Positions 1 to 64,000 of a stretch of 64,000 nucleotides of DNA are shown piece after piece. The first letter of the stretch is position 1. Each line of letters opens with the position of its first letter. Origin of the DNA: Victivallales bacterium (GTDB lineage Bacteria > Verrucomicrobiota > Lentisphaeria > Victivallales > UBA1829); NCBI GenBank assembly GCA_016285345.1, contig JAEEQN010000005.1, positions 1 through 64,000 of the forward strand. Direction: 5' to 3'. The notes under the pieces were generated by a model that saw nothing but the letters and a program-made list of their open reading frames with translations, was not told where the DNA came from and ran no database searches. The translations under genes were made by a program, and so were the position numbers.

Positions 1-1
1 C

Positions 2-589
2 CGCATGATCGTGCGGGACGAAAAGACCGGCGAGCGCATCCAGGACGAGATCCCGCCGGGGATCATGGTGCTGCACGGCGACCCGACCGACGAATCCCTG
101 CTGGAAGACGCCGGGATCGCGGCCTCCGACGTCTTCGTCAGCGTCGGACAGGACGACGAGGAGAACATCCTGTCGTGCATCATCGCCAAGCGCCTCGGCG
201 CGAAAAAGGTCATCAGCCTCACGCATCGCCCGGAATACATCAGCATCGCGCGGGAATTGGGCCCCATCGACTGCGCGTTCAGCGCCACCCTGGTCGCCGC
301 GAACTCCGTCCTCCGTCTCCTCGAAGGCGGCAGCAAGTGCGTCGACGTCCAGCTCCAGAGCCTCAAAGCCGCCATCTCCGAGTTCCGCATCCTCGGCAGT
401 TCCCCGCTGTGCGGGAAATCCCTTTCCGCCGCCAAGCTCCCCGCCAGCCTCGTCCTCGCGCTCGTCATCCGCGGCAGCGAGATCTTCGCGCCCGCCGGGG
501 ACACCGTCCTGATCGAAGGCGACATCGTGGTCGCGGTCGTCACGCGCGATACGCAGCGCGTGATCGACAAGATCTTCCCCGCGAAATAA
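2..589 (+). CDS. trkA: Trk potassium uptake protein TrkA, C-terminal part (5' end outside window)
   Basis: Cytoplasmic NAD-binding regulatory subunit of the Trk K+ transporter. The reading frame is open to the left edge, so the start lies outside the window; the first in-frame ATG at 5 is probably internal. What remains resembles the second RCK_N Rossmann half (GDPTDESLLEDAGI, then a segment ending in AKRLGAKKVISLTHRPEY, as in TrkA) followed by an RCK_C domain ending at PAK. A full TrkA is about 450 residues, so roughly the last 40% is here. It is followed after 12 bp by trkH, with no obvious ribosome binding site between, so the two are probably co-transcribed and coupled. Identification rests on domain order plus the trkH neighbour. 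Confidence 0.85.
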   Translation, partial: RMIVRDEKTGERIQDEIPPGIMVLHGDPTDESLLEDAGIAASDVFVSVGQDDEENILSCIIAKRLGAKKVISLTHRPEYISIARELGPIDCAFSATLVAANSVLRLLEGGSKCVDVQLQSLKAAISEFRILGSSPLCGKSLSAAKLPASLVLALVIRGSEIFAPAGDTVLIEGDIVVAVVTRDTQRVIDKIFPAK

Positions 590-601
590 CGCCTCCCGCT
601 T

Positions 602-2152
602 ATGAACCTCAGGCTCATCCTTTTCTTCGTCTGCGTGATCTCCGCCGCGGTCGGCCTCATGGAGACACTTTCCGGCATCGTCGGATTCATCTGCCGCGAT
701 ACGCCGGGCGACGTCCGTACGCTCCTGCTCTGCGCCGTCGCGACGCTTGTCGCCGGAACAGCCGGATGCATCGCCCTCCGCCCCCGGACCGAACAGCAGA
801 AGAAAGCTGGATTGCGCGAAGGCTACGCCGTAGCCGCATTCGGGTGGATCGCGGCCTCGGTCCTGGGCGCGATTCCCTTCTTCTTCGCGGCGAAAATGCA
901 CTGGTACGACGCCCTGTTCGAATCCGCGTCCGGGTTCACCACGACCGGCGTGGCGCTGATCCACCGCGGGTACGTCATGACGGACGGCGAGGTCCTTGAA
1001 AAAGGTGTGGAAGGGCTGTCGAAAGGCATCGTGTTCTGGCGCGCGCTGGAAAGCTGGCTGGGCGGCATGGGGATCGTGGTGCTCGCGCTGGCCGTGCTGC
1101 CGATGTTCAACCGCGGCAGCCAGATGCTTTACAATGCGGAAACGCCCGGGCTGAAATCCTCCGACACCCAGATCGCCCCGCGCATCACCTCCTCCGCGAA
1201 GATCCTCTGGTTCATCTACGCCGGGATCACCGCGTCCGAGGCGGTCCTGCTCAAATTCGCCGGGATGAGCTTCTTCGAAGCCGTCTGCAACTCCTTCACG
1301 ACCATTTCGACCGGCGGCTTCTGCACGCGGCAGGACAGCATCGCGGCGTTCCACAGCACGCCGATCACGCTCATCGTGATGTTTTTCATGTTCATTTCCG
1401 GCATCAACTTCTTCCTGCATGTCCGGTTTCTCTCCGGCAGGACGCTGTCCTACTTCAAGGACGAGGAATTCCGCGTCTACACCTCGATCCTGGCCGGCGT
1501 CAGCTGCATCGTCGCCGTTTCCCTGCTGATCCGGGGGGACGCCTATCATGTCGCATCCGAGGACGGCTTCGTCGCGTCCATGACCGTAGTCGGGCGGGCG
1601 TTCCGCGACGCCGCGTTCCAGGTCACGTCCATCATGACCTCGACCGGATTCGCGATCGGGGATTACTGCACCTGGCCGTCCATCGCGGTCGCGCTGATCG
1701 TGGGGATTTCCGTGATCGGCGGCTGCGGCGGCTCCACGGCCGGCGGACTCAAATGCGTCCGCGCTCTGCTGGTCTGGCGACAGAGCCTGACCGAGGTCAA
1801 GCACAACATCTTCCCGCAGCTCGTGACCGGCGTGTACCTGAACAATGTCCGCGTGAAGGCCCCGGCGATCCAGAAGACCATCGCGTTCTTCACCGCCTAC
1901 CTCGTCGTCATCCTGCTGTTCGCGCTGCTGATCCCGCTCGTCTGTTCCGCGTGCGAATGGGAAACGGGGCTTTCCGCCTCGATCGCCTGCCTCAGCAACA
2001 TCGGGCCCGGCGTCGGCCAGATCGGCCCGGCGGCCGACTTCGACTGGCTCAATCCGGTCGCCAAGCTCCTGCTTTCCTTCGAAATGATCATCGGCCGACT
2101 CGAGCTTTTCACCATTCTCGTGCTGTTCCTGCCGTCCTTCTGGCGCAAGTGA
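602..2152 (+). CDS. trkH: Trk-type potassium transporter, membrane subunit TrkH
   Basis: 516 residues, about the usual TrkH length, strongly hydrophobic throughout. It forms the K+-conducting pore in the inner membrane, gated by the TrkA ring. Visible selectivity-filter-like turns are TTTGVALI (first repeat), TISTGGFC (second), TSTGFA (third) and SNIGPGVG (fourth), as expected for the four MPM repeats of TrkH/KtrB. The motif GGCGGSTAGGLKCVRALL before the last repeat is typical of the family. The start ATG at 602 lies 12 bp after the trkA stop, and both genes read in the same direction, so this is a standard trkA-trkH unit. It ends convergently against the PP2C gene with about 93 bp between. 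Confidence 0.93.
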   Translation: MNLRLILFFVCVISAAVGLMETLSGIVGFICRDTPGDVRTLLLCAVATLVAGTAGCIALRPRTEQQKKAGLREGYAVAAFGWIAASVLGAIPFFFAAKMHWYDALFESASGFTTTGVALIHRGYVMTDGEVLEKGVEGLSKGIVFWRALESWLGGMGIVVLALAVLPMFNRGSQMLYNAETPGLKSSDTQIAPRITSSAKILWFIYAGITASEAVLLKFAGMSFFEAVCNSFTTISTGGFCTRQDSIAAFHSTPITLIVMFFMFISGINFFLHVRFLSGRTLSYFKDEEFRVYTSILAGVSCIVAVSLLIRGDAYHVASEDGFVASMTVVGRAFRDAAFQVTSIMTSTGFAIGDYCTWPSIAVALIVGISVIGGCGGSTAGGLKCVRALLVWRQSLTEVKHNIFPQLVTGVYLNNVRVKAPAIQKTIAFFTAYLVVILLFALLIPLVCSACEWETGLSASIACLSNIGPGVGQIGPAADFDWLNPVAKLLLSFEMIIGRLELFTILVLFLPSFWRK

Positions 2153-2245
2153 CCGCCGCCGGGAATAAACGGCGGAAGCCCGGGAATCAGGAAAACCGGT
2201 TGCACCTCGCCGCGCCCGCTTCAGCCTTCAGCGGACCAGGGCCTG

Positions 2246-3070
2246 TCACGGCTGGTAATAGCAGACGACGGTGATGTTGTCGAACCCGCCGCGTTTCAAT
2301 GCCGTGGCGATCAGTGTCTGCACGGCTTCCTGCGCGGTACGGACGCGGTTCACGATGTCGAGGATCTCCGGGTCGGGCACGTGGCACATCAGCCCGTCGG
2401 AACATACGATGAACTTATCGCCGTGTTTCCGGTCGAAGATCCGGACGTCCGGGTCCAGGCTTCGCTGCTGGCCGACCGACTTGTAGATGACGTGCGACAT
2501 CGGATGGATCTTCGCGTCCTCTTCGGACATCACGCCCTCGCGAACCCATTTCTGCACCAGCGAATGGTCCTGGGTGAGGCATTCGATCCCGTTTCCGCGG
2601 ATGCGGTACGCGCGGCTGTCGCCCGCATGCGCGACCACGATCTGTTCCTGAAGCAGCGCGAGCGCGGCGACCGTGGTGCCCATGGGCGCGGAGAGCGTGC
2701 CCTGGTCGGCGTTGATGCCGTGCAGCGTCCGGTTGATGTCTTCCAGGGTGTTGTGGAAAAACGCGACGGTCTCGTCAGCGCGGGGCGTCTTCCCCTCGCT
2801 GAAGCGTTTCCACTGCGCCAGCAGCCCTTTCGCCGTGAACTGGCTTGCCAGGTCGCCGCCGCTGTTCCCGCCGATGCCGTCGGCCACAAAGAGCAGCGCA
2901 CAGCCGCTCCCGGAATCCACGAACGTGCCGAAACTGTCCTCGTTGTGGTCGCGCTGGAATCCGGGATGGGTCTCGCCGGCGACGCTGGAGGCCGGAGCCG
3001 GGAAAAGTTCGATGACCTGTGTCTTTGACGGCGAATCCGGAACTGTTTCGTCCTGTTTGCGGGTTGGCAT
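2246..3070 (-). CDS. PP2C-family protein serine/threonine phosphatase
   Basis: 274 residues, the size of a free-standing bacterial PPM/PP2C (Stp/PrpC) enzyme: a metal-dependent phosphatase that removes phosphate from Ser/Thr. Motifs in order: FQRDHNEDSFGTF, LFVADGIGGNSGGDLAS (metal-binding Asp and Gly), MGTTVAALAL, VVAHAGDSRAYRIR, LTQDHSLVQ, FIVCSDGL and GGFDNITVVCYY. All core aspartates are present. There is no signal peptide or membrane segment, so it is cytoplasmic. A longer frame opens at a TTG (3097), but the ATG at 3070 is preferred because the upstream residues are not family-like. A candidate promoter lies at 3116-3143. A possible partner kinase is the zinc-ribbon Ser/Thr kinase at 59567; that pairing is inference. 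Confidence 0.9.
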   Translation of the reverse strand: MPTRKQDETVPDSPSKTQVIELFPAPASSVAGETHPGFQRDHNEDSFGTFVDSGSGCALLFVADGIGGNSGGDLASQFTAKGLLAQWKRFSEGKTPRADETVAFFHNTLEDINRTLHGINADQGTLSAPMGTTVAALALLQEQIVVAHAGDSRAYRIRGNGIECLTQDHSLVQKWVREGVMSEEDAKIHPMSHVIYKSVGQQRSLDPDVRIFDRKHGDKFIVCSDGLMCHVPDPEILDIVNRVRTAQEAVQTLIATALKRGGFDNITVVCYYQP

Positions 3071-3115
3071 GCGGGGCCTGCGGTTATGGGTGAACAAGAA
3101 AATAATATGGCATTT

Positions 3116-3143
3116 AATGTATCACGTTTCCGCGGAAAAGCAA
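3116..3143 (-). promoter_or_regulatory. Candidate promoter for the PP2C gene
   Basis: On the minus strand TTGCTT (3143-3138), a 16 bp spacer and TACATT (3121-3116), inside a short AT-rich island between the flippase-like gene and the PP2C start. It suggests the phosphatase can be expressed apart from the upstream genes. Confidence 0.5.
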
Positions 3144-3171
3144 GGGGGACATCCGTTTTTGACCTGGCAAA

Positions 3172-4278
3172 TCACGGCTTGCGGGCGCGTTTTCCCCGGT
3201 CGAAGATGAAGAAAACGGAACAGGACAGCGCCACGAGCAGCGTCACCACGGTCACGAGGATCGGGATCACTCCGCTTTCCGTGTCGGTGAACCCCATCGC
3301 GGTCATCATCTCCGCCCCGGCGATGTCGCGCGTGCCCGTGCCGCCGAACGAACCCGGGATCGCCGCGATCGTCTGGCTCACGTTCGAGATCATGAGGCAC
3401 GGCAGGAAGTCACGGTGCGGCGCGCCCTCGAACCCGTTCGCCATCAGCCATACGGGAAGTCCGAGCACGGGGAAGAAGACGAGCGTGGTGGCGGCGATCC
3501 AGCCGAGGAGCAGTTTCCAGCTGCGACGGTACAGCGCCACGGCGGCGGCCGCGCGTTTGAACGTATCCTTCGTGATGCGGTCGGCGATGTCCAGGAAGAA
3601 CTTGAAGAATTTCACCTTGTACAGCAGGTCGCTGAAGAAAACGAAGATCACCACGCACAGCAGCCCGCCGCAAATCGCGCACATCACCAGCAGGCCGTTG
3701 CGCTGGCCCTCCGGGAACTGCGCGATGGTGTCGCGGCAGATCGCACAGGTGCCGAGCAGGGCGATCAGCAGCGCGCCCAGCCCGCACAGACGGTCCACGA
3801 AGATCGAGAACACCACGTTGAACTTGCCGCCCGGGGGCGTCCGCGTGGCGAGAATGCCCGCCTTCACCACGTCGCCGCCGACCGAACCGCCCGGCAGGAA
3901 CTGCGAGAAGAACATCCCCTGCATTTGCAGGCTGACGGCTTCCCCAAAGGAGCATTTTACCCCGGCGGTCCGAAGCAGCGTGAACCAGCGGATGCCGGTC
4001 AGGGTGAGCTGGAGGTAGATGCAGAGGAACGCCGCCGCGATGCACCACGGGTTCACGAGCCGGAAATCCTGCCATTTGATGTCGCGCGTGCAGACAATGT
4101 AAGTCAGGATGCCCGCGGAAACGCCGAACTTCAAAATGAACTTCAGCGATTTTTTCCAGGCAGGGTCCGGCGCTTTTTCCGGTTCCGCAACGAATTCGGT
4201 TCCGGTGGAAGCCTCGGTCGCTTCCGGCACGGGTCCCGCCTGCTGTTCCTGTCCCCGAGGCATGATCTCTTCGCTCAT
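3172..4278 (-). CDS. UPF0104 / lysylphosphatidylglycerol-synthase-TM family membrane protein
   Basis: 368 residues with a hydrophilic 45-residue N-terminus and about eight hydrophobic segments. The pattern FSQFLPGGSVGGDVVKA, followed by a segment with VDR and later GSFGGTGTRD, marks the UPF0104 (LPG_synthase_TM, AglD/MprF flippase-like) family of polytopic proteins linked to lipid or polyprenol-linked substrate translocation. The substrate cannot be told from sequence. The frame is open further upstream, but the start chosen is ATG at 4278 because it forms an ATGA overlap with the trmL stop and the residues before it are trmL shadow. It is therefore translationally coupled to trmL. Confidence 0.85.
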   Translation of the reverse strand: MSEEIMPRGQEQQAGPVPEATEASTGTEFVAEPEKAPDPAWKKSLKFILKFGVSAGILTYIVCTRDIKWQDFRLVNPWCIAAAFLCIYLQLTLTGIRWFTLLRTAGVKCSFGEAVSLQMQGMFFSQFLPGGSVGGDVVKAGILATRTPPGGKFNVVFSIFVDRLCGLGALLIALLGTCAICRDTIAQFPEGQRNGLLVMCAICGGLLCVVIFVFFSDLLYKVKFFKFFLDIADRITKDTFKRAAAAVALYRRSWKLLLGWIAATTLVFFPVLGLPVWLMANGFEGAPHRDFLPCLMISNVSQTIAAIPGSFGGTGTRDIAGAEMMTAMGFTDTESGVIPILVTVVTLLVALSCSVFFIFDRGKRARKP

Positions 4279-4760
4279 GGCAGACTCCCCGAGCCAGGCA
4301 GGATCCGGCGCAGCCCCTCGTACACCGCGATGGCGGTGGAGTTCGCCAGGTTCAGACTCCGGTTGAAGTTCCCCGGCATGGGGATAGTGTAAAACTGCGG
4401 CGCGTACGTGTCGTGCAGATACTGCGGCAGGCCCTTGCTTTCGCTGCCGAAGACCAGGAAGGAGCCGCGTTCGAACGGGCAGTCCCAGTAGCACTGTTTC
4501 GCCTTGGTCGAGAAGAAATACATCGGCGCTCCGGCGGCGGTTTTCAGCACGGATTCGAAATCCTCGTGGATGATGCAGTCCACATGCCGCCAGTAGTCCA
4601 TGCCCGCGCGCTTCAGATGGGCGTCGTCAAACGAAAACGAGATGGGCTTCACGAGGTGCAGACGGCATTCCGTGCAGCAGGCGATGCGCCCGATGTTCCC
4701 CGTGTTCTGGGGGATCTCGGGCGTGTGCAGGACGATGTGGAACAGCGGATCGGATGGCAT
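4275..4760 (-). CDS. trmL: tRNA (cytidine(34)-2'-O)-methyltransferase
   Basis: 161 residues, the size of TrmL (YibK), a SPOUT-fold enzyme that 2'-O-methylates the wobble base of tRNA-Leu isoacceptors using S-adenosylmethionine. Three family motifs are visible: HTPEIPQNTGNIGR near the N-terminus, LVFGSESKGLP in the middle and RSLNLANSTAIAVYE near the C-terminus, which together form the trefoil knot. A GGAG lies about 10 bases upstream of the ATG. Its stop overlaps the start of the UPF0104 gene (ATGA). It follows the Sel1 gene by 81 bp on the same strand. Confidence 0.95.
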   Translation of the reverse strand: MPSDPLFHIVLHTPEIPQNTGNIGRIACCTECRLHLVKPISFSFDDAHLKRAGMDYWRHVDCIIHEDFESVLKTAAGAPMYFFSTKAKQCYWDCPFERGSFLVFGSESKGLPQYLHDTYAPQFYTIPMPGNFNRSLNLANSTAIAVYEGLRRILPGSGSLP

Positions 4761-4841
4761 TTTATTCTATTCTCCAAAGTGGAAACGGCGCGAACACGGC
4801 CGGCCGCTTTTCTGGTTCAGTTCGTTTTCATGGTCGCGTGT

Positions 4842-6122
4842 TCACCGGTTCAGACGCCGCCGCGCCTCCACGTCGCCGTTCCGGGCGGCCTCGCGGTACA
4901 GGGCCAGCGCCTTTTCCAGATCGGCGTTGCAGCCCACGCCGTTTTCATAGCAGATGGCGAGCTGGCGCTGTGCGGCGGAATCGCCCTTGGACGCGGCGCG
5001 GTTGAACCAGAAGAACGCGGCTTTTTCGTCTTTCGCGATCGGGCCGTCCTTCTTCAGGAAGAGCATCCCGAGCTCGTACTGGGACTTCGGGTGATCGAAC
5101 TGGGCGCCGCGTGAAAAAAGCTCCGCCGCGAGCTCGGGGTCCTTGTCCATGCCGATGCCGTTCAGGTTCAGCGTCCCGAGGCGGTAAAGCGCCTCCGGGC
5201 AGTCCTCGGCGGCGGACCGTTTGTACCAGACGAGCGCATCGTCCGAGCCCTTGCCGTCGACCTCGCCCGAGGCGATCATGTCGCCGTATTTGAGCATGGC
5301 GGCGGGAAGTCCGGCCTTTGCGGCGCGTTCGTAGCACGCGAGCGCCTTTTTGGAATCCGCCTCCACATTGATCCCGAACTCATAGCAGTAGCCCATGCGG
5401 GAAAGCGCCTCCAGGTTGCCCTGGGACGCCGCCTTTTCCAGCGCCTCGATCATTTTTTTGCCGTCGGGCAAGGTGCCGAACCCGGAGAAATAGCAGTCGG
5501 CGAGCACACGCCACGCGAGGGGCGGGGCATCCGGGTGCTTCACCGCCTCGGAAACCAGCTTGAACGCCTTTTCCGCCTCCTTCGCGGACACGTCGGCACG
5601 CATGGAGATCAGGATGGAGGCCAGTTCGACCTGCGCGGGCAGATAACCGCGGTCGGCGAGCGACTGGATCATCTTGCGGCCTTTTTCGGGGTCCGGGTCC
5701 GGGACTATGGAATCCTTGTATTTGCTCCGTTCCTCGATCGTGCGGAATTCCACGCCGTTCAGCAGCACCTTGGCGTATTTGAACTCGGCCTGTTCGCACT
5801 TCTTTTCGGCCGCCTTGCGGTAGCATTCGGCGGCGGCCACCGGATTCCGGTCGACGCCGAGGCCGCGTTCCAGGCAGAATCCGTAGTTGTACATCGCCTC
5901 GGGGATCTCATCGGACGCCTTGCGATACCAGTGCGCCGCGAGCACGGGATTCGCCTTGCGCGTCTCCGTGCCGTAGAAATACTCGTTGCCGAGCGCGAAC
6001 TCTGACTTCGCATCGCCGAGCAGGGCTTTCTCGCGAAGCTCATCCTCCGCGGCGGACATGCGGACGCAAAAAACGGCGGCGCATCCGATCAGGAACAGAC
6101 AGAAAGATGTCTTGTGTCTCAT
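4842..6122 (-). CDS. Secreted Sel1-repeat (SLR) protein
   Basis: About 426 residues. The N-terminus is a signal peptide (hydrophobic core FCLFLIGCAAVFCV, likely cleavage after SAAE region), then some nine to ten Sel1-like repeats of about 36 residues, each with an A-x-x-x-Y-x-x-A-A helix pair, for example ALACYERAAKAGLPAAMLKY and ALALYREAARNGDVEARRRL. Sel1 repeats form TPR-like solenoids that scaffold protein complexes, here outside the cytoplasm. No enzymatic domain is seen. A GTG at 6125 precedes the ATG at 6122; the ATG is preferred. It starts 22 bp after the secA stop and is likely co-transcribed with secA. Confidence 0.85.
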   Translation of the reverse strand: MRHKTSFCLFLIGCAAVFCVRMSAAEDELREKALLGDAKSEFALGNEYFYGTETRKANPVLAAHWYRKASDEIPEAMYNYGFCLERGLGVDRNPVAAAECYRKAAEKKCEQAEFKYAKVLLNGVEFRTIEERSKYKDSIVPDPDPEKGRKMIQSLADRGYLPAQVELASILISMRADVSAKEAEKAFKLVSEAVKHPDAPPLAWRVLADCYFSGFGTLPDGKKMIEALEKAASQGNLEALSRMGYCYEFGINVEADSKKALACYERAAKAGLPAAMLKYGDMIASGEVDGKGSDDALVWYKRSAAEDCPEALYRLGTLNLNGIGMDKDPELAAELFSRGAQFDHPKSQYELGMLFLKKDGPIAKDEKAAFFWFNRAASKGDSAAQRQLAICYENGVGCNADLEKALALYREAARNGDVEARRRLNR

Positions 6123-6144
6123 CACGATGCACCGCCCGATGCGG

Positions 6145-9100
6145 TCACTTGCCGCAGCACTTCTTGAATTTCTTGCCGGAGCCGCAGGGACACGGGTCGT
6201 TCGGGCCGACCTTCGCTTCGTCGCGCTGGAACGGGACGCCCTGATTCGGGTCCGCCCGCTGCATCGCGGGTTCCGGGGCAGAGGCGTCGTCTTCGGCCGG
6301 AACCGTCTGCGGGGCGTCTGCCGGAGCCGGAGCCTCGGAGGATGCCACGGTGGAGCCGAGCTGGTCGACGGTCTGATGGCTGAGGATGTACTGGCGGGCG
6401 GCCGGGATGAAGCGTTCGAACGCCGCCATGTTGGTGGCGGAACGGAACAGCTTGCCGATGATCTGCTGGTCGATGTCGTTCATGAGCTGCTCGAACAGGC
6501 GGAACGCCTCGCGCTTGTACTCGACCAGCGGGTCCTTCTGCGCATAGGCGCGGAGACCGATGCTGCCGCGGAGTTCGTCCATGCTGCGGAGGTGGTCCTG
6601 CCAGCGGGAGTCGATGGCGTCGAGCACGATCTGGCGTTCGAGCCACTTCAGGCCGACCGGGTCTTCCAGGGACGCCTTCAGCTCGTACATATCGAACACT
6701 TTCTTCAGGATGCGTTCGACCATCAGCTCGGCGGCGTTCTCCGCCTGCAGGTCGACTTCCAGGTCCTGTTCGAAGAACCCGAACGGGAACGAGTAGTTCA
6801 GCCAGGCAAGGAGCAGGTCGCGGTTGTACGGGATCTTCATGTCGCCCGCGGCGGCCGCGAACGCCTCGTCCACATGACGGCCGACCTCGATCTCGATGAT
6901 GTCGTAGATCGCCTTCCGGCTGTCGTCCTTGAAGAGCGTGTCGTGGCGGAAGCCGTAGATGACCTCGCGCTGCTTGTTCATCACGTCGTCGTATTCGAGC
7001 GTGCGCTTGCGGATGGAGAAGTGGTGCTGCTCCACGCGGCGCTGCGCGGTCTCGATGGAACGGCTCAGGAGCGGATGCTGAAGCTCCTCGCCCTCCTCCA
7101 TGCCGAACTTCTCCATGATCGTCACGATGCGGTCGGAACCGAACAGGCGCATCAGGTTGTCCTCCAGCGACACGTAGAAATGCGACATGCCGGGGTCGCC
7201 CTGGCGTCCGCAGCGTCCGCGCAGCTGGCGGTCGATGCGGCGGGAGTCGTGGCGCGAACTGCCGAGGACCAGCAGGCCGCCCAGCTCTTCCACGCCGGGC
7301 TCGAGCTTGATGTCGGTGCCGCGTCCTGCCATGTTGGTGGCGACGGTCACGGCGCCGCGGCGTCCGGCGAGCGCCACGATCTCGGATTCGCGGGCGTGGT
7401 TCTTCGCGTTCAGCACGTTGTGCGGGATGTTCTTCATGAGGAGCATGCGGCTGACAAGCTCGGAGTCCTCGACGGAGATGGTGCCGAGCAGGACGGGCTG
7501 TCCGCGCTTGTGCGCCGCCTCGGTTTCCGCCACGATCGCGCGGAATTTCTCGCGCTTGGTCTTGAAGACCGTGTCGTTCACGTCCTTGCGGATGCACGGG
7601 CGGTTCGTGGGGATCACGACCACGTCGAGCTTGTAGATCTGGTGGAACTCGGTGGCCTCGGTCTCCGCCGTACCGGTCATGCCGGCGAGCTTCTTGTACA
7701 TGCGGAAATAGTTCTGGATGGTGATCGTGGCGAGCGTCTGCGTCTCGCTCTCGATCTTCACGTTTTCCTTCGCCTCGAGCGCCTGGTGCAGGCCGTCGCT
7801 GAACCGGCGGCCCGGCAGGATGCGTCCGGTGTGCTCGTCCACGATCAGGACCTTGCCCTCCATCACGACGTAGTCCACGTCCTTCTCGAAGAGGCAGTAG
7901 GCGCGCAGGAGCTGGGAGATGTTCTGGAGGCGTTCGCTCTTCTCGGCGAAGGCTTCCTGGAACGCCCGGTGGCGCTGAAGCTTGGTCTGGTAGTCCGTCT
8001 TCGGATCGTTGTCGATGTCGTGCAGCGAGTTGAGCAGATCCGGCAGCACGAACGCGTCGGGATCGTTCGGGGAAATGGTGTTGCGGCCGCGTTCCGTGAG
8101 GTCGGCCTCGTGCTGTTTCTCGTCCATGGAGAAGTACAGGTCCTCCTGCACCTCCTGGAGCATGCCGCGGTTCTGGTCGCTGCGGACGAACGACTCGTAG
8201 CGTTCCAGCTTCTTGAGGATGTCGGCGTCCTCGAGGATGCGGGCGAGCATCTTGTGGCGGGGCATGCCGAACTTGACCTGCAGGAGCTTGCGGATCGCGC
8301 CGTCGAATTCCTCGTCGGTCGCCTTGCCCTCGTCGCGGCGGTCGATCACGTCCTTCGCCTCCTTGAGCAGGCGGTCGCACAGCGATTCCTGCTTGCGGTA
8401 CAGCGCGGCCACAAACGGCTGGAGCTTGTCGAACTGGTGCGTGGAGACGTTCACCGGGCCGGAGATGATGAGCGGCGTGCGCGCCTCGTCGATGAGGATG
8501 GAGTCGACTTCGTCGACGATCACGTAGTAGTAATCGCGCTGGACAAGCTGTTCCTTGCTGGTCGCCATGCCCATGTCGCGGAGGTAGTCGAATCCGAACT
8601 CGCTGTTCGTGCCGTAGGTGATGTCGCAGGCGTACTGCTCCTTGCGCTGGGCGGAGTGCATGGAGTTCTGGATGCAGCCGACCGTGAGGCCGAGGAACTC
8701 GAACACGCGGCCGACCCACTGGGAGTCGCGGCGCGCAAGGTAGTCGTTCACGGTGACGAGCTGGCAGTTGTGGCCGGAAAGCGCGTTCAGGTACAGCGGC
8801 ATGGTGGCGACGAGCGTCTTGCCTTCGCCGGTGGCCATTTCCGCGATCTTGCCCTGATGGAGCACGATGCCGCCGATGATCTGCACGTCGAACGGGATCA
8901 TGTCCCACACGAGGTCGTGGCCGCAGACTTCGTAGGTGCGCCCGACCATGCGGCGGCAGGCGTTCTTCACGACGGCGAACGCCTCGCACATCATGGAGTC
9001 GAGCGATTCGCCCTTGGCGTAGCGGTCCTTGAACTCCTGCGTTTTGGCTTTCAGCTGCTCGTCGGTGAGCGACTGATACGATTCCTCCAGGGCGTTGATC

Positions 9101-9180
9101 TTCGCCACCAGGGGACGCAGGCGTTTCACGTCGCGTTCCGATTTGCTGCCGAATATCTTCTTAACGATCGTAGCAAACAT
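6145..9180 (-). CDS. secA: Preprotein translocase ATPase SecA
   Basis: 1011 residues, a full SecA with the usual C-terminal tail. It drives secretory preproteins through SecYEG. Visible are the Walker A box MATGEGKT, the Walker B region VIVDEVDSILIDEARTP, the preprotein cross-linking region, and helicase motifs GMTGTAETEATEF and TNMAGRGTDIKL. The C-terminal SEC-C zinc motif is present as CPCGSGKKFKKCC, the SecB/ribosome-binding element. A charged/Ala-Pro-rich linker (residues about 940-985) separates it from the helical scaffold. It lies about 100 bp downstream of pyrE on the same strand. The antisense strand of this gene carries a very long open frame that is only a GC-skew shadow. Confidence 0.98.
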   Translation of the reverse strand: MFATIVKKIFGSKSERDVKRLRPLVAKINALEESYQSLTDEQLKAKTQEFKDRYAKGESLDSMMCEAFAVVKNACRRMVGRTYEVCGHDLVWDMIPFDVQIIGGIVLHQGKIAEMATGEGKTLVATMPLYLNALSGHNCQLVTVNDYLARRDSQWVGRVFEFLGLTVGCIQNSMHSAQRKEQYACDITYGTNSEFGFDYLRDMGMATSKEQLVQRDYYYVIVDEVDSILIDEARTPLIISGPVNVSTHQFDKLQPFVAALYRKQESLCDRLLKEAKDVIDRRDEGKATDEEFDGAIRKLLQVKFGMPRHKMLARILEDADILKKLERYESFVRSDQNRGMLQEVQEDLYFSMDEKQHEADLTERGRNTISPNDPDAFVLPDLLNSLHDIDNDPKTDYQTKLQRHRAFQEAFAEKSERLQNISQLLRAYCLFEKDVDYVVMEGKVLIVDEHTGRILPGRRFSDGLHQALEAKENVKIESETQTLATITIQNYFRMYKKLAGMTGTAETEATEFHQIYKLDVVVIPTNRPCIRKDVNDTVFKTKREKFRAIVAETEAAHKRGQPVLLGTISVEDSELVSRMLLMKNIPHNVLNAKNHARESEIVALAGRRGAVTVATNMAGRGTDIKLEPGVEELGGLLVLGSSRHDSRRIDRQLRGRCGRQGDPGMSHFYVSLEDNLMRLFGSDRIVTIMEKFGMEEGEELQHPLLSRSIETAQRRVEQHHFSIRKRTLEYDDVMNKQREVIYGFRHDTLFKDDSRKAIYDIIEIEVGRHVDEAFAAAAGDMKIPYNRDLLLAWLNYSFPFGFFEQDLEVDLQAENAAELMVERILKKVFDMYELKASLEDPVGLKWLERQIVLDAIDSRWQDHLRSMDELRGSIGLRAYAQKDPLVEYKREAFRLFEQLMNDIDQQIIGKLFRSATNMAAFERFIPAARQYILSHQTVDQLGSTVASSEAPAPADAPQTVPAEDDASAPEPAMQRADPNQGVPFQRDEAKVGPNDPCPCGSGKKFKKCCGK

Positions 9181-9280
9181 GGATAGTCTTTCTGTGGTTC
9201 ATCCGCCCGGCCGCCTCCTCGAAACGGGAAAAAGATTCCCTCTCATTCCGGACAGCGGAGCGGAACGGTTTGATTCGGAT

Positions 9281-9859
9281 TCAGGATTTGCTGCCGGGGA
9301 CGTCGATGGGCTGTCCGGCGCGGCACATGGGGCACTCCTCCGCCGTGTAGGTCGGGAGCGAGAGCTTCAGCAGGCTGAAGAACGGGATGCCGCCGAAGGA
9401 GACTTTGCCGCCGCTGCGGTCCGTGATGACCGCCACAGCGACCGGATCGGCGCCGTGCGCGCGGACCAGGTCGATCGTCTGCTGGACACGGCCGCCCTCG
9501 GTCACGACGTCCTCCGCCACGATGACCTTCTCGCCGGGTTTCAGCCGGAAGCCGCGCGTCAGGACGAGCTGGTCGTTCTCCTTGTCGGCGAAGATGGATT
9601 CGATGTGGAGGGCGCGGGCGATCTCCTGCCCGACGAAGAGGCCGCCGACGGCCGGCGAGATCACGGTCTCGGCTTCGATCCCGGCGGCTTTGATGCGGGC
9701 GGCGAGCTCCTTGCAGAGCTCTTCCCCGACCCACGGCTTCTTGAAGACGAGCGCGGCCTGGAAGAAACGGTTGCTGTGCTTCTTGCTGCGAAGCTGGAAA
9801 TGTCCGGTCAGCAGTGCGCCGGCGGACTCGAATGCGGCGATGATTTCCTGGTCTGTCAT
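9281..9859 (-). CDS. pyrE: Orotate phosphoribosyltransferase
   Basis: 192 residues. Transfers orotate to PRPP to give orotidine 5'-phosphate in pyrimidine synthesis, in the cytoplasm. The PRPP-binding loop is VIVAEDVVTEGGRVQQT, preceded by a VISPAVGGLFVGQEIAR segment and the N-terminal GHFQLRSKKHSNRFFQ, as in the shorter PyrE subgroup that ends in a Cys-x2-Cys-containing tail (ECPMCRAGQPIDVPGS here). The PRPP loop has EGG where TGG or TGGS is usual. It starts 25 bp after the zinc-ribbon gene and is probably in one transcript with it and secA. Confidence 0.95.
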   Translation of the reverse strand: MTDQEIIAAFESAGALLTGHFQLRSKKHSNRFFQAALVFKKPWVGEELCKELAARIKAAGIEAETVISPAVGGLFVGQEIARALHIESIFADKENDQLVLTRGFRLKPGEKVIVAEDVVTEGGRVQQTIDLVRAHGADPVAVAVITDRSGGKVSFGGIPFFSLLKLSLPTYTAEECPMCRAGQPIDVPGSKS

Positions 9860-9884
9860 GATGCGATGTACCCTTTTTCGGTGA

Positions 9885-10277
9885 TTAACGGAAGGTGTCG
9901 GGGGAAGACGGCTGAATCCAGAGATGGAAGTCGATGGACTTGCCGCCGACGTGGAGCGTGAGCATGGTGTTCAGGCGGGTGAGCAGCAGGGCGTAGGGGA
10001 CCTTCACGCTGCCGCCGGGGACGTCGACGGAGACGCAGCAGTCGCCGAGGATGGGTTCGGCCTCGCGGACGACCTCGATCAGCCTCTGGAGCTTGCCGAA
10101 CTTCGTGCGGAGTTCATGATCGAACACATAGGGCTTGTGGCACTTGGGGCACAGCACCTGGATATTGCTTTCGGAGCAGTCCTGCAAACTGAACTGCACG
10201 ACGCCGTCGCAGCCTTCTTCGGCGCAAATAAAATCGACCTTTGCCTGGCCGTTCTTACTGGTTTTGTCTTCCGGCAT
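9885..10277 (-). CDS. Small zinc-ribbon-like protein, function unknown
   Basis: 130 residues, cytoplasmic. Two Cys pairs, C-x4-C (CAEEGC) and CPKC, about 20 residues apart at the N-terminus look like a treble-clef or zinc-ribbon knuckle. The rest is predicted alpha/beta with no motif I recognise. First gene of a likely transcript with pyrE, secA and the Sel1 gene; a candidate promoter lies 52 bp upstream. It might be a regulator or an RNA/protein adaptor, but nothing in the sequence decides this. Confidence 0.75.
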   Translation of the reverse strand: MPEDKTSKNGQAKVDFICAEEGCDGVVQFSLQDCSESNIQVLCPKCHKPYVFDHELRTKFGKLQRLIEVVREAEPILGDCCVSVDVPGGSVKVPYALLLTRLNTMLTLHVGGKSIDFHLWIQPSSPDTFR

Positions 10278-10328
10278 TTTGGATTCCTTGCGGTTGATTC
10301 GTGTGGGGGATTGAAAATCTTATCTTAT

Positions 10329-10356
10329 AATATAGCACCGCTTTCCCATTTATGAA
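10329..10356 (-). promoter_or_regulatory. Candidate promoter for the zinc-ribbon/pyrE/secA unit
   Basis: Minus strand: TTCATA (10356-10351), 16 bp spacer, TATATT (10334-10329). The -10 box fits the type seen before many genes here; the -35 is weak. Confidence 0.5.
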
Positions 10357-10389
10357 AGCCTTTTTTCGGAAAAAGGTGCATTTTTCCCC

Positions 10390-10517
10390 GTGCCGGAGCG
10401 CAGCCCGGCACTACTCGACACACTTTGTGTGTGCCGGAGCGTAGCCCGGCACTACTCGACACACTTTGTGTGTGCCGGAGCGCAGCCCGGCACTACCGCA
10501 GTGAAGGCGCAGCCTTC
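10390..10517. repeat. REP-like palindromic repeat cluster, three tandem units
   Basis: Three hairpins, each with arms GTGCCGG and CCGGCAC around AGCGCAGC or AGCGTAGC, at 10390-10411, 10431-10452 and 10472-10493, each followed by TAC. Units one and two are followed by TACTCGA and a second small hairpin (ACACAC, TTT, GTGTGT); unit three by TACCGCAGT and a different hairpin (GAAGGC, GCA, GCCTTC). On the minus strand each large hairpin is preceded by GTAG, the hallmark of REP elements. The last unit overlaps the 3' end and stop codon of the GH127 gene. Confidence 0.85.
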
Positions 10518-12997
10518 CGCATGACGCGGATTTTGGTGATCTGAGGAGACGCTTTCCCGTTCGCGCCGGAGAACACGAGCTTCGCCGTGCCGTCGGCGGC
10601 AATCGCATCCACGGGGATCGGGACCGTCTTCTCGACGCTCTGTCCGCGCTCGGTGTTCACGTCTCCGGAGAAGATCTCCCTGCCGCCGCACACGATCTTC
10701 AGCGCGGCATTGCGCCCGGACATCTCAACGGTCAGCTCCAGCGGCTCGCCGGACGGCAGGTTCGATACGGTGTATTCGAACGACGTCCCGGCGGGCGCGA
10801 ACCGGAATCTGCGGCCGTCCATTCCGGCGCGTGCCACGGTGTTTCCGGTCACGACCTTGTGGTCGATCTCGGACTGCTGGTAGCCGGGCGTGATCTCATC
10901 GACGAGGCGGCGGCTGTTGCCCATTTCGAGGCGGACGCGGCTGATGACGTCGGATCCTTCGGCGTCCCATTGAGCCTTGCTGAACCGGTTGAAATACACG
11001 GCATAATGTTCGTCCATGATGTCCATGAGCGGACGGAACTCGAGGTCCTTCGGGAAGATCAGGCCGTTGGATTTGAAGTGCGCGAACCCATCGGCGGGTG
11101 TCAGCTTCGAGAGCAGTTCCTGCACACTCTCCGCCACCATCACGGGCGGCGTCTCGTAGCTCTGGCCGTCGTTGCGCCACGCACGTGCTCCGGGATTCGC
11201 CGGATCGGGCGGCACGATGCCCGCGAGCACGAAGGGCCCGTACATGAGGCACAGCGGATCGCCGGGCTTGTCGGTCATCGGAACGGCGCGCAGGCTGAAA
11301 TCGAACCCGATGTTCACGGTGTCCCCGCTCTTCCACTTGCGGTTGATCGCGATATAGCCGTCCTTGCCCGCCTCGGCGGGGACCGCCTCGCCGTTGACCT
11401 TCAGCGTCATATTCGGGCTCCAGTACGGCTTGCGAATCTTCAGCGTGAACTTGGAGTCGTAGGTATCGGAACCGAAGAACGTCACCGTCACGTCCTTCGA
11501 GTAAGGGAATCCGCCGGAAATCGAAAACCTTTTAAAAGGCGTTACGTCGATTTGGTACGTCCATCCATCCGGCGGAGGATAGTGCCCGGTCACGGTCATC
11601 CACTGGATGGCGTCAAGCATGACGTCCGCGTCCCAGAACTGGTTCAGGTACAGCTCGCCCCGCCTCCCGGCAACCATCAGCTCGCCGTAGCGGCCGGGAT
11701 TCTCAAGGCCGGTGCCGACGCAGCACGTCCAGACGTGTTCGCTGGTGGAGAAGTTCTTCACTGCGACGGACGCGAGCGGCTGGAAGTAGCAGTACGCGCC
11801 CTCGCGGTCGGGACGGATCACGGACGCCACATGGTTCAGCGTGGCTCGTTCGGCGAAATCCATGACGGAGGCTTTCGGCTCCCACTCGAAGACGAGGCGG
11901 GCGAGCTTCAGCATGTTGTAGCAGTTGCAGGATTCGGTCGTGTGGCTGGACAGGTGCTTCGCGTCGTCGCCGACCGGGAAGAAATACTCGCCGTCGCCGT
12001 GTCCGCCTGTGGCGTAGCTGCGGTGGTTCGCCACGCGGTCGAAGAAGAACTCGGCGATGTCCCGGTATTTTTTGTCGCCGGTGAGCTCGTAGATGCGGCC
12101 CATGCCGGTCATTTCCGGGATCATGGTGTTGCCGTGCCGCCCGGTCAGGATGTCCTGTTTGCGGCTCAGCGGCTCCATGAGCGCCTCGTGGTAGAAATGT
12201 TTCTGGGCACATTCGAGGAACAGTTTGTCACCCGACATGGCCGTGAGGTCGGCGAGCACTTCGTCCATGCCGCCGAACTCGCAGGAAAGCATTTTCTGGG
12301 TGTTTTCCGGCGTGAGCGGGGAGACCACGGAGACCACGAAATTGCCGAGCTTGAACAGCGCCATGCGCGCCTTCTGTCTTACCGACCTTGCTTCATGAGC
12401 ACGCAAAAGGCTGATGTCGCGCAAGCCCGCCATGAGTTTATGCAGGGAATAGAACGGCGACCAGATGCCGTTCAGCTTGAACGGCTGCGCATCGACTTTG
12501 TTCTCGCGGAGCTGCGTGAACGTCTTCTTCGGGACGGGGAACGCGTATCCGTCCGGGTCCGCCTCCTGCATCTTCGCGATCTCGTCCACGACGCATTCCA
12601 TCTGCTTCAACGCCTGCGGGTCCTTCGTAAGCTCGTACACATAGGCGAGCGCGGAGAGGTAATGCCCCATGGCATGCCCGGAAAGCTCGCCGTCCTCCCA
12701 GCCGTCGTAGCGGTCCGCCTTCTTCGGCAGGCCCGCCTGGATGCGGAACGGCTCCAGCAGGCGGTCCGGCTTGATCGTGTACGCGATGTAATGGTTGTTG
12801 AGCTTCTGGCGTTCGGCGAGCGGGCCGCCCGTGAGCGTGATATATCCGGCCGGGAGGCACGCGACGCTTTTCTTTTCCTCTCCGAAACGGTCTTTCGATC
12901 CCGGATACGGGAAGGAAGAGCCCGCGATCTCGGCAGCTTCACAGACGATCCCGGCGCAGCAGAGCGCGGCGGACAAGATGAGACTGGATTTATTCAT
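10493..12997 (-). CDS. Secreted GH127/GH146-type beta-L-arabinofuranosidase (DUF1680)
   Basis: 834 residues from the ATG at 12997, which has GAGG about 9 bases upstream and opens on a signal peptide (SSLILSAALCCAGIVCEA). The upstream open frame is promoter DNA. The family releases beta-L-arabinofuranose from plant glycans by a retaining mechanism with a zinc-bound cysteine nucleophile. The cysteine cluster is visible: TESCNCYNMLKL near residue 357 and TCCVGTGLEN near 424, and the N-terminal part has GHYLSALAYVYELT of the (alpha/alpha)6 barrel. C-terminal beta domains follow. Likely periplasmic. The last residues and the TAG stop fall inside a REP-like repeat. Substrate detail is inferred from family only. 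Confidence 0.85.
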   Translation of the reverse strand: MNKSSLILSAALCCAGIVCEAAEIAGSSFPYPGSKDRFGEEKKSVACLPAGYITLTGGPLAERQKLNNHYIAYTIKPDRLLEPFRIQAGLPKKADRYDGWEDGELSGHAMGHYLSALAYVYELTKDPQALKQMECVVDEIAKMQEADPDGYAFPVPKKTFTQLRENKVDAQPFKLNGIWSPFYSLHKLMAGLRDISLLRAHEARSVRQKARMALFKLGNFVVSVVSPLTPENTQKMLSCEFGGMDEVLADLTAMSGDKLFLECAQKHFYHEALMEPLSRKQDILTGRHGNTMIPEMTGMGRIYELTGDKKYRDIAEFFFDRVANHRSYATGGHGDGEYFFPVGDDAKHLSSHTTESCNCYNMLKLARLVFEWEPKASVMDFAERATLNHVASVIRPDREGAYCYFQPLASVAVKNFSTSEHVWTCCVGTGLENPGRYGELMVAGRRGELYLNQFWDADVMLDAIQWMTVTGHYPPPDGWTYQIDVTPFKRFSISGGFPYSKDVTVTFFGSDTYDSKFTLKIRKPYWSPNMTLKVNGEAVPAEAGKDGYIAINRKWKSGDTVNIGFDFSLRAVPMTDKPGDPLCLMYGPFVLAGIVPPDPANPGARAWRNDGQSYETPPVMVAESVQELLSKLTPADGFAHFKSNGLIFPKDLEFRPLMDIMDEHYAVYFNRFSKAQWDAEGSDVISRVRLEMGNSRRLVDEITPGYQQSEIDHKVVTGNTVARAGMDGRRFRFAPAGTSFEYTVSNLPSGEPLELTVEMSGRNAALKIVCGGREIFSGDVNTERGQSVEKTVPIPVDAIAADGTAKLVFSGANGKASPQITKIRVMRKAAPSLR

Positions 12998-13048
12998 GCG
13001 GCATCCTCGAAGTTGCAAAATCAATATGTATGAATGAAAACACGCGAT

Positions 13049-13077
13049 ACTATAGCGCATGAAACACCCGAATGCAA
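13049..13077 (-). promoter_or_regulatory. Candidate promoter for the GH127 gene
   Basis: Minus strand TTGCAT (13077-13072), 17 bp spacer, TATAGT (13054-13049), about 50 bp before the chosen ATG. This supports the start at 12997 rather than the longer frame. Confidence 0.7.
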
Positions 13078-13176
13078 GAACCCCGCACGGGTTTTCTCGT
13101 TTTTTCTTTTCCGGTCGGCACGGCCGCCGAAAAGACAAAGAAACAACTTTTTTGGGGAGGCGGCTCTGGAACATAT

Positions 13177-13205
13177 TTGCATTTTCCGCTGTCTAATGCT
13201 ATAAT
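13177..13205 (+). promoter_or_regulatory. Candidate promoter for the double-thioredoxin gene
   Basis: TTGCAT (13177-13182), 17 bp spacer, TATAAT (13200-13205): the best sigma-70-type match in this region. It faces away from the GH127 promoter. Confidence 0.75.
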
Positions 13206-13253
13206 ATTAAGATTAATTTTGTTTTTGAAATCAACCACGATGGAGGATATTCC

Positions 13254-14801
13254 ATGAAGCATTTCGAACTGATACTCGCCGCCGCGCTCTGCGGATCGGT
13301 CTGCGCCGGGTTCACCCTGAACGCCGCCGATGCCAAGGCCGCCAAGGAAGAGAAGAAAGCCGAAAAGAAGGCGGAGATCGCCTGGCTGACCGACCTCGCC
13401 GCCGCGAAGAAGCAGGCCGCCGAAGAAAAGAAGCCGATCCTGATGTTCTTCACCGGATCCGACTGGTGCGGCTGGTGCATCAAGCTCCACGAGGACGTCC
13501 TCGACAAGAAGGAATTTCAGGATTTCGCAAAGGAAAACGTGATCCTGCTCGAGCTCGACTTCCCGAACTCCAAGCCGCAATCCGACGCGCTGAAGAAGCA
13601 GAACAAGGAGCTCGGCGACAAGTTCGACGTCGACGGCTATCCGACGATGGTCCTGGTCGCCTCCGACGGCGAGAAGGAGATCACCCGTTCGGTCGGCTAT
13701 GACAAGGAGCTCGTGAGCAAACTTCAGAAAGCGGTGAAAAAGGCCGCAACCAGCGCAAAAAAAAAATCAGGGGAAGAAGCCGCTGATGAAGCTGGGGAAA
13801 AGCTCGCGTGGCTGACCGACTTCGCGGCGGCGAAGAAACAGGCCGCCGAAGAAAATAAGCCGATCCTGATGTTCTTCACCGGGTCCGACTGGTGCATCTG
13901 GTGCCAGCGGCTCCATGAGGGCGTGCTCGACAAGCCCGAGTTCGCGGAATTCTCCAAGAAGCTCGTGCTGCTTGAACTCGACTTCCCGCAGGAGAAGGAA
14001 CTCCCCGCCGAACTGAAGAAGCAGAACGCCGAGCTCGCCGAGAAATTCAAAGTCGACGGCTATCCCTGCACGGTCGTGCTCGCCGCCGACGGCGAGACCG
14101 TGCTCGGCAAGCTCTCCGGCTACTCCGCCGAATACATCGACAAGATCCAGGACATCCTCGACGGAAAAGGCAAGCCCGTCACGATGGAGGAGCTCAAAAA
14201 GCAGTTCGACTACCTGCCGGACATGCTTGTGGAATACGAAGACCTGAAGCTGACGAAGGAAGAACTCCTGCAGGAGATCTTCGAACAGGAACCGACCGCC
14301 AGCGACTGCGCGCGCATCACGAAGGAATCCATCGGCGAGATGATCCGGGCGAACCTCGACAACGCGATCCTGCTCTATCTCGCGCAGAAGGCCGGATTCG
14401 TCCCGTCCGCGCAACTCGTGAAGGACTCCGTGATGAAGGAGTTCGACGAAATGCCCGCCGACCAGCGGAAGACGCTGGAAGACGCGCTGAAGGCGCAGGG
14501 TGCGTCGCTGGAAGACCAGATCGCGAAGGCCGCCGAGATCGAAACCATCCAGAAGAAGACCGCCATGCAGCTCTTCGTGAACAAGCACGCGGAAGACGCC
14601 GCAAAGAAGGAGATCGACGAGGACGCGCTGAAGGACCACTACGAGGCCAACCGCTCGCAGTACCCCGGCACGTACGACGCCGAAAAGGCGAAAATCATGG
14701 ACGACCTCGTGAAGGCGAAAGCTCCGTCCAAGGCCAACGAACTCGACAAGGAGATCGCGAACATCCGCAAGACCGTCAAATACTGGAAACCGGAAGACTG
14801 A
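13254..14801 (+). CDS. Secreted tandem thioredoxin protein fused to a SurA-like chaperone domain
   Basis: 515 residues with a signal peptide (cleavage near NAA-DA). Two thioredoxin-fold domains follow, near-duplicates: residues about 43-160 with CGWC (72-75) and cis-Pro YPT, and about 184-305 with CIWC (214-217) and YPC. Both have the FFTGSDWC lead-in of the Thioredoxin_7/DsbD-gamma-like group. Residues about 330-500 match the N-terminal helical region of the parvulin lipoprotein encoded next door (EKAGFKPSAEFV versus QKAGFVPSAQLV), i.e. a SurA/trigger-like chaperone segment without a PPIase domain. GGAGG lies upstream of the ATG. Probably a periplasmic thiol-disulfide or chaperone factor; redox direction unknown. 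Confidence 0.85.
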   Translation: MKHFELILAAALCGSVCAGFTLNAADAKAAKEEKKAEKKAEIAWLTDLAAAKKQAAEEKKPILMFFTGSDWCGWCIKLHEDVLDKKEFQDFAKENVILLELDFPNSKPQSDALKKQNKELGDKFDVDGYPTMVLVASDGEKEITRSVGYDKELVSKLQKAVKKAATSAKKKSGEEAADEAGEKLAWLTDFAAAKKQAAEENKPILMFFTGSDWCIWCQRLHEGVLDKPEFAEFSKKLVLLELDFPQEKELPAELKKQNAELAEKFKVDGYPCTVVLAADGETVLGKLSGYSAEYIDKIQDILDGKGKPVTMEELKKQFDYLPDMLVEYEDLKLTKEELLQEIFEQEPTASDCARITKESIGEMIRANLDNAILLYLAQKAGFVPSAQLVKDSVMKEFDEMPADQRKTLEDALKAQGASLEDQIAKAAEIETIQKKTAMQLFVNKHAEDAAKKEIDEDALKDHYEANRSQYPGTYDAEKAKIMDDLVKAKAPSKANELDKEIANIRKTVKYWKPED

Positions 14802-14868
14802 CCGCCGCATCCGCCGAACCGCCGCCGCGCCGGAACCGAAACTTTCCCGAAAAAAGTCATGTTTCCGG

Positions 14869-14897
14869 TTTGAAAACGCGGGAATCGGTGCTAATGG
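14869..14897 (+). promoter_or_regulatory. Candidate promoter for the parvulin lipoprotein
   Basis: TTGAAA (14869-14874), 17 bp spacer, TAATGG (14892-14897), followed by an A/T-rich leader of about 110 bp to the ATG. The -10 is weak. Confidence 0.45.
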
Positions 14898-15018
14898 TAT
14901 ATATCCGTTTTTGCGGAAGGGACCGCGGGACGCCCCGTCCGGCGGGTTCCGGAAGCAGGACCCAGGCAAATCAAAATATCATACAATAACAAACGATAAC
15001 TCAGCAACAGGAGTGAAC

Positions 15019-16227
15019 ATGAACATCATGAAATTCACCGGAAAAGCCGCTGCGATCTGCTTCGCGGCAGGCATCGCGGCCGCCGCGCTCAGCGCCTGCG
15101 GCGACAAGAAGACCGAAGAACCGGCGCAGAACGGCGCCGAAGTCCAGAATCAGGCCCAGACGCAGCCCATGGAAATGCAGGACCTTGACATGAAGCCCGC
15201 CACCGAGGCCGAAATCCTCCAGGTCCTCGCATTCCTCCCCGATCCCGTCGCCACGGTCTACGGCGAGCCCATCGCCAGAAAAGAGATCATCGACGAGCTC
15301 GTCTCGCAGGAAGTCCCGCTCGAAATCTACAAGAGCATCGGCGAGGAACGCCTCCGCCAGGCGATGAGCAAGCAGATCGAAGACATGGTGAAGGACCAGA
15401 TCATGCTGAAGCAGGCCGAAAAGGCCGGGTTCAAGCCCTCCGCCGAATTCGTCGCCAAGGAAATGAAGGAGGAATTCGCCGAGCTGCCGAAGGAAGAGCA
15501 GGAAGAGATCGAAAAGGCGCTGAAGGACCGCGGCCTCACGATCGAGGAGCACATGAAGGAGACCTCCGAGAATCCCGAAATCCAGAAGAAGGCCGCCCTC
15601 TCCAAGTTCGTCCACACCGAATTCCTCGACAAGGCGAAAAAGAACGTCTCCGACGAGGACGTCAAGAAGTTCTACGACGAGCATATCGAAGACGTCACGA
15701 AGCCCGAAGGCGTAACCGTCGCGCACATCCTCATCCAGCTCGACGAGGAAAAGGAAGCGACCGACGCCGAGGCCGCCGACAAGGAAGCCAAGGCCAAGAT
15801 CGACGACATCTATGAAGAACTCCTGAAAGATCCCGCCAGCTTCGACAAGCTCGCGCAGGAAAAGAGCGACTGCCCCTCCGGCAAACGCGACAACGGCAAG
15901 CTCCCGGCCTTCGACAAGGACGGCATGCTGCTTGACGGCGGCGGAGCCATGGACCAGACGTTCGCCGACGCGGCGTTCGGCATCGAAAAGGCCGGACAGA
16001 TCACGAAACCCGTCAAGACCCGGTTCGGCTACCACATCATCAAGCTGATCGAAAAGACTCCGGAAGAAGTCACGCCGATGGAAAAGGTCAAGGACAAGAT
16101 CACCGAGTACCTCGCCGCTGAAAAGGCGCAGGCCGACCTCAACAAGATGCTCGACGACGAGATCGCGAAGAACGCGAAGATCAACGATTTCGCGCCCGCG
16201 AAGGAAGCTCCCGCCGAAGCGAAGTAA
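15019..16227 (+). CDS. PpiC/PrsA-type peptidyl-prolyl isomerase lipoprotein
   Basis: 402 residues from the ATG at 15019 (CAGGAG just upstream). The signal peptide ends in the lipobox LSAC, so Cys27 is probably lipidated. Then a low-complexity linker, a SurA-like N-terminal helical chaperone domain (about 75-225), and a parvulin rotamase domain (about 231-347: VAHILIQL, SGKRDNGKL, RFGYHIIKL). It assists folding of exported proteins. The chaperone part is paralogous to the C-terminal part of the preceding thioredoxin fusion, and the two genes lie in tandem 217 bp apart, so they likely work in the same periplasmic folding route. A terminator follows. Confidence 0.92.
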   Translation: MNIMKFTGKAAAICFAAGIAAAALSACGDKKTEEPAQNGAEVQNQAQTQPMEMQDLDMKPATEAEILQVLAFLPDPVATVYGEPIARKEIIDELVSQEVPLEIYKSIGEERLRQAMSKQIEDMVKDQIMLKQAEKAGFKPSAEFVAKEMKEEFAELPKEEQEEIEKALKDRGLTIEEHMKETSENPEIQKKAALSKFVHTEFLDKAKKNVSDEDVKKFYDEHIEDVTKPEGVTVAHILIQLDEEKEATDAEAADKEAKAKIDDIYEELLKDPASFDKLAQEKSDCPSGKRDNGKLPAFDKDGMLLDGGGAMDQTFADAAFGIEKAGQITKPVKTRFGYHIIKLIEKTPEEVTPMEKVKDKITEYLAAEKAQADLNKMLDDEIAKNAKINDFAPAKEAPAEAK

Positions 16228-16255
16228 GTTTCAGTTCGGACACAGAAGCGTTCAT

Positions 16256-16289
16256 CGGGACATCCGGTTCATCCGGGTGTCCCGTTTTT
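16256..16289 (+). terminator. Rho-independent terminator after the parvulin gene
   Basis: Stem CGGGACA/TGTCCCG with an inner CCGG/CCGG pair, then TTTTT. Located 29 bp after the stop. Confidence 0.85.
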
Positions 16290-16316
16290 CGTGCCGGAAT
16301 ACAAGTTTTTTTTTCC

Positions 16317-16412
16317 GTGCGCGAGCGTTAGCCGCGCATTACTTCAGTGGAGGCGTTGCCTCCCCGTGCCGTCGCGAAGCACGGCACTACCGCAGTGGAG
16401 GACCCGTCCTCC
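16317..16412. repeat. REP-like palindromic repeats, two tandem units
   Basis: Unit one: arms GTGCGCG/CGCGCAT around AGCGTTAGC (16317-16339), TACTTCAGT, then hairpin GGAGGC-GTT-GCCTCC. Unit two: arms GTGCCGT/ACGGCAC around CGCGAAGC (16366-16387), TACCGCAGT, then hairpin GGAGGAC-CC-GTCCTCC. The two units have different stem sequences, each self-complementary. Unit two contains the stop codon of the transglutaminase gene. Confidence 0.85.
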
Positions 16413-18597
16413 GGCGACGGCGGACCGCGCGGACGGCCCGTTCGAAGGCTTCGACGTCTTCCGGCGTCGGGACGACCCCGGAGTAACGGATGCTTTCATA
16501 GAGCGCGACGCACTCGTTCAAGGCGGGATCGTCGAGTTTCGCCGCCCATGCGCCGTAGGTCTGCCACGGTTCGCGCTGAATGCCCGTCCTCCGCCAGACG
16601 GCGAGCTGGAGCGAACGCATCATGCGCGCGAGACGGCGCATCTGCCACGTCAGCGCATAGCGTTTCCGGCGGCGGTTCCGGACGTACACCACGACTGCCA
16701 CGACAAGCGACAACGGCACGATCAGGCCGAAAGCTGAGCGGACCGGATGCTCCGTGAACTGGTAGAGCATCCAGGCGTACGCGACGTCCCACGCATGGAT
16801 GATCGACTTGGCGAAATAGCCGCGCCGGAACCAGTAGACCATGTTTTCGTATTGGAACGAGATAAAATCACGGAAGGAACGTCCCCAAGAATCCGCTTCG
16901 AAGTCGGCCAGGATATCGTCGATCTCCGTGCCGGGCGGCGTCGCCTCCACGAGCACCCATTTCCGCTCGTCGTCCAGCCATGCCTCCGCCCATGCGTGCA
17001 GGTCGAAGTTCGTGGCGTAGTAGTAGCCAGCCGGGTTGTAACGGGAGCAGACCACGCCCGCGACGTACCGGGTCGGCACGCCGTACAGACGCAGGAGCAG
17101 CGCCGCCGAGGTCGCGAAGAGTTCGCAGTGGCCGGTCCGGCGGTAGAACAGGAACCGCATCAGCGGGCTGTAGTATTCGCCGCGCGAGGGGATGTAATCG
17201 TCCCTCTTCAGGGAATACGTGAAGTTGTTCGAGAAGAACCGCACGACGGCCTCGATCCGTTTCGCGGGCGGCAAATCGCCCGGATTTTCACCCTGGAAAA
17301 TCTCGTCTGTGAGCACGGCGAACTGGTCCGACAGCAGAGGCGGCAGACGCAGGTATTCCTGCCGCACAGCCTGCCCCGGCGCCATGTCTTCGGCCAGCGG
17401 CTCCTGATACGCGGCGGCGGGGTCCGGCTTATTGACCGTCGCGATCACGCCGGTACTCGGGACCCAGTTTTCGGCGATCAGGCCGCCGTCGCGCGTGATG
17501 GCGGCGGACTTGGCGTCGAGCGTGACCGAGGTCGCGTTCGCGGGCAGCGGCGTCACGGTGTTGCGGAAATCGGACTCGAACCGGAATTCGAGGCGTTCGG
17601 TGTCGGTATCGCCGGTGTCCTGAAGAAGGAACGTCAGCACCGTGAGGTTGCGGTCCTCTTCGCGCGTGATTTCCACGACGTCGACCGGGTCCTTCTCGTC
17701 CGCCACCCAGACGCCGCCGTAGCTCCCGTTGAACCCGCGGTAGACGTTGCCGCGCAGATAGCCCGGCGCTGACGACGCCAGCGCCCGCATGACGACCCGG
17801 ACGGGCGTGTCCAGCTCGAACTGGGGCGACCGGATCGCGACCTCGCCGGGAAACGCGTTGCCGCGTCCGGGCGGAGGCGGCCGGAACAACTGCTGAAGCT
17901 GGGACCGCCAGTCGCGGAACGTGCCCTCATGCGAATAAAAATACTGTCTCGCGCCGAAAAAGAGCGGGACGATCAGCAGCACCGCCAGCAGCCGGGACGC
18001 CTTGACAGAGAAGAGCGAACTCACCGAATCGTACCGGGTATCCGCGGTCAGGAGGAACAGCATGCCGACGCACTGAATAAGGGAGCAGACCGTATAGGTC
18101 ACGGAGTAATTCCGCAGAAGCTGTGTCGTCCCGACGAAGTTAAGGTTTTCGAGCTTGGCGGTATTGTAGACGTCGCCGCACGCCAAAGTCGACAGGAGCA
18201 CGATCAGCAGACACAGCGCCGACACCTCGCGCGTCCGCATGAACCAGCAGGAGATCGCCGACGCGTACAGCAGGAACGGCAGGAACTGGTGCGAGCGCAT
18301 CAGGTAGTCGGAGAAGGTCAGGCGGTTGTCCGGTATCTTCACGAACAGGCCGGGCACGACAGCCAGGATGCCCGCCGCGAGCAGCGAGTAGATGACCGGA
18401 CGGTCCCTCAGGCGGAAACTCCGGTCCTGGAAGATCGGAAAGACGACCATCAGCGCCGTCAGGATCAGGATGTGCGGCAGGTCGTATTTCAGCGACAGCA
18501 GGAACGCCGGCGGCAGGATCAGCATGCAGCGGACGAGAAGCCCGAGCTGGCGGCGATGCGGCGGTTCGTATTCGAACATGGATTTCGCGGTCTTCAT
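16387..18597 (-). CDS. TgpA-like membrane protein with transglutaminase core
   Basis: 736 residues. Several N-terminal membrane segments (to about residue 215), then a periplasmic region with a transglutaminase-like cysteine-protease fold. Catalytic residues are visible: Cys in RTGHCELFATSAALLLR, His in NFDLHAWAEAW, and the third acidic position in VLVEATPPG (Glu, as in many family members). A further membrane helix and a basic cytoplasmic tail end the protein. It overlaps the DUF58 gene by 4 bp, and moxR lies upstream, the standard MoxR-DUF58-transglutaminase arrangement, whose exact substrate is unknown. The final Leu-Arg-stop is encoded by a REP-like repeat. Confidence 0.9.
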   Translation of the reverse strand: MKTAKSMFEYEPPHRRQLGLLVRCMLILPPAFLLSLKYDLPHILILTALMVVFPIFQDRSFRLRDRPVIYSLLAAGILAVVPGLFVKIPDNRLTFSDYLMRSHQFLPFLLYASAISCWFMRTREVSALCLLIVLLSTLACGDVYNTAKLENLNFVGTTQLLRNYSVTYTVCSLIQCVGMLFLLTADTRYDSVSSLFSVKASRLLAVLLIVPLFFGARQYFYSHEGTFRDWRSQLQQLFRPPPPGRGNAFPGEVAIRSPQFELDTPVRVVMRALASSAPGYLRGNVYRGFNGSYGGVWVADEKDPVDVVEITREEDRNLTVLTFLLQDTGDTDTERLEFRFESDFRNTVTPLPANATSVTLDAKSAAITRDGGLIAENWVPSTGVIATVNKPDPAAAYQEPLAEDMAPGQAVRQEYLRLPPLLSDQFAVLTDEIFQGENPGDLPPAKRIEAVVRFFSNNFTYSLKRDDYIPSRGEYYSPLMRFLFYRRTGHCELFATSAALLLRLYGVPTRYVAGVVCSRYNPAGYYYATNFDLHAWAEAWLDDERKWVLVEATPPGTEIDDILADFEADSWGRSFRDFISFQYENMVYWFRRGYFAKSIIHAWDVAYAWMLYQFTEHPVRSAFGLIVPLSLVVAVVVYVRNRRRKRYALTWQMRRLARMMRSLQLAVWRRTGIQREPWQTYGAWAAKLDDPALNECVALYESIRYSGVVPTPEDVEAFERAVRAVRRRRRTGPPLR

Positions 18598-19976
18598 AAC
18601 GGCAGGTCGCCTCCCGTCAGGACGGAGTCCGGCGTGATCACGCGGAGTTCGTCCGGCAGTTCCGCATCCGGCACGTGCGGCGCGACCAGCACGGGCACGA
18701 TCCGCGAGCCGCGTCCGGTCAGGCCGGCGAGAAACGCCTTGGCGGCGGCATCCCAGCGCGTCAGGATCACGAACACCGTGCCGGATTCCAGCGCGTCCTC
18801 CGCGATCGCCGCCGCCTGTTTTCCGGCGAATGCATCTCGCGCCGACGTCGCGGCCGTGGCAAGTTCGTCGAGCAACGGGTCGCAGCCGCGGTCCGGTTCG
18901 CCGTTCGACGGAAACCGTGTGATCCGGCCGCCGACGGCGAGCAGGTCGACGTGGTACGACGTCATGGTCAGGGTCTCCGCGATCGACGCCGCCAGTGAAA
19001 CAGCCGCCTCGAACGTCCGGTTCGTGCGGACTTTCAGCAGGGATTCCGACAGGCTGAACAGCGCCCGGAGCGTTCCGGCTGCCAGGCGGACACGCGGGAC
19101 ATACGCGTCCAGCAGGATCGCCGCGTGCGAGACGTGTTCCTGCTGGTACTCCTTGATGATCGGGACGCGGAAACGCGCCGTCGCCCGCCAGTGGATCTTG
19201 CGCGGAGAGTCGCCGGGACGGTACATGCGGCAGCCGTAGAAATCCATGCTTTCGCCCGGACGCGGCACCGAGCGGGCGCTCAGGCGCGGCAGGACGCCGC
19301 CGTCACGCGGGAAGAGGTTCCGCAGTTCGCGGCTGGCGGGATGCACGATCAGGGCTTCCTTGCGCCCGAACAGGACGGAGTGCTTGATGAGGTTGAACGG
19401 GAAACTGGACTCCGCGATCCCCTGCGGAATACTGAAGACGCCGCGTTTGAAGGGTTTCAGCGGCAGAGAAAACGTCGTGTCCGAGCGGCCCGGCACCGCG
19501 CAGTATTTGAACCCCTGCACGCGGCGAAGTTCCGGAAGCTCGATGTTCGGGTCGATCAGGATGTCGGCCGCGGGGAGACGGCGGAGGTTGCGGATGCGGT
19601 AGTTCACATCGAATGCGATGCCGCATTTGACACGCGCAGGAAAATCACGTTCGATCCGGAGTCGGGGACGGAAGATCAGTCCGGCAAGCAGATCGATCGT
19701 CAGGATCATCGCGATGAACAGGAACATCGGGACGGCCGGGCTGTTCAGCGCGAACATGGAGAAGAACGCGAACATCGGGATCACGATGAACAGCAGGCGC
19801 ATCGGACGGCTGAAGAGGCGTTCGTACCACGCCATCGCCCAGAACAGGAGTTTGAGCGAGGGTGACCGGTAGTATTTGAACACGAAACCGAGTCCGTGCG
19901 ACTCGCGCAGCCACTGGGGACCGTCCAGAAACCTCCGCCAGAGGTCTCCGATGAAGCGCAGCGGATTCCGGCTCAT
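18594..19976 (-). CDS. DUF58 domain protein
   Basis: 460 residues, two membrane helices near residues 55-95 followed by a beta-rich part and a von Willebrand-like DUF58 domain. The family signature is seen as RMYRPGDSPRKIHWRATAR. DUF58 proteins are nearly always encoded next to MoxR ATPases and are thought to be their clients or effectors at the membrane. Here moxR lies 36 bp upstream and the transglutaminase gene overlaps its end by 4 bp (ATGA type), so the three are translated as a unit. Confidence 0.92.
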   Translation of the reverse strand: MSRNPLRFIGDLWRRFLDGPQWLRESHGLGFVFKYYRSPSLKLLFWAMAWYERLFSRPMRLLFIVIPMFAFFSMFALNSPAVPMFLFIAMILTIDLLAGLIFRPRLRIERDFPARVKCGIAFDVNYRIRNLRRLPAADILIDPNIELPELRRVQGFKYCAVPGRSDTTFSLPLKPFKRGVFSIPQGIAESSFPFNLIKHSVLFGRKEALIVHPASRELRNLFPRDGGVLPRLSARSVPRPGESMDFYGCRMYRPGDSPRKIHWRATARFRVPIIKEYQQEHVSHAAILLDAYVPRVRLAAGTLRALFSLSESLLKVRTNRTFEAAVSLAASIAETLTMTSYHVDLLAVGGRITRFPSNGEPDRGCDPLLDELATAATSARDAFAGKQAAAIAEDALESGTVFVILTRWDAAAKAFLAGLTGRGSRIVPVLVAPHVPDAELPDELRVITPDSVLTGGDLPL

Positions 19977-20012
19977 GCTACGGGATTCCTTCTCCGTACG
20001 AAGTTCACAAAA

Positions 20013-20960
20013 TCAGACGGGGACGCGCGTCTTCTTCACGACGGCGGCGACCAGGTCCGCAGCGGAAACGCCAGCGTGACGGCTCTTCTGGTTCAGGATC
20101 AGGCGGTGCGTCAGGACCGGGCCGGCCAGCGAGGAAACATCGTCGGGCGTCACGAACGTCCGCCCGTTCAGCAGGGCGCGCGCCTGGGCGCAGCGGGCGA
20201 GGTCGAGCAGCGCGCGCGGACTTGCGCCGAGCGAGAAGCCGTTCTCGGGGTCGCGCGTGGCGGCGACGAGTTCGCGGGCATACTCCTGCACGGACTGCTC
20301 CATCGTCACGGAACGCACATCTTTCTGAATCTCCATCAGCTCCGCGCAGGTGATCACTGGTTCCAGGCGGTCCAGCGGATCGTCCTGCCAGCGGTCGTTC
20401 AGCATGGCGAGCTCCTCGGCGGAATCGGGGTAGCCGAGCGAGAACTTCATGGCAAAGCGGTCCAGCTGGGCTTCCGGCAGCGGGAACGTGCCGAAATACT
20501 CGACCGGGTTCTCCGTGGCGATCACGAGGAACGGCTTCGGCAGGTCGTAGCGGACGCCCTCGATCGACACCTGATGTTCATTCATGGCCTCCAGGAGCGC
20601 CGACTGCGTGCGCGGCGATGCGCGGTTGATCTCGTCGCCGAGGAGGATGTTCGCGAAGACCGGGCCCGGATAGAATTTGAATTCGCCGGACTGCTGGTTG
20701 AAGACCGAGGAACCGAGGATGTCCGACGGCATCATGTCGGACGTGAACTGGATGCGTTTGAAATCCGCCTTGACCGTCAGGGCAAGCGCCTTCGCGAGCG
20801 TGGTCTTGCCCACCCCGGGCACGTCGTCCAGCAGCACATGGCCGTTCGCCAGGACCGCGTTCAGCAGCAAATCGATCACTTCGTCTTTTCCGCGGATGAC
20901 CTGTTTCAAACGGGTCCGTATCTGTCCGATCGTCTCCAGCCGGGACGTCTGTTCCGCCAT
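20013..20960 (-). CDS. MoxR-family AAA+ ATPase
   Basis: 315 residues, usual MoxR length. Walker A is PGVGKTTLAK (about 48-57), Walker B and adjacent segment ILLGDEINRASPRTQSALLE, sensor-1 region VIATENPVEYFGTFPLPEAQ, and arginine-containing C-terminal lid. MoxR proteins act as chaperone-like ATPases for complexes containing DUF58/vWA proteins. Strong ribosome binding site GGAGGT upstream of the ATG. First gene of the three-gene operon with DUF58 and transglutaminase. Confidence 0.95.
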   Translation of the reverse strand: MAEQTSRLETIGQIRTRLKQVIRGKDEVIDLLLNAVLANGHVLLDDVPGVGKTTLAKALALTVKADFKRIQFTSDMMPSDILGSSVFNQQSGEFKFYPGPVFANILLGDEINRASPRTQSALLEAMNEHQVSIEGVRYDLPKPFLVIATENPVEYFGTFPLPEAQLDRFAMKFSLGYPDSAEELAMLNDRWQDDPLDRLEPVITCAELMEIQKDVRSVTMEQSVQEYARELVAATRDPENGFSLGASPRALLDLARCAQARALLNGRTFVTPDDVSSLAGPVLTHRLILNQKSRHAGVSAADLVAAVVKKTRVPV

Positions 20961-21033
20961 ATCTGCACCTCCGTATAACTGCGCAAAACCGGAGGCGCGG
21001 ATCGCCCCGGCAAGATTAAAAATAACAGCAATT

Positions 21034-21061
21034 ATAATACCCCGTTCCGCGTTTTTTTCAA
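21034..21061 (-). promoter_or_regulatory. Candidate promoter for the moxR operon
   Basis: Minus strand TTGAAA (21061-21056), 16 bp spacer, TATTAT (21039-21034), 74 bp before the moxR ATG. Confidence 0.65.
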
Positions 21062-21112
21062 CCCCGAAAACACGATTTGACGTTTTTTCCGCTTCTTTTT
21101 TAGAAAGAAAGG

Positions 21113-21140
21113 TTGCATTTTCGCGTTTGGAGTCTATCTT
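21113..21140 (+). promoter_or_regulatory. Candidate promoter for the three SecD-head-like lipoproteins
   Basis: TTGCAT (21113-21118), 16 bp spacer, TATCTT (21135-21140), with T-tracts upstream. Divergent from the moxR promoter. Confidence 0.6.
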
Positions 21141-21179
21141 ATTAGTTACGGCTTACACAATCCCATTCCGGTGAAATAC

Positions 21180-21728
21180 ATGAAAATCTTCCGCAAACTT
21201 CTCGCCCCCGCGGCGCTTCTCTGCTCGGTCATCTTCTGCTGCGGCTACCACAGCTGCGACCATGAAGAGGTGAACCTGTACATGGATCCCGACAACTGGG
21301 AAGAAATGCAGCTCCCGCCGAAGCACGTGGTTTCCATCCACGAAGTCATCCGCCCGAAAAAAGGCGACAGCATCGAACGCACCGTGGCGTCGTACTTCGG
21401 CGGCGACGTGACCATCAACTCCATCCAGCTGCTCGACTCGTCCGAGATCAAGTACATCCAGCCCGTCCCGATCCCCGGCGACCAGGGATTCTACAATCTC
21501 CGCTTCGACATGACCGAACGCGGACACAAGCTGTGGATCAACCTCAGCGTCCAGCACAAGGGCCAGCAGCTGGCGTTCGTCATCGACGGGACCGTGTACC
21601 GCGGATTCGTCCCGCGCCAGATCGCCGACGACGCGCTGTCGGTCATCGTGGACGGTCCGTTCGACCAGGCGACCGCGCTGGCGCTTCAGAACAACTCGAA
21701 ATACAACTATTTCAAAATGAGAAAGTGA
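21180..21728 (+). CDS. Small exported protein with SecDF P1-head-like domain, paralogue 1
   Basis: 182 residues from ATG 21180; a GTG at 21171 is the alternative, but the G-rich GGTGA it lies in could be the ribosome binding site. A signal peptide ends near FCCG or HSC. The C-terminal two thirds has a segment FDMTERGHKLWINLSVQHKG, then LAFVIDGTVYRGFVPR and VIVDGPFDQATALAL. This order (strand, Gly, helix, then A-F-V-I-D-G, then I-V-D-G-x-F-x-x-x-x-A) is that of the head subdomain of the SecD P1 periplasmic region. It lacks SecD membrane helices. First of three tandem paralogues only 7 and 6 bp apart. Function unknown. Confidence 0.75.
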   Translation: MKIFRKLLAPAALLCSVIFCCGYHSCDHEEVNLYMDPDNWEEMQLPPKHVVSIHEVIRPKKGDSIERTVASYFGGDVTINSIQLLDSSEIKYIQPVPIPGDQGFYNLRFDMTERGHKLWINLSVQHKGQQLAFVIDGTVYRGFVPRQIADDALSVIVDGPFDQATALALQNNSKYNYFKMRK

Positions 21729-21735
21729 CCCCGCC

Positions 21736-22299
21736 ATGGGATTTGTGAAACATATCCGCCGGGCAATCCCCGTTGTCATGCTCGTCTTCACCGCGGTCTT
21801 CTGCTGCGGCGCGGGCGCGAAAAGCTGTACCTCCGAGGACATCGACAATATGTTTGACGCGGAAAACCTTGATATGTCCAAACGCCCGCTGGAAGGCATC
21901 ATCGAGATACAGGAGATCATCACGCTGCGCCGGGGCACCGACAAGGAAATCATGGCGCCCACGATGTTCGGCGACGACATCTGCCTGAACAAGGCCATCC
22001 TGCTGGACTCCGCCGACGTCAAGGAGATCAAGGCCATCCCGATCGAAAAACAGCCGCCCTACTGCAGCCTCGAACTGAAGCTGACCGACCGCGGACGGCG
22101 CCACTGGATCGGACTCAGCCTGCCGAACAAAAGCACGCACGTCGCGTTCATCATCGACGGCATCGTCTACCGCACGTTCGTCCCGCGTCTGCTCTACGAC
22201 GACGTCACCGACTCCGTCATCGTGGACGGCCCGTTCGATCCCGCCACGGCAAAGAAACTTGAATCCAACTCCGCCCGGAACTATTTCCGGCTCAAATAA
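21736..22299 (+). CDS. Small exported protein with SecDF P1-head-like domain, paralogue 2
   Basis: 187 residues. N-terminal hydrophobic signal (PVVMLVFTAVFCCGAG), then the same fold pattern as its neighbours: FGDDICLNKAILLDSADVKEI, LELKLTDRGRRHWIGLSLPN, VAFIIDGIVYRTFVPR, VIVDGPFDPATAKKLESNS. The conserved core with paralogue 1 is clear (IDGxVYRxFVPR, VIVDGPFD). No recognised active site. Starts 7 bp after the previous stop, so co-translated. See paralogue 1 for the SecD-head argument. Confidence 0.75.
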   Translation: MGFVKHIRRAIPVVMLVFTAVFCCGAGAKSCTSEDIDNMFDAENLDMSKRPLEGIIEIQEIITLRRGTDKEIMAPTMFGDDICLNKAILLDSADVKEIKAIPIEKQPPYCSLELKLTDRGRRHWIGLSLPNKSTHVAFIIDGIVYRTFVPRLLYDDVTDSVIVDGPFDPATAKKLESNSARNYFRLK

Positions 22300-22305
22300 C
22301 GGCCT

Positions 22306-22890
22306 ATGACGACACCGAAGCACACATTCCGTTTCCTCTGCGCGGCGTCCTGCCTCGCGGCATCCGCCCTGCTTGCCTCGTGCGACGGCAGCGCGTCCAG
22401 CATCCTGGACCCGCTCAACGTCGACGACAAGGAGGAAGTCTACAAGCCCGTCGTCGGGGAGCCCGGCGAGTTCGGCGTGGTCTCCATCCATGAGATCATC
22501 CGCCACAAACGCGGCGCCGAAAAGGAAATCGAGGTCGAAACCATGTTCGGGGACGAGATCATCATCGACAGGAATCCGCTGCTCGACTCCTCCGACATCA
22601 TCTCCATCGAGGCGATCGAGGTCAACGACCTGCCCGGATTCTACAAGCTCCGCCTCAACCTCACGCAGGAAGGCGGCAAGATATGGCGCAAGCTCAGTCT
22701 CGACAGCCGCGACAGCAACGCACCCTCGCTCGCATTCCTCATCGACGGCGTTTCCTACCGCACGATCAAGCCGCGTTTCCTCTACTCCGACCAGGACACC
22801 GTGGTCGTTGACGGCCCGTTCGACGAAGCCGCCGCGCTGAACCTCGAGGCGAACGCCATCCGCAACTTCATGCATTTCTCCCAGCAATAA
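22306..22890 (+). CDS. Lipoprotein with SecDF P1-head-like domain, paralogue 3
   Basis: 194 residues. Clear lipoprotein signal with ALLASC lipobox. The core repeats the pattern: VVSIHEIIRHKRGAEKEIE, LLDSSDIISIEAIEV, LRLNLTQEGGKIWRKLSL, LAFLIDGVSYRTIKPR, VVVDGPFDEAAALNLEANA. The phrase SIHEVIR/SIHEIIR and LLDSS are shared with paralogue 1, so an extra N-terminal subdomain is conserved too, not just the SecD-like head. Last of the three; a secreted protein gene follows 31 bp later. Confidence 0.78.
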   Translation: MTTPKHTFRFLCAASCLAASALLASCDGSASSILDPLNVDDKEEVYKPVVGEPGEFGVVSIHEIIRHKRGAEKEIEVETMFGDEIIIDRNPLLDSSDIISIEAIEVNDLPGFYKLRLNLTQEGGKIWRKLSLDSRDSNAPSLAFLIDGVSYRTIKPRFLYSDQDTVVVDGPFDEAAALNLEANAIRNFMHFSQQ

Positions 22891-22921
22891 CACAGGCCAA
22901 ACGGCAGAAAGGACGCCATCC

Positions 22922-24007
22922 ATGAACATCCTGTCCGGCATCAGGGCCGCCGCATTCACGCTCGCGCTCGCCGCGCTGACTCCGTCCGTCTTCGCGGTCT
23001 CCGAGACCTACATCCCTTCGAACGCAAAATTCGCCCTCTACGTCAACGCGAACAAGGCGGTCAACGCGCCCGCGCTCCAGACGCTGCTCTTCAAGGACGG
23101 CGTCGACCTCGAACACAGCCTCAACGACGTGGCCATGGTCAAGGACGACCTCACAGGCGACGTCTCCTTCTTCCTGACCGAGATCGATCCCGGCGACTTC
23201 GGGAAATCCCTCATGGACGTCGTCCTTTACGCGCCCGGCCGCGTCAACGCCATCTACAAACGCCTCGCCGGACGAGACGACATCAAGACCGCGGCCTCGA
23301 CCTTCTCCGGCGCGCGCATTCTGACGATCCACGTCGTCAACGGCGAGACCGATATGCTCGCCATCTTCGAGTTCATCTCCGACGACGTCATGCAGTGCCG
23401 CCTCGCCATCAACCTCCCCGACACGAAGCCCTTCATCTGGACCCCGAACCCGGAACCGTCTCTGATGATCACCGGCCTGAAGACCAAGGGCGCGCTCGTC
23501 TCCGCCGCGGTCGACGCCGCCTATCTCCAGGGCAAGGTGAAGGCCGAGGAAGAGGCGCATCCGCGCACCGCCGAGGAGAAAAAGACGAAGATCAAGGCCG
23601 GGGACGGCTCCATCGAGATCGACGAGGAAGACCCCAGCATCGAAGACATCCGCAACAATGTCAAGGCCATTTTCGCCCGCATCACGGAAGGCTCGCGCGG
23701 CTCCCTCGACGCCGCCGTCACGCTCCGCTGCACCACCTCCGCCATCCGCGACGAGGTCTTCCAGACCGTCGACGGCTTCGTGACGCTCTACACCATGGTC
23801 TCCGGCGCGTCCTTCGAGATCGGCAAGGACGGCAAGCTCATCCAGCAGGGCGGCAAATCCAACCCGCTCACCACGCTCAAGCACGAACCGAAGGGCAACG
23901 ACGCCGTCTTCACGCTGAACCTCTCCGAGGAATTCCTCGACGACGTCGCGAAATCCGCCGCAAAAAACAACAAGAAAAACAGCTCGAAGAAGAAAACGGA
24001 CAAATAA
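22922..24007 (+). CDS. Secreted protein of unknown function
   Basis: 361 residues with a signal peptide (TLALAALTPSVFA, cleavage before VSET) and a Lys-rich C-terminal tail (NNKKNSSKKKTDK). The middle alternates beta strands and helices with no motif I recognise; a charged segment (EEEAHPRTAEEKKTKIKAG) interrupts it at about 200-220. AAAGGA precedes the ATG. It lies 31 bp after the third SecD-head-like gene and could belong to the same transcript. No function assigned. Confidence 0.7.
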   Translation: MNILSGIRAAAFTLALAALTPSVFAVSETYIPSNAKFALYVNANKAVNAPALQTLLFKDGVDLEHSLNDVAMVKDDLTGDVSFFLTEIDPGDFGKSLMDVVLYAPGRVNAIYKRLAGRDDIKTAASTFSGARILTIHVVNGETDMLAIFEFISDDVMQCRLAINLPDTKPFIWTPNPEPSLMITGLKTKGALVSAAVDAAYLQGKVKAEEEAHPRTAEEKKTKIKAGDGSIEIDEEDPSIEDIRNNVKAIFARITEGSRGSLDAAVTLRCTTSAIRDEVFQTVDGFVTLYTMVSGASFEIGKDGKLIQQGGKSNPLTTLKHEPKGNDAVFTLNLSEEFLDDVAKSAAKNNKKNSSKKKTDK

Positions 24008-24091
24008 TCCGTTTTCGCCCCCGGAAGAACGGAAGGCGGTGTATTTCAGAGCATTTCTTTCGTTTTTTCCGTTTTTTGTCGTTTTTTTGAT

Positions 24092-24119
24092 TTGAAACCT
24101 GAAAAAAATATGCTATCGT
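24092..24119 (+). promoter_or_regulatory. Candidate promoter with phased T-tracts before the pilin-like genes
   Basis: TTGAAA (24092-24097), 16 bp spacer, TATCGT (24114-24119). Immediately upstream are T-tracts at 24063-24068, 24072-24077 and 24082-24088, about 9-10 bp apart, i.e. close to one helical turn, which predicts intrinsic bending or an UP-like element. Confidence 0.6.
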
Positions 24120-24138
24120 ATTGTAACGGAGGAGAAAA

Positions 24139-24300
24139 ATGAGACGGCGCGCGCGCAAAGGCGAATCCGGACAGGTGCTCGCGGAATACACCGTGATGCT
24201 CTTCATGGTCGTACTCGTCGCCCTCACGCTTTTCCTTCTCATGCGGGTTTTCCTGGAATACGGCTGGCGCATCCTTTCGCTGATCGCCTGGGAACCCTGA
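24139..24300 (+). CDS. Very small Flp/TadE-like pilin-type membrane protein (53 aa)
   Basis: 53 residues, ATG preceded by ACGGAGGAG, a strong ribosome binding site. A short basic leader (MRRRARKGES) is followed by GQVLAEYTVMLFMVVLVALT, i.e. the G-(Q)-x-x-x-E-Y motif at the start of one hydrophobic helix, as in class III (Flp/TadE-like) prepilins where Glu5 of the mature helix is conserved. It lies just before a second protein of the same type. Probably a pilin or pseudopilin subunit processed after the Gly-containing leader; processing is inferred. Confidence 0.75.
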   Translation: MRRRARKGESGQVLAEYTVMLFMVVLVALTLFLLMRVFLEYGWRILSLIAWEP

Positions 24301-24338
24301 CCCAACAAAAACAAAACCTCGAACCAAGGAGTCCTGAT

Positions 24339-24590
24339 ATGAAGTTCAACAGAAAGCACTACGGAATGAAACGCCGGTCCTCCGGCGGACAGGCCATCCT
24401 GGAGTACATCATCATCATCGCGCTCGTCGCGGTGGCGGCGCTCACCGTGCTCGGTCTCTTCGGCGACCGCATCAGGGGGCTGATTTCCAGCAGCACCAAG
24501 GCGATCGGCGGCGAAACCGACGATTCCAACAAGAGCAGTCTGGAACAGTTGCGGGAAACAGGAAACGGCGAAGACCCGATCAATTTCTGA
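24339..24590 (+). CDS. Flp-type pilin-like protein (83 aa)
   Basis: 83 residues. Leader MKFNRKHYGMKRRSSG, then GQAILEYIIIIALVAVAALT, the same G-Q-x-x-x-E-Y hydrophobic helix as the preceding 53-residue protein, and a short polar C-terminus. This is the layout of Flp/class IVb pilins. AAGGAG precedes the ATG. The four genes from 24139 to 27471 share this type of N-terminus and read in one direction. Confidence 0.8.
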   Translation: MKFNRKHYGMKRRSSGGQAILEYIIIIALVAVAALTVLGLFGDRIRGLISSSTKAIGGETDDSNKSSLEQLRETGNGEDPINF

Positions 24591-24675
24591 CCGGATCGGT
24601 TCCCTCCTGATGAACGGACACGGGGAGCGCCTGTGCGCCGCCCGTGTCTGAACTGTTTACGGAAAGGGCGTATTT

Positions 24676-25389
24676 GTGCGTTTTGTGCCCCGACATCTCC
24701 TGAGCCGCGGAGCAACGGATTTCCGCGGTATCAGAACAAACTCCGAGGCGGCAAAGTCCGCGGCGGGGCGCACGGGACATTATACTCAGGCAGGCATTTA
24801 TGCACGCAGGAAAGGCGAGCACGGTTCGGCGATCCTGGAATCGTTCCTCTCCATGATCCTGCTCGGGCTGATCCTCTTCGGCATCCTCCAGCTGTTCCAG
24901 CTCGTGCTCGCCGACATGGTCACCGACTATGCCGCCTTCCGCGGCGCACGGTCCGCCGCCGTCGGATTCCGTGACGAATACGCGATCCGCGAGGCTCTGA
25001 TCAAAGCCGCTCCCGTTTCCGGGCCTATGACAGTGCCCCGTTCACGCCGGGTCTCCGTGGAAACGGAACAATCGTTTCTGCGCGGCTACATGGAGGGCGA
25101 CCGCAATGTGGAATACGCGAACTGGCTCGGCGAGGACAGGCTCCATACGAATTACCATTGCCCGCATTACGGGGAACCGCTGGTCGGAGGCTGTTCGCTT
25201 TGCAGCCGCGGGAAAAAGCATTATGTGGACGCGTCGGTGAACGGATTCGACCAGACCATGCGTTTCAAATTCGAGTTCGTCAACTACCCGCTGGACCTCC
25301 CGCTGCACGACTGGCTCACCGGACGGGATTCCATCGACATATCGGCGGAATCCGAACTCACGAACCATTCCTCGTCTTTTCTGGAGTAA
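24676..25389 (+). CDS. TadE-like protein
   Basis: 237 residues from a GTG at 24676 (AAAGGG 7-8 bases upstream). An unusually long 50-residue basic leader precedes the TadE-type helix: HGSAILESFLSMILLGLILF, with conserved Glu, then a 160-residue extracytoplasmic part with two Cys pairs (YHCPHYG and CSLC) that may bind metal or form disulfides. TadE-like pseudopilins accompany Tad pili or tight-adherence systems. Six bp before the TadG-like gene. No in-frame ATG exists nearer the helix, so the start is uncertain. Confidence 0.78.
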   Translation: MRFVPRHLLSRGATDFRGIRTNSEAAKSAAGRTGHYTQAGIYARRKGEHGSAILESFLSMILLGLILFGILQLFQLVLADMVTDYAAFRGARSAAVGFRDEYAIREALIKAAPVSGPMTVPRSRRVSVETEQSFLRGYMEGDRNVEYANWLGEDRLHTNYHCPHYGEPLVGGCSLCSRGKKHYVDASVNGFDQTMRFKFEFVNYPLDLPLHDWLTGRDSIDISAESELTNHSSSFLE

Positions 25390-25395
25390 CGTCAC

Positions 25396-27471
25396 ATGAA
25401 ACGGAACCGGACAGCAGTAATGCGGCGCGGACACGGCGAACACGGCCAGGTGCTTATTCTGGCGGTCGTCGCGCTCATCCTCGTCATCATCGCGATCCTG
25501 CTGCTGTTCGACGTCCAGACCGTGATCCGGGGCAAGGTGAAGGCGCAGAACGGCGTGGACGCCGCCGCGCTGACCGGAGCGGAATGGCAGAAACATTCCC
25601 TGAACCTGATCGGAGAGCTGAACCTGGTACGAGCGACCGGCACGCTGATCTCCGAACCGTTTTTCGCGAGGGGAATCCTGGACAACCCGAACTCGAACGC
25701 GGCGGAGTTTTTCTCCGATCTCCCGCAGCCGCTCACGCAGGAGGAATACACGCTGTTCCCGGAGAAGTCGGAATTCTACAACTCCGACGGCTCGCTGAAC
25801 GTGGACAAGCTCCTGGAGGAAGTCCTGCGCGTGGAGAAGGAAAAGCGATTCCTCGACGCGCTCGACGACCTCGTTTCCCAGCTCCAGACGCGCATCTCGT
25901 TCGCCGGTCCGCTGATCGGATTCGGCGCGGCGCAGCAGGCCGCGAAGAACAACGGCATCACCTATGATCCGGATTCCAGCGATTTCTACATCAAGTACCT
26001 GAACCTCGTCGGAAACGGAGGCGTCTACGAACGCCTCACCCCCGTCTTCGTGAAGGACTACGCCTGGCGCATGCCGTATATCTCCATGCTCGATTCCATC
26101 CTCGATTATTCCACGCAGCACAACGATTTCACCGGAGAAACCGAAAACCGCGCGTACGGCATCGCCGCCGGGACCAAGTTCAAATTCGTCGGCATGCCCA
26201 GCCTCACGACCAATCCCCCGGGCGATCTTGCGAACTACCTCGGAGAGAAGCATATCTATGACATGATCCACGCCCGCGACTGGTGCGGACTCGACAGGCT
26301 TCTCCGGCTGGATTTCAACGGCAACTGGTGGGGCGACTTCGAATGCGAGTTCGAGGACGATTTCCCCGGACAGTCCGAAATCCTCCCCCTGCACATCAGT
26401 TTCTCCGAGTCGGAGGAAACCTACAACGACGCAAAGGATGCCAAGGCGCTCGGCCGCTACGCCAAAGGCGGTCAGAAACTCTTCGACGATATGTTCAACC
26501 GCGAAATACCCTATGAATACGAGGTGAGCGACGACGTCGAAACGAGCGAGGAGCACGACGGAAACAAACATACCTACTACACGCTCACCGAAATCACGAT
26601 CATGATCAACGCCTCACGATTCGAAGAGACCTATAACGACAATGACGCCGACCGCCGTTACGACCTCCTGCCGCACCTCTCGTGGGCTACCTATGACGAA
26701 GAATGGGGCACGTACGGGGACAAGCAGGAATGGGAGGAATACCTGCGCGGACGCTTCAAGCAGGGCATGGACTACAAGTCCGGCGCGCTCGCCTATTTCG
26801 AGGTAGAACAGGACACCGTGACCGTCACAGGCTCCATGGGACGTTCCCGGCGCGGACAACGTGCGCCCGACGTCGGACAGGTCTTCGCCGGAACGGCCGC
26901 CGGAGCGGACGCCATGGCCGTTTCCGGCACTCTCAACAGAATGAGCAACACCCGTTCCATCAACAGGATCGAAACGGACGCCGAAGCAAAACCGATCGGC
27001 CGGATCAAAACGGAAGACGGCCAATATCTCCGCCCGTTCGAGGCGGGACGCATGGTCCTGCCCGTCTTCACGGAAACCGCGCTCGTCCCGATCGCGCTGG
27101 AACCGGTCGAGGGCATGTCCATGGCGGATATCGACTGGCTGTACTACCTCACCGAATTCGTCCCGCTCCTCTCCGGCAGTCCGAGCATCGAGGACGCCTG
27201 GGAACGCGCCAGACAGCAGTATCCGGGGCACCTCGGCTATTACGCGTACTACGTTTCCGCGCTCGCCACGCTCAGCAATCCCGATTTCCGCCAGGCCGGG
27301 CTCGACTGGCTGGACGCCACCGCGGTCTGGGCGATGGATGAAAACGGCAACAACTATCCGCTCTACACCAACCGGGAGTACAACTGCACCGGCCGCCGGG
27401 GCGGAAACGGCGGAGGCGGAGGCTGGCACGGCACGAACTTTTCGAACGGAGGCCCGTCCAGCCTGCACTGA
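25396..27471 (+). CDS. Large TadG-like pilus-associated protein
   Basis: 691 residues. Begins like TadG: a basic leader, then HGQVLILAVVALILVIIAIL, and VIRGKVKAQNGVDAAALTGA, the typical stretch after the helix in TadG/TadE proteins. The remaining 640 residues are extracytoplasmic, rich in acidic and aromatic residues, with no vWA motif that I can recognise. The C-terminus is Gly-rich (GGNGGGGGWHG). Last of the four pilin-like genes; no Tad ATPase, TadB/C or secretin gene is nearby. Likely a large structural or adhesive component. Confidence 0.7.
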   Translation: MKRNRTAVMRRGHGEHGQVLILAVVALILVIIAILLLFDVQTVIRGKVKAQNGVDAAALTGAEWQKHSLNLIGELNLVRATGTLISEPFFARGILDNPNSNAAEFFSDLPQPLTQEEYTLFPEKSEFYNSDGSLNVDKLLEEVLRVEKEKRFLDALDDLVSQLQTRISFAGPLIGFGAAQQAAKNNGITYDPDSSDFYIKYLNLVGNGGVYERLTPVFVKDYAWRMPYISMLDSILDYSTQHNDFTGETENRAYGIAAGTKFKFVGMPSLTTNPPGDLANYLGEKHIYDMIHARDWCGLDRLLRLDFNGNWWGDFECEFEDDFPGQSEILPLHISFSESEETYNDAKDAKALGRYAKGGQKLFDDMFNREIPYEYEVSDDVETSEEHDGNKHTYYTLTEITIMINASRFEETYNDNDADRRYDLLPHLSWATYDEEWGTYGDKQEWEEYLRGRFKQGMDYKSGALAYFEVEQDTVTVTGSMGRSRRGQRAPDVGQVFAGTAAGADAMAVSGTLNRMSNTRSINRIETDAEAKPIGRIKTEDGQYLRPFEAGRMVLPVFTETALVPIALEPVEGMSMADIDWLYYLTEFVPLLSGSPSIEDAWERARQQYPGHLGYYAYYVSALATLSNPDFRQAGLDWLDATAVWAMDENGNNYPLYTNREYNCTGRRGGNGGGGGWHGTNFSNGGPSSLH

Positions 27472-27526
27472 GCGGAGACGCTTACCCGGAACAATACAGG
27501 ACATAGCACAAAAGGAGCATCCTATC

Positions 27527-28138
27527 ATGCCTGAATTCCCGTTCAAATCCGTCACCGTCGGCCTGCTTGAGGTCAACTGCTGCCTCGTTCAGCTTCCCGG
27601 TTCGCGCACACTGTACATCATCGACCCGGGCGGCGACTGGAAGCTCATCGAAGCCGAGACGAAAGCGTTTGATTACGACGAGGCGGTCATTCTGTTCACG
27701 CACGCCCATGTCGACCACATCTCCGCGGCCGGAGCCGTCGCGGACGCGCTGAACGTCAAACGCGTTTACCTCAACCCCGCCGACAAGCCCATCTACTACA
27801 GCCCCGGCAACACCGTCGGAAACTACATCCCCGCCGCCGAAGACCTCCCCGATACGACCTGGCCGCCCGAAGACCCGCGGATGCTGGTCCTCCCCTGCCC
27901 CGGACACTCCCCCGGCGGCGCGGCCTACTACTTCCCCGAGATCGACACCGTCTTCTCCGGCGACACGCTGTTCTTCAGCTCCATCGGCAGGACCGACCTG
28001 CCCGGCGGCAGCGAAAAACAGCTCCTGGATTCCGTTCACAAACAGCTGTTCAATCTGCCCGACGACACGCGCGTCGTCCCCGGCCACGGCCCGTTCACGT
28101 CCATCGGGTACGAGAAGAAAAACAACCCCTACGTCTGA
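27527..28138 (+). CDS. Metallo-beta-lactamase fold hydrolase (glyoxalase II-like)
   Basis: 203 residues from ATG 27527 (AAAGGAG upstream). Small cytoplasmic metallohydrolase: metal motif THAHVDH, then CPGHSPGG, VFSGDTLF and VVPGHGPF, the five metal-binding positions of the family. The size and the SPGG/DTLF context resemble the YcbL/glyoxalase II-like group, thioester or lactoylglutathione hydrolases, but the substrate is not certain. The longer open frame upstream overlaps the TadG-like gene and is not used. It ends convergently with the DUF3089 gene, 24 bp apart. Confidence 0.9.
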   Translation: MPEFPFKSVTVGLLEVNCCLVQLPGSRTLYIIDPGGDWKLIEAETKAFDYDEAVILFTHAHVDHISAAGAVADALNVKRVYLNPADKPIYYSPGNTVGNYIPAAEDLPDTTWPPEDPRMLVLPCPGHSPGGAAYYFPEIDTVFSGDTLFFSSIGRTDLPGGSEKQLLDSVHKQLFNLPDDTRVVPGHGPFTSIGYEKKNNPYV

Positions 28139-28162
28139 GGCGCGTTCCGCCTCAAAATCAGG

Positions 28163-29320
28163 TTATTCCGGCTGCGTGTATTTCGCGCGCCAGGCCGCCG
28201 TGCGGCGTACCATGTTGTCGCGCAGGAATTCGGCAAAGAAGAAAATGTCGTTGGCGTGGAAGATACCCTCGCCCATCTGCGCGCTCGCGTCGTACTGGCT
28301 GTCACCCGGCAAGTTCACGATTACCGCGCCTCGTTCCAGGTCGGCATGGATGCCGTCCAGCAGCGAGGCTCTGAACGTGCCCGCGGGTTCCTTCTCGGAC
28401 ACGTAATAATACCCCGTCGCCTGCGACTCCGACAGGTCCGCGGGCGTGTCGTCCGTTTTCCAGTTCAACGGATTGATGACGGCCCCGCCGGGCACGGTGA
28501 AGATGTTCTCCCCGGCGTCCTGCGCGATGGTGTTCCAGACCAGGATCACGCCCGTATCGTCCGCGCTTTTTCCGAGGTGAATCCCGCGGTCCGCGAAATC
28601 CCGTTCGATTTCCTCCGCCGTCTTCTTCGGAAGCCCGGCCAGATACGCGGCTGCGAAGCCGGATTCCGGCGTGATCTCCGGCGTGGCGCGGAGAAGCTCA
28701 TACAGGTCGGACGCCCCCTGGCTGTGTCCGACCAGGATGTACGGCATGCCGGGCTTGTGGAAGAACTTCATGAAATACAGGAACGCGGTCTTCGTGTCCT
28801 TGATGCCGTACTGAAGGAGCGTGCCGCTCAGGTCGGATGCGGAATCCGTCTCCAGCGCGGTCGAATAGTCCGCCTGCCGCACGAACGGCGCGTACAGTTT
28901 CAGCGGATGCACGGGATCGGTCAGGAGCCCGAACGTGAGGTCAATGTAGTCCGAGGCTTTCGTGCGGATGCGGTCGAACCTGTGGTCCATGACCGGACGC
29001 AGCTTGTTCTGGAACAGCGTCGGATAGATGTAGAACACCTCGAATTCGGGCAGGATGGAATCCGTTTCGCCCATCCGCACCCAGCTGGCGGGGTTGGCGT
29101 AGTCCGGCGCGGGCGGAATGACCAGCGGCGCGCTGATCTCGACCGTCGGCTTCGTCTGTTCCGCGGCATCCGTTTCCGTGGTCGATTCCACATCACCGGA
29201 CAACTCCTGCGTTTCCTGCTCGTCCGGCTCGAAAACGGAGCAGGAAACAAAAAGCGCAGGGCAAAGCAGGACGGCAAACAAAGCCCGCATGAAACGGGAA
29301 AGAATGGAAGCGGCGTTCAT
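28163..29320 (-). CDS. DUF3089 alpha/beta-hydrolase lipoprotein
   Basis: 385 residues. Lipoprotein signal with LFVSC lipobox, then a Thr/Glu-rich linker and an alpha/beta hydrolase core: FEVFYIYPT, the nucleophile elbow ILVGHSQGAS, and VINPLNWKTDD, all typical of DUF3089. Probably an esterase-like enzyme anchored in the periplasm or outer membrane; substrate unknown. AGGAG lies upstream of the ATG. Alone on its strand, convergent to the MBL hydrolase. Confidence 0.85.
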   Translation of the reverse strand: MNAASILSRFMRALFAVLLCPALFVSCSVFEPDEQETQELSGDVESTTETDAAEQTKPTVEISAPLVIPPAPDYANPASWVRMGETDSILPEFEVFYIYPTLFQNKLRPVMDHRFDRIRTKASDYIDLTFGLLTDPVHPLKLYAPFVRQADYSTALETDSASDLSGTLLQYGIKDTKTAFLYFMKFFHKPGMPYILVGHSQGASDLYELLRATPEITPESGFAAAYLAGLPKKTAEEIERDFADRGIHLGKSADDTGVILVWNTIAQDAGENIFTVPGGAVINPLNWKTDDTPADLSESQATGYYYVSEKEPAGTFRASLLDGIHADLERGAVIVNLPGDSQYDASAQMGEGIFHANDIFFFAEFLRDNMVRRTAAWRAKYTQPE

Positions 29321-29459
29321 CGTATGGATTCTCCTGAAAAAGCAAAGAGAAAGTGGAACAAAAAGGTCGTGTTCCGAAGAAACGGAGCGTATAATTTACT
29401 CCGGCGGAACCGAAAAAACAAGGCGGAAAGACTTTTTTTCGTTTTTTTTCGGTTTTCGG

Positions 29460-29488
29460 TTTTCATTTTTGCGTTCCTTTGCTATATT
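29460..29488 (+). promoter_or_regulatory. Candidate promoter before the LysM lipoprotein, with T-tracts
   Basis: TTTTCA (29460-29465), 17 bp spacer, TATATT (29483-29488). Upstream T-tracts at 29433-29439, 29442-29449 and 29453-29456 resemble those before the pilin-like genes. Confidence 0.55.
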
Positions 29489-29539
29489 TTAATGGCACAT
29501 GTTATTTTCAACGTTTTTTCCTGAAAGGAAACCAGTATT

Positions 29540-30409
29540 ATGAAGGCCGTCCGTTTCATCCCCGCCGCCGCACTTGCCGCCTGCATTGTCCTCACCGCGT
29601 GTTCCGACTATGTCGGCAAGGAAGCCACGCATCCGCTTTACGCGAAATATGAGACCTCGAAATCCGCGAAGTCCTACCGCGAAGCCGCCGACAGCCTGGA
29701 AGAATTCCTCGTGATCTGCCCGAAGTCCCCGAAGGCGCACAAGGACGCGGCGATGCTCTACAAGGAAAACCTCGAAAACTATCCCGCCGCCATCTACCAT
29801 CTGCTGAAGTATCTTGAGCTCAGCGGCGAAACGCTCTCCAAGCAGGACCAGGAAGTCTACCGCGGCTATATCCGCGACTGCGAACGCAAGATGTTCGAGA
29901 CCTACCGCGTCCGCAACGACATCAAGCTCGCAGACGAGGTCCCGCAGACCGATCCCGCCAAGCTCGCCGCGAAGGACAACGAGATCGCCGCGCTCCGCAA
30001 AAAGATTCAGGCGTTCGCCGACAACGAGAAAGTCATTCTGGAGCAGAACAAGGAACTCCGCAACCGTCTCGACCGCGCCGCCAGCACGACGGCTTCGACG
30101 GGCACCGTCAGACCGGCGGCTCAGACCGGCTTCGGTTCCGCCGCTGCCTCCGCCTCGACTTCCACTGGCACGCGCGGCAGCGTCGTCCCGTCCTCCACGA
30201 CCGGCACGCCGGGCACCACGGTCACAGGCGAGAACGGCGTGCGCTACTACTACGTGGCGAAGAACGACGGACTTCAGGCCATCGCGCAGAAGATGTACGG
30301 CAAGGCGTCCATGTGGAAGGTCATCCAGGAAGCCAACAAGGAAGCGCTCGGCGAACGCGGCATCCTGAAGATCGGCCAGCGCCTCGTCATCCCGCCCGCC
30401 CAGCAGTAA
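29540..30409 (+). CDS. Lipoprotein with TPR-like helices and C-terminal LysM domain
   Basis: 289 residues. Lipobox LTAC, then helical pairs resembling TPRs (YREAADSLEEFLVICPKSPK, YPAAIYHLLKYLELSG), a predicted coiled coil (about 145-175), a Ser/Thr/Gly-rich linker, and a LysM domain at the C-terminus (YYYVAKNDGLQAIAQKMYG, then GQRLVIPP). LysM binds peptidoglycan, so this is likely an outer-membrane lipoprotein that contacts the cell wall. AAAGGAAA precedes the ATG. It is followed by another lipoprotein 30 bp later. Confidence 0.88.
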   Translation: MKAVRFIPAAALAACIVLTACSDYVGKEATHPLYAKYETSKSAKSYREAADSLEEFLVICPKSPKAHKDAAMLYKENLENYPAAIYHLLKYLELSGETLSKQDQEVYRGYIRDCERKMFETYRVRNDIKLADEVPQTDPAKLAAKDNEIAALRKKIQAFADNEKVILEQNKELRNRLDRAASTTASTGTVRPAAQTGFGSAAASASTSTGTRGSVVPSSTTGTPGTTVTGENGVRYYYVAKNDGLQAIAQKMYGKASMWKVIQEANKEALGERGILKIGQRLVIPPAQQ

Positions 30410-30439
30410 TCACTGTTCAAATCGAGGAGACACCGCCTC

Positions 30440-31054
30440 ATGAAACGCTTCCATCTCTGGTGCGCGGCCGCGCTGCTTCCGCTCCTTGCGGCGTGCAGTT
30501 TCAGCGTCATCCCCCAGGCCGAATACACGGAAACCAGGACGTTTGACCTCGTTTCTCCCGGTCCGATCGGCGAACTGCCGTTCACGATCGACGTCGACGC
30601 CTTCTCCAGCGAATGCGCCAGCCGCTACAAGATGGTGTTCCGCGAGGAAGGCAACCGGATCGTCGTCGACGAATTCAACCGCTGGTCGATGCCTCCCGGA
30701 GCCATGCTCACCAAGTACCTCACCGCCCGGTTCGCAGCGCCGTCCGGCCATTACGGGCTCGACGGGAGACCGGCGTTCGAGCTCGACGGCTCGGTGGTGA
30801 ACTGTGAACTGAACAAGACAAAGAAGCAGGTCGACCTGCTGGTGCATTTCTTCATCATCGAGCACGGCAGCGATGACTTCAAGATCACCGGGACGGAGAA
30901 CTACAGCATCCCGGTCGACGGGACCACGGCCGAGGCGTTCGCGGACGGCATGAACAAGGTCGCGGCGAAGTTCGCCGACCACGTCGTGTCCGTCCTGAAA
31001 GAGGAACACGCCAAACGCGCCGGCGAGGCGAAATCCGCTCCGGAAACGGAGTGA
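30440..31054 (+). CDS. PqiC-like ABC-transport auxiliary lipoprotein (DUF330-like)
   Basis: 204 residues with a lipoprotein signal (LLAACS). The order TRTFDLVSPG, then VFREEGNRIVVDEFNRWSMPPGAML split over about 30 residues, and a C-terminal helix (ADGMNKVAAKFADHVVSVL) fits the ABC_trans_aux/PqiC family, where a Tyr-x-x-x-x-x-W-x-x-P-P segment is typical. Such lipoproteins work with MCE/Mla-type lipid transport between membranes, but no MCE or permease gene is in the window. GAGGAG precedes the ATG. The assignment is by pattern only. Confidence 0.6.
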   Translation: MKRFHLWCAAALLPLLAACSFSVIPQAEYTETRTFDLVSPGPIGELPFTIDVDAFSSECASRYKMVFREEGNRIVVDEFNRWSMPPGAMLTKYLTARFAAPSGHYGLDGRPAFELDGSVVNCELNKTKKQVDLLVHFFIIEHGSDDFKITGTENYSIPVDGTTAEAFADGMNKVAAKFADHVVSVLKEEHAKRAGEAKSAPETE

Positions 31055-31103
31055 TTTTTTCCGGTTCCGCGCCCCGTTTCTTGTTCGGCACACCTCGCAC
31101 GGC

Positions 31104-31679
31104 ATGACCATGATCGACCCGGACGTCATCATCACACATTTCTACCCGGAGGACACCCCGCTCCGGCGTCTGCTCCTGCGCCACAGCACGCAGGTCCGCG
31201 ACAAAGCCCTCGCCATCCTCGCGAATCCGTCACGCCCGCCGCTTGAGCTCGATCCCGACCTTGTCTCCACGGGCGCGATGCTCCACGACATCGGCATCCT
31301 CCAATGCCACGCGCCGTCCATCCTCTGCGTCGGCACACGCCCCTACATCGCGCACGGCATGATCGGCGCGGAAATGCTCCGCGATTACGGCCGGACGCAC
31401 GGGCTCGATCTGGAGCCGTTCGCGCGCATCTGCGAACGCCACACCGGCGCCGGCATCACGGCGAAGGAGGTCCGCGAACAGGGCCTGCCGATCCCCGAAC
31501 GCGACTGGCTGCCGGAGACGCCGGAGGAAAAGCTCGTCTGCCTGGCGGACAAGTTCTTCTCGAAATCCGGCGAGATGAAGGAAAAACCGGCCGATGCCGT
31601 CCGGCGTTCGATGGAGAGATTCGGCACGGACACGGTGGAGCGGTTCGATGCGCTTCTCCGGCTTTTCGGCCTCGTCTGA
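31104..31679 (+). CDS. HD-domain phosphohydrolase
   Basis: 191 residues, cytoplasmic. HD motifs: LRHSTQVRDKALAI, AMLHDIGILQCHAP (metal-binding His-Asp), YIAHGMIGAEMLR and ICERHTGAGIT, then KLVCLADKFFSKS. This is the compact HDIG type found in uncharacterised metal-dependent phosphohydrolases that may act on nucleotides. Two in-frame ATGs (31104, 31110) are equally possible. A T-rich stretch follows, then the ftsA promoter. Confidence 0.88.
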   Translation: MTMIDPDVIITHFYPEDTPLRRLLLRHSTQVRDKALAILANPSRPPLELDPDLVSTGAMLHDIGILQCHAPSILCVGTRPYIAHGMIGAEMLRDYGRTHGLDLEPFARICERHTGAGITAKEVREQGLPIPERDWLPETPEEKLVCLADKFFSKSGEMKEKPADAVRRSMERFGTDTVERFDALLRLFGLV

Positions 31680-31754
31680 CGCCTATTCAGACACCTCACG
31701 CGCCGCTTTTTCCGCTTTTCTTCAAAAAAACATCTGTTTTTTTTGTCAAATCCA

Positions 31755-31783
31755 TTCGATTTTTTTAAAAAGTGTGGTAATGT
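31755..31783 (+). promoter_or_regulatory. Candidate promoter for the ftsA-ftsZ operon
   Basis: TTCGAT (31755-31760), 17 bp spacer, TAATGT (31778-31783) in an AT-rich region with T- and A-tracts. Both boxes are imperfect. Confidence 0.45.
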
Positions 31784-31833
31784 TTTAGGGTATCTATCAG
31801 CATAATTCCTCGCATGCAGCAGAAGGGAACGAA

Positions 31834-33111
31834 ATGGCTTCTTCAGGACAAACCATCATAACCGGCATTGAGTTCGGCACGGACAAGATCTGCGCCGTTC
31901 ACGGCGTGCCGGACGAAAACGGGAACATCGAGGTGCTTTCCTTCGCCTCGCAGCCCAGCAGAAACTCCGTCGTCAAGGGCACGATCGTCGACCAGAACGC
32001 CGCCCTGAACATCCTCAAATCCGTGCTCGACGAATCGGAAAAAGGGCTCGGCAGGTTCAGCCGCTCCGAACAGCATGTCTATTTCCTGGTCAACGGCATG
32101 CACGTCAGCTCCCGCTTCGGCGAGGGAACCGTGCTGAACTACAACGAAGACAAGAAGATCACCGCGGCGCACGTGCAGAAGGCGATCGAAAGCGCGAAGA
32201 ACCTGGCTGTCTCGACCGACCTCGTGAACATTCAGGTCTACGACTCCTCCTTCCTGCTCGACGGCACGAAACGCACGTTCAACCCCATCGGCAGCCTCGC
32301 CGAAAAGCTCACCGCCGTCATCCATATCGTCTTCGCCGACAAGAAGCGCATCGACATGGCGCAGACCATCCTCCGCGAGCTCGGATTCGAGTCCGGCTAC
32401 CCGGTCTTCGTCCCGCTCGCCGACGCGTACGGCGTGCCGACGCAGGACGAACGCAGCCAGGGCACGCTGATCTTCGACTACGGCGCGGGCGTCTGCTCCT
32501 ACGTACTGCTCTACAGGGAGGGCGTCCTCCTGAGCGGGTCCATCCCGGTCGGCGTGAACAACGTCGCGAACGACCTCGCCGTGGCGCTGGAACTTCCGTA
32601 CGAGTTCTGCCAGAAATTCCTGCGCGAATCGAAGCTGGAGACGCTGCGCGGCGAGGGCAAGAACTATATCGAATACAAGGTTTCCGCCGGCGGCTCCGAA
32701 AAGATCCGCCGCATCCCGCTCGACTCCTTCGAAAAAGTCATCGACCTGCGCCAGCGCGAGACCTTCAACCTCCTCAAAAGCGAACTCGAACGCACCGGCA
32801 CCTTCACCTACCTCCGCAACGGCGTCGTCATGACCGGAGGCGGCTCCATGATCGAATCCGCGCCCGCCACCATGGCGAACGTCATGAACGTCCCCGTCCG
32901 CTGCGGCGAGGCCATGAACGTGACCGGCGCGCTGTCGGCGTTCCGCAGCCCCATGCCGTGCTACTCCGCCATCCTCGGCCTCATCAAGCACGCCGCCGCC
33001 CTCGAGGAGGATTCCCCCTCGTCCGGCTCCGGCCTCGGCCGCACCATGGTCCACGCCACCGACCAGTTCCTGCAGGGACTGAAAAACCTGGGAAAGGCAC
33101 TCAAGATATGA
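31834..33111 (+). CDS. ftsA: Cell division protein FtsA
   Basis: 425 residues, actin-like fold that ties the FtsZ ring to the inner membrane. Phosphate-1 region TGIEFGTDKICAVHG, phosphate-2 region TLIFDYGAGVCSYVLL, adenosine region VVMTGGGSMIESA, and SHS2 (1C) domain between about 85 and 165. The C-terminus FLQGLKNLGKALKI is a short amphipathic membrane-binding helix, as in FtsA. AGAAGGGA lies upstream of the ATG. Its TGA overlaps the ATG of ftsZ, so translation is coupled. Confidence 0.93.
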   Translation: MASSGQTIITGIEFGTDKICAVHGVPDENGNIEVLSFASQPSRNSVVKGTIVDQNAALNILKSVLDESEKGLGRFSRSEQHVYFLVNGMHVSSRFGEGTVLNYNEDKKITAAHVQKAIESAKNLAVSTDLVNIQVYDSSFLLDGTKRTFNPIGSLAEKLTAVIHIVFADKKRIDMAQTILRELGFESGYPVFVPLADAYGVPTQDERSQGTLIFDYGAGVCSYVLLYREGVLLSGSIPVGVNNVANDLAVALELPYEFCQKFLRESKLETLRGEGKNYIEYKVSAGGSEKIRRIPLDSFEKVIDLRQRETFNLLKSELERTGTFTYLRNGVVMTGGGSMIESAPATMANVMNVPVRCGEAMNVTGALSAFRSPMPCYSAILGLIKHAAALEEDSPSSGSGLGRTMVHATDQFLQGLKNLGKALKI

Positions 33112-34355
33112 CCGAACAGAACGCAACCTCGCCCGCCGGCCTCTCCCGGGCTCCCGTCGGCAACGGAAAAGCGCTCGTCGTCGGACTCGGCGGCTGCGGC
33201 ATCCGCATCCTCGAATTCCTACGCGCCAACCCCCGCGCGAAATGGCTCGTCACGCTCGCGGTCGACACCGACGGCGGCGTCCTTGCCGGGACACGCGCCG
33301 ACGCCGTCATCAACGCCTCCGCCGACTGGAACTCGAAATCCTGCGCCGGATGCGGCGGCGACATCATCCGCGGCGAACGCGCCGTCTCCCACGAACGCGC
33401 CAACCTGAAACAGCACGTCCGCGGCTTCTCCCTCATGATCGTGACCGGCGGACTCGGCGGCGGCACGGCCACGGGCGGCGTCCGCACGCTCGCCAGCGTC
33501 GCCCGCGAGGAGGGCATCCCGACCGTCTTCCTGCTCACCATGCCGTTCTCGTTCGAGGCGCATTCCCGCCGAAAGAACGCCGAGGACTGCCTCCGCGAGA
33601 TCCTCCCGGTCGCCGACGTCGTCCTCACGATGCCGAACGACCTGCTCTTCAGCAAACTCCCGCCCGACACGCCCGCCGAAAACGCGTTCGCGACCTCCGC
33701 GTACGAAATGGCGTCCACCGTCGTCGGGATCGCCTCGGTCCTGCGCTGCCGCGACCTCATCGGCACCGATTTCGCCACCTTTATGCGCGCCCTCCACAAA
33801 CGCCGCGCCTCCTGCGGCATCGGCGTCGGCGTCGCGGAGAATTCCGACGGACTCGACCGCTGCGCCCTCGCCCTCACGCGCATGCTCGATTCGCCGTTCC
33901 TCGGCGGAAACGACGCCATGAAACGCGCCGACGCCGCGATCGTCACCCTGACCGGCGGACCCGACCTGGAGCTGGGCGAACTGAAACGTACCCTCGAGCT
34001 CGCCGCGGGCGTCCTGCCGAAGAACGTCGAACTCCTCTCCGGCGCGAACGTCTGCGACGAGGCCGCGGGCTCCGTACAGATGACCGCCGTCATCTTCCAG
34101 TACGCCCCCGAATCCAAGCCCGCTCCCGTGCCCCGGCGCACCCCGGCGCCCGCTCCGGCCGCCGCGCCAGCCGCCTCCGACGATCTCCCGCTGCCCTTCT
34201 CCGCCGCGTCGAACAACGTCGAGGAGGTCGAGCTCGGCCTCCAGAGCTACGACAAGGGCGTCTTCGAGAAACTCCCCGCCGTGCGCTTCCGCGAGGAGGA
34301 CCTCGACATCCCGACCTACCAGCGCCGCAACATCCGCATCGACAAAGGGAGCTGA
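33108..34355 (+). CDS. ftsZ: Divergent tubulin-like cell division protein FtsZ
   Basis: 415 residues from ATG 33108, which overlaps the ftsA stop. The glycine-rich nucleotide motif reads TGGLGGGTATGG (114-124), the N-terminal VVGLGGCGIRIL and the PND box MPNDLLF are present, and the C-terminus has DLDIPTYQRR, the FtsA-binding tail type of FtsZ, after an Ala/Pro linker. The T7 synergy loop is LIGTDFAT (217-224) where E. coli has MNVDFAD: the first Asp is kept, the second catalytic Asp is Thr, and Asn is Gly. GTPase activity may therefore be altered. The ftsA partner makes the assignment secure. Confidence 0.9.
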   Translation: MTEQNATSPAGLSRAPVGNGKALVVGLGGCGIRILEFLRANPRAKWLVTLAVDTDGGVLAGTRADAVINASADWNSKSCAGCGGDIIRGERAVSHERANLKQHVRGFSLMIVTGGLGGGTATGGVRTLASVAREEGIPTVFLLTMPFSFEAHSRRKNAEDCLREILPVADVVLTMPNDLLFSKLPPDTPAENAFATSAYEMASTVVGIASVLRCRDLIGTDFATFMRALHKRRASCGIGVGVAENSDGLDRCALALTRMLDSPFLGGNDAMKRADAAIVTLTGGPDLELGELKRTLELAAGVLPKNVELLSGANVCDEAAGSVQMTAVIFQYAPESKPAPVPRRTPAPAPAAAPAASDDLPLPFSAASNNVEEVELGLQSYDKGVFEKLPAVRFREEDLDIPTYQRRNIRIDKGS

Positions 34356-34360
34356 CCGTG

Positions 34361-35302
34361 ATGAAGTCCGCATGTTTCCGCCTCGTTTCCGCCTTTGCCG
34401 GGCTCGCCGCCCTAATCATGCTCGCCGTATCCGCCTGCGATGAAAAGCAGATCGCCCCGCCGGTCGTCGACGGCGAACTCGCCATGAAATATGCGCAGGG
34501 CAATTTCGAGCTCGGACCGAAGGTGTTCCGCACCGAAGGCGCGAAAAAGTCCGCGGAGTGGATCATGGCCGAGGCGCAGAAGATCCCCGGTTTCGACAAG
34601 GCGGGCCGTGTCCGCATCATCCCCCCCACGCGCGGCGAGTACAACGTCGAGATCACGTTCCCCGGCAAGGCGCCGGAATTCGTCGTCATCGGCGCGCACC
34701 ACGACACCAAGCGCCTGTTCAGCGTGCCGGATTTCGCCGGAGCCAATGACGGCGCGTCCGGGGTCGGGGCGCTGCTCGCGATGGCCGACACCCTCACAAA
34801 ACACGTGCAGAAGGAACCCCTGCCCTGCACCGTCCGCCTCGTCTTCTTCGACGGCGAGGAAGCGCTTTATCAGTATACCGAGACCGACGGCCTCGTCGGC
34901 AGCCGCGCCTACGTGGACATGCTTAAACAAGACGACTCCGCCCGCCTCTGCCGCGCCATGATCCTGCTCGACATGATCGGCGACAGGGACCTGCACATCG
35001 ACCTGGCGGGCAACTCCACGCCCGCGCTCGCGGACGTCGTGATGGCCGAGGCAGCCGCCGCCGGATACGCGGATAAGTTCTCCCGCGGCGAGACCGATAT
35101 GCTCGACGACCACTATCCGTTCCTTCAGGCGAACATGAACGCCGTCGACCTGATCGACTTCAATTACGGCCCGGAAAACCGCTACTGGCACACCGGAGCC
35201 GACACCATGGACAAGATATCGGCGGAAAGCATCAAGACCGCCGCGGACGTCGCGCTCCGCGTCGTCTGGCGGCTCGCCGAAAACGGATTCGCTGACCTGT
35301 GA
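34361..35302 (+). CDS. M28-family zinc peptidase / glutaminyl cyclase-like lipoprotein
   Basis: 313 residues with lipoprotein signal (MLAVSAC). The M28 metal ligands are visible: His in VIGAHHDTK, Asp in GANDGASGVG, Glu pair in VFFDGEEAL, Asp in LLDMIGDRDL, and His in YWHTGADTMD. The segment TDGLVGSRAYV and LLDMIGD resemble bacterial and animal glutaminyl-peptide cyclotransferases, which share the fold, so it may be an aminopeptidase or a cyclase. ATG starts 5 bp after the ftsZ stop; an overlapping GTG at 34358 is possible. The stop overlaps the next start (GTGA). Confidence 0.85.
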   Translation: MKSACFRLVSAFAGLAALIMLAVSACDEKQIAPPVVDGELAMKYAQGNFELGPKVFRTEGAKKSAEWIMAEAQKIPGFDKAGRVRIIPPTRGEYNVEITFPGKAPEFVVIGAHHDTKRLFSVPDFAGANDGASGVGALLAMADTLTKHVQKEPLPCTVRLVFFDGEEALYQYTETDGLVGSRAYVDMLKQDDSARLCRAMILLDMIGDRDLHIDLAGNSTPALADVVMAEAAAAGYADKFSRGETDMLDDHYPFLQANMNAVDLIDFNYGPENRYWHTGADTMDKISAESIKTAADVALRVVWRLAENGFADL

Positions 35303-36192
35303 AAAAAATAGGCATAGACTATTTCCATTGCCGGGAACGGTTCCTGGCCCTGCCCGGCGTCCGCGAGGTCCGGAAGGGGCCGTACCGGTTCGCCGTCGCG
35401 CCCGGCCCCGCGCAGGACTACCTCGCGGAGCATTTCGCCGAAGCCGACCGCATGATCCGCGACGGGTCCCACGCGAAGGAATCGTGGTCGTCCAGCGCAT
35501 CCGTCCTGACGCTCCCGGACGGCAAAAAGATATTCGTCAAGCGCAACCGCGTCCATGGCTTCGAATACACCTTCAAATACTTCTTCATCCCCGCCCGCGC
35601 CTTCCGCGCCGCGGTCAACGCACAGCGTGTCGAGGAGGCCGGGATCCCGACCCCGCGCGTGCTCGCAGCCGGAGAAAAACGTTTCGCGCACTTCCTGCTC
35701 GCCGGATACCTCGTCACCGAGGCCCTGACCGACGCCCGCGACCTGATGTCCTATGTGATCGAACGCCCCGACGCCCCCGCCGGGATGCCCGCCGTCCTCC
35801 GCGATGCCGCCCGCGTCGCAGCCGCACTCCACAGTCACGGGTTCTACCACGGCGACCTGAAACTCGTCAACCTCTACCGCAACGGCGACGATGCACCCTG
35901 CGGCGTCTGGGACCTCGATTCCGCCCAGATCTTCCCCGGCGAAGTCCCGCACGACCTGATCGTCCGCGAGCTCGGCCGCATCGCCTCGTCCGTCCTGATC
36001 TTCGCCGAACAGAATCCCGCGTTCCCCGACGGTTTCTTCGACCTGGAACGTGTCACGCGCGAGTTGCTCGACGTCTACGCCGCCGCGACCAAATCGCCCG
36101 CGCCCGCTCCGTCCGAGGTCATGGACGTCGCACGCGTCCGCTGGCTGAACAAACGTAAACTCCGGTTCGACTATGGAGGACCGCACACATGA
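35299..36192 (+). CDS. WaaP/Kdo-kinase-type lipopolysaccharide kinase
   Basis: 297 residues, GTG start overlapping the previous stop. A small eukaryotic-like kinase fold of the Kdo kinase/WaaP/InaA type that phosphorylates lipopolysaccharide core sugars. Visible: KKIFVKRNRVHGF (Lys of the N-lobe), catalytic loop FYHGDLKLVNLY, and the metal-binding GVWDLDSAQ. Functional residues are intact. With waaA 1 kb downstream, a role in Kdo or heptose phosphorylation is likely. Its stop overlaps the start of a paralogous pseudokinase (ATGA). Confidence 0.87.
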   Translation: MKKIGIDYFHCRERFLALPGVREVRKGPYRFAVAPGPAQDYLAEHFAEADRMIRDGSHAKESWSSSASVLTLPDGKKIFVKRNRVHGFEYTFKYFFIPARAFRAAVNAQRVEEAGIPTPRVLAAGEKRFAHFLLAGYLVTEALTDARDLMSYVIERPDAPAGMPAVLRDAARVAAALHSHGFYHGDLKLVNLYRNGDDAPCGVWDLDSAQIFPGEVPHDLIVRELGRIASSVLIFAEQNPAFPDGFFDLERVTRELLDVYAAATKSPAPAPSEVMDVARVRWLNKRKLRFDYGGPHT

Positions 36193-37025
36193 GCAAACAT
36201 ATCTTCACGCCCAACGGCAACACGCCCCTCTTCGTCAACGCCGCGAACGGCGCGCTCAAATTCATGTTCCCCGTTCCCGAGCGCTTCACCATCTCCAACG
36301 ACGACATCCTCCGCATCGACGATTTCTTCGAGCCCCACATCATGCCAGACGGCACGCCCGGATTCTGGTCCGGACTCCGCCCCGGGACCGACAGCACGCC
36401 CGCGCTCTACCTCAAGAAACGCGTCTACCCGACCGGCCTCGGATTCCGCACGCTCTTTTCCCGCACGAATCCCTTCCGCCGCGCCGAATGGGCCGCCCTC
36501 GCCGCCGACGCCGGCGTCTCCACGCCCGCCGTCCTCGCCATCGGCATCCGCAGGAAAGGCCTCCTCATCAAGGCCGTCTATCTTGTCATGGAGGCCGTCT
36601 CCGACGCCGACGAGGTCACCGGCATCTTCTGCCGCCCGAACGCACGCGCTCGCGTCGCGCTCTTCATCGAGGACAGTTCCCGCCTCATCGCCGCGCTCCA
36701 CTCCGCCGAACTCTTCCACGGCGATTTCCGCCTCGCCCATTTCTACTACCGCGGGGCCGTCCTCTCCCTCTGGAATCCCGGCTGGCTCCAGTCCTGGTCC
36801 GGCCACCTCACCGAACGCAGCATCCTGCGCGACCTGGGCTCCCTCGGCGCCGCGATCTGCATCGAGGCCGCCAAGCACAGGCCCGCGCTCGACGACTTCA
36901 TCTCCTGCGACGCCACCGCCGAACTCCTCCTCGCCGCCTACGCCGAGGTCGCGCCCGGCTGGATCCCCCCGCTCGGACACCTCGTCCGCGTCATTGAGAA
37001 AAACTGTGCGAAAAACTCCCATTAA
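36189..37025 (+). CDS. Pseudokinase paralogue of the LPS kinase
   Basis: 278 residues. Same layout as the preceding kinase, but catalytic residues have changed: the loop reads LFHGDFRLAHFYY (Asn of the usual HxDxxxxN replaced by His) and the metal-binding Asp segment is SLWNPGWLQ rather than WDLDSAQ. The N-lobe ALYLKKRVYPTGLGFR keeps Lys. It is thus probably catalytically weak or inactive and may act as a partner of the active enzyme, to which it is translationally coupled. A REP-like repeat follows the stop by 14 bp. Confidence 0.75.
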   Translation: MSKHIFTPNGNTPLFVNAANGALKFMFPVPERFTISNDDILRIDDFFEPHIMPDGTPGFWSGLRPGTDSTPALYLKKRVYPTGLGFRTLFSRTNPFRRAEWAALAADAGVSTPAVLAIGIRRKGLLIKAVYLVMEAVSDADEVTGIFCRPNARARVALFIEDSSRLIAALHSAELFHGDFRLAHFYYRGAVLSLWNPGWLQSWSGHLTERSILRDLGSLGAAICIEAAKHRPALDDFISCDATAELLLAAYAEVAPGWIPPLGHLVRVIEKNCAKNSH

Positions 37026-37038
37026 GCCAGGTGCAAAA

Positions 37039-37084
37039 GTGTACGAGCGCAGCACGGCACTACCAACGTAAAGGGCTTGCCTTT
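37039..37084. repeat. REP-like repeat, degraded copy
   Basis: GTGTACG, AGCGCAGC, ACGGCAC (37039-37060), TACCAACGT and a hairpin AAAGG/CCTTT (37070-37084). The stem of the large hairpin is only partly paired; the apex and GTAG (minus strand) are kept. Its second hairpin carries the TTGCCT -35 box of the waaA promoter. Confidence 0.65.
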
Positions 37085-37105
37085 TTCGGGAAAAAGATGT
37101 ATATT
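37077..37105 (+). promoter_or_regulatory. Candidate promoter for waaA, -35 box inside a REP-like repeat
   Basis: TTGCCT (37077-37082), 17 bp spacer, TATATT (37100-37105), about 50 bp upstream of the waaA ATG. Confidence 0.65.
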
Positions 37106-37153
37106 ATGTATCCTTTTTTTTGATTCCGTTTTTACTTCAGAGGCAAGCCGCGC

Positions 37154-38428
37154 ATGCTGTTCTTCTATAATCTTTTCTTCCCGCTGGTATTTCTGTTCTA
37201 CCTGCCCGGCCTGATCGTGAAATACATCCGGCGGTCCGGGTACAAGGCGACGTACCGCGAACGGTTCGGCATTTTCGGGGCGGCGCGGCGCCGCGAGCTG
37301 AAGGAATGGCGCGGCGCGGTGTGGCTTCACGCCGTGAGCGTGGGCGAGACGAACCTCACGCTGCCGCTGCTGAAAGCATGGGCGGAGGCGGAACCCGACC
37401 GCAAGTTCATCCTGAGCACGACGACGACCACGGCGCAGGAGATCGCGCGGAACAAGACCGATCCGGCACGCGTGAAGGTCATTTTCTGCCCCATCGACTG
37501 GTGTTTCTTCGTGTGGTCCGCCATGCACCTGATCCGCCCCTCGAAACTCGTGATCTTCGAGACCGAACTCTGGCCGCAGCTGATCTCGTCGGCGAAACGC
37601 TCCGGCGCGAAGCTCATGCTCGCGAATACGCGCATCTCCGACCATTCGTTCCGCGGATACCGCCGGTTCCGGTTCGTGATCGCGCCGATGCTCCGCAAGT
37701 TCGACCGCATCTGCGCGCAGACCGAACTCGACCGCGAACGCCTGCTCGCGATCGCGCCCGGCATCGAGTCGCGCGTGTCCGTGTGCGGCAACATCAAGTT
37801 CGACCAGGCCCCGCCCGCTGGCGACGGCGCGGACTTTCCCGCGCTCTTCGGGGAACAGGGCATCACGGTCCTGCTGGCGGCCTCCACGCACAGCCCGGAG
37901 GAACCGCTCATCCTCGATGCGTTCCTGGCGCTGCGGAAGGAATTCCCCGCCCTGCGGCTCGTGCTCGTGCCGCGCCACGCCGAACGCGGCAGCGACATCG
38001 AAAAGATGATCCGCGACCGCAATCTGAGCTACCACCGCCGGAGCAACGACACGGGCGACAAACAGGGATTCGCCGTGCTGCTGGCGGACACGACCGGCGA
38101 GCTCGCGCGCCTCATCAAGGGCGCGGACCTGATCATCATGGGCAAGACGCTCGCCGGAAACGACGAGGGACAGAACATCATCGAGCCCGCCGTCATGGGC
38201 AAGCCCGTGGTCTGCGGCCGCCAGCTGAAGAATTTCCGTCAGGCGCTCGACGCCCTCGTGAAGGGCGACGCCGTATTGCGCGTGATGAAGGACGACGAAC
38301 TTGTCGGCGCACTTCGCGGCCTGCTCGCCGATCCCGCGAAACGCCGCGAACTCGGCGAACGCGCCCGCGCCGTGATGCTGAAGAGCCGCGGCGCGCTGGA
38401 AAAGATCCTCGCCGAAGTCAGGGAGTGA
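37154..38428 (+). CDS. waaA: 3-deoxy-D-manno-octulosonic acid (Kdo) transferase
   Basis: 424 residues, a GT-B glycosyltransferase that adds Kdo to lipid A precursor at the inner membrane. Family marks: N-terminal membrane segment (FYNLFFPLVFLFYLPGL), WLHAVSVGETNLTLPLL, FETELWPQL, RISDHSFRGYRRF, and GNIKFDQ, then NDEGQNIIEPAVMGKPVVCG in the C-domain. AGAGG lies before the ATG. The TGA stop is the first arm of a REP-like repeat. Together with the kinase pair, it marks an LPS-core region. Confidence 0.95.
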   Translation: MLFFYNLFFPLVFLFYLPGLIVKYIRRSGYKATYRERFGIFGAARRRELKEWRGAVWLHAVSVGETNLTLPLLKAWAEAEPDRKFILSTTTTTAQEIARNKTDPARVKVIFCPIDWCFFVWSAMHLIRPSKLVIFETELWPQLISSAKRSGAKLMLANTRISDHSFRGYRRFRFVIAPMLRKFDRICAQTELDRERLLAIAPGIESRVSVCGNIKFDQAPPAGDGADFPALFGEQGITVLLAASTHSPEEPLILDAFLALRKEFPALRLVLVPRHAERGSDIEKMIRDRNLSYHRRSNDTGDKQGFAVLLADTTGELARLIKGADLIIMGKTLAGNDEGQNIIEPAVMGKPVVCGRQLKNFRQALDALVKGDAVLRVMKDDELVGALRGLLADPAKRRELGERARAVMLKSRGALEKILAEVRE

Positions 38429-38474
38429 GGACAAGTCCTCAACTGCAGTAGTGCTCTCAGCTTCGCTTGAGCAC
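38427..38474. repeat. REP-like repeat, inverted orientation
   Basis: Hairpin GAGGAC-AA-GTCCTC (38427-38440) begins within the waaA stop codon; then AACTGCA, GTAG (partly overlapping the next hairpin) and arms GTGCTC/GAGCAC (38451-38474) around an AGCTTCGCTT apex. Orientation is opposite to the other copies, so GTAG is on the plus strand here. Confidence 0.8.
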
Positions 38475-38500
38475 GGGGTTATAACACCTCAACTGCGACA

Positions 38501-38543
38501 GGGACTATTGTAAAAACTCACCGTTTTACAACAGCCCTTTTTT
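38501..38543 (+). terminator. Rho-independent terminator after waaA
   Basis: Stem TTGTAAAA/TTTTACAA extended by CT/AG and GGG/CCC, 8-base loop, followed by TTTTTT. It lies 72 bp after the waaA stop, beyond the repeat. Confidence 0.85.
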
Positions 38544-38561
38544 ACGTCTTTGCACACGCGG

Positions 38562-38609
38562 CTCGCGGTCCTGTAATCTGTCGAACTCGCGAAGGCGAGT
38601 TCACCGAGG
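38562..38609. repeat. 48-bp direct repeat, copy 1
   Basis: Begins CTCGCGGTCCTGTAATCTG and ends in a hairpin GAACTCG/CGAGTTC (loop CGAAGG) followed by CACCGAGG. Copy 2 at 38832-38879 matches at 43 of 48 positions by eye; differences are concentrated in the hairpin loop. Confidence 0.8.
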
Positions 38610-38638
38610 AGCGAAGCGACCCCCGGAGGGAAATTCCC

Positions 38639-38664
38639 GTGCGCGAGCGGAGACGCGCACTACT
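38639..38664. repeat. REP-like hairpin, single copy
   Basis: Arms GTGCGCG and CGCGCAC around AGCGGAGA, then TACT (GTAG on the minus strand as AGTAG). It stands between the two 48-bp direct repeats in the 514-bp gap between waaA and the GspC-like gene; I see no protein gene in this gap. Confidence 0.75.
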
Positions 38665-38831
38665 GCCGCGTATGCCAGCCCTCCTGCGGTTCGCGGTCAA
38701 GTAAAAAGAATCAGTACCACAATCTAAGATTCTCTGCCGTTCGCGTCTCAGCGGTAAACAAAAGATGTTGCCGAGCGTGAGCTAGGCCACCGAGGCGGCG
38801 CAGCCGTCCCCTCAAACCCCTCCGTGCGCGT

Positions 38832-38879
38832 CTCGCGGTCCTGTAATCTGTCGAACTCGTGCAAACGAGTTCACCAAGG
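38832..38879. repeat. 48-bp direct repeat, copy 2
   Basis: Same 28-base lead and same hairpin arms as copy 1, with loop TGCAAA and CACCAAGG at the end. Lies just before the 3' end of the GspC-like gene. Confidence 0.8.
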
Positions 38880-38942
38880 CAAGCGGATGCGAGCCCCCCC
38901 GGACGCGAACGCGTCCTTCTCCACAGCAGGACATAGACGGTA

Positions 38943-40109
38943 TCAGAACCCTCCGAAACCGCCCATGCCGCCGCCGCCGAAGCCTCCGGCACCGCCTCCG
39001 AAGCCTCCGGCACCGCCGCCAAAACCACCGCCGCCGAAGTCCATGCCGCCGCCAAAGCCACCAGCTCCGCCTCCGAAGCCTCCGGCACCTCCACCGAAGT
39101 CCATGCCACCGCCAAAGCCGCCCATACCGCCGCCGAAGTCCATGCCGCCGCCAAAGCCGCCCATGCCCATATCTCCGAATCCCCCCATTCCAAATCCGCC
39201 CATGCCGCCGAAGCCGCCCATGCCGAAACCGCCCATGCCAAAGCCGCCCATCGCGTTGTTTCCGGTCGTATTCTGCATGGAGAGTTCGATCGTTTCCTGA
39301 TTGCGTGTGAGTGTGGCGGTCGAACGTGTCACGGCCGCGAGCGTGTAGCCGTTCGGAAGCGTTTCGCCGACGCGGAAATACTGCTTATTGGAATTGGACG
39401 CGTTCGCGGTCGCCGTGATGCCGTCCGCGGACAGTCCGTCACGCCCCATGGCGCGCTGCTGATTCTGGTTTTGCAGGAGCTCAATCTGTTCATTGGAACG
39501 CGCCAGGCGCTGACGGAGCAGATCGGTCTGCTGTGCCGTCACGCCGGGGCTCTGCTGCAGCGCCTGAAGCAGGGAGGCCAGTTCCGCACGGTTCTCGAGC
39601 GCCTGCTGCATCTGCTGTTCCTGCGCCGCCGCAAGCTCCTCGGCGTTGGGCGTGTTATTGTTCCGGTTGTTATTGTTGTTGCGTCCGGGCTGCTGCCACA
39701 TGTTCATCATCTGCATGCCGCGCTGGAGGATGATCGCTCCGGCGACTCTGCCGATGGTGAATGTGCCGACGAGCGTCATGTCGCCGCGGTTGACCGGCAT
39801 GGCCGCCATTCTGTTGTTGTTCGCGGTCGCCTTCGGGGCGCGTTCGGGGTCGAAGATGTTCAGAGCCACGGTCGTCGCGACCTGTTTGTCCGTCGACATG
39901 GGCACAGGCGCGGGATTGAACCCGAATCCGAATTGCGGAAACGTCTGCTGCGCCGTGACGGGCCGCGGCTGCGGCGCCGATGCGCGGCGTTCTTTCTTTA
40001 CCGATGTCGCCACTTCGGCTTCCGCCGTTGGCTCGCTCAGCCATTCGTATCCGTAAAACGCGGCAAAAGCCGCCAGGATCAGATTGGCACAGATCAGGAT
40101 GGTTCTCAT
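38943..40109 (-). CDS. GspC/PulC-like pilus or secretion protein with Asn/Gln insert and Gly-Phe-rich tail
   Basis: 388 residues. One N-terminal membrane helix (LICANLILAAFAAFYGY), a NIF motif (VALNIFDPERAP), then two halves of a GspC-type HR beta domain: GDMTLVGTFTIGRVAGAIIL (110-128) and YFRVGETLPNGYTLAAVTRS (244-263) with TLTRNQETIELSM. Between them is an Asn/Gln-rich and coiled-coil-like insert of about 115 residues. Residues 286-388 are a low-complexity tail of MGGFGGG and MDFGGG repeats. Resembles the inner-membrane component that aligns a type II secretion or pilus machine, but no other such gene is near. AAGGAG precedes the ATG. Confidence 0.65.
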   Translation of the reverse strand: MRTILICANLILAAFAAFYGYEWLSEPTAEAEVATSVKKERRASAPQPRPVTAQQTFPQFGFGFNPAPVPMSTDKQVATTVALNIFDPERAPKATANNNRMAAMPVNRGDMTLVGTFTIGRVAGAIILQRGMQMMNMWQQPGRNNNNNRNNNTPNAEELAAAQEQQMQQALENRAELASLLQALQQSPGVTAQQTDLLRQRLARSNEQIELLQNQNQQRAMGRDGLSADGITATANASNSNKQYFRVGETLPNGYTLAAVTRSTATLTRNQETIELSMQNTTGNNAMGGFGMGGFGMGGFGGMGGFGMGGFGDMGMGGFGGGMDFGGGMGGFGGGMDFGGGAGGFGGGAGGFGGGMDFGGGGFGGGAGGFGGGAGGFGGGGMGGFGGF

Positions 40110-40285
40110 TTCCCGTTCTCCTTCATAGTTTGGGGCGTTGAGGGGGGCTAATCTCCATTCTCTCAGGGGTATGGCAGAAGAACGAATCTGCCGGGAAGGA
40201 GGAGGTTTGCCGGGATGATTGCGGACATAATGCCGTTTCTAAATCAAATAACGCATCGTCGCGGCGGTTTATTGTGCCGGAATGA

Positions 40286-40315
40286 AAAATATTCTCATTT
40301 TTAAGATACTGTCAA
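40286..40315 (-). promoter_or_regulatory. Candidate promoter for the GspC-like gene
   Basis: Minus strand TTGACA (40315-40310), 18 bp spacer, TATTTT (40291-40286), leaving a leader of about 170 bases before the ATG. The -35 is consensus. Confidence 0.6.
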
Positions 40316-40518
40316 TCTTTAATTTAGCTCCATTTTCACATCTTTCTGCCTCACCGAATCATTCGGAACAAAAACTGCTCAATTTTCCGCTTACATTCTC
40401 TGCCTCAAAACATCCTTAAATGTCCGCCGTTCTCTCATGCTCACCGCGAACATTCCGGTTTCTACAAACAAAAACATCGAATGCCCGGAGCTTTTTTTCT
40501 CAATCTCTCTGTCCGAAC
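40316..40518. other. AT-rich intergenic DNA between two divergent promoters
   Basis: About 200 bp of low GC content compared with the neighbouring genes. I find no gene, hairpin of note or repeat in it; it probably holds only upstream promoter or regulator sites. Confidence 0.5.
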
Positions 40519-40547
40519 TTGACAAATTCTTCATGCGCGTGTATATT
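40519..40547 (+). promoter_or_regulatory. Promoter for the riboflavin operon
   Basis: TTGACA (40519-40524), 17 bp spacer, TATATT (40542-40547): consensus -35 and good -10. Transcription would begin near 40554, just before the FMN riboswitch. Confidence 0.8.
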
Positions 40548-40574
40548 ATAACTTACATTTTTAACAGACACATT

Positions 40575-40736
40575 GCAGTCATTCGGGGTTTGGTGAAAGT
40601 CCAGACCGGCGGTTACAGTCCGCGAACCGGCGCAGGCCGGCCGACGTGGTGGAATCCCACGACCGACGGTGAACGGACCGTACGCAGGCGCATTCGGCGC
40701 GGCGGGCGGCGAGGCAGTCCGGAAGAGAGAATCATT
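40575..40736 (+). ncRNA. FMN riboswitch (RFN element)
   Basis: Conserved blocks of the RFN aptamer are plainly visible in order: TTCGGGG and GGTGAAAGTCC, ACCGGCGGTTACAGTCCGCG, GGTGGAATCCC, CCGACGGTGAACGGACCG, and a 3' GCAGTCCGGAAGAGAGAA block. It binds FMN and lowers expression of the downstream riboflavin genes. There is no T-rich terminator between it and the ribBA ATG (about 68 bp), so control is more likely at translation start; this is inference. Confidence 0.95.
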
Positions 40737-40804
40737 GCAGCGTCGCAGATGTTCTTTAGGCGAAGATCCCGATACCGCAGAACAAATTACGAGGTCAATC
40801 GAGA

Positions 40805-41995
40805 ATGGACAGCAGGTTCGACACCGTGGAAAGCGTCCTGGAGGACGTGCGCGCAGGCCGGCTCGTGATCGTCACGGACGACGAGAAACGCGAGAACGAA
40901 GGCGATCTGGTGTGCGCGGCGGAAAAGATCACGCCGGAACATGTGAATTTCATGATCACTCATGCGCGCGGACTCGTCTGCGCCCCGATCACCGAGGCGC
41001 GGGCGAAGAAACTCGGCATCTACCGCGCGCCTTCCACCGACCACTTCAAAACGGCGTTCACCGAGAGCGTCGACGTCCTGACCGGCACGACCGGCATCAG
41101 CGCGTCCGACCGCGCCGCCACGATCAGGGCGCTGCTCGACCCGGCGGCGAAACGCGAAGACTTCGGTATCCCCGGGCACGTGTTCCCCATTGCGGCGCGT
41201 CCCGGCGGCGTGCTCCAGCGCACCGGCCACACGGAAGCGTCCGTCGATCTCGCGCGTCTCGCCGGGCTTCAGCCCGCGGCGGTCATCTGTGAGATCACGA
41301 AGGACGACGGCACGATGGCGCGTCTGGACGACCTCGCGGCGTTCAAGGAGAAATTCGGCCTCAAACTCTGCTCCATCGCGTCCCTCATCGAATACCGCCG
41401 CAGGAAGGAAAAGCTCGTGGAGGAGGAACTCTGCGTGAAACTCCCGACCGCATACGGCGACTTCATGCTCCACATGTTCCGCTCCAAGCTCGACGACGCG
41501 TGCCATCTGGCGCTGACGCTCGGCGACGTCGCCGCCGCAAAATCCGTGCTCGTCCGCATGCACAGCGAATGCCTCACGGGCGACGTCTTCGGATCCATGC
41601 GCTGCGACTGCGGCGACCAGCTGCACACGGCGATGCGCATGATCGCGATGGAGGGAGCGGGCGTGCTGGTCTATCTGCGCCAGGAAGGACGCGGCATCGG
41701 GCTCGCGAACAAGCTCCGCGCATACAAGCTCCAGGAGGAAGGCTGCGACACCGTCGAGGCCAATCTCCGTCTCGGATTCCCGCCCGACCTCCGCGAATAC
41801 GGCATCGGCGCGCAGATCCTGCTCGACCTCGGCGTGAAACATCTCCGCCTGCTCACGAACAATCCGATGAAAGTGGTCGGCATCGACGGCTACGGGCTCG
41901 TCATCGACGAACGCGTCCCCATCGTGATCGAACCGGGCGAGTACAACAGGCATTATCTGGATACGAAACGCGAGAAGATGGGGCATCTGATCTGA
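40805..41995 (+). CDS. ribBA: Bifunctional 3,4-dihydroxy-2-butanone-4-phosphate synthase / GTP cyclohydrolase II
   Basis: 396 residues, the two entry enzymes of riboflavin synthesis in one chain. RibB half (1-200): [31 protein letters not shown] and [13 protein letters not shown]. RibA half (about 205-396): [20 protein letters not shown] with zinc cysteines, [16 protein letters not shown] and [17 protein letters not shown]. All catalytic parts seem present. First gene after the FMN riboswitch; ribH follows. Weak GAGG upstream of the ATG, consistent with riboswitch control. Confidence 0.96.
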
Positions 41996-42060
41996 CCCCG
42001 CCGCTCAAAACAACGAACTGAAATCACAACAAAAATCAACATACATCAGGAGAAACCATC

Positions 42061-42537
42061 ATGGCAAAAGACGAACTCACCGTACTCGAAGGCAACCTCA
42101 GCGCAGCCGGACTCAAAATCGCCGTCGTGTGCGCACGCTTCAACGAATTCTTCGTCTCCAAACTCTTCAGCGGCGCGGTCGACGCGATCGTCCGTCACGG
42201 CGGCAGCCGTGCGAATATCACGCAGGCATGGGTGCCCGGCTCCTTCGAGCTCCCGTTCGCGGTCTCCAAGCTCGCGAAGAGCGGCAAGTACGACGCCGTG
42301 ATCGCGCTCGGCGTGGTCATCCAGGGCGCGACCGCCCACGCCTCCACCATCTACAGCCAGGTCTCGAAATCCCTCGCCCAGATCGGCATGGAGAGCGGCG
42401 TCCCGGTCATCTACGGCGTCGTCACGGTCGAAAACATCGAACAGGCCATCGAACGCTCCGGCACCAAGGCGGGCAACCGCGGCGCGGACGCGGCGGTCGC
42501 CGCCATCGAAATGGCGAACCTGAACAAAAAACTCTGA
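42061..42537 (+). CDS. ribH: 6,7-dimethyl-8-ribityllumazine synthase
   Basis: 158 residues. Condenses the RibB product with the pyrimidine intermediate. Family marks: VVCARFNEFFVSKLF, WVPGSFELPFAV, ALGVVIQGATAHASTI (the usual GVVIRG loop, with Gln for Arg), and VPVIYGVVTVENIEQAIERSG followed by KAGNRGADAAVAAIEM. AGGAGA precedes the ATG. Followed by nusB, a very common linkage. Confidence 0.95.
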   Translation: MAKDELTVLEGNLSAAGLKIAVVCARFNEFFVSKLFSGAVDAIVRHGGSRANITQAWVPGSFELPFAVSKLAKSGKYDAVIALGVVIQGATAHASTIYSQVSKSLAQIGMESGVPVIYGVVTVENIEQAIERSGTKAGNRGADAAVAAIEMANLNKKL

Positions 42538-42590
42538 GCCACCGTTCCCTTTCCTTTTCTCCAGAATCCAGCCTATTTTCACGAACCGCT

Positions 42591-43151
42591 ATGAACACAG
42601 AATCTGATTTTGAACACGAAGCCGGAGATGCCCCGGAAAAACACGCCGCGAACGGCAAAAAATCGCATCAGCCGCGGTTCCAGCCGCACCAGCACTTCAA
42701 ACGCCTCGGCCGCGAGCTCGCGATGCAGTATCTTTTCGAGTGCGACATCCGGGACAGCGTGACCGAACCGAACACGATGGAGGATTTCTGGGCGCAGGCC
42801 GAGGAGTCCGGCGAGTTCACCGACGCACGCGTCTTCCGCCGCGCCAGAGCCTACGCCGAAAACCTGATCGCAAACGCGCAGGCCAACGACGACGTGATCA
42901 CCGGCTACCTCGGCAAGTTCTCCGAAAAATGGGACGTGGAACGCATGTCCGCCGTGGACCGCAACATCATGAAGGTGGCCGTGGCCGAGATGCTTTACTG
43001 CCCGGACATCCCGCACGTGGTGAGCATCGACGAGGCGATCGAGATCGCGAAGGATTTCAGCGACGAGAAGTCCGGCGTCTTCATCAACGGCATCCTGAAC
43101 GGCATCAAGAACGAGATCGAAAAGAATCCCGCGGGCGGCAAAGCGGAGTAA
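42591..43151 (+). CDS. nusB: Transcription antitermination factor NusB
   Basis: 186 residues, with an extra 35-residue charged N-terminus compared with most NusB (about 140). The core is LGRELAMQYLFECDI, then a helical bundle with FSEKWDVERMSAVDRNIMKVA and PHVVSIDEAIEIAKDFSDEK SGVFINGILN in sequence. NusB binds boxA RNA with NusE in rRNA antitermination. The start at 42591 is the first ATG after the ribH stop. ribH-nusB order supports it. Confidence 0.93.
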   Translation: MNTESDFEHEAGDAPEKHAANGKKSHQPRFQPHQHFKRLGRELAMQYLFECDIRDSVTEPNTMEDFWAQAEESGEFTDARVFRRARAYAENLIANAQANDDVITGYLGKFSEKWDVERMSAVDRNIMKVAVAEMLYCPDIPHVVSIDEAIEIAKDFSDEKSGVFINGILNGIKNEIEKNPAGGKAE

Positions 43152-43157
43152 CGGAGC

Positions 43158-44105
43158 ATGTTTTCCATCTTCTCCAAATTCAAAAACGGACTCCAGAAGA
43201 CCGCGGTCGCCGTCAACCGGAAGATCGCCGGACTCTTCACCGGAAACAAGGAGTGGACCGAGGAGGATTTCGCCGAACTCGAAAAGACCCTGATCGGCAC
43301 CGACCTCGGCATGTCCGCCTCGCGCACCATCGTGCAGAACATCCGCGAACGCTACAAGCTCGGCGAGCTGAAGTCGTCCGACGACATTTCTCGTGTCGCC
43401 GCCGCCGAACTTAAAAAGATCCTTTCCGAGGGCGCGCGCGCCATGCGCAAGAATCCGGACGGCGTGACCGTGCTCCTCTTCGTCGGCGTGAACGGCAGCG
43501 GCAAGACCACCACCATCGGCAAGCTCGCCGCCGCGCTCACGCAGGACGGCAGCCGCGTCATGCTCGGCGCGTGCGACACCTTCCGCGCGGCCGCCGTCGA
43601 ACAGCTCACGCTGTGGGCCGAACGCACCGGCAGCCAGATCGTCGCGGCGAAACAGGGCGCCGACCCCGCGTCCGTGGCGTTCGACGCCGTGAAGTCCGCC
43701 GTCGCGAAGGGCGTGGACTACCTGCTCATCGACACCGCCGGACGCCAGCAGAACCGCAAGAACCTGATGGACGAGCTGGCGAAAGTCACGCGCATCATCA
43801 ACAAGGTCCTGCCCGGCGCGCCGCACGAGACAATCCTCACTATCGACGCCAGCCATGGCAGCAATTCCATCGCCCAGGCCCGCGAGTTCGCATCCGTCTC
43901 CGGCGCATCCGCCATGGTCCTGACCAAAATGGACGGCACCGGAAAAGGCGGAGCCGCATGCGCCGCCCAGCGCGAATTCGGCCTGCCCATCCTCTTCGTC
44001 GGACTCGGCGAACAGCCGGACGACCTGCAGGTCTTCGACCCGGAGACCTACGCGAACGCGATCTTCCCGCCGGACGCCGGCGCCGCGGCGGAATCCGAAC
44101 CGTAA
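43158..44105 (+). CDS. ftsY: Signal recognition particle receptor FtsY
   Basis: 315 residues: a short N-terminal region and the NG GTPase domain. G1 LFVGVNGSGKTTTIGKLA, G2/G3 DTFRAAAVEQL and LIDTAGRQQNRKNLMDEL, G4 VLTKMDGTGKGGAA, and FVGLGEQPDDLQVF near the end, as in FtsY rather than Ffh (no M domain). It docks ribosome-SRP complexes on the membrane. A lone GGAG is placed directly before the ATG. Six bp after nusB. Confidence 0.96.
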   Translation: MFSIFSKFKNGLQKTAVAVNRKIAGLFTGNKEWTEEDFAELEKTLIGTDLGMSASRTIVQNIRERYKLGELKSSDDISRVAAAELKKILSEGARAMRKNPDGVTVLLFVGVNGSGKTTTIGKLAAALTQDGSRVMLGACDTFRAAAVEQLTLWAERTGSQIVAAKQGADPASVAFDAVKSAVAKGVDYLLIDTAGRQQNRKNLMDELAKVTRIINKVLPGAPHETILTIDASHGSNSIAQAREFASVSGASAMVLTKMDGTGKGGAACAAQREFGLPILFVGLGEQPDDLQVFDPETYANAIFPPDAGAAAESEP

Positions 44106-44138
44106 CACCCCAAGCCGGAATCACACGGAGTCATCCAT

Positions 44139-45425
44139 ATGCATTTATCCGTCAGACACTCGCAGATCAACGGCGAAACCGCCGTCCCGGGATCCAAATC
44201 CCATACCATCCGCGCACTCGCCATCGCCTCCCTCGCGAAAGGCTCCTCCATCATCAAGGCCCCGCTCGTCTCCGACGACACGCTCTCCTGCCTCTCCGCC
44301 GCCTGCGCCCTCGGCGCTTGGATCCGCCGCGGCGACGATTCCCTGTGGCAGGTCATCGGGACCGGGGGCCGCATGATCGAACCGGCGCGCCCGCTCGACA
44401 TGGGCAACTCCGGCACCGGTCTGCGCATTTTCAGCGCGCTCGCGGCCCTCTCCGGTTCGCCGATCTCGTTCGGCGGCGACGAGTCGCTTCAGAAACGCCC
44501 GATGGAGCCGCTTCTGGCCGCTCTGAACGACCTCGGCGCGAAGACCGAATCCGACGGCGGGCACTGCCCGCTCACGGTCACGGGCCCCATCCGCGGCGGA
44601 GAAACGTCCGTCGACGGCACGTCCTCGCAGTATCTCTCCGCGCTTCTGCTCGCCGCTCCGCTCGCCCAGGGCGACACCATCCTGAACGTCCCGTTCCTGA
44701 ACGAGGTCCCGTACGTCGAGATGACGCTCGCCTGGCTGAAGCGCCAGAACATCAACCTGAAGTACAACAAAAACTACACCCGTTTCCACGTGATCGGCGG
44801 ACAGCAGTTCAAACCGTTCAACGAGACCATCCCCGCCGACTTCTCCACCGCGGCGTTCCCGCTTGCGGCGGCGATCGTGACCGGCGGCGGCATCCTGATC
44901 CGCAACCTCGATTTCAACGATCCGCAGGGCGACAAGGCGTTCGTCGATCTCGCCCGGCGCATGGGCGCGAACATTGAGACCGGCCCCGGATTCGCCCGCG
45001 TGAAGCCCGGCCCCGTGAAACTCCATTCCGCCGAACTCGACCTGAACGCCACCCCCGACCTCCTGCCGATCCTGTCCGTCGTGGCCGCGTGCGCCGACGG
45101 CATCACCGTGCTGAAGAACGTGGCGCAGGCGCGTCTGAAGGAGACCGACCGTATCGCGGTCATGTCGCACGAGCTCAGGAAGATGGGTATCCGGGTGGAG
45201 GAATTCGAGGACGGCATGGCGGTCACCGGCGGCAAGCTGAAGCCCGCCCACGTCGACAGCTTCCGCGACCACCGCGTGGCGATGTCGCTCGCGATCGCCG
45301 GCATGACCTGCGGCGCGGACGAGAAGGAACCGACCGTGATCGACTCCGCGGAGTCCATCGCCGTCACGTACCCGTCCTTCGTCGATGACTTCTCCAGACT
45401 CGGCGCGGACTTCTACGTCGTCTAG
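44139..45425 (+). CDS. aroA: 5-enolpyruvylshikimate-3-phosphate synthase
   Basis: 428 residues, the usual length. Joins shikimate-3-phosphate and PEP in aromatic amino acid synthesis. Visible: VPGSKSHTIRALAIASLAKG, LDMGNSGTGLRIFSALAAL, DGTSSQYLSALLLAAPLA, RLKETDRIAVMSHEL and FRDHRVAMSLAIAG. CGGAG precedes the ATG. Last gene of the rib-nusB-ftsY unit; followed by a clear terminator. Confidence 0.96.
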   Translation: MHLSVRHSQINGETAVPGSKSHTIRALAIASLAKGSSIIKAPLVSDDTLSCLSAACALGAWIRRGDDSLWQVIGTGGRMIEPARPLDMGNSGTGLRIFSALAALSGSPISFGGDESLQKRPMEPLLAALNDLGAKTESDGGHCPLTVTGPIRGGETSVDGTSSQYLSALLLAAPLAQGDTILNVPFLNEVPYVEMTLAWLKRQNINLKYNKNYTRFHVIGGQQFKPFNETIPADFSTAAFPLAAAIVTGGGILIRNLDFNDPQGDKAFVDLARRMGANIETGPGFARVKPGPVKLHSAELDLNATPDLLPILSVVAACADGITVLKNVAQARLKETDRIAVMSHELRKMGIRVEEFEDGMAVTGGKLKPAHVDSFRDHRVAMSLAIAGMTCGADEKEPTVIDSAESIAVTYPSFVDDFSRLGADFYVV

Positions 45426-45452
45426 TCCGGCGACAGTATCCGCATCATTCAC

Positions 45453-45487
45453 AAGCGCGGTTTCCGATACCTGGACCGCGCTTTTTT
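45453..45487 (+). terminator. Rho-independent terminator after aroA
   Basis: Perfect 9-bp stem AAGCGCGGT/ACCGCGCTT, 13-base loop, then a T run. 28 bp after the stop. Confidence 0.93.
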
Positions 45488-45515
45488 CATGCCCCGAAAT
45501 TTTTTTTCGTTTTTT

Positions 45516-45544
45516 TTGATGATTTCATAAAACACCGCTAAGAT
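45516..45544 (+). promoter_or_regulatory. Candidate promoter for the serpin gene
   Basis: TTGATG (45516-45521), 17 bp spacer, TAAGAT (45539-45544), preceded by T-tracts at 45500-45508 and 45510-45517. Confidence 0.6.
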
Positions 45545-45621
45545 TTCCGTTATTTGAAACGTCTAATAGCATAGAAATGCCTTTTTGAAACGTTTTCACC
45601 TGTCCCAACAAGGAGCCAGCC

Positions 45622-47952
45622 ATGAAAAAGACATCGTTGTTTGACGGTCCCGCGATCGTTTTCCGCAAACTCAGAGGACTTGCCGCTGCCGCATGCGCCG
45701 CGACGGCCCTGCTGTCCGCCCTGCCCCTGACGGCACACGCAGACGATGCAATTGCGGATCGGAAAGCGATTGCCGCGAACATGAACCGCAAAGGATTCGA
45801 CCTCTTCAAGCTGGTCAGCGGGAAGGACACGAAGGAAAACTCGTTCATCTCCCCGTACAGCATCGACAGCGCGTTCGGGCTGGTCTACTGCGGCGCGAAG
45901 GAACGGACCGCGCAGGAGATCCGCGACACGCTGGGGCTGCCCGCCGATCCGGCGGAATGCGGAAAATTCTTCCACGAAGTTTCACAGGAATACGCGGCGA
46001 ACAAGCTGATCGAAGTCCTGGTGTCGAACTCCGTCTGGTATGAACAGAAATATGAAAAGGCGATCCTCCCGTCGTTCTTCGCCATGATCGAAAAGTATTA
46101 CGACGGGACGTTCTACAAGGAGAATTTCAGGAAGCCGGGGCCCCTCGTTTCGAAGGTCAACGCCTATGTCGAAGATCACACGAAGAACATGATCAAGGAC
46201 CTGCTGTCACCCGACGACATTTCGCCCAAATCCTTCATGATCCTGCTGAACACGCTGTTTTTCGAGGCGAAATGGAAGACGCCGTTCAAGAAGGACGATA
46301 CCAAGCCCATGATCTTCCGCAACTTCGACGGCAAGGAAAAGCGGGTCAAAATGATGTACCGGAGAGGCTTCGACATCGGGTACTACTCCAGCGAGGAGGA
46401 CAACGTCCACGCGGTGGTCCTGCCGTACGAGGACACCCGGTTCGATCTCGTCGCCCTGATGCCGATCCAGCCCGGCGCGGACCGGGGGGAAGCCGCGATG
46501 AACAACATCATTTCGAAGATCGGGGAAAAGCTCGACACCTGGCTCAAAAACCGTTCGCAGTACGAAACGCGCCTCTGGCTCCCGATCGTCGACCTGACCT
46601 GCAAATACAGCCTCAAGGATGACCTCGGGGAACTCGGCATGACAACGCCGTTTCACGAAACCCAGGCGAATTTCCACGGCATCGCGGAACCCCCGAAGGA
46701 CCGTCCCGCCACCGAAAACGATCTGGTGTACATCTGGATCGAAAAGGTGATCCACAAGACTGCGCTGAAGATGGACGAGGAGAAAACGCAGGCGGCCGCC
46801 GCCACCGCGATCATCATGGGCGGATTCGGAGGAGGCTTCTCGCAGCCGCCGCCGGTCAACATCTTCCGCGCCGACCGTCCGTATCTCGTCCTGATCCGCG
46901 ACAACCAGACCGGGCTCATCCTCTTCGCGGGCCGCATCAACGACCCCGGCGTATACGCCACGGAGGCGGACGGACCGGTTACGCCGTCGTTTGAAGGAAT
47001 GCCGTTCCCGGGCTTCGGCATGCCCCCGATGCAGCGTTCCAACGGCGGTTTCGGACCGCCCGTGGAAGGTCCCGCCCGGACCACCGTGCCCGGCGCCAAG
47101 CCCGCTGATCAGACCATCCCGCGGCAGGTGACCACCACCGCGAAACCGGGCACCACAACACAGAAAGGCGAATCCGCCGCGGCAAAAGTCGACGGGCAGA
47201 TCTCCGTAATCCTGGAGGGCTGGATCGACGGCGAGGACGCGTTTGTCTTCCGGGACGGCAAGGTCTCTCTCCAGCACAAGTCTTTCAAGACGCCATACGA
47301 AGTCACTGTCAACGGGAAGCCGTGGACCGACCTGTCCAAGCCGTTCGAGCTGGGCTTTACCCCGGATCCCGCCGCGACGAAGTTCGCCTGCGAGGGACGC
47401 GGACAGAAAAGCATGACCCGTACGAACGACAGCGTCACGGTCACGATCTACGATCAGCAGGGAGCGGCCGCCTGTTACCGGATCATTCTGTTCCAGCCGT
47501 CCGGCGTGAAGAATCCCCTTGCGCTGCCGAATAATCCTCTCGATAAAACCGTGATGGAAATACCCACTGGCTCACAGCTCGCGTCACAGGCCGTTCCGCG
47601 GCAGAAGACGCCCGCCGTAAAGCCGCAGCAAACAGCTGCGATCCCGGAGTCGGGCGTCATGGTCCTGGAAGGCACATTCGAAGGCCGCGGCGTGTTCCTG
47701 TTCATGAGCAACCTGATCGCGTATTCCCACAAGGACGGCGAGTATCCGAAAAATGTAAAGGTCAACGGAAAACCGTGGGCCGACCTGACGCAGCCGCTGA
47801 TGCTGGATGCCGCCACGATCCCGGCCCGGATCATACGGAAACAGGCGCGCGGCACGGTCACGCTGCTGCCCGCCGAGGATTTCGCCCGGCTTGAGCTCGA
47901 CGACCATCAGGACAACTCCGCGTCCTACCGGATCGAGTTCGGCACGAAGTAA
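45622..47952 (+). CDS. Secreted inhibitory-type serpin with duplicated C-terminal domain
   Basis: 776 residues. Signal peptide (ALLSALPLTAHA), then a full serpin domain (about 45-445): NSFISPYSIDSAFGLVYCGA, NTLFFEAKWKTPF, and the hinge EEKTQAAAATAII (386-398), whose small residues indicate an inhibitory serpin. The reactive loop continues MGGFGGGFSQPPP, so the P1 region may be Met or Phe; ends with RPYLVLIRDNQTGLILFAG. Residues 525-622 and 677-773 are two copies of an unrecognised domain sharing VNGKPWTDL/VNGKPWADL, joined by Pro/Thr linkers. A secreted serpin would protect against proteases of host or neighbours. AAGGAG precedes ATG. Confidence 0.88.
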   Translation: MKKTSLFDGPAIVFRKLRGLAAAACAATALLSALPLTAHADDAIADRKAIAANMNRKGFDLFKLVSGKDTKENSFISPYSIDSAFGLVYCGAKERTAQEIRDTLGLPADPAECGKFFHEVSQEYAANKLIEVLVSNSVWYEQKYEKAILPSFFAMIEKYYDGTFYKENFRKPGPLVSKVNAYVEDHTKNMIKDLLSPDDISPKSFMILLNTLFFEAKWKTPFKKDDTKPMIFRNFDGKEKRVKMMYRRGFDIGYYSSEEDNVHAVVLPYEDTRFDLVALMPIQPGADRGEAAMNNIISKIGEKLDTWLKNRSQYETRLWLPIVDLTCKYSLKDDLGELGMTTPFHETQANFHGIAEPPKDRPATENDLVYIWIEKVIHKTALKMDEEKTQAAAATAIIMGGFGGGFSQPPPVNIFRADRPYLVLIRDNQTGLILFAGRINDPGVYATEADGPVTPSFEGMPFPGFGMPPMQRSNGGFGPPVEGPARTTVPGAKPADQTIPRQVTTTAKPGTTTQKGESAAAKVDGQISVILEGWIDGEDAFVFRDGKVSLQHKSFKTPYEVTVNGKPWTDLSKPFELGFTPDPAATKFACEGRGQKSMTRTNDSVTVTIYDQQGAAACYRIILFQPSGVKNPLALPNNPLDKTVMEIPTGSQLASQAVPRQKTPAVKPQQTAAIPESGVMVLEGTFEGRGVFLFMSNLIAYSHKDGEYPKNVKVNGKPWADLTQPLMLDAATIPARIIRKQARGTVTLLPAEDFARLELDDHQDNSASYRIEFGTK

Positions 47953-47981
47953 AATTCCGTTCGATCCTCACGTACAAAAAC

Positions 47982-48024
47982 GCACCCCGTTTCCGCACAA
48001 CTCGCGGGACGGGGTGCTTTTTTT
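47982..48024. terminator. Bidirectional terminator between serpin and UPF0210 genes
   Basis: Stem GCACCCCGT/ACGGGGTGC with T run on the plus side and A run (T on the minus strand) on the other, serving two convergent genes. Confidence 0.9.
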
Positions 48025-48041
48025 AATGGACGCTCTTCGGC

Positions 48042-49400
48042 TCAGTTTTTGAGGCTGTGGATCGGAGCGGGGATGCGACCGCCGCGTGCGATGAATTTCG
48101 CCGGGGAGAGCGTGTTCACTGGCATGACGGGCGCTTCGCCGAGCAGGCCGCCGAAATTGACGGTGTCGCCGACCTTGCAGCCGACCGCGGGGATCACGCG
48201 GACGGCGGTCGTCTTGGTGTTCACCACGCCGATCGCGATCTCGTCGGCGATGATGCCGGAAATGACCTCGGCGGACGTGTCGCCGGGAATCGCGATCATG
48301 TCCAGCCCGACGGAGCACACGGCGGTCATAGCTTCGAGCTTTTCGAGGCGGAGCGCGCCGGACCGCGCGGCGGCGATCATGCCGGCGTCCTCGGACACGG
48401 GGATGAACGCGCCGGAGAGCCCGCCGACCTGCGAAGAGGCCATCACGCCGCCTTTTTTCACGGCGTCGTTCAGGAGCGCGAGCGCGGCGGTCGTGCCGCA
48501 TGCGCCGCACTGCTCCAGCCCCATGGACTCCAGGATGTACGCGACCGAGTCGCCGATGGCGGGCGTTGGCGCGAGCGAGAGGTCCACGATGCCGAACGGC
48601 ACGCCGAGGCGGTTCGAGGCTTCGCGCGCGACGAGCTGGCCGACGCGGGTGATCTTGAACGCGGTCTTCTTGATGATCTCGGCGATCTCGGCGAGCGAGC
48701 AGTCGCCCGCGCGGCGGATGGCCGACGCCACGACGCCGGGGCCGGACACCCCCACGTTGATGACCGTTTCGGGTTCGCCGAGGCCGTGGAACGCGCCAGC
48801 CATGAAGGGATTGTCCTCCGGGGCGTTCGCGAAGACGACGAGCTTGGCGCAGCCGATGGACCCGCGGTCGGCGGTGAGTTCGGCGGTGCGGCGCACCACG
48901 CGCCCCATTTCCGCCACGGCGTCCATGTTGATGCCCGCCTTGGTGGAGGCGACGTTCACGGACGAGCAGACCAGCTCCGTGCTGGCGAGCGCCTCCGGGA
49001 TGGATTCGATGAGCACGCGGCTGCCGTCGGACGCGCCTTTCTGCACGAGCGCGCTGTAGCCGCCGATGAAGTTGATGCCGAGCTCGTGCGCCGCCCGGTC
49101 GAGCGCCTGCGCGATGCCGACCGCGCCGTCCCGCGTGAGGCGGCCGCAGAGGAGCGCGGCGGGCGTCACGGACACGCGCTTGTTGATGATCGGGATGCCG
49201 TACATCTTTTCGATGTCGCAGCCGACCTTCACGAGGTTGTGGGCGCGCGACATGACCTTGTCGTAGATGTTGTCCGCCAGGCGGCGCGGGTCGTCGCTCT
49301 GGCAGTCGTACAGCGAGATGCCGAGCGTGATCGTGCGGACGTCGAGGCATTCCTCGCGGATCATGTTCAGCGTTTCGAGGATGTCGAATTTATCGAGCAT
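48042..49400 (-). CDS. UPF0210 / PFL-family protein (DUF711)
   Basis: 452 residues, cytoplasmic. The whole length matches the UPF0210 (PFL-like, DUF711) family: [55 protein letters not shown] (in order), [21 protein letters not shown], and [17 protein letters not shown]. The fold is glycyl-radical-enzyme-like but activity is unknown. It is nearly always encoded with a small ACT protein, as here (16 bp upstream). Regulation unknown. Confidence 0.93.
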
Positions 49401-49416
49401 GGGACGCGCGCTCCGT

Positions 49417-49686
49417 TCAGATCTTGTGCATGGTATTGAAGATGTCCTCGTGCATGGTGAGGATCTTCAGGTTGTTCGCGCTGCCGATGCGGGTCATGGC
49501 GTCCACGAAGTCCGGAAACGGCACGGTGATGCCGTCGATGTCCGTGATCATGATCATGGTGAAGTAGTCCTGCAGCACGGTCTGGGAAATGTCGAGGATG
49601 TTCACGCCGCAGCGGGCGCACTCCGCGCTGACTTTCGCGATGATGCCGACGGTGTCCTTGCCGATGACGGAGATGACAGCTTTCAT
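49417..49686 (-). CDS. ACT-domain protein (UPF0237)
   Basis: 89 residues, one ACT domain: [39 protein letters not shown], and a C-terminal helix. ACT domains bind amino acids and regulate partners. The frame opens further upstream, but ATG 49686 starts exactly at the ACT fold. First gene of the pair with UPF0210. The promoter lies about 80 bp upstream. Confidence 0.93.
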
Positions 49687-49740
49687 GGGACGGGCCTTTC
49701 CGGGCGCGAAGACTCCTGTTACCGCGCCCATATTGGGGTG

Positions 49741-49760
49741 ATGGATAAAAAAATATCCAT
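49741..49760. repeat. Perfect inverted repeat in the ACT-gene leader
   Basis: ATGGATA, six A, TATCCAT: a 7-bp perfect palindrome just downstream of the predicted -10 of the ACT gene promoter, so it sits at the transcription start. Could be an operator or simply an RNA 5' hairpin. Confidence 0.5.
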
Positions 49761-49762
49761 TT

Positions 49763-49791
49763 AAAATACACCATCTCACACGGAAAGTCAA
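49763..49791 (-). promoter_or_regulatory. Candidate promoter for the ACT-UPF0210 operon
   Basis: Minus strand TTGACT (49791-49786), 17 bp spacer, TATTTT (49768-49763). Confidence 0.7.
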
Positions 49792-49902
49792 CCGTAAACC
49801 GGAACAAAAAAATACTCGGTCCGGCGCGACCACGGAAACTGCTGCTGGAAACAAACAGTTTTTCCGGGCAAGAATTGAGGAATATCCCCAGTCTGTTTTT
49901 GA

Positions 49903-51801
49903 CTAATCCTTAGATGAGGGATCGACAAGAATTATTGTTTTGAACGATGCATTCCCGTCAATTTGAAGTTCAACTTTCCCATCCTTAAAATCATCGGGTT
50001 CTATCTGCAAAACGAAACGATTATCCCCGCCGTTATAACGGAAATCGCAATCATAATCAAAAACTTGTCTGCTGTTGACAAAAACAAAAAACTTTGACAC
50101 AACAGGAGTTATATCAACAATGGCTTTCAATGCTTTTGATGCGGAGAAGCTTTCCGGTCTGACAACGGTAACACTCTTGGACGCATCGGCAATTGGAACA
50201 TTATAGGACAATTCTTTGTTTTGTTTTATCATTGAAGTCATTTCAACTAAATCTTTTGTCGGATAATTCATTTTCATATACGGGGCACAGAAGATGAAAA
50301 CCAATGCAGCCGCATCTTTCAAGACGGAATCATATTTTCCCTCAAGCAATTCATAAAGGGTGGTATTCGCTCTGGCATCATGCCTGACGGTCTGCACATC
50401 GCACAGCGCCAGAGATGACAAATAACTATGAAAGTAATTGGTTGTTGTGAAGGAATCGCCTGCAATAAGTATGGAAGGCTTGTCCGATGACTGCGTATTC
50501 GAAGTGGTTTCAAAAACAGGTTCTGTCATAACCCAGGAAGGACCGGAATAATGGGGAATATGCATGCTGTTCAAGGAGAAATAATTCTTGTTTATCGTAT
50601 AGTTATTTCTTTTGATGCCAAGATTCGACACGATTTCGTCTGCAATAAACAGATTTGTCACAAAGGAATAATGATTGTCTCCCAGTAAAGAATAGGGAAG
50701 ATATTCCGCACTTTGATGACTGCGGATCAACGAACTGGTATCAACGGCCAATACTCCATTTTTCAGACAATCATATACGAATTTTTCCCGGCCGTAATCC
50801 AAAAAAGGAATATCCTTGAATGTGGACATGAGTTCCTTTTCAGAGTATTCCTGCAGTGCGACACAGGGAACAACGATCAGTTCACAACCAAATGATTTGC
50901 ACTTGTCGGATAAATCTATAATTCCTTGCAGAAACGTTGGATTATAGTGAGAAGTTTCAATATAGAAGTTGGGAAGGACAAAATATCCATAGCTTTTCTG
51001 AATCGCCTTGAACGAAACGTTCTTCAGCTCATTCTTTTCCTTTTCTCTCTCCTCTTTATTTTCTTGAATGTGTTTTCCATATTCAGACAATTGGAGCTCT
51101 GTTTCCTTTATAAGCGTATTCAGCCATGCTTCTTTTTTCTTGGAATCAATAGTCAATGCGCCTTTCGAAATACTATCCTCTATGATTGCATCTGCATAAT
51201 ACATTTGTTTTTCAAAATCATTGATATCGTCTATTGTCTGGATTTCCTGAATCGCTTCCGATGTCTCTTCATACGGAATGATCCGGATTATTATTTCATC
51301 TCCGGCTTTTTTACCGGAAAACGCTGTATAAGACCGCTTTACGAACATGGGAACTTTAACGTAATAACTATTGTCACTGCCGGTCTCCTCTATCAGAAGA
51401 GTAAAATTGCAGTCGTCATATGCCGCTGTTTCCGGTGAAATAGTATGCGATATCTGTTTAATTGCTCCATGTATTACGGAGGGTTCCTTTTTGGCTTCAA
51501 CATCAGCCTTTTCTGTTTTTTCAGAAGTATGCACCGGAACAGCGGAAGGTGCAGGATCCTGGCAAAAAGCAAAAACGGATGACAGCAGAAAACAGGAAAA
51601 GAGAACAGCGGAACAAACCCGGAATCTTATTCTTCCCGTCACGGAAAAACCGGAAGCAAAATGCGCGGAAAAGAATCGGAGATTCTCACTCCGGACATCA
51701 GGATCAACCTTATCAAAGGCACAGGACACCTGCCGAATCAATTGATTTCCGGTTAAACAAGATAACTGATCAGAGGCGGAAAAAGGAAAGATATGCATCA
51801 T
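49903..51801 (-). CDS. AlgX/AlgJ-like SGNH-hydrolase-type exported protein
   Basis: About 632 residues from ATG 51801 (or 51798), with GTGAGG just upstream; the open frame extends to 52002, and a GTG at 51642 directly before the hydrophobic helix is also possible. A membrane/signal helix (AVLFSCFLLSSVFAF), a charged coiled-coil region, then an SGNH-like core: CELIVVPCV, LLGDNHYSF in place of the usual D-x-H-W, and SILIAGDSFTTTNYF with the nucleophile Ser. A C-terminal beta domain follows. AlgX/AlgJ proteins O-acetylate exported polysaccharides. The gene is clearly more AT-rich than its neighbours, suggesting transfer. Downstream partners (MBOAT acyltransferase) are absent. Confidence 0.7.
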   Translation of the reverse strand: MMHIFPFSASDQLSCLTGNQLIRQVSCAFDKVDPDVRSENLRFFSAHFASGFSVTGRIRFRVCSAVLFSCFLLSSVFAFCQDPAPSAVPVHTSEKTEKADVEAKKEPSVIHGAIKQISHTISPETAAYDDCNFTLLIEETGSDNSYYVKVPMFVKRSYTAFSGKKAGDEIIIRIIPYEETSEAIQEIQTIDDINDFEKQMYYADAIIEDSISKGALTIDSKKKEAWLNTLIKETELQLSEYGKHIQENKEEREKEKNELKNVSFKAIQKSYGYFVLPNFYIETSHYNPTFLQGIIDLSDKCKSFGCELIVVPCVALQEYSEKELMSTFKDIPFLDYGREKFVYDCLKNGVLAVDTSSLIRSHQSAEYLPYSLLGDNHYSFVTNLFIADEIVSNLGIKRNNYTINKNYFSLNSMHIPHYSGPSWVMTEPVFETTSNTQSSDKPSILIAGDSFTTTNYFHSYLSSLALCDVQTVRHDARANTTLYELLEGKYDSVLKDAAALVFIFCAPYMKMNYPTKDLVEMTSMIKQNKELSYNVPIADASKSVTVVRPESFSASKALKAIVDITPVVSKFFVFVNSRQVFDYDCDFRYNGGDNRFVLQIEPDDFKDGKVELQIDGNASFKTIILVDPSSKD

Positions 51802-51988
51802 GACCTCACTTGGTCGGTTTTCATATACCGTTGCCGGAATATCCGATGGATAGAACTCGGAATCAATTCCGCACGAGGGCGAAAAAAACAAATAATAATC
51901 TATTCCTGTATCTTGAAAAATCAAGTCCAAAACCTCCGCATTTCTCATCTTTTCAGTAAAATCGGGCGGATTTCCGTATGGATTGCGC

Positions 51989-52016
51989 TTGACTTCCAGC
52001 ATTGTGCTGTTATATT
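51989..52016 (+). promoter_or_regulatory. Candidate promoter for the GH67 gene
   Basis: TTGACT (51989-51994), 16 bp spacer, TATATT (52011-52016), 56 bp before the ATG. It overlaps the upstream end of the AlgX-like open frame, supporting the shorter start for that gene. Confidence 0.7.
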
Positions 52017-52071
52017 AGTTTTCGATACGGAATCATTTGTTTTACGAAAACTCAGAAAGGAACCTCTTCCC

Positions 52072-54189
52072 ATGGCAAATACCGCACGAAACGCCGCCCT
52101 CGGTCTGCTCCTCGGAGTCACCGCCGCGATCACCGCCGCCGCTGACGACGGCAGCAAGCTCTGGCTTCAGTCGCCCATGCCCGACAAAGATGTCGTGAAG
52201 CTCGAAAAACCCGTCAGCGACACTCTGCACATCGCGCTCTCCGAGCTCGCCCGCTTCAAGCAGCGTTCGTGGGCGGTCATGACCGACAAGCACCGCACCG
52301 ACCTCGGCGACGAGGGATTCGAGATCCGCATCATGGATGACACGGTCAAGATCATCGCGCAAACCGACCGCGGCCTCCTGTACGGCGCGTACCATCTGCT
52401 GCGGCATCAGGCGTGCGGCACCGTGGTCACGGACAATTTCCACGTGAAGGAAGTCCCGTACTACAAGTACCGCATGCTGAACCATTGGGACAACCTCGAC
52501 GGCACCATTGAGCGCGGCTACGCCGGAAATTCCATCTGGAAATGGGACGAGCTCCCCGGCACCATTTCGCCGCGTTACGCCGAGTACGCCCGCGCGAACG
52601 CCTCGATCGGCATCAACGCGACCGTGCTGAACAACGTGAACGCGTCGCCGAAGATGCTGGAACCGGAGAATCTGGCGAAAGTGAAAGCCATCGCCGACGT
52701 GCTGCGTCCCTACGGCATCCGCGTGTTCCTTTCCGTAAACTTCGCCTCGCCCATGGTCATCGGCAAGCTGAAGGACGCCGATCCGCTGAAGCCGGAAGTC
52801 GCCGCCTGGTGGAAGGACAAAGCGAAGGAAATCTACAACCTGATCCCCGATTTCGGCGGCTTCCTGGTGAAGGCGAACAGCGAAGGCCAGCCCGGCCCGT
52901 GCGACTACGGCCGCACCCACGCCGACGGCGCGAACGTGCTCGCCGACGCCCTCAATCCCTACGGCGGCGTGGTCATCTGGCGCGCCTTCGTGTACGGACA
53001 GAAGCCGCAGGAACGCGTCCAGCAGGCGCTGCTCGAGTTTCAGCCGCTCGAAGGCAAGTTCCGCGACAACGTGATCGTGCAGGCGAAGAACGGTCCGCTC
53101 GACTTCCAGCCCTGCGAACCCTTCCACCCGATGTTCGGCAAGATCAAAAACATCCCGCTCGCCATCGAGCTCCAGATCACGCAGGAATACCTCGGCCAGT
53201 CCAACCACCTCGCCTACCTCGCCACGCTCTGGAAGGAAGTCCTCGACAGCGACACCTACCAGAACGGACCCGGCAGCACCGTCGCGAAGAAGATCCATGA
53301 GTCCGGCATGATAGCCGGCGTGGCGAACATCGGCGACGACGTGAACTGGACCCGTCACCCGTTCGCGCAGGCGAACTGGTACGCGTTCGGCCGCCTCGCG
53401 TGGAATCCGGACCTGAAGGCCGAGGACATCGCGAAGGAATGGCTCGCGCAGACCTTCACATCGAACCCGGCGTTTGTCGAGCCCGTGTGCGACATGATGA
53501 TGAGCAGCGTCCCGGCCATCCGCCAGTACATGATGCCGCTCGGACTCGCCCACATCTTCGCCTCCACGCTCGGCAACCACTACGGCCCCGGCCCGTGGCT
53601 CTACCAGACCGGCAACGAATCCTTCCTCAAGTACGCCTCGCTCCTCTCCACCAACGAGAACGTCCCCGGCCGCAAGGTCTTCGACGCCACGGAGACCGAG
53701 CTCGGCGCAGACCGCACGCGCAAGGGCACCGGCACCGTGATGCAGTACAATGCCCCGCTCTGCGACCAGTTCAACGACCTCAAGACCTGCCCCGAACGCT
53801 ACTGGCTCTGGTTCCACCGTCTCGGCTGGAAACAGAAGATGCCCACCGGCGATACCTTCTGGGAACACCTCTGCGGCCAGTTCGAATCCGGCGCGAAGAC
53901 CGCCGCCACCTACCCCGGCATCTGGGAATCCGTCAAGATGTACGTCGATCCCGAACGCTACGACCTCGTGCTCGGCCGCCTGAAACTTCAGGCGCGCGAA
54001 GCCGTCTGGTGGAAAGACGCCTGCATCCTCTTCTACCAGAGCGTCAATCACCTCGACCTGCCGAAGGGGATCACGCCCCCGATCTACGACCTCGCGAAGC
54101 TCAAACGCATCAGTTTCCCCTCGAACGTGCATTTCTGCCCGAAACCTGAGGACGTGAACAAGGCCCTCGACGGCGCCCTTAAAAAGTAA
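52072..54189 (+). CDS. Secreted GH67 alpha-glucuronidase
   Basis: 705 residues. Signal peptide (ALGLLLGVTAAITAAA), AAAGGAA upstream of ATG 52072. GH67 enzymes remove 4-O-methyl-glucuronic acid from the non-reducing end of xylooligosaccharides. Family marks: YRMLNHWDNLDGTIERGYAG (about 130-150), the acid Glu in VKANSEGQPGP (near 268), and AKNGPLDFQPCEPF and IELQITQEYLG, which carry the two base carboxylates. All catalytic positions are present. Periplasmic. With the GH127 gene it points to plant cell-wall hemicellulose use, though the two are 40 kb apart. Confidence 0.93.
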   Translation: MANTARNAALGLLLGVTAAITAAADDGSKLWLQSPMPDKDVVKLEKPVSDTLHIALSELARFKQRSWAVMTDKHRTDLGDEGFEIRIMDDTVKIIAQTDRGLLYGAYHLLRHQACGTVVTDNFHVKEVPYYKYRMLNHWDNLDGTIERGYAGNSIWKWDELPGTISPRYAEYARANASIGINATVLNNVNASPKMLEPENLAKVKAIADVLRPYGIRVFLSVNFASPMVIGKLKDADPLKPEVAAWWKDKAKEIYNLIPDFGGFLVKANSEGQPGPCDYGRTHADGANVLADALNPYGGVVIWRAFVYGQKPQERVQQALLEFQPLEGKFRDNVIVQAKNGPLDFQPCEPFHPMFGKIKNIPLAIELQITQEYLGQSNHLAYLATLWKEVLDSDTYQNGPGSTVAKKIHESGMIAGVANIGDDVNWTRHPFAQANWYAFGRLAWNPDLKAEDIAKEWLAQTFTSNPAFVEPVCDMMMSSVPAIRQYMMPLGLAHIFASTLGNHYGPGPWLYQTGNESFLKYASLLSTNENVPGRKVFDATETELGADRTRKGTGTVMQYNAPLCDQFNDLKTCPERYWLWFHRLGWKQKMPTGDTFWEHLCGQFESGAKTAATYPGIWESVKMYVDPERYDLVLGRLKLQAREAVWWKDACILFYQSVNHLDLPKGITPPIYDLAKLKRISFPSNVHFCPKPEDVNKALDGALKK

Positions 54190-54216
54190 GCCGCGAGTAA
54201 TAAACCAAATGCAAAC

Positions 54217-54259
54217 AACGCCTCCGGCTCTTCATGGAACCGGGGGCGTTTCTTTGTTT
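54217..54259 (+). terminator. Rho-independent terminator after the GH67 gene
   Basis: 11-bp stem AACGCCTCCGG/CCGGGGGCGTT (one G-T pair), 12-base loop, then TCTTTGTTT. Confidence 0.85.
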
Positions 54260-54274
54260 AGTCCGAAGTCATTC

Positions 54275-54317
54275 GTGCGCGAGCGGAGCCGCGCACTGTT
54301 TCAGCACCGCATGCGGT
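54275..54317. repeat. REP-like repeat between converging genes
   Basis: Arms GTGCGCG/CGCGCAC around AGCGGAGC (54275-54296), a short TGTTTCAGC, and the palindrome ACCGCATGCGGT (54306-54317), ending one base before the stop of the next minus-strand gene. GTAG is degenerate in this copy. Confidence 0.7.
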
Positions 54318-54318
54318 A

Positions 54319-54666
54319 TCAGTTGAAGCCGTCGCGGCGCTCCGCGATCATGGTGCGGGCGAGGTCCTGAAGGATCAGCGAGCCCTTCACGTCGAATCCG
54401 ATCTCGGCGTTCCAGTCGGTGCGCTCGGTGAGCCAGTGGATCAGCTCCACATTTCCCCACGGAACCACGCGGACGGTTTCCTGCCCCACGTTGATCTGAT
54501 TTTTCATGCCGTCCACAATGCGCGCGAAGTGGAACGAGCGTCCCTGCACGGCGATGTAGCTTTCGTTCTCCTCGACCACACGCCCGATGAGGATGTGCGT
54601 GTGGGCGCCGGGATAGTCTTTCTTGCAGCGGAGACGGATCGTTTTTCCCTTCAGATAGTTGGTCAT
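54319..54666 (-). CDS. Conserved small protein, function unknown
   Basis: 115 residues from ATG 54666, fixed by an excellent AGGAGGT six bases upstream; the longer frame crosses the promoter and is rejected. Cytoplasmic, no Cys pairs. A segment GRVVEENESYIAVQGRSFHF then GQETVRVVPWGNVELIHWL looks like a small all-beta (Sm/SH3-like) fold, but this is only an impression. The short C-terminal helix ends in RRDGFN. Alone on its strand with its own promoter. Confidence 0.75.
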   Translation of the reverse strand: MTNYLKGKTIRLRCKKDYPGAHTHILIGRVVEENESYIAVQGRSFHFARIVDGMKNQINVGQETVRVVPWGNVELIHWLTERTDWNAEIGFDVKGSLILQDLARTMIAERRDGFN

Positions 54667-54730
54667 TCTGTACCTCCTGACACGGCGGTTCGCCGGTTGA
54701 TTTGATGTTGTGCGGATAGCATTCAGATAT

Positions 54731-54758
54731 ACTATACCGCCTTTTTGCGAAAAAGAAA
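54731..54758 (-). promoter_or_regulatory. Candidate promoter for the 115-residue protein
   Basis: Minus strand TTTCTT (54758-54753), 16 bp spacer, TATAGT (54736-54731). Confidence 0.5.
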
Positions 54759-54821
54759 TGGCTGGAACGCATTTTTGCGCGTTTTTTCCGGTATCCGTGC
54801 GAATCATCCGTCCATGAAATC

Positions 54822-54849
54822 TTGAAAAACCCGGAAAAGAAACTATATT
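54822..54849 (+). promoter_or_regulatory. Candidate promoter for the 332-residue membrane-anchored protein
   Basis: TTGAAA (54822-54827), 16 bp spacer, TATATT (54844-54849), 63 bp before the ATG. Confidence 0.65.
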
Positions 54850-54912
54850 TAATACCCGAATTAATGTAAAACGGGCGACAATCGCCATACCATAGGAAAG
54901 GAATCCCTCCGC

Positions 54913-55911
54913 ATGTCCGAGAATCAGAACAATGACAGGACGAAACTTTCGGTCTTCAGCCTGGTGCTGGCGCTGGTCGTGATCGCCGTCGTAGCGATCG
55001 CCGTCCGGGCGATGGTCCGCCCCTCAGCGCCCGCGACCGTCCGGACGCTGATGCTCGAGCTGAACGTCCCGGCGAAGGTGTCCGTGGACAACGGGCTGCG
55101 CGAGGCGGTGCAGGAGAGTTTCCAGAACGAATTCTCCGCGCAGTACGGGATCGAACTGACGGACGACGAGGCCGCGTTTTTCTCGAATCTGCTGAAGGAG
55201 AGCAAGGCCGAATTCGAGACCGAGCCGTTCCTCCGCGACACGCTCAGACAGGAATGCGTCCGCCGGAGCCTTTCCGAAGAGACCATGATCCGTCAGCTCA
55301 TGGGCATCCGCGATCCCGCCGAACAGGAGAAGCTCCGCGCCGAATGGACCGCAGCGGGACAGGCCGCGGTGCTGAGGTCGGAGGAGTTCATCCGCACCAT
55401 GGAGCCGGTCTACCGGAGGTTCTATGAATGGTGGACGCCGCGCCACCCGGAATACGAGGGCGTCGCCTGCGGCATCACGCTCACGGACGACCATGAGGCG
55501 CTGATGGAACAGATCGCTGTGTCGCTCCGGCGCGAGCTCATCGTCCGCACGGCGCAGGAGCTCTCGGAACACATGGAAACCGACCTGCGCAAGCACGGCA
55601 AGGTCCTCTCCGACGCGAAAATGCAGCAGGCGTTCGCACTTTTTCTGCGCATCGGCAAGGCGCGTTACACGGCGGAACGGGCGCGGAAGATCGTGGACGC
55701 CATCGTGAAGGAGGCAGAGCTCACCGACGATGAAATCCTTCACTGCCTGATTCTGAAGGACCGCAAGCTCTCCGATGAACGCCTCGGGACCATTCAGGAC
55801 GTCCAGATGCGCTACCTGACGACCAGCTCGCTTGACGGCATTCCGCCGGAGACCGTTTCCGAGATACAGAAGGAACTTCAGGCGATCACCGGCTTCGAAT
55901 CCGCGCAGTAA
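54913..55911 (+). CDS. Membrane-anchored helical protein, function unknown
   Basis: 332 residues. One N-terminal membrane helix (FSLVLALVVIAVVAIAVRAM) after a short polar leader, then a long, mostly helical and acidic extracytoplasmic region with no recognised motif. Its repeated Glu/Arg-rich helices (for example ECVRRSLSEETMIRQLMG) resemble periplasmic chaperone-like helices loosely, but I cannot assign it. AAAGGA precedes the ATG. The next gene starts 48 bp later. Confidence 0.7.
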   Translation: MSENQNNDRTKLSVFSLVLALVVIAVVAIAVRAMVRPSAPATVRTLMLELNVPAKVSVDNGLREAVQESFQNEFSAQYGIELTDDEAAFFSNLLKESKAEFETEPFLRDTLRQECVRRSLSEETMIRQLMGIRDPAEQEKLRAEWTAAGQAAVLRSEEFIRTMEPVYRRFYEWWTPRHPEYEGVACGITLTDDHEALMEQIAVSLRRELIVRTAQELSEHMETDLRKHGKVLSDAKMQQAFALFLRIGKARYTAERARKIVDAIVKEAELTDDEILHCLILKDRKLSDERLGTIQDVQMRYLTTSSLDGIPPETVSEIQKELQAITGFESAQ

Positions 55912-55959
55912 ACCGTTCGCCGCTCACACTCACCTCAAAAGAAGGCCACGCACACGATC

Positions 55960-56784
55960 ATGCCGGAAGACACACCCGTCCTCATGCCGCTTTTCACCAA
56001 AGACGAGCTCAAGCAGTTCCGCTACAAATGCTCGCACAAACTCGCCGTCTCCATGACCGTCGGCGCAATCTACCTGCTCGGCATGACCTTGTTCTTCGTG
56101 AACAAGGCCGCGCACAACGCCGGCGGGCAGGACAAGCTTCAGTATTTCGGGTTCGCCGCCGCGGGCTACGTGGTCATCGTCGGCCTCGTCGCCATGATCG
56201 TCCGCCGCAGCCAGTCGCTCAATTTCTCGCGCTTCCTGCAGGGATGCGTCCGGTTCGACAACTTCGGGTACATGCTCGAATACGTCGAGCTCCGCATGCC
56301 GGAGCCCTTCGCGCCGCGGTTCCTGCAATACCCCGTCCACCTGATGATCCTCGGCAAGGTGCTGGAACACTCCGAAAAAAAGGAGAACGTCGAGGCCGGG
56401 CACCGTATGGTCGCCGCCGCCGCCGACCGCGATCCCGCCTTGGAACCGTACCGCGAAGCCGAGCTCGCCGACCTGATGAAATATCACGAGACGTTTCTGG
56501 CGGCGCACCCGGAGATGCTGCGCGAATGGCGCAACGCCGAGAGTTTCCACGCTCTGCTCGTGCACCTCATCCTGCCCGTCGTGATCATCGTGGGCATCAT
56601 TTCCTTCATCCTGAAGGGCTGCGAACCGCCCGAGCTTGAGGAGCAAAAGGCGAAAGCGCCCGCTGTGGAAGACGTACAGGAAACGGATGCCGATGCGCCC
56701 GAAAACGAGGTAAAAACGGACGTCGCGCCCGCCGTGGAAGAGGGTGAAAAAATCACCGCGCCGGAGACTGTTCCACAGGCTTGA
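55960..56784 (+). CDS. Three-helix membrane protein, function unknown
   Basis: 274 residues. Two adjacent membrane helices (MTVGAIYLLGMTLFFV; FGFAAAGYVVIVGLVAMIV), a 110-residue soluble helical region, a third helix (LLVHLILPVVIIVGIISFIL) and an acidic Pro/Val-rich tail. No family recognised. The tail overlaps the 3' end of the converging S41-like gene by 32 bp. Probably co-transcribed with the previous gene. Confidence 0.7.
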   Translation: MPEDTPVLMPLFTKDELKQFRYKCSHKLAVSMTVGAIYLLGMTLFFVNKAAHNAGGQDKLQYFGFAAAGYVVIVGLVAMIVRRSQSLNFSRFLQGCVRFDNFGYMLEYVELRMPEPFAPRFLQYPVHLMILGKVLEHSEKKENVEAGHRMVAAAADRDPALEPYREAELADLMKYHETFLAAHPEMLREWRNAESFHALLVHLILPVVIIVGIISFILKGCEPPELEEQKAKAPAVEDVQETDADAPENEVKTDVAPAVEEGEKITAPETVPQA

Positions 56785-57637
56785 CCGCGGCCTTCATGGT
56801 CAGCAGGTCGGCCGCCAGACGCAGCACGGGATCGCCGTCGAGCTTGTCGGGCGATTCCTTCAGTTGGTCGTAGTCCAGACGCGCCTCGGAGGCTTTTTCC
56901 AGATCCGGCTTCAGCGCATACGGGGAGATGTCGTAGTATTCCGCCGGAGGATCGGGCACGAACCACGCGACGTCGTTGACGGTAATGCGCTTCACGGGAA
57001 AAACGGATCCGGCCGTCTCCGTCCCGATCAGGACGGCTCCGCAGTCGCGCCGCAGGACCGCCGCCATGAGTTCGCCGGAGCCCTTCGTTTTGCCGGAGAT
57101 CAGCACCATGACCGGGCATTTGAGCTTGCGGAGCGTTTCCGGCAGTATGTTCATGGAGAGATCGACTCCTGCTCCCGCCTCCCGAAGATCGACGATCACG
57201 CCCGCGGGAGTGTTCCCGCCTGTCAGTTTTTCCAGCTCCTGAACGGCCTGGGTCATCCGGTCCGGGACCACGAGATCGAACCGGAGATACGGGAACTTCC
57301 TGTTCGTGAGTCCGAACACCGGGTAGGTCCGGAAGTCTTTTGCCTCGTACTCGACGAACGGAGATTTCCCCGTGGCGGAGGACGCCGGGACCACGCCGCT
57401 GTCCAGCGCGCGCATCACACGGGCAAGCGCCTCTTCGCGCGGGAGTTCGGCTATGCGCCGGTAAACCTCCGGCGATTCGTCCTCGACCGCCTCCAGCAGG
57501 TCTTCGATGCGTTCCTTCAGCGTGAGTTCCGGGATGGTGCGTTCTTCCGGTTCGGGGAGTTCGTCCAAAGCGGAAAGGGCGGGCAAAACATTCAGTGTCA
57601 GCAGACACAGCACTGAGGCGATAAAGAAACGTTTCAT
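56753..57637 (-). CDS. S41 (C-terminal processing) peptidase-like secreted protein
   Basis: 294 residues. Signal peptide (ASVLCLLTLNVLPALSA), then a helical part and an S41/crotonase-like core: GVIVDLREAGAGVDLSMNIL, LISGKTKGSGELMAAVLRR with the nucleophile-type Ser in the GSGE turn, and AVLIGTETAGS. No PDZ domain, and shorter than typical CtpA proteases (about 400-450), so it may be a trimmed or non-classical member; activity is uncertain. GGAG lies upstream of the ATG. Confidence 0.75.
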   Translation of the reverse strand: MKRFFIASVLCLLTLNVLPALSALDELPEPEERTIPELTLKERIEDLLEAVEDESPEVYRRIAELPREEALARVMRALDSGVVPASSATGKSPFVEYEAKDFRTYPVFGLTNRKFPYLRFDLVVPDRMTQAVQELEKLTGGNTPAGVIVDLREAGAGVDLSMNILPETLRKLKCPVMVLISGKTKGSGELMAAVLRRDCGAVLIGTETAGSVFPVKRITVNDVAWFVPDPPAEYYDISPYALKPDLEKASEARLDYDQLKESPDKLDGDPVLRLAADLLTMKAAVKPVEQSPAR

Positions 57638-57704
57638 GGTTCGTCGGCTCCGTCGATATGAAGTTTGCGCGGCACAAAAACAGTCGAACGCCGCGCGACA
57701 CTAT

Positions 57705-57734
57705 CTAATATTGCCGTAAAATCCGCTTTTTCAA
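57705..57734 (-). promoter_or_regulatory. Candidate promoter for the S41-like gene
   Basis: Minus strand TTGAAA (57734-57729), 18 bp spacer, TATTAG (57710-57705). Confidence 0.5.
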
Positions 57735-57744
57735 GCGTGTCCGG

Positions 57745-57773
57745 TTGATTTTTGGAAAAAAGCGCTGTAAATT
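57745..57773 (+). promoter_or_regulatory. Candidate promoter for the flavoprotein gene
   Basis: TTGATT (57745-57750), 17 bp spacer, TAAATT (57768-57773). Its -35 is 10 bp from that of the divergent S41-like promoter, so the two could share control. Confidence 0.6.
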
Positions 57774-57804
57774 ATTTGAGACGATCTTGAACAGAAACCG
57801 CGGC

Positions 57805-59421
57805 ATGTCCGCTTCACTTGAGACCTCTTTTCCGCCCATGACCATCACGATTGATCTGCCTCCGATCCCCGCCGCGAAAGCCGGAACCGGCATCGACCGC
57901 GAACTCGCGCCGTTCATCGCGCGGGCGGCAGGCATACATCTGGAAGACGTGCTGAATTACCGGATCGTGCGGAAGAGCATCGACGCGCGGAAAAAGCCCG
58001 CCGTGGCGCTGCTGTTCCGCGCAGACGTCGACCTGGCGGAAGGCGTGCGGCCAATCGAAAACTCGAATATCAAGCCTTACACTCCACGCGAAAAATACCG
58101 TCCGTTCGAGGGGAAAACGTCTCTGCGGAATCCGCTCGTGATCGGCGCGGGCCCCGCAGGGCTTTTCGCCGCGCTGGTCCTGGCGCAGGCCGGATGCGCG
58201 CCCATCGTGCTGGAACGCGGCCGCGACGTGGACCGCCGCAGGCGCGACATCGAGGCGTTCCGCGCCTCGCGCACGCCCGATCCGGAGAGCAACTACCTGT
58301 ACGGCGAAGGCGGCGCGGGCACGTGGTCCGACGGAAAGCTCTTCACGCGCATCCACGAGCCCGCCGTCATGTACGTGCTGGAAACGCTCGCGGAATGCGG
58401 CGCGGATTCGGCCATTACCTATTTCAGCCATCCGCACCTCGGATCCGACCGCCTGCCCGGCATCATCGCCGCCCTCCGCGAGAAGATCAAACGCCTCGGC
58501 GGGACGTTCCGCTGGGATTCGCGCGTCGATGAACTGCTGATCCGCGACGGCAGATGCCGCGGCGTGCGCCTGGCGAACGGAGAAGTACTCGAATCGGACG
58601 TGGTGATTACGGCCGCCGGACACAGCGCGCGCACGTTCACACGCTCGCTTTTCGGCCGCGTCAGGTCGTCCATGAAGGGATTCCAGGTCGGCATCCGCAT
58701 CGAGCATCCGCAGGACTTCATCAACGCCGCGCAGTACGGCATGGCGATCCCGCCCGACTCCGTCGGCGCCGCCCCGTACCAGGTCGTCAGCCGCCCCTCG
58801 CAGGACGGACGCATCGACGGCGCCGCGAGTTTCTGCATGTGCCCCGGCGGCGAGATCATCGCGGCCGTGACCGACGCCGAGCATCTTTCGACCAACGGCA
58901 TGAGCAACGCCGCCCGCGACGGCAAGTTCGCCAACGCCGCGCTCATCACCACGATCCCCGCCGACACGTTTGGCGCGCCTGATGATGCGTTTGCATTCCT
59001 CGACAACCTCGAAGCCCGGCTCGCGCAGGCGGGCGGCGGCGGATGCGTCGCCCCGGCACAGACCGCGCGCGATTTCCTGAACGGCAGAACCGGACGTCTG
59101 CCCTCCGAAACATCCTACTGCTTCGGCCTCGCGCCCGCCCGTCTTGACTCCATCATGCCCGATCCGGTCACGGCGTCCCTGAGGCGCGCGCTCGTTCACT
59201 TCGATAAGCTCATGCCGGGATTCCTCGACCGGGGCGTGATGATCGGCGGCGAGACGCACGTGTCGAGCCCGGTGCGGTTCGACCGCGACCGCGTGACATA
59301 CAAGTCGAGCGTGGAAGGGCTGTATTTCTGCGGCGAAGGCGCTGGATTCGCGGGCGGGATCGTGTCCGCCGCAGTGGACGGTCTGCACACCGCCGACGCC
59401 GCGCTGGCGAACCATCACTGA
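57805..59421 (+). CDS. FAD-dependent oxidoreductase (COG2509 type)
   Basis: 538 residues from ATG 57805; 57838 is an alternative start. The N-terminal 90 residues (IARAAGIHLEDVLNYRIVRKSID) are the extra domain of this group. The FAD motif is NPLVIGAGPAGLFAALVLAQ, then NYLYGEGGAGTWSDGKLFTR, VVITAAGHSART, and a C-terminal SVEGLYFCGEGAGFAGGIV that closes the FAD site. COG2509 proteins are flavoproteins of unknown substrate. The promoter overlaps the longer upstream open frame, so that part is not translated. Confidence 0.88.
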   Translation: MSASLETSFPPMTITIDLPPIPAAKAGTGIDRELAPFIARAAGIHLEDVLNYRIVRKSIDARKKPAVALLFRADVDLAEGVRPIENSNIKPYTPREKYRPFEGKTSLRNPLVIGAGPAGLFAALVLAQAGCAPIVLERGRDVDRRRRDIEAFRASRTPDPESNYLYGEGGAGTWSDGKLFTRIHEPAVMYVLETLAECGADSAITYFSHPHLGSDRLPGIIAALREKIKRLGGTFRWDSRVDELLIRDGRCRGVRLANGEVLESDVVITAAGHSARTFTRSLFGRVRSSMKGFQVGIRIEHPQDFINAAQYGMAIPPDSVGAAPYQVVSRPSQDGRIDGAASFCMCPGGEIIAAVTDAEHLSTNGMSNAARDGKFANAALITTIPADTFGAPDDAFAFLDNLEARLAQAGGGGCVAPAQTARDFLNGRTGRLPSETSYCFGLAPARLDSIMPDPVTASLRRALVHFDKLMPGFLDRGVMIGGETHVSSPVRFDRDRVTYKSSVEGLYFCGEGAGFAGGIVSAAVDGLHTADAALANHH

Positions 59422-59495
59422 ATCCTCCTGCGCCGTTATCGTTTCAGCTCACACGTTTCCGCCGCTTTTTGCTGATTGAAAATCACGAATCGCAT

Positions 59496-59524
59496 TTGCA
59501 AACCCCGCGCACATGTGATATATT
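59496..59524 (+). promoter_or_regulatory. Candidate promoter for the Ser/Thr kinase gene
   Basis: TTGCAA (59496-59501), 17 bp spacer, TATATT (59519-59524), 43 bp before the ATG. Confidence 0.7.
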
Positions 59525-59566
59525 ATTTTTATATCCCCATGTTCCCCCCGAATCAAGGACCGCCCC

Positions 59567-61714
59567 ATGCTCCGTTTCGCCTGCCCCTTCTGCCATTTCC
59601 AGATCTCCGTCGAAGAGTCCGACGCCGGAGGCCGCATCGTATGCCCGGCTTGCGGCAAGACGGTCGCGATCCCGGCCACGCGGTTCGACAACGGCTGCAT
59701 CATCGGCGATTTCATCATCCAGAGCCGGATCGGGGCGGGTTCCGCGGGGACCGTGTTTCTGGCGCAGCAGATTTCGCTGGAACGCGAGGTCGCGCTGAAG
59801 GTTCTGTCCCACAAGAACATGACCGAAAAGGGCGTGGCGACGTTCCTGAACGAAGCCCGCGCCGCCGCCAAGCTCAGCCACGTCAACCTCGTGCAGTCGT
59901 ACGCGGTCGGCGAGGACGACGGCTACAGCTACATGGCGATGACCTATATCAAAGGCGAATCGCTGAAGTCCCGCCTGAAACGCGACAAGCGCATCCCGAT
60001 CGACGAGGCGCTGCACATCGTCCAGCAGGTCGCCGAGGCGCTGTGCTACGCCTGGAACGAAAGCCGCCTGATCCACCGCGACGTGAAGCCGGACAACATC
60101 ATGATCACCGACGACGGCATCGTCAAGCTCACCGACCTCGGCCTCGCCATGAACCAGAAGGACTGGTCCGAGGACATGGACATCTCCGGCAGCCCGTCCT
60201 ACATGAGCCCGGAGCAGTTCGCGGGCGAGCCGCTCGACACGCGCAGCGACATCTACAGCCTCGGCGTCACGCTCTACCAGATGATCACAGGCTCGCTCCC
60301 GTTCCGCGCCGTCTCCATCAGCACCCTCGCAAACCAGCATTTCAACCAGAAGCCGGAGCCGCCGGAACATTTCGTACCCGGCCTTCCCTCGACCGTCTCC
60401 GCCCTCATCAAGAAGATGATGGCCAAGAAACCGGGAAAACGCTACGCCGACATGGAGGAGCTGCTGGACGCCATCTGGCGGCTGCGCCAGATCACCGCGC
60501 CGAGCCGCAGCCTCGTGCCGGACGTCCACACGATCTCCATCCGCCGCCTGAACTACGAGATCCAGACGGAATACGTGAACAACAAGCGCAAGCAGGAGCG
60601 CATCCTGAAGAAACAGCGCGACGAGCAGAAAAAGCCCTGGTTCACCATCGCCATGGCCGTCCTGATCCCGCTCGCCCTGCTCGCGGCCGCCGGCGTCTAT
60701 TTCTTCTCCGATTTCCAGCGGCATTCCTACGAACGCTCCATGTTCGCGAACGTCGACGCGTTCGAACGCCTCGCGACCAACCCGGATATCCCCGTGGAAC
60801 GCCTGAACGCCGAGTCCGCGAACCTGATTAAGGAGTTCACGAAAAAGGACGCCGTCCGCGACGACCGCATCGGGCGCTACATACTGTCCCACATCAATTA
60901 TCTGCTCAGCCTGCGCACGGACAAGGAAATGCCCGCCGACGGCGGCGTGGTCACCACCGAGACCACCGCCGCCCTCGAAAACCAGGTCAGCCTGCTGAAC
61001 GACGAGATCGCGAACCTGAAGACCAAGGTCGTCCCGCGCCTCAAGGAGGAGATCGATGCCGCGGTCAAGGAAGGCGAAGTCTACCATTCCGACCTCATTT
61101 CCGCGCAGCACGACCTCGTGAAGAGCAAGGCGGACTACAACGCCCTGAGCAAGACCCGCGAGGAAGAGCTCGCCGCGTCCGACGAACAGAAGCTCAACAC
61201 GATGCGCCAGCGTCTGCATCAGCTCGTCATCACCCAGCGGTTCTCCCTCGCCAGACAGATGCTCACGACCGAACTGCTCCGTTCGCCGCGCCTTGAGGAA
61301 TGGTGTACGGAGATGATGCGCAGGATCAATTTCCTGGACCGCGTCTACGCCGTGTTCTCCGGCGACGACGTCGACCTGGAGAAGATTACGCAGGAGGAGG
61401 CGAAGGCCGCCTACATCGAGCTGTACGGCGACGACGGACGGACCGTCGCGACCATCCTCTGCGCGTTCGAGACGCTGCGCGGAGACTACGACAAGGCCGC
61501 CCAGCTGAGGCCGGAAGACCCCGAGATCCCCGCCACCGCGAACGCCGTCGCTGAGGAACTCGTTTCAGCCGCACGCACGCTTCATGCGATGGGCGAAAAG
61601 AAGCTTCCGGCGATGTTCGCGAAGACCATGTCGCGCCTGCCGAAAACGCCCCAGACAACCGCCGCTGCCGCGACCATCAACGTCCTTTTCCCCGGCTTTC
61701 CTCTGAAGAACTGA
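59567..61714 (+). CDS. Transmembrane Ser/Thr protein kinase with N-terminal zinc ribbon
   Basis: 715 residues. A zinc ribbon (CPFC at 6-9 and CPAC at 27-30) leads into a Hanks-type kinase (about 45-310): GAGSAGTVFLAQQ, VALKVL with the ATP-binding Lys, LIHRDVKPDNIMI, TDLGLAM (DLG in place of DFG), SPSYMSPEQFAGE, SDIYSLGVTLYQM. A basic stretch and one membrane helix (AMAVLIPLALLAAAGVYFF, about 365-385) follow, then a 330-residue extracytoplasmic part with a coiled coil (about 465-545). AAGGA precedes the ATG. Kinases with ribbon N-termini are common in PVC bacteria. The target is unknown. Confidence 0.93.
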   Translation: MLRFACPFCHFQISVEESDAGGRIVCPACGKTVAIPATRFDNGCIIGDFIIQSRIGAGSAGTVFLAQQISLEREVALKVLSHKNMTEKGVATFLNEARAAAKLSHVNLVQSYAVGEDDGYSYMAMTYIKGESLKSRLKRDKRIPIDEALHIVQQVAEALCYAWNESRLIHRDVKPDNIMITDDGIVKLTDLGLAMNQKDWSEDMDISGSPSYMSPEQFAGEPLDTRSDIYSLGVTLYQMITGSLPFRAVSISTLANQHFNQKPEPPEHFVPGLPSTVSALIKKMMAKKPGKRYADMEELLDAIWRLRQITAPSRSLVPDVHTISIRRLNYEIQTEYVNNKRKQERILKKQRDEQKKPWFTIAMAVLIPLALLAAAGVYFFSDFQRHSYERSMFANVDAFERLATNPDIPVERLNAESANLIKEFTKKDAVRDDRIGRYILSHINYLLSLRTDKEMPADGGVVTTETTAALENQVSLLNDEIANLKTKVVPRLKEEIDAAVKEGEVYHSDLISAQHDLVKSKADYNALSKTREEELAASDEQKLNTMRQRLHQLVITQRFSLARQMLTTELLRSPRLEEWCTEMMRRINFLDRVYAVFSGDDVDLEKITQEEAKAAYIELYGDDGRTVATILCAFETLRGDYDKAAQLRPEDPEIPATANAVAEELVSAARTLHAMGEKKLPAMFAKTMSRLPKTPQTTAAAATINVLFPGFPLKN

Positions 61715-61747
61715 ATCGAATCCCCCCCTCTTTTTTCCAAAAAAAAC

Positions 61748-61786
61748 AACGCACCGGAACCATGTCGGGACCAGTGCGTTTTTTTT
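61748..61786. terminator. Bidirectional terminator between kinase and gatB
   Basis: Stem AACGCACCGG/CCAGTGCGTT (one mismatch), T run on the plus side and A run on the other. Confidence 0.85.
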
Positions 61787-61808
61787 AACGGAAGTGAGGA
61801 GAAAAGAT

Positions 61809-63251
61809 TTATTTCAGCTTCTCCTGGAACATCTGGATCGCGAGCTTCGGATTGGCTTTGCCTCGGCTGAGCTTCATGAGCTGGCCGACCAGATACTGGA
61901 GCACGGCGGTCTTGCCCTCTTTGAACTGCTGGACCTGGGCGGGATTCGCGGCGATCACCTGATCGACGAGCGCGAGGATGGCGCCCTCGTCGGACACCTG
62001 CACGAGGCCCTTCTCCTCCACGATGGTTTTCGGATCCTTGCCCGTCTCGAACATCTCCTCGAAGACTTTCTTGGCTGTCTTGGAGTTGATCGTGGAGGCG
62101 TTCACGAGGTCGGCGAGCGAGGCGAGGCCGGAGGGCTTCACCTTGCAGTCCGCGAGCGCGCCGCCGGATTCGCCGAGCTTGCGGAGGAGTTCCGACGTGA
62201 AGAGGTTCGCGATGATCTTCGAGGCGGAGGAACCTTTCGCCGCGGCCTCGAAGAATTCCGCGTAGGAACGGTCCGAGGTCAGGACCTGGGCGTCGTAGGG
62301 CGTCAGCCCGTAGTCGCGCACGTAGCGCTGGCGCTTGTCGGCGGGGAGTTCCGGCAGGGCGGCGCGGAAGGCGTCGAGCTCGGCGTCGGTGAACACGATC
62401 GGCAGGAGGTCGGGCTCGGGGAAATAGCGGTAGTCGTTGGCGTTTTCCTTGGTGCGCTGGACCACGGTCTCGCCGAGCTCGTCGTTCCAGCCGCGGGTGT
62501 CCTGTTCGATCTCCTGCCCGTTTTCCAGCTCGACGAGCTGGCGCTTGATCTCGTACAGGATGGCGCGGTGGGCGGCGCGGAAGCTGTTCAGGTTCTTGAT
62601 CTCGACCTTGGTGCCGAATTTTTCGGTGCCGCGCGGCCGCAGGGAGATGTTCACGTCGAAGCGCATCTGGCCCTTCTCCATGTCGCAGTCGCTGACGTCG
62701 GCGTACTGCATGATTTCCTTGAGCGAGGAGAGGTAGGCGTAGGCTTCGTCAGCGGAACGCATGTCCGGCTCGCTGACGATCTCGATGAGCGGCACGCCGG
62801 AACGGTTGAAGTCGAGGCCGGTGCAGTTGGAGAAATGCGTGGACTTGCCGGGGTCCTCCTCCAGGTGCATGCGGGTCATGCCGATCCACTTGTCGGGGAG
62901 CTGTTCGCCGGAGAAGCCCGTTCCGAAGATGTGGATGCGGCCGTTTTTGCAGATGGGCAGGTCGTACTGCGTGATCTGGTAGTCCTTCACGAGGTCCGGG
63001 TAGAAATAGCTCTTGCGGTCGAACTTGCTGAACTTCGCGATCTCGCAGCCGCACATCATGCCCGCGACGACCGCCTTGCGGACCGCCTCCCTGTTCACCA
63101 CGGGCAGCACGCCGGGCATGCCCATGCAGACCGGGCAGGTGTCGGTGTTCGGCGGCGCGCCGTAGGTATTGGGACAGGAACAGAACATCTTGCTTTTCGT
63201 GCGGATCTGCACGTGCGCTTCGATTCCGATCACAGGTTCGTACATCGTCAT
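61809..63251 (-). CDS. gatB: Aspartyl/glutamyl-tRNA amidotransferase subunit B
   Basis: 480 residues from ATG 63251 (GGAG 8 bases upstream); the longer frame crosses into the leader. GatB is the kinase/transamidation half of GatCAB, making Gln-tRNA (and Asn-tRNA) from the misacylated forms. Family marks: VIGIEAHVQIRTKSKMFCSC, CPVCMGMPGVLPVVN, RKSYFYPDLVKDYQITQYD, HLEEDPGKSTHF, GVPLIEIVSEPDMRSADEA, and the C-terminal tail domain with ILALVDQVIAANPAQVQQF. gatA and gatC are not in the window. Confidence 0.97.
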   Translation of the reverse strand: MTMYEPVIGIEAHVQIRTKSKMFCSCPNTYGAPPNTDTCPVCMGMPGVLPVVNREAVRKAVVAGMMCGCEIAKFSKFDRKSYFYPDLVKDYQITQYDLPICKNGRIHIFGTGFSGEQLPDKWIGMTRMHLEEDPGKSTHFSNCTGLDFNRSGVPLIEIVSEPDMRSADEAYAYLSSLKEIMQYADVSDCDMEKGQMRFDVNISLRPRGTEKFGTKVEIKNLNSFRAAHRAILYEIKRQLVELENGQEIEQDTRGWNDELGETVVQRTKENANDYRYFPEPDLLPIVFTDAELDAFRAALPELPADKRQRYVRDYGLTPYDAQVLTSDRSYAEFFEAAAKGSSASKIIANLFTSELLRKLGESGGALADCKVKPSGLASLADLVNASTINSKTAKKVFEEMFETGKDPKTIVEEKGLVQVSDEGAILALVDQVIAANPAQVQQFKEGKTAVLQYLVGQLMKLSRGKANPKLAIQMFQEKLK

Positions 63252-63352
63252 GAGGGGTTCTCCGAAGGAAATGAGGTTGCGCGGGCGGCCTCCTGTCCGG
63301 CACGAAGGCGGTTCAAGCGTCCGGCGGCCCGCGGATTCAGGCATATCGTTCT

Positions 63353-63381
63353 AATATAGCATAAAAACAAGGATTCGTCAA
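63353..63381 (-). promoter_or_regulatory. Candidate promoter for gatB
   Basis: Minus strand TTGACG (63381-63376), 17 bp spacer, TATATT (63358-63353). Confidence 0.75.
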
Positions 63382-63464
63382 GAGGGAAGGCGGTCAAAAG
63401 CGTGCCATAATCCCGCTTGACCGTCGCGAATGCGTGTTTTTGCGGAAAAAAACAAGAAACATAG

Positions 63465-63492
63465 TTTCTTTTTCGGGAATTTGTGATATAGT
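63465..63492 (+). promoter_or_regulatory. Candidate promoter for the last gene in the window
   Basis: TTTCTT (63465-63470), 16 bp spacer, TATAGT (63487-63492). Between the gatB promoter and this one (about 80 bp) nothing else is seen. Confidence 0.5.
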
Positions 63493-63526
63493 ATCTCAAT
63501 CATATTTTTGCAAACAGGAATCCGTC

Positions 63527-63583
63527 ATGCAGAACAAGTCAGTTTTCAGTCTTTCCATGGGAATGGAGGCAGGTCACAAATGA
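63527..63583 (+). CDS. Possible 18-residue leader peptide
   Basis: ATG with AGGAA upstream, reading MQNKSVFSLSMGMEAGHK and a TGA that overlaps the ATG of the next gene (ATGA). The next gene's ribosome binding site (GGAGG at 63565) is inside this frame. It may be a coupled leader peptide or chance; 18 codons give little to judge by. Confidence 0.35.
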   Translation: MQNKSVFSLSMGMEAGHK

Positions 63584-64000
63584 GCCGCCGCGCCATGATC
63601 CTATTGATCCTCGCGATCATTGCCGTACACGGCATTCTGCTGTGGCTGGTCGTCGCCACCGGCGACAATGAGCAGAAGATCGCCGACACCCGCAAGCAGA
63701 TCGAAGAGGGAAACGCCCTGCTCTCCGAAATGGAAGACGAAATCCAGTCTGTTGAACAGAAGGATCCGACCCCGACAGTTCAGAAACCGGACACGGGAGT
63801 CTCCACAAGCAAACCGGAAACAAATACGGCGCAGGGCGCATCCACGCAGCCGAAACCCGCAACCGCGCAGCCGTCGGCATCTACGCAGCCCCCGGCATCC
63901 ACACAGCCGAAGACGGCCGCCACCACGGATAAGGATCCGCTCGCCGGGCTGCCTGCCGAGAAGGAAAAACCCGCGCCGTCCGTTCCGTCCACGACCTACG
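63580..64000 (+). CDS. Membrane-anchored Pro/Thr-rich protein, 3' end outside window
   Basis: 140 residues seen, frame open at the window edge. After MSRRAM comes one membrane helix (ILLILAIIAVHGILLWLVV), a short coiled coil (KIADTRKQIEEGNALLSEME), then a low-complexity linker rich in Thr, Gln and Pro (STQPKPATAQPSASTQPP). Such linkers often separate the anchor from a cell-wall-binding or enzymatic domain, which would lie beyond 64000. No function assigned. GGAGG lies 11 bases upstream of the ATG. Confidence 0.8.
   Translation, partial: MSRRAMILLILAIIAVHGILLWLVVATGDNEQKIADTRKQIEEGNALLSEMEDEIQSVEQKDPTPTVQKPDTGVSTSKPETNTAQGASTQPKPATAQPSASTQPPASTQPKTAATTDKDPLAGLPAEKEKPAPSVPSTTY

Follow-up and report, generated by a model that had tools for sequence, protein, structure and literature searches.

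Loss of one T7-loop carboxylate in a Lentisphaeria FtsZ as part of a tendency across Verrucomicrobiota

The FtsZ encoded in the window (the whole stretch of DNA analysed, 64,000 nucleotides) retained the first of the two aspartates of the T7 (synergy) loop, and the second was replaced by threonine. This state is not peculiar to the source genome, a rumen Lentisphaeria MAG that is 83% complete: a missing T7 acid is a tendency of the whole phylum, and about three quarters of the sampled Verrucomicrobiota FtsZs lacked one or both acids. As judged from the aligned sequences, either T7 carboxylate may be lost across Verrucomicrobiota, rarely both. For the window protein we favor, with somewhat more belief than doubt, the interpretation that it is a genuine FtsZ whose inter-subunit GTPase site is left with a single T7 carboxylate and whose GTP hydrolysis is slow.

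The ftsZ gene (33108..34355, + strand) is an open reading frame with an ATG start and encodes a divergent FtsZ of 415 aa with Tubulin and FtsZ_C domains, a linker and a C-terminal tail. The ftsA gene (31834..33111, +, 425 aa; TIGR01174 189.6 bits, cut-off 175.85) lies directly upstream, and its stop codon overlaps the ftsZ start in an ATGA (33108..33111, +), which agrees with the translational coupling noted in the preliminary description. By family comparison, the tail is of the extended Lentisphaeria type (34248..34328, +), running from YDKGVFEK to EDLDIPTYQRR, and its FtsA-binding part (CTT), DLDIPTYQRR, was intact as had been claimed. The CTT was present in 33/34 FtsZs of family f1 and was combined with GIF/GVF in 28/34, and ftsA was found in 35/36 family genomes. 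Elsewhere in the window, a 388-aa protein with a long Gly/Phe/Met-rich C-terminal repeat, GGFGMGGFGGGMDFGGG, is encoded at 38943-40109 (-).

The identification as FtsZ, made earlier from the letters, was supported by the intact 415-aa frame and by scores of 76.3 bits with Pfam Tubulin (PF00091, cut-off 33) and 31.8 bits with FtsZ_C (PF12327, curated cut-off 27). The best phmmer match was B. subtilis FtsZ (2vam, 1.7e-31). An AF2 model built on an alignment of 13 sequences (mean pLDDT 68, pTM 0.69) matched FtsZ crystal structures with Z of 34-39 over about 300-310 residues at an rmsd of 2.4-3.6, which indicated an FtsZ fold over both domains. The NCBIfam equivalog TIGR00065 gave 143.4 bits, below its cut-off of 295. 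This cut-off is unsuited to Verrucomicrobiota, because 294 of 319 genomes of the phylum miss it as well; given these misses, automatic annotation in the phylum may leave ftsZ unnamed. A second ftsZ, for which a search had been proposed, was not found by PF00091, which had a single match in the 83%-complete genome, and 35/36 family genomes had exactly one PF00091 match. The congener G103 lacked ftsZ and also ftsA; since ftsA is missing too, a contig gap is likelier than gene loss. As far as can be seen, the window protein is the genuine and only FtsZ of the organism.

The T7 loop (residues 217-224, 33756..33779, +) reads LIGTDFAT and is encoded by CTC ATC GGC ACC GAT TTC GCC ACC. The codons, together with gap-free alignments to B. 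subtilis FtsZ (phmmer) and E. coli FtsZ (182-sequence MAFFT L-INS-i), confirmed that Asp209 is kept, Asp212 has become Thr and Asn207 has become Gly (E. coli numbering, Ec). D221 (33768..33770, +) corresponds to Ec D209, T224 (33777..33779, +) to the missing second carboxylate Ec D212, and G219 (33762..33764, +) to Ec N207, whose counterpart in S. aureus FtsZ serves as K+ and Mg-water ligand (PMC8936486). This placement rests on the gap-free alignment; in the AF2 model, residues 215-219 of the loop had pLDDT below 50, and the structural aligner yields ranges only. The set N207, D209 and D212 is therefore G, D and T in the window FtsZ, and no Asp or Glu stood at position 212 in the gap-free alignments. 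The alignment of the phylum at this loop, which had been suggested as a check, also revealed no other acid at 212 in this protein and showed that the loss is widespread.

The nucleotide motif had been called intact as well, and this held for one part of the site. The T4 phosphate loop GLGGGTATG (33450..33476, +) was retained, with Ec G109 changed to Ala (A121), and so were its glycines, E150 (Ec E138) and R154 (Ec R142, the arginine finger) in T5 (33555..33569, +), Ec D45 and P134. The claim failed for Ec N24, which contacts the nucleotide from loop T1 / helix H1 and is R33 here (33204..33206, +), for Q47 of the K+ site, now G57 (33276..33278, +), and for N186-D187 of loop T6, now A198-Y199 (33699..33704, +); furthermore, Ec N43 was replaced by D53. 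We take Ec N186 and D187 to be the residues that recognize guanine. In S. aureus FtsZ, loop T6 contributes to guanine binding, N25 contacts GDP, and the K+ site is made up of N208 (Ec N207) and Q48 (Ec Q47) (PMC8936486). In the window FtsZ, the phosphate and ribose contacts remain, while the K+ site and the expected guanine contacts are lost. Judged by the S. aureus roles, the protein still has the catalytic acid that moves, as well as the arginine finger, and lacks the static acid, the K+ site and the contacts expected to recognize the base. Family-wide, D209, D45, E138, the T4 glycines and R/K142 were conserved, and the guanine contacts were lost.

Thr224 was identical in close congeners from independent metagenomes, with the codons ACC, ACT and ACG. 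The dN/dS (omega) of ftsZ within the genus was 0.08-0.27, similar to 0.08-0.32 for ftsA; the pN/pS of the FtsZ core was about 0.15-0.25, and the T7 stretch had a pN of 0-0.03 compared with a pS of 0.38-0.47. These results indicated that Thr224 is kept by purifying selection in the genus and is not drifting. Across the family, position 212 was variable (T/G/E/D/A/S/V), and D209 was present in 33/34 FtsZs. The congener G076 (L006) has lost both acids, its T7 reading GTNVATF. D216 (Ec 204) was invariant among close congeners; in other members of the family this position was occupied by N/K/E/D/T/G/V/Q. A fragment sharing 93% identity with the window FtsZ was also observed at 9-461 of L042, a contig binned as Ruminococcaceae RUG13829 and probably mis-binned.

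The sample of 208 Verrucomicrobiota FtsZs comprised 34 from the family, 43 from the rest of the order, 7 from the class (those with both T7 positions aligned) and 124 from elsewhere in the phylum. An acid (D/E) stood at both positions in 55, only at 209 in 105, only at 212 in 43 and at neither in 5; within the family, the respective numbers were 8, 25, 0 and 1. The preliminary description had presented the loss as a feature of a single protein, which these counts do not bear out, and the loss is more interesting as a phylum-wide pattern. In Bacteroidota, the sole control phylum (30 top-scoring and then 20 lower-scoring sequences), both acids were present in 50/50 FtsZs. An Odoribacteraceae MAG outside this control sample (L043) carries a tandem ftsZ pair after ftsA, at 4710-5981 and 5994-7175. 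The T7 of the first is NINLPN, with both acids lost, and the second has NVDYAD and an altered T5, PSRLDGPER; the two look complementary, reminiscent of alpha/beta tubulin. On a Verrucomicrobiota FtsZ tree inferred with the T7 columns excluded, at least 18 changes of state occurred at position 209 and at least 20 at 212, and sister lineages carried opposite acids, as in SAGFSDF beside NADFSAF.

The association between the two acids gave a Fisher p of 4e-12 over the 208 FtsZs (uncorrected), and the Pagel test of dependent versus independent change gave LR 13.6 and p 0.0085. When independent losses were simulated on the tree, a median of 32 and a mean of 45 sequences had neither acid, compared with the 5 observed (P 0.013-0.019). 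The second acid was estimated to be lost 3-4 times more slowly than the first, on a single-gene tree with poorly determined rates. The Pagel p was 0.028 after the most divergent clades were dropped and 0.073 when Asp only was counted, with the same direction in all variants, and the independent-pairs test gave 4.7 vs 0.9 in the expected direction from too few pairs. Since double loss is rarer than independent losses predict, one T7 carboxylate seems to be selected for.

Shorter FtsZs were found within the class as well, in family f8, where the open reading frames are about 250-370 aa from stop to stop (G083, G335, G266, G327, G330, G400, G395 and G278; truncated genes at L310 1432-2334 in G083 and in L312, L314-L318 and L320). 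They matched the FtsZ profile in two stretches only, the nucleotide domain and the final 50 residues, with nothing between; the whole T7/C-terminal domain is deleted and the FtsA-binding tail kept. The G083 protein scored 54 bits with Tubulin, lacked FtsZ_C and ended in LDVPTFQRRGIGIDRG. The truncated ftsZ adjoins ftsA in G083 and G278, where the loci were read, and by coordinates in G400, G330, G327, G266 and G395. FtsZ remnants without the T4 GGGT that retained a DIPTFQR tail were seen in L319 (G315) and L320 (G278). In addition to FtsZ, f8 genomes encode members of a distinct FtsZ/tubulin-like family (L356 814-1911 (-), L324, L328); these proteins have about 365-435 aa and a GGGTGNG motif, matched Pfam Tubulin weakly and had no NCBIfam match.

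In f9/g105 (G281, G298 and G381, assembled in 2, 3 and 80 contigs, respectively), the ftsA-like gene scored 141-150 bits, below the cut-off; no ftsZ adjoined it (L338-L340), and the genomes held only a remote tubulin-like protein. These three related, mostly near-complete genomes are candidates for FtsZ-less Lentisphaeria. Together, the window, f8 and f9 suggest a graded loss of the FtsZ GTPase with the FtsA-binding tail kept. The proposed series leads from the loss of one acid (window) through the loss of both (G076) and of the T7/C-terminal domain (f8) to genomes with an ftsA-like gene and no recognisable FtsZ (f9, g105), its order being an interpretation rather than a demonstrated sequence of events. 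Only tentatively do we propose that Verrucomicrobiota, and Lentisphaeria above all, are dismantling the FtsZ GTPase stepwise with the gene still in use, FtsZ becoming an FtsA-tethered scaffold, an intermediate toward division without FtsZ as in the sister phyla Planctomycetota and Chlamydiota.

In transition-state structures of the S. aureus filament, D210 (Ec D209) swings and places the catalytic water, while D213 (Ec D212) is static, holds the water and forms a bridge with R143 (Ec R142) (PMC8936486). Because the retained acid corresponds to the swinging one, D221 is the residue that would activate hydrolysis of the nucleotide carried by the adjacent subunit, presumably with the help of R154; the hydroxyl of Thr224 would at most hold water. 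From such a single-carboxylate site, slow, K+-independent hydrolysis that is less strict on the base would follow, as would a slow-turning Z-ring, and division would also rest on the conserved FtsA-binding tail. A slower GTPase, anticipated in the preliminary description, is the effect expected by analogy with E. coli FtsZ D212A, which keeps 7% of wild-type activity (cited in PMC8142252). In S. aureus, D213N and N208L (Ec N207) abolish assembly (PMC8936486). Given D212A at 7% and a D213N that does not assemble, compensating changes elsewhere must be supposed, and compensation for the lost D212 is assumed here. Stable filaments, also suggested in the preliminary description, are possible by analogy with tubulin K254; they do not follow from the T7 change, because the S. 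aureus mutants lose assembly instead of being stabilised. The either-or distribution of the acids in the phylum, the Bacteroidota control with both acids throughout, the presence of D209 in 33/34 family FtsZs, the purifying selection on T7, the swinging role of the S. aureus counterpart of D221 and the FtsZ-like fold of the model support the single-carboxylate reading. Against it stand G076, whose loss of both acids means that not even D221 is indispensable in the genus, the lost guanine contacts, the weaker p of the either-or variants and the low pLDDT of the modelled loop.

It is rather unlikely that the interface is dead, with no GTP hydrolysis, static filaments that are GTP-locked or nucleotide-independent, and FtsZ serving as a scaffold. 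Position 212 corresponds to tubulin E254/K254. In beta-tubulin, K254 blocks hydrolysis and keeps the GTP of alpha-tubulin unhydrolysed (PMC13394414), and the existence of G076 without either acid and the loss of the base and K+ contacts also point this way. However, the family conserves D209, D45, E138, the T4 glycines and R/K142, which a scaffold that is nucleotide-free or does not hydrolyse would not need, FtsZs with neither acid are rare in the phylum, and the S. aureus D213N protein fails to assemble at all. That another residue, such as D216 or an acidic one from the adjacent subunit, has taken over the role of D212 with normal activity is improbable. The invariance of D216 among close congeners would fit, but the position varies elsewhere in the family and lies eight residues ahead of 212 in an alignment free of gaps, and T7 holds no acid after D221. 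We also give little credence to a filament-free adaptor, that is, an FtsZ acting chiefly as the tail-bearing partner of FtsA with polymerisation dispensable: the f8 proteins, with the tail kept beside ftsA, and the nearly universal tail in f1 would suit it, whereas the constrained core of the genus and a T7 nearly without amino-acid change would not. A pseudogene, assembly error or misalignment, for which only the low TIGR00065 score speaks, is hardly credible and was rejected on the joint evidence of the identical loop in congeners from independent metagenomes with synonymous Thr codons, the cut-off misses throughout the phylum and the purifying selection.

The literature treats the two T7 aspartates of FtsZ as conserved and catalytic, and altering either cripples the FtsZ of E. 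coli and S. aureus; here a textbook active site is dismantled in nature while the gene persists. Verrucomicrobiota FtsZs are among the most divergent bacterial FtsZs (PMC9871819), FtsZ is essential in Verrucomicrobium spinosum, a tractable species open to targeted mutagenesis (PMC12283558), and the division modes of the PVC superphylum have been reviewed (PMC5147048). No report of T7-aspartate loss in Verrucomicrobiota FtsZ was found in the accessible main texts of the open-access literature, and the literature search found no study of residue D212 of E. coli FtsZ in cells. A phylum in which only about a quarter of the sampled FtsZs keep both acids, and either acid can persist alone, offers many natural experiments on how much GTP hydrolysis is needed for bacterial division, and makes it testable how the PVC superphylum moved from FtsZ-driven fission to FtsZ-free division.

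Compared with known systems, the window FtsZ, here read as a single-carboxylate enzyme, shares with the canonical FtsZs of E. coli, B. subtilis and S. aureus (TIGR00065) the fold, the Tubulin and FtsZ_C domains, the T4 loop, E138, R142, D209, the CTT and the ftsA-ftsZ order. It differs from them in D212T, N207G, N24R, N186A/D187Y, Q47G and G109A, in its 24-28% identity and in scoring below the equivalog cut-off. Other Verrucomicrobiota FtsZs resemble it in the loss of one T7 carboxylate and mostly in having one ftsZ per genome, but those of f17 (INLDFATLR type) keep N24, D186 and N207, and those of f14 and f27 (INLGLDEL/VGLDDL type) lack the other acid (D209G), with D/E212 retained. The T7 of beta-tubulin likewise has a non-acidic residue, K254, at the position of Ec D212; tubulin, however, forms a heterodimer in which a second interface is active, whereas the interfaces of the window FtsZ are all identical. 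In the engineered D212A and D213N FtsZs the same position is changed, but there a single change in a canonical site is strongly impairing, while the window FtsZ carries it in a natural background with surrounding changes.
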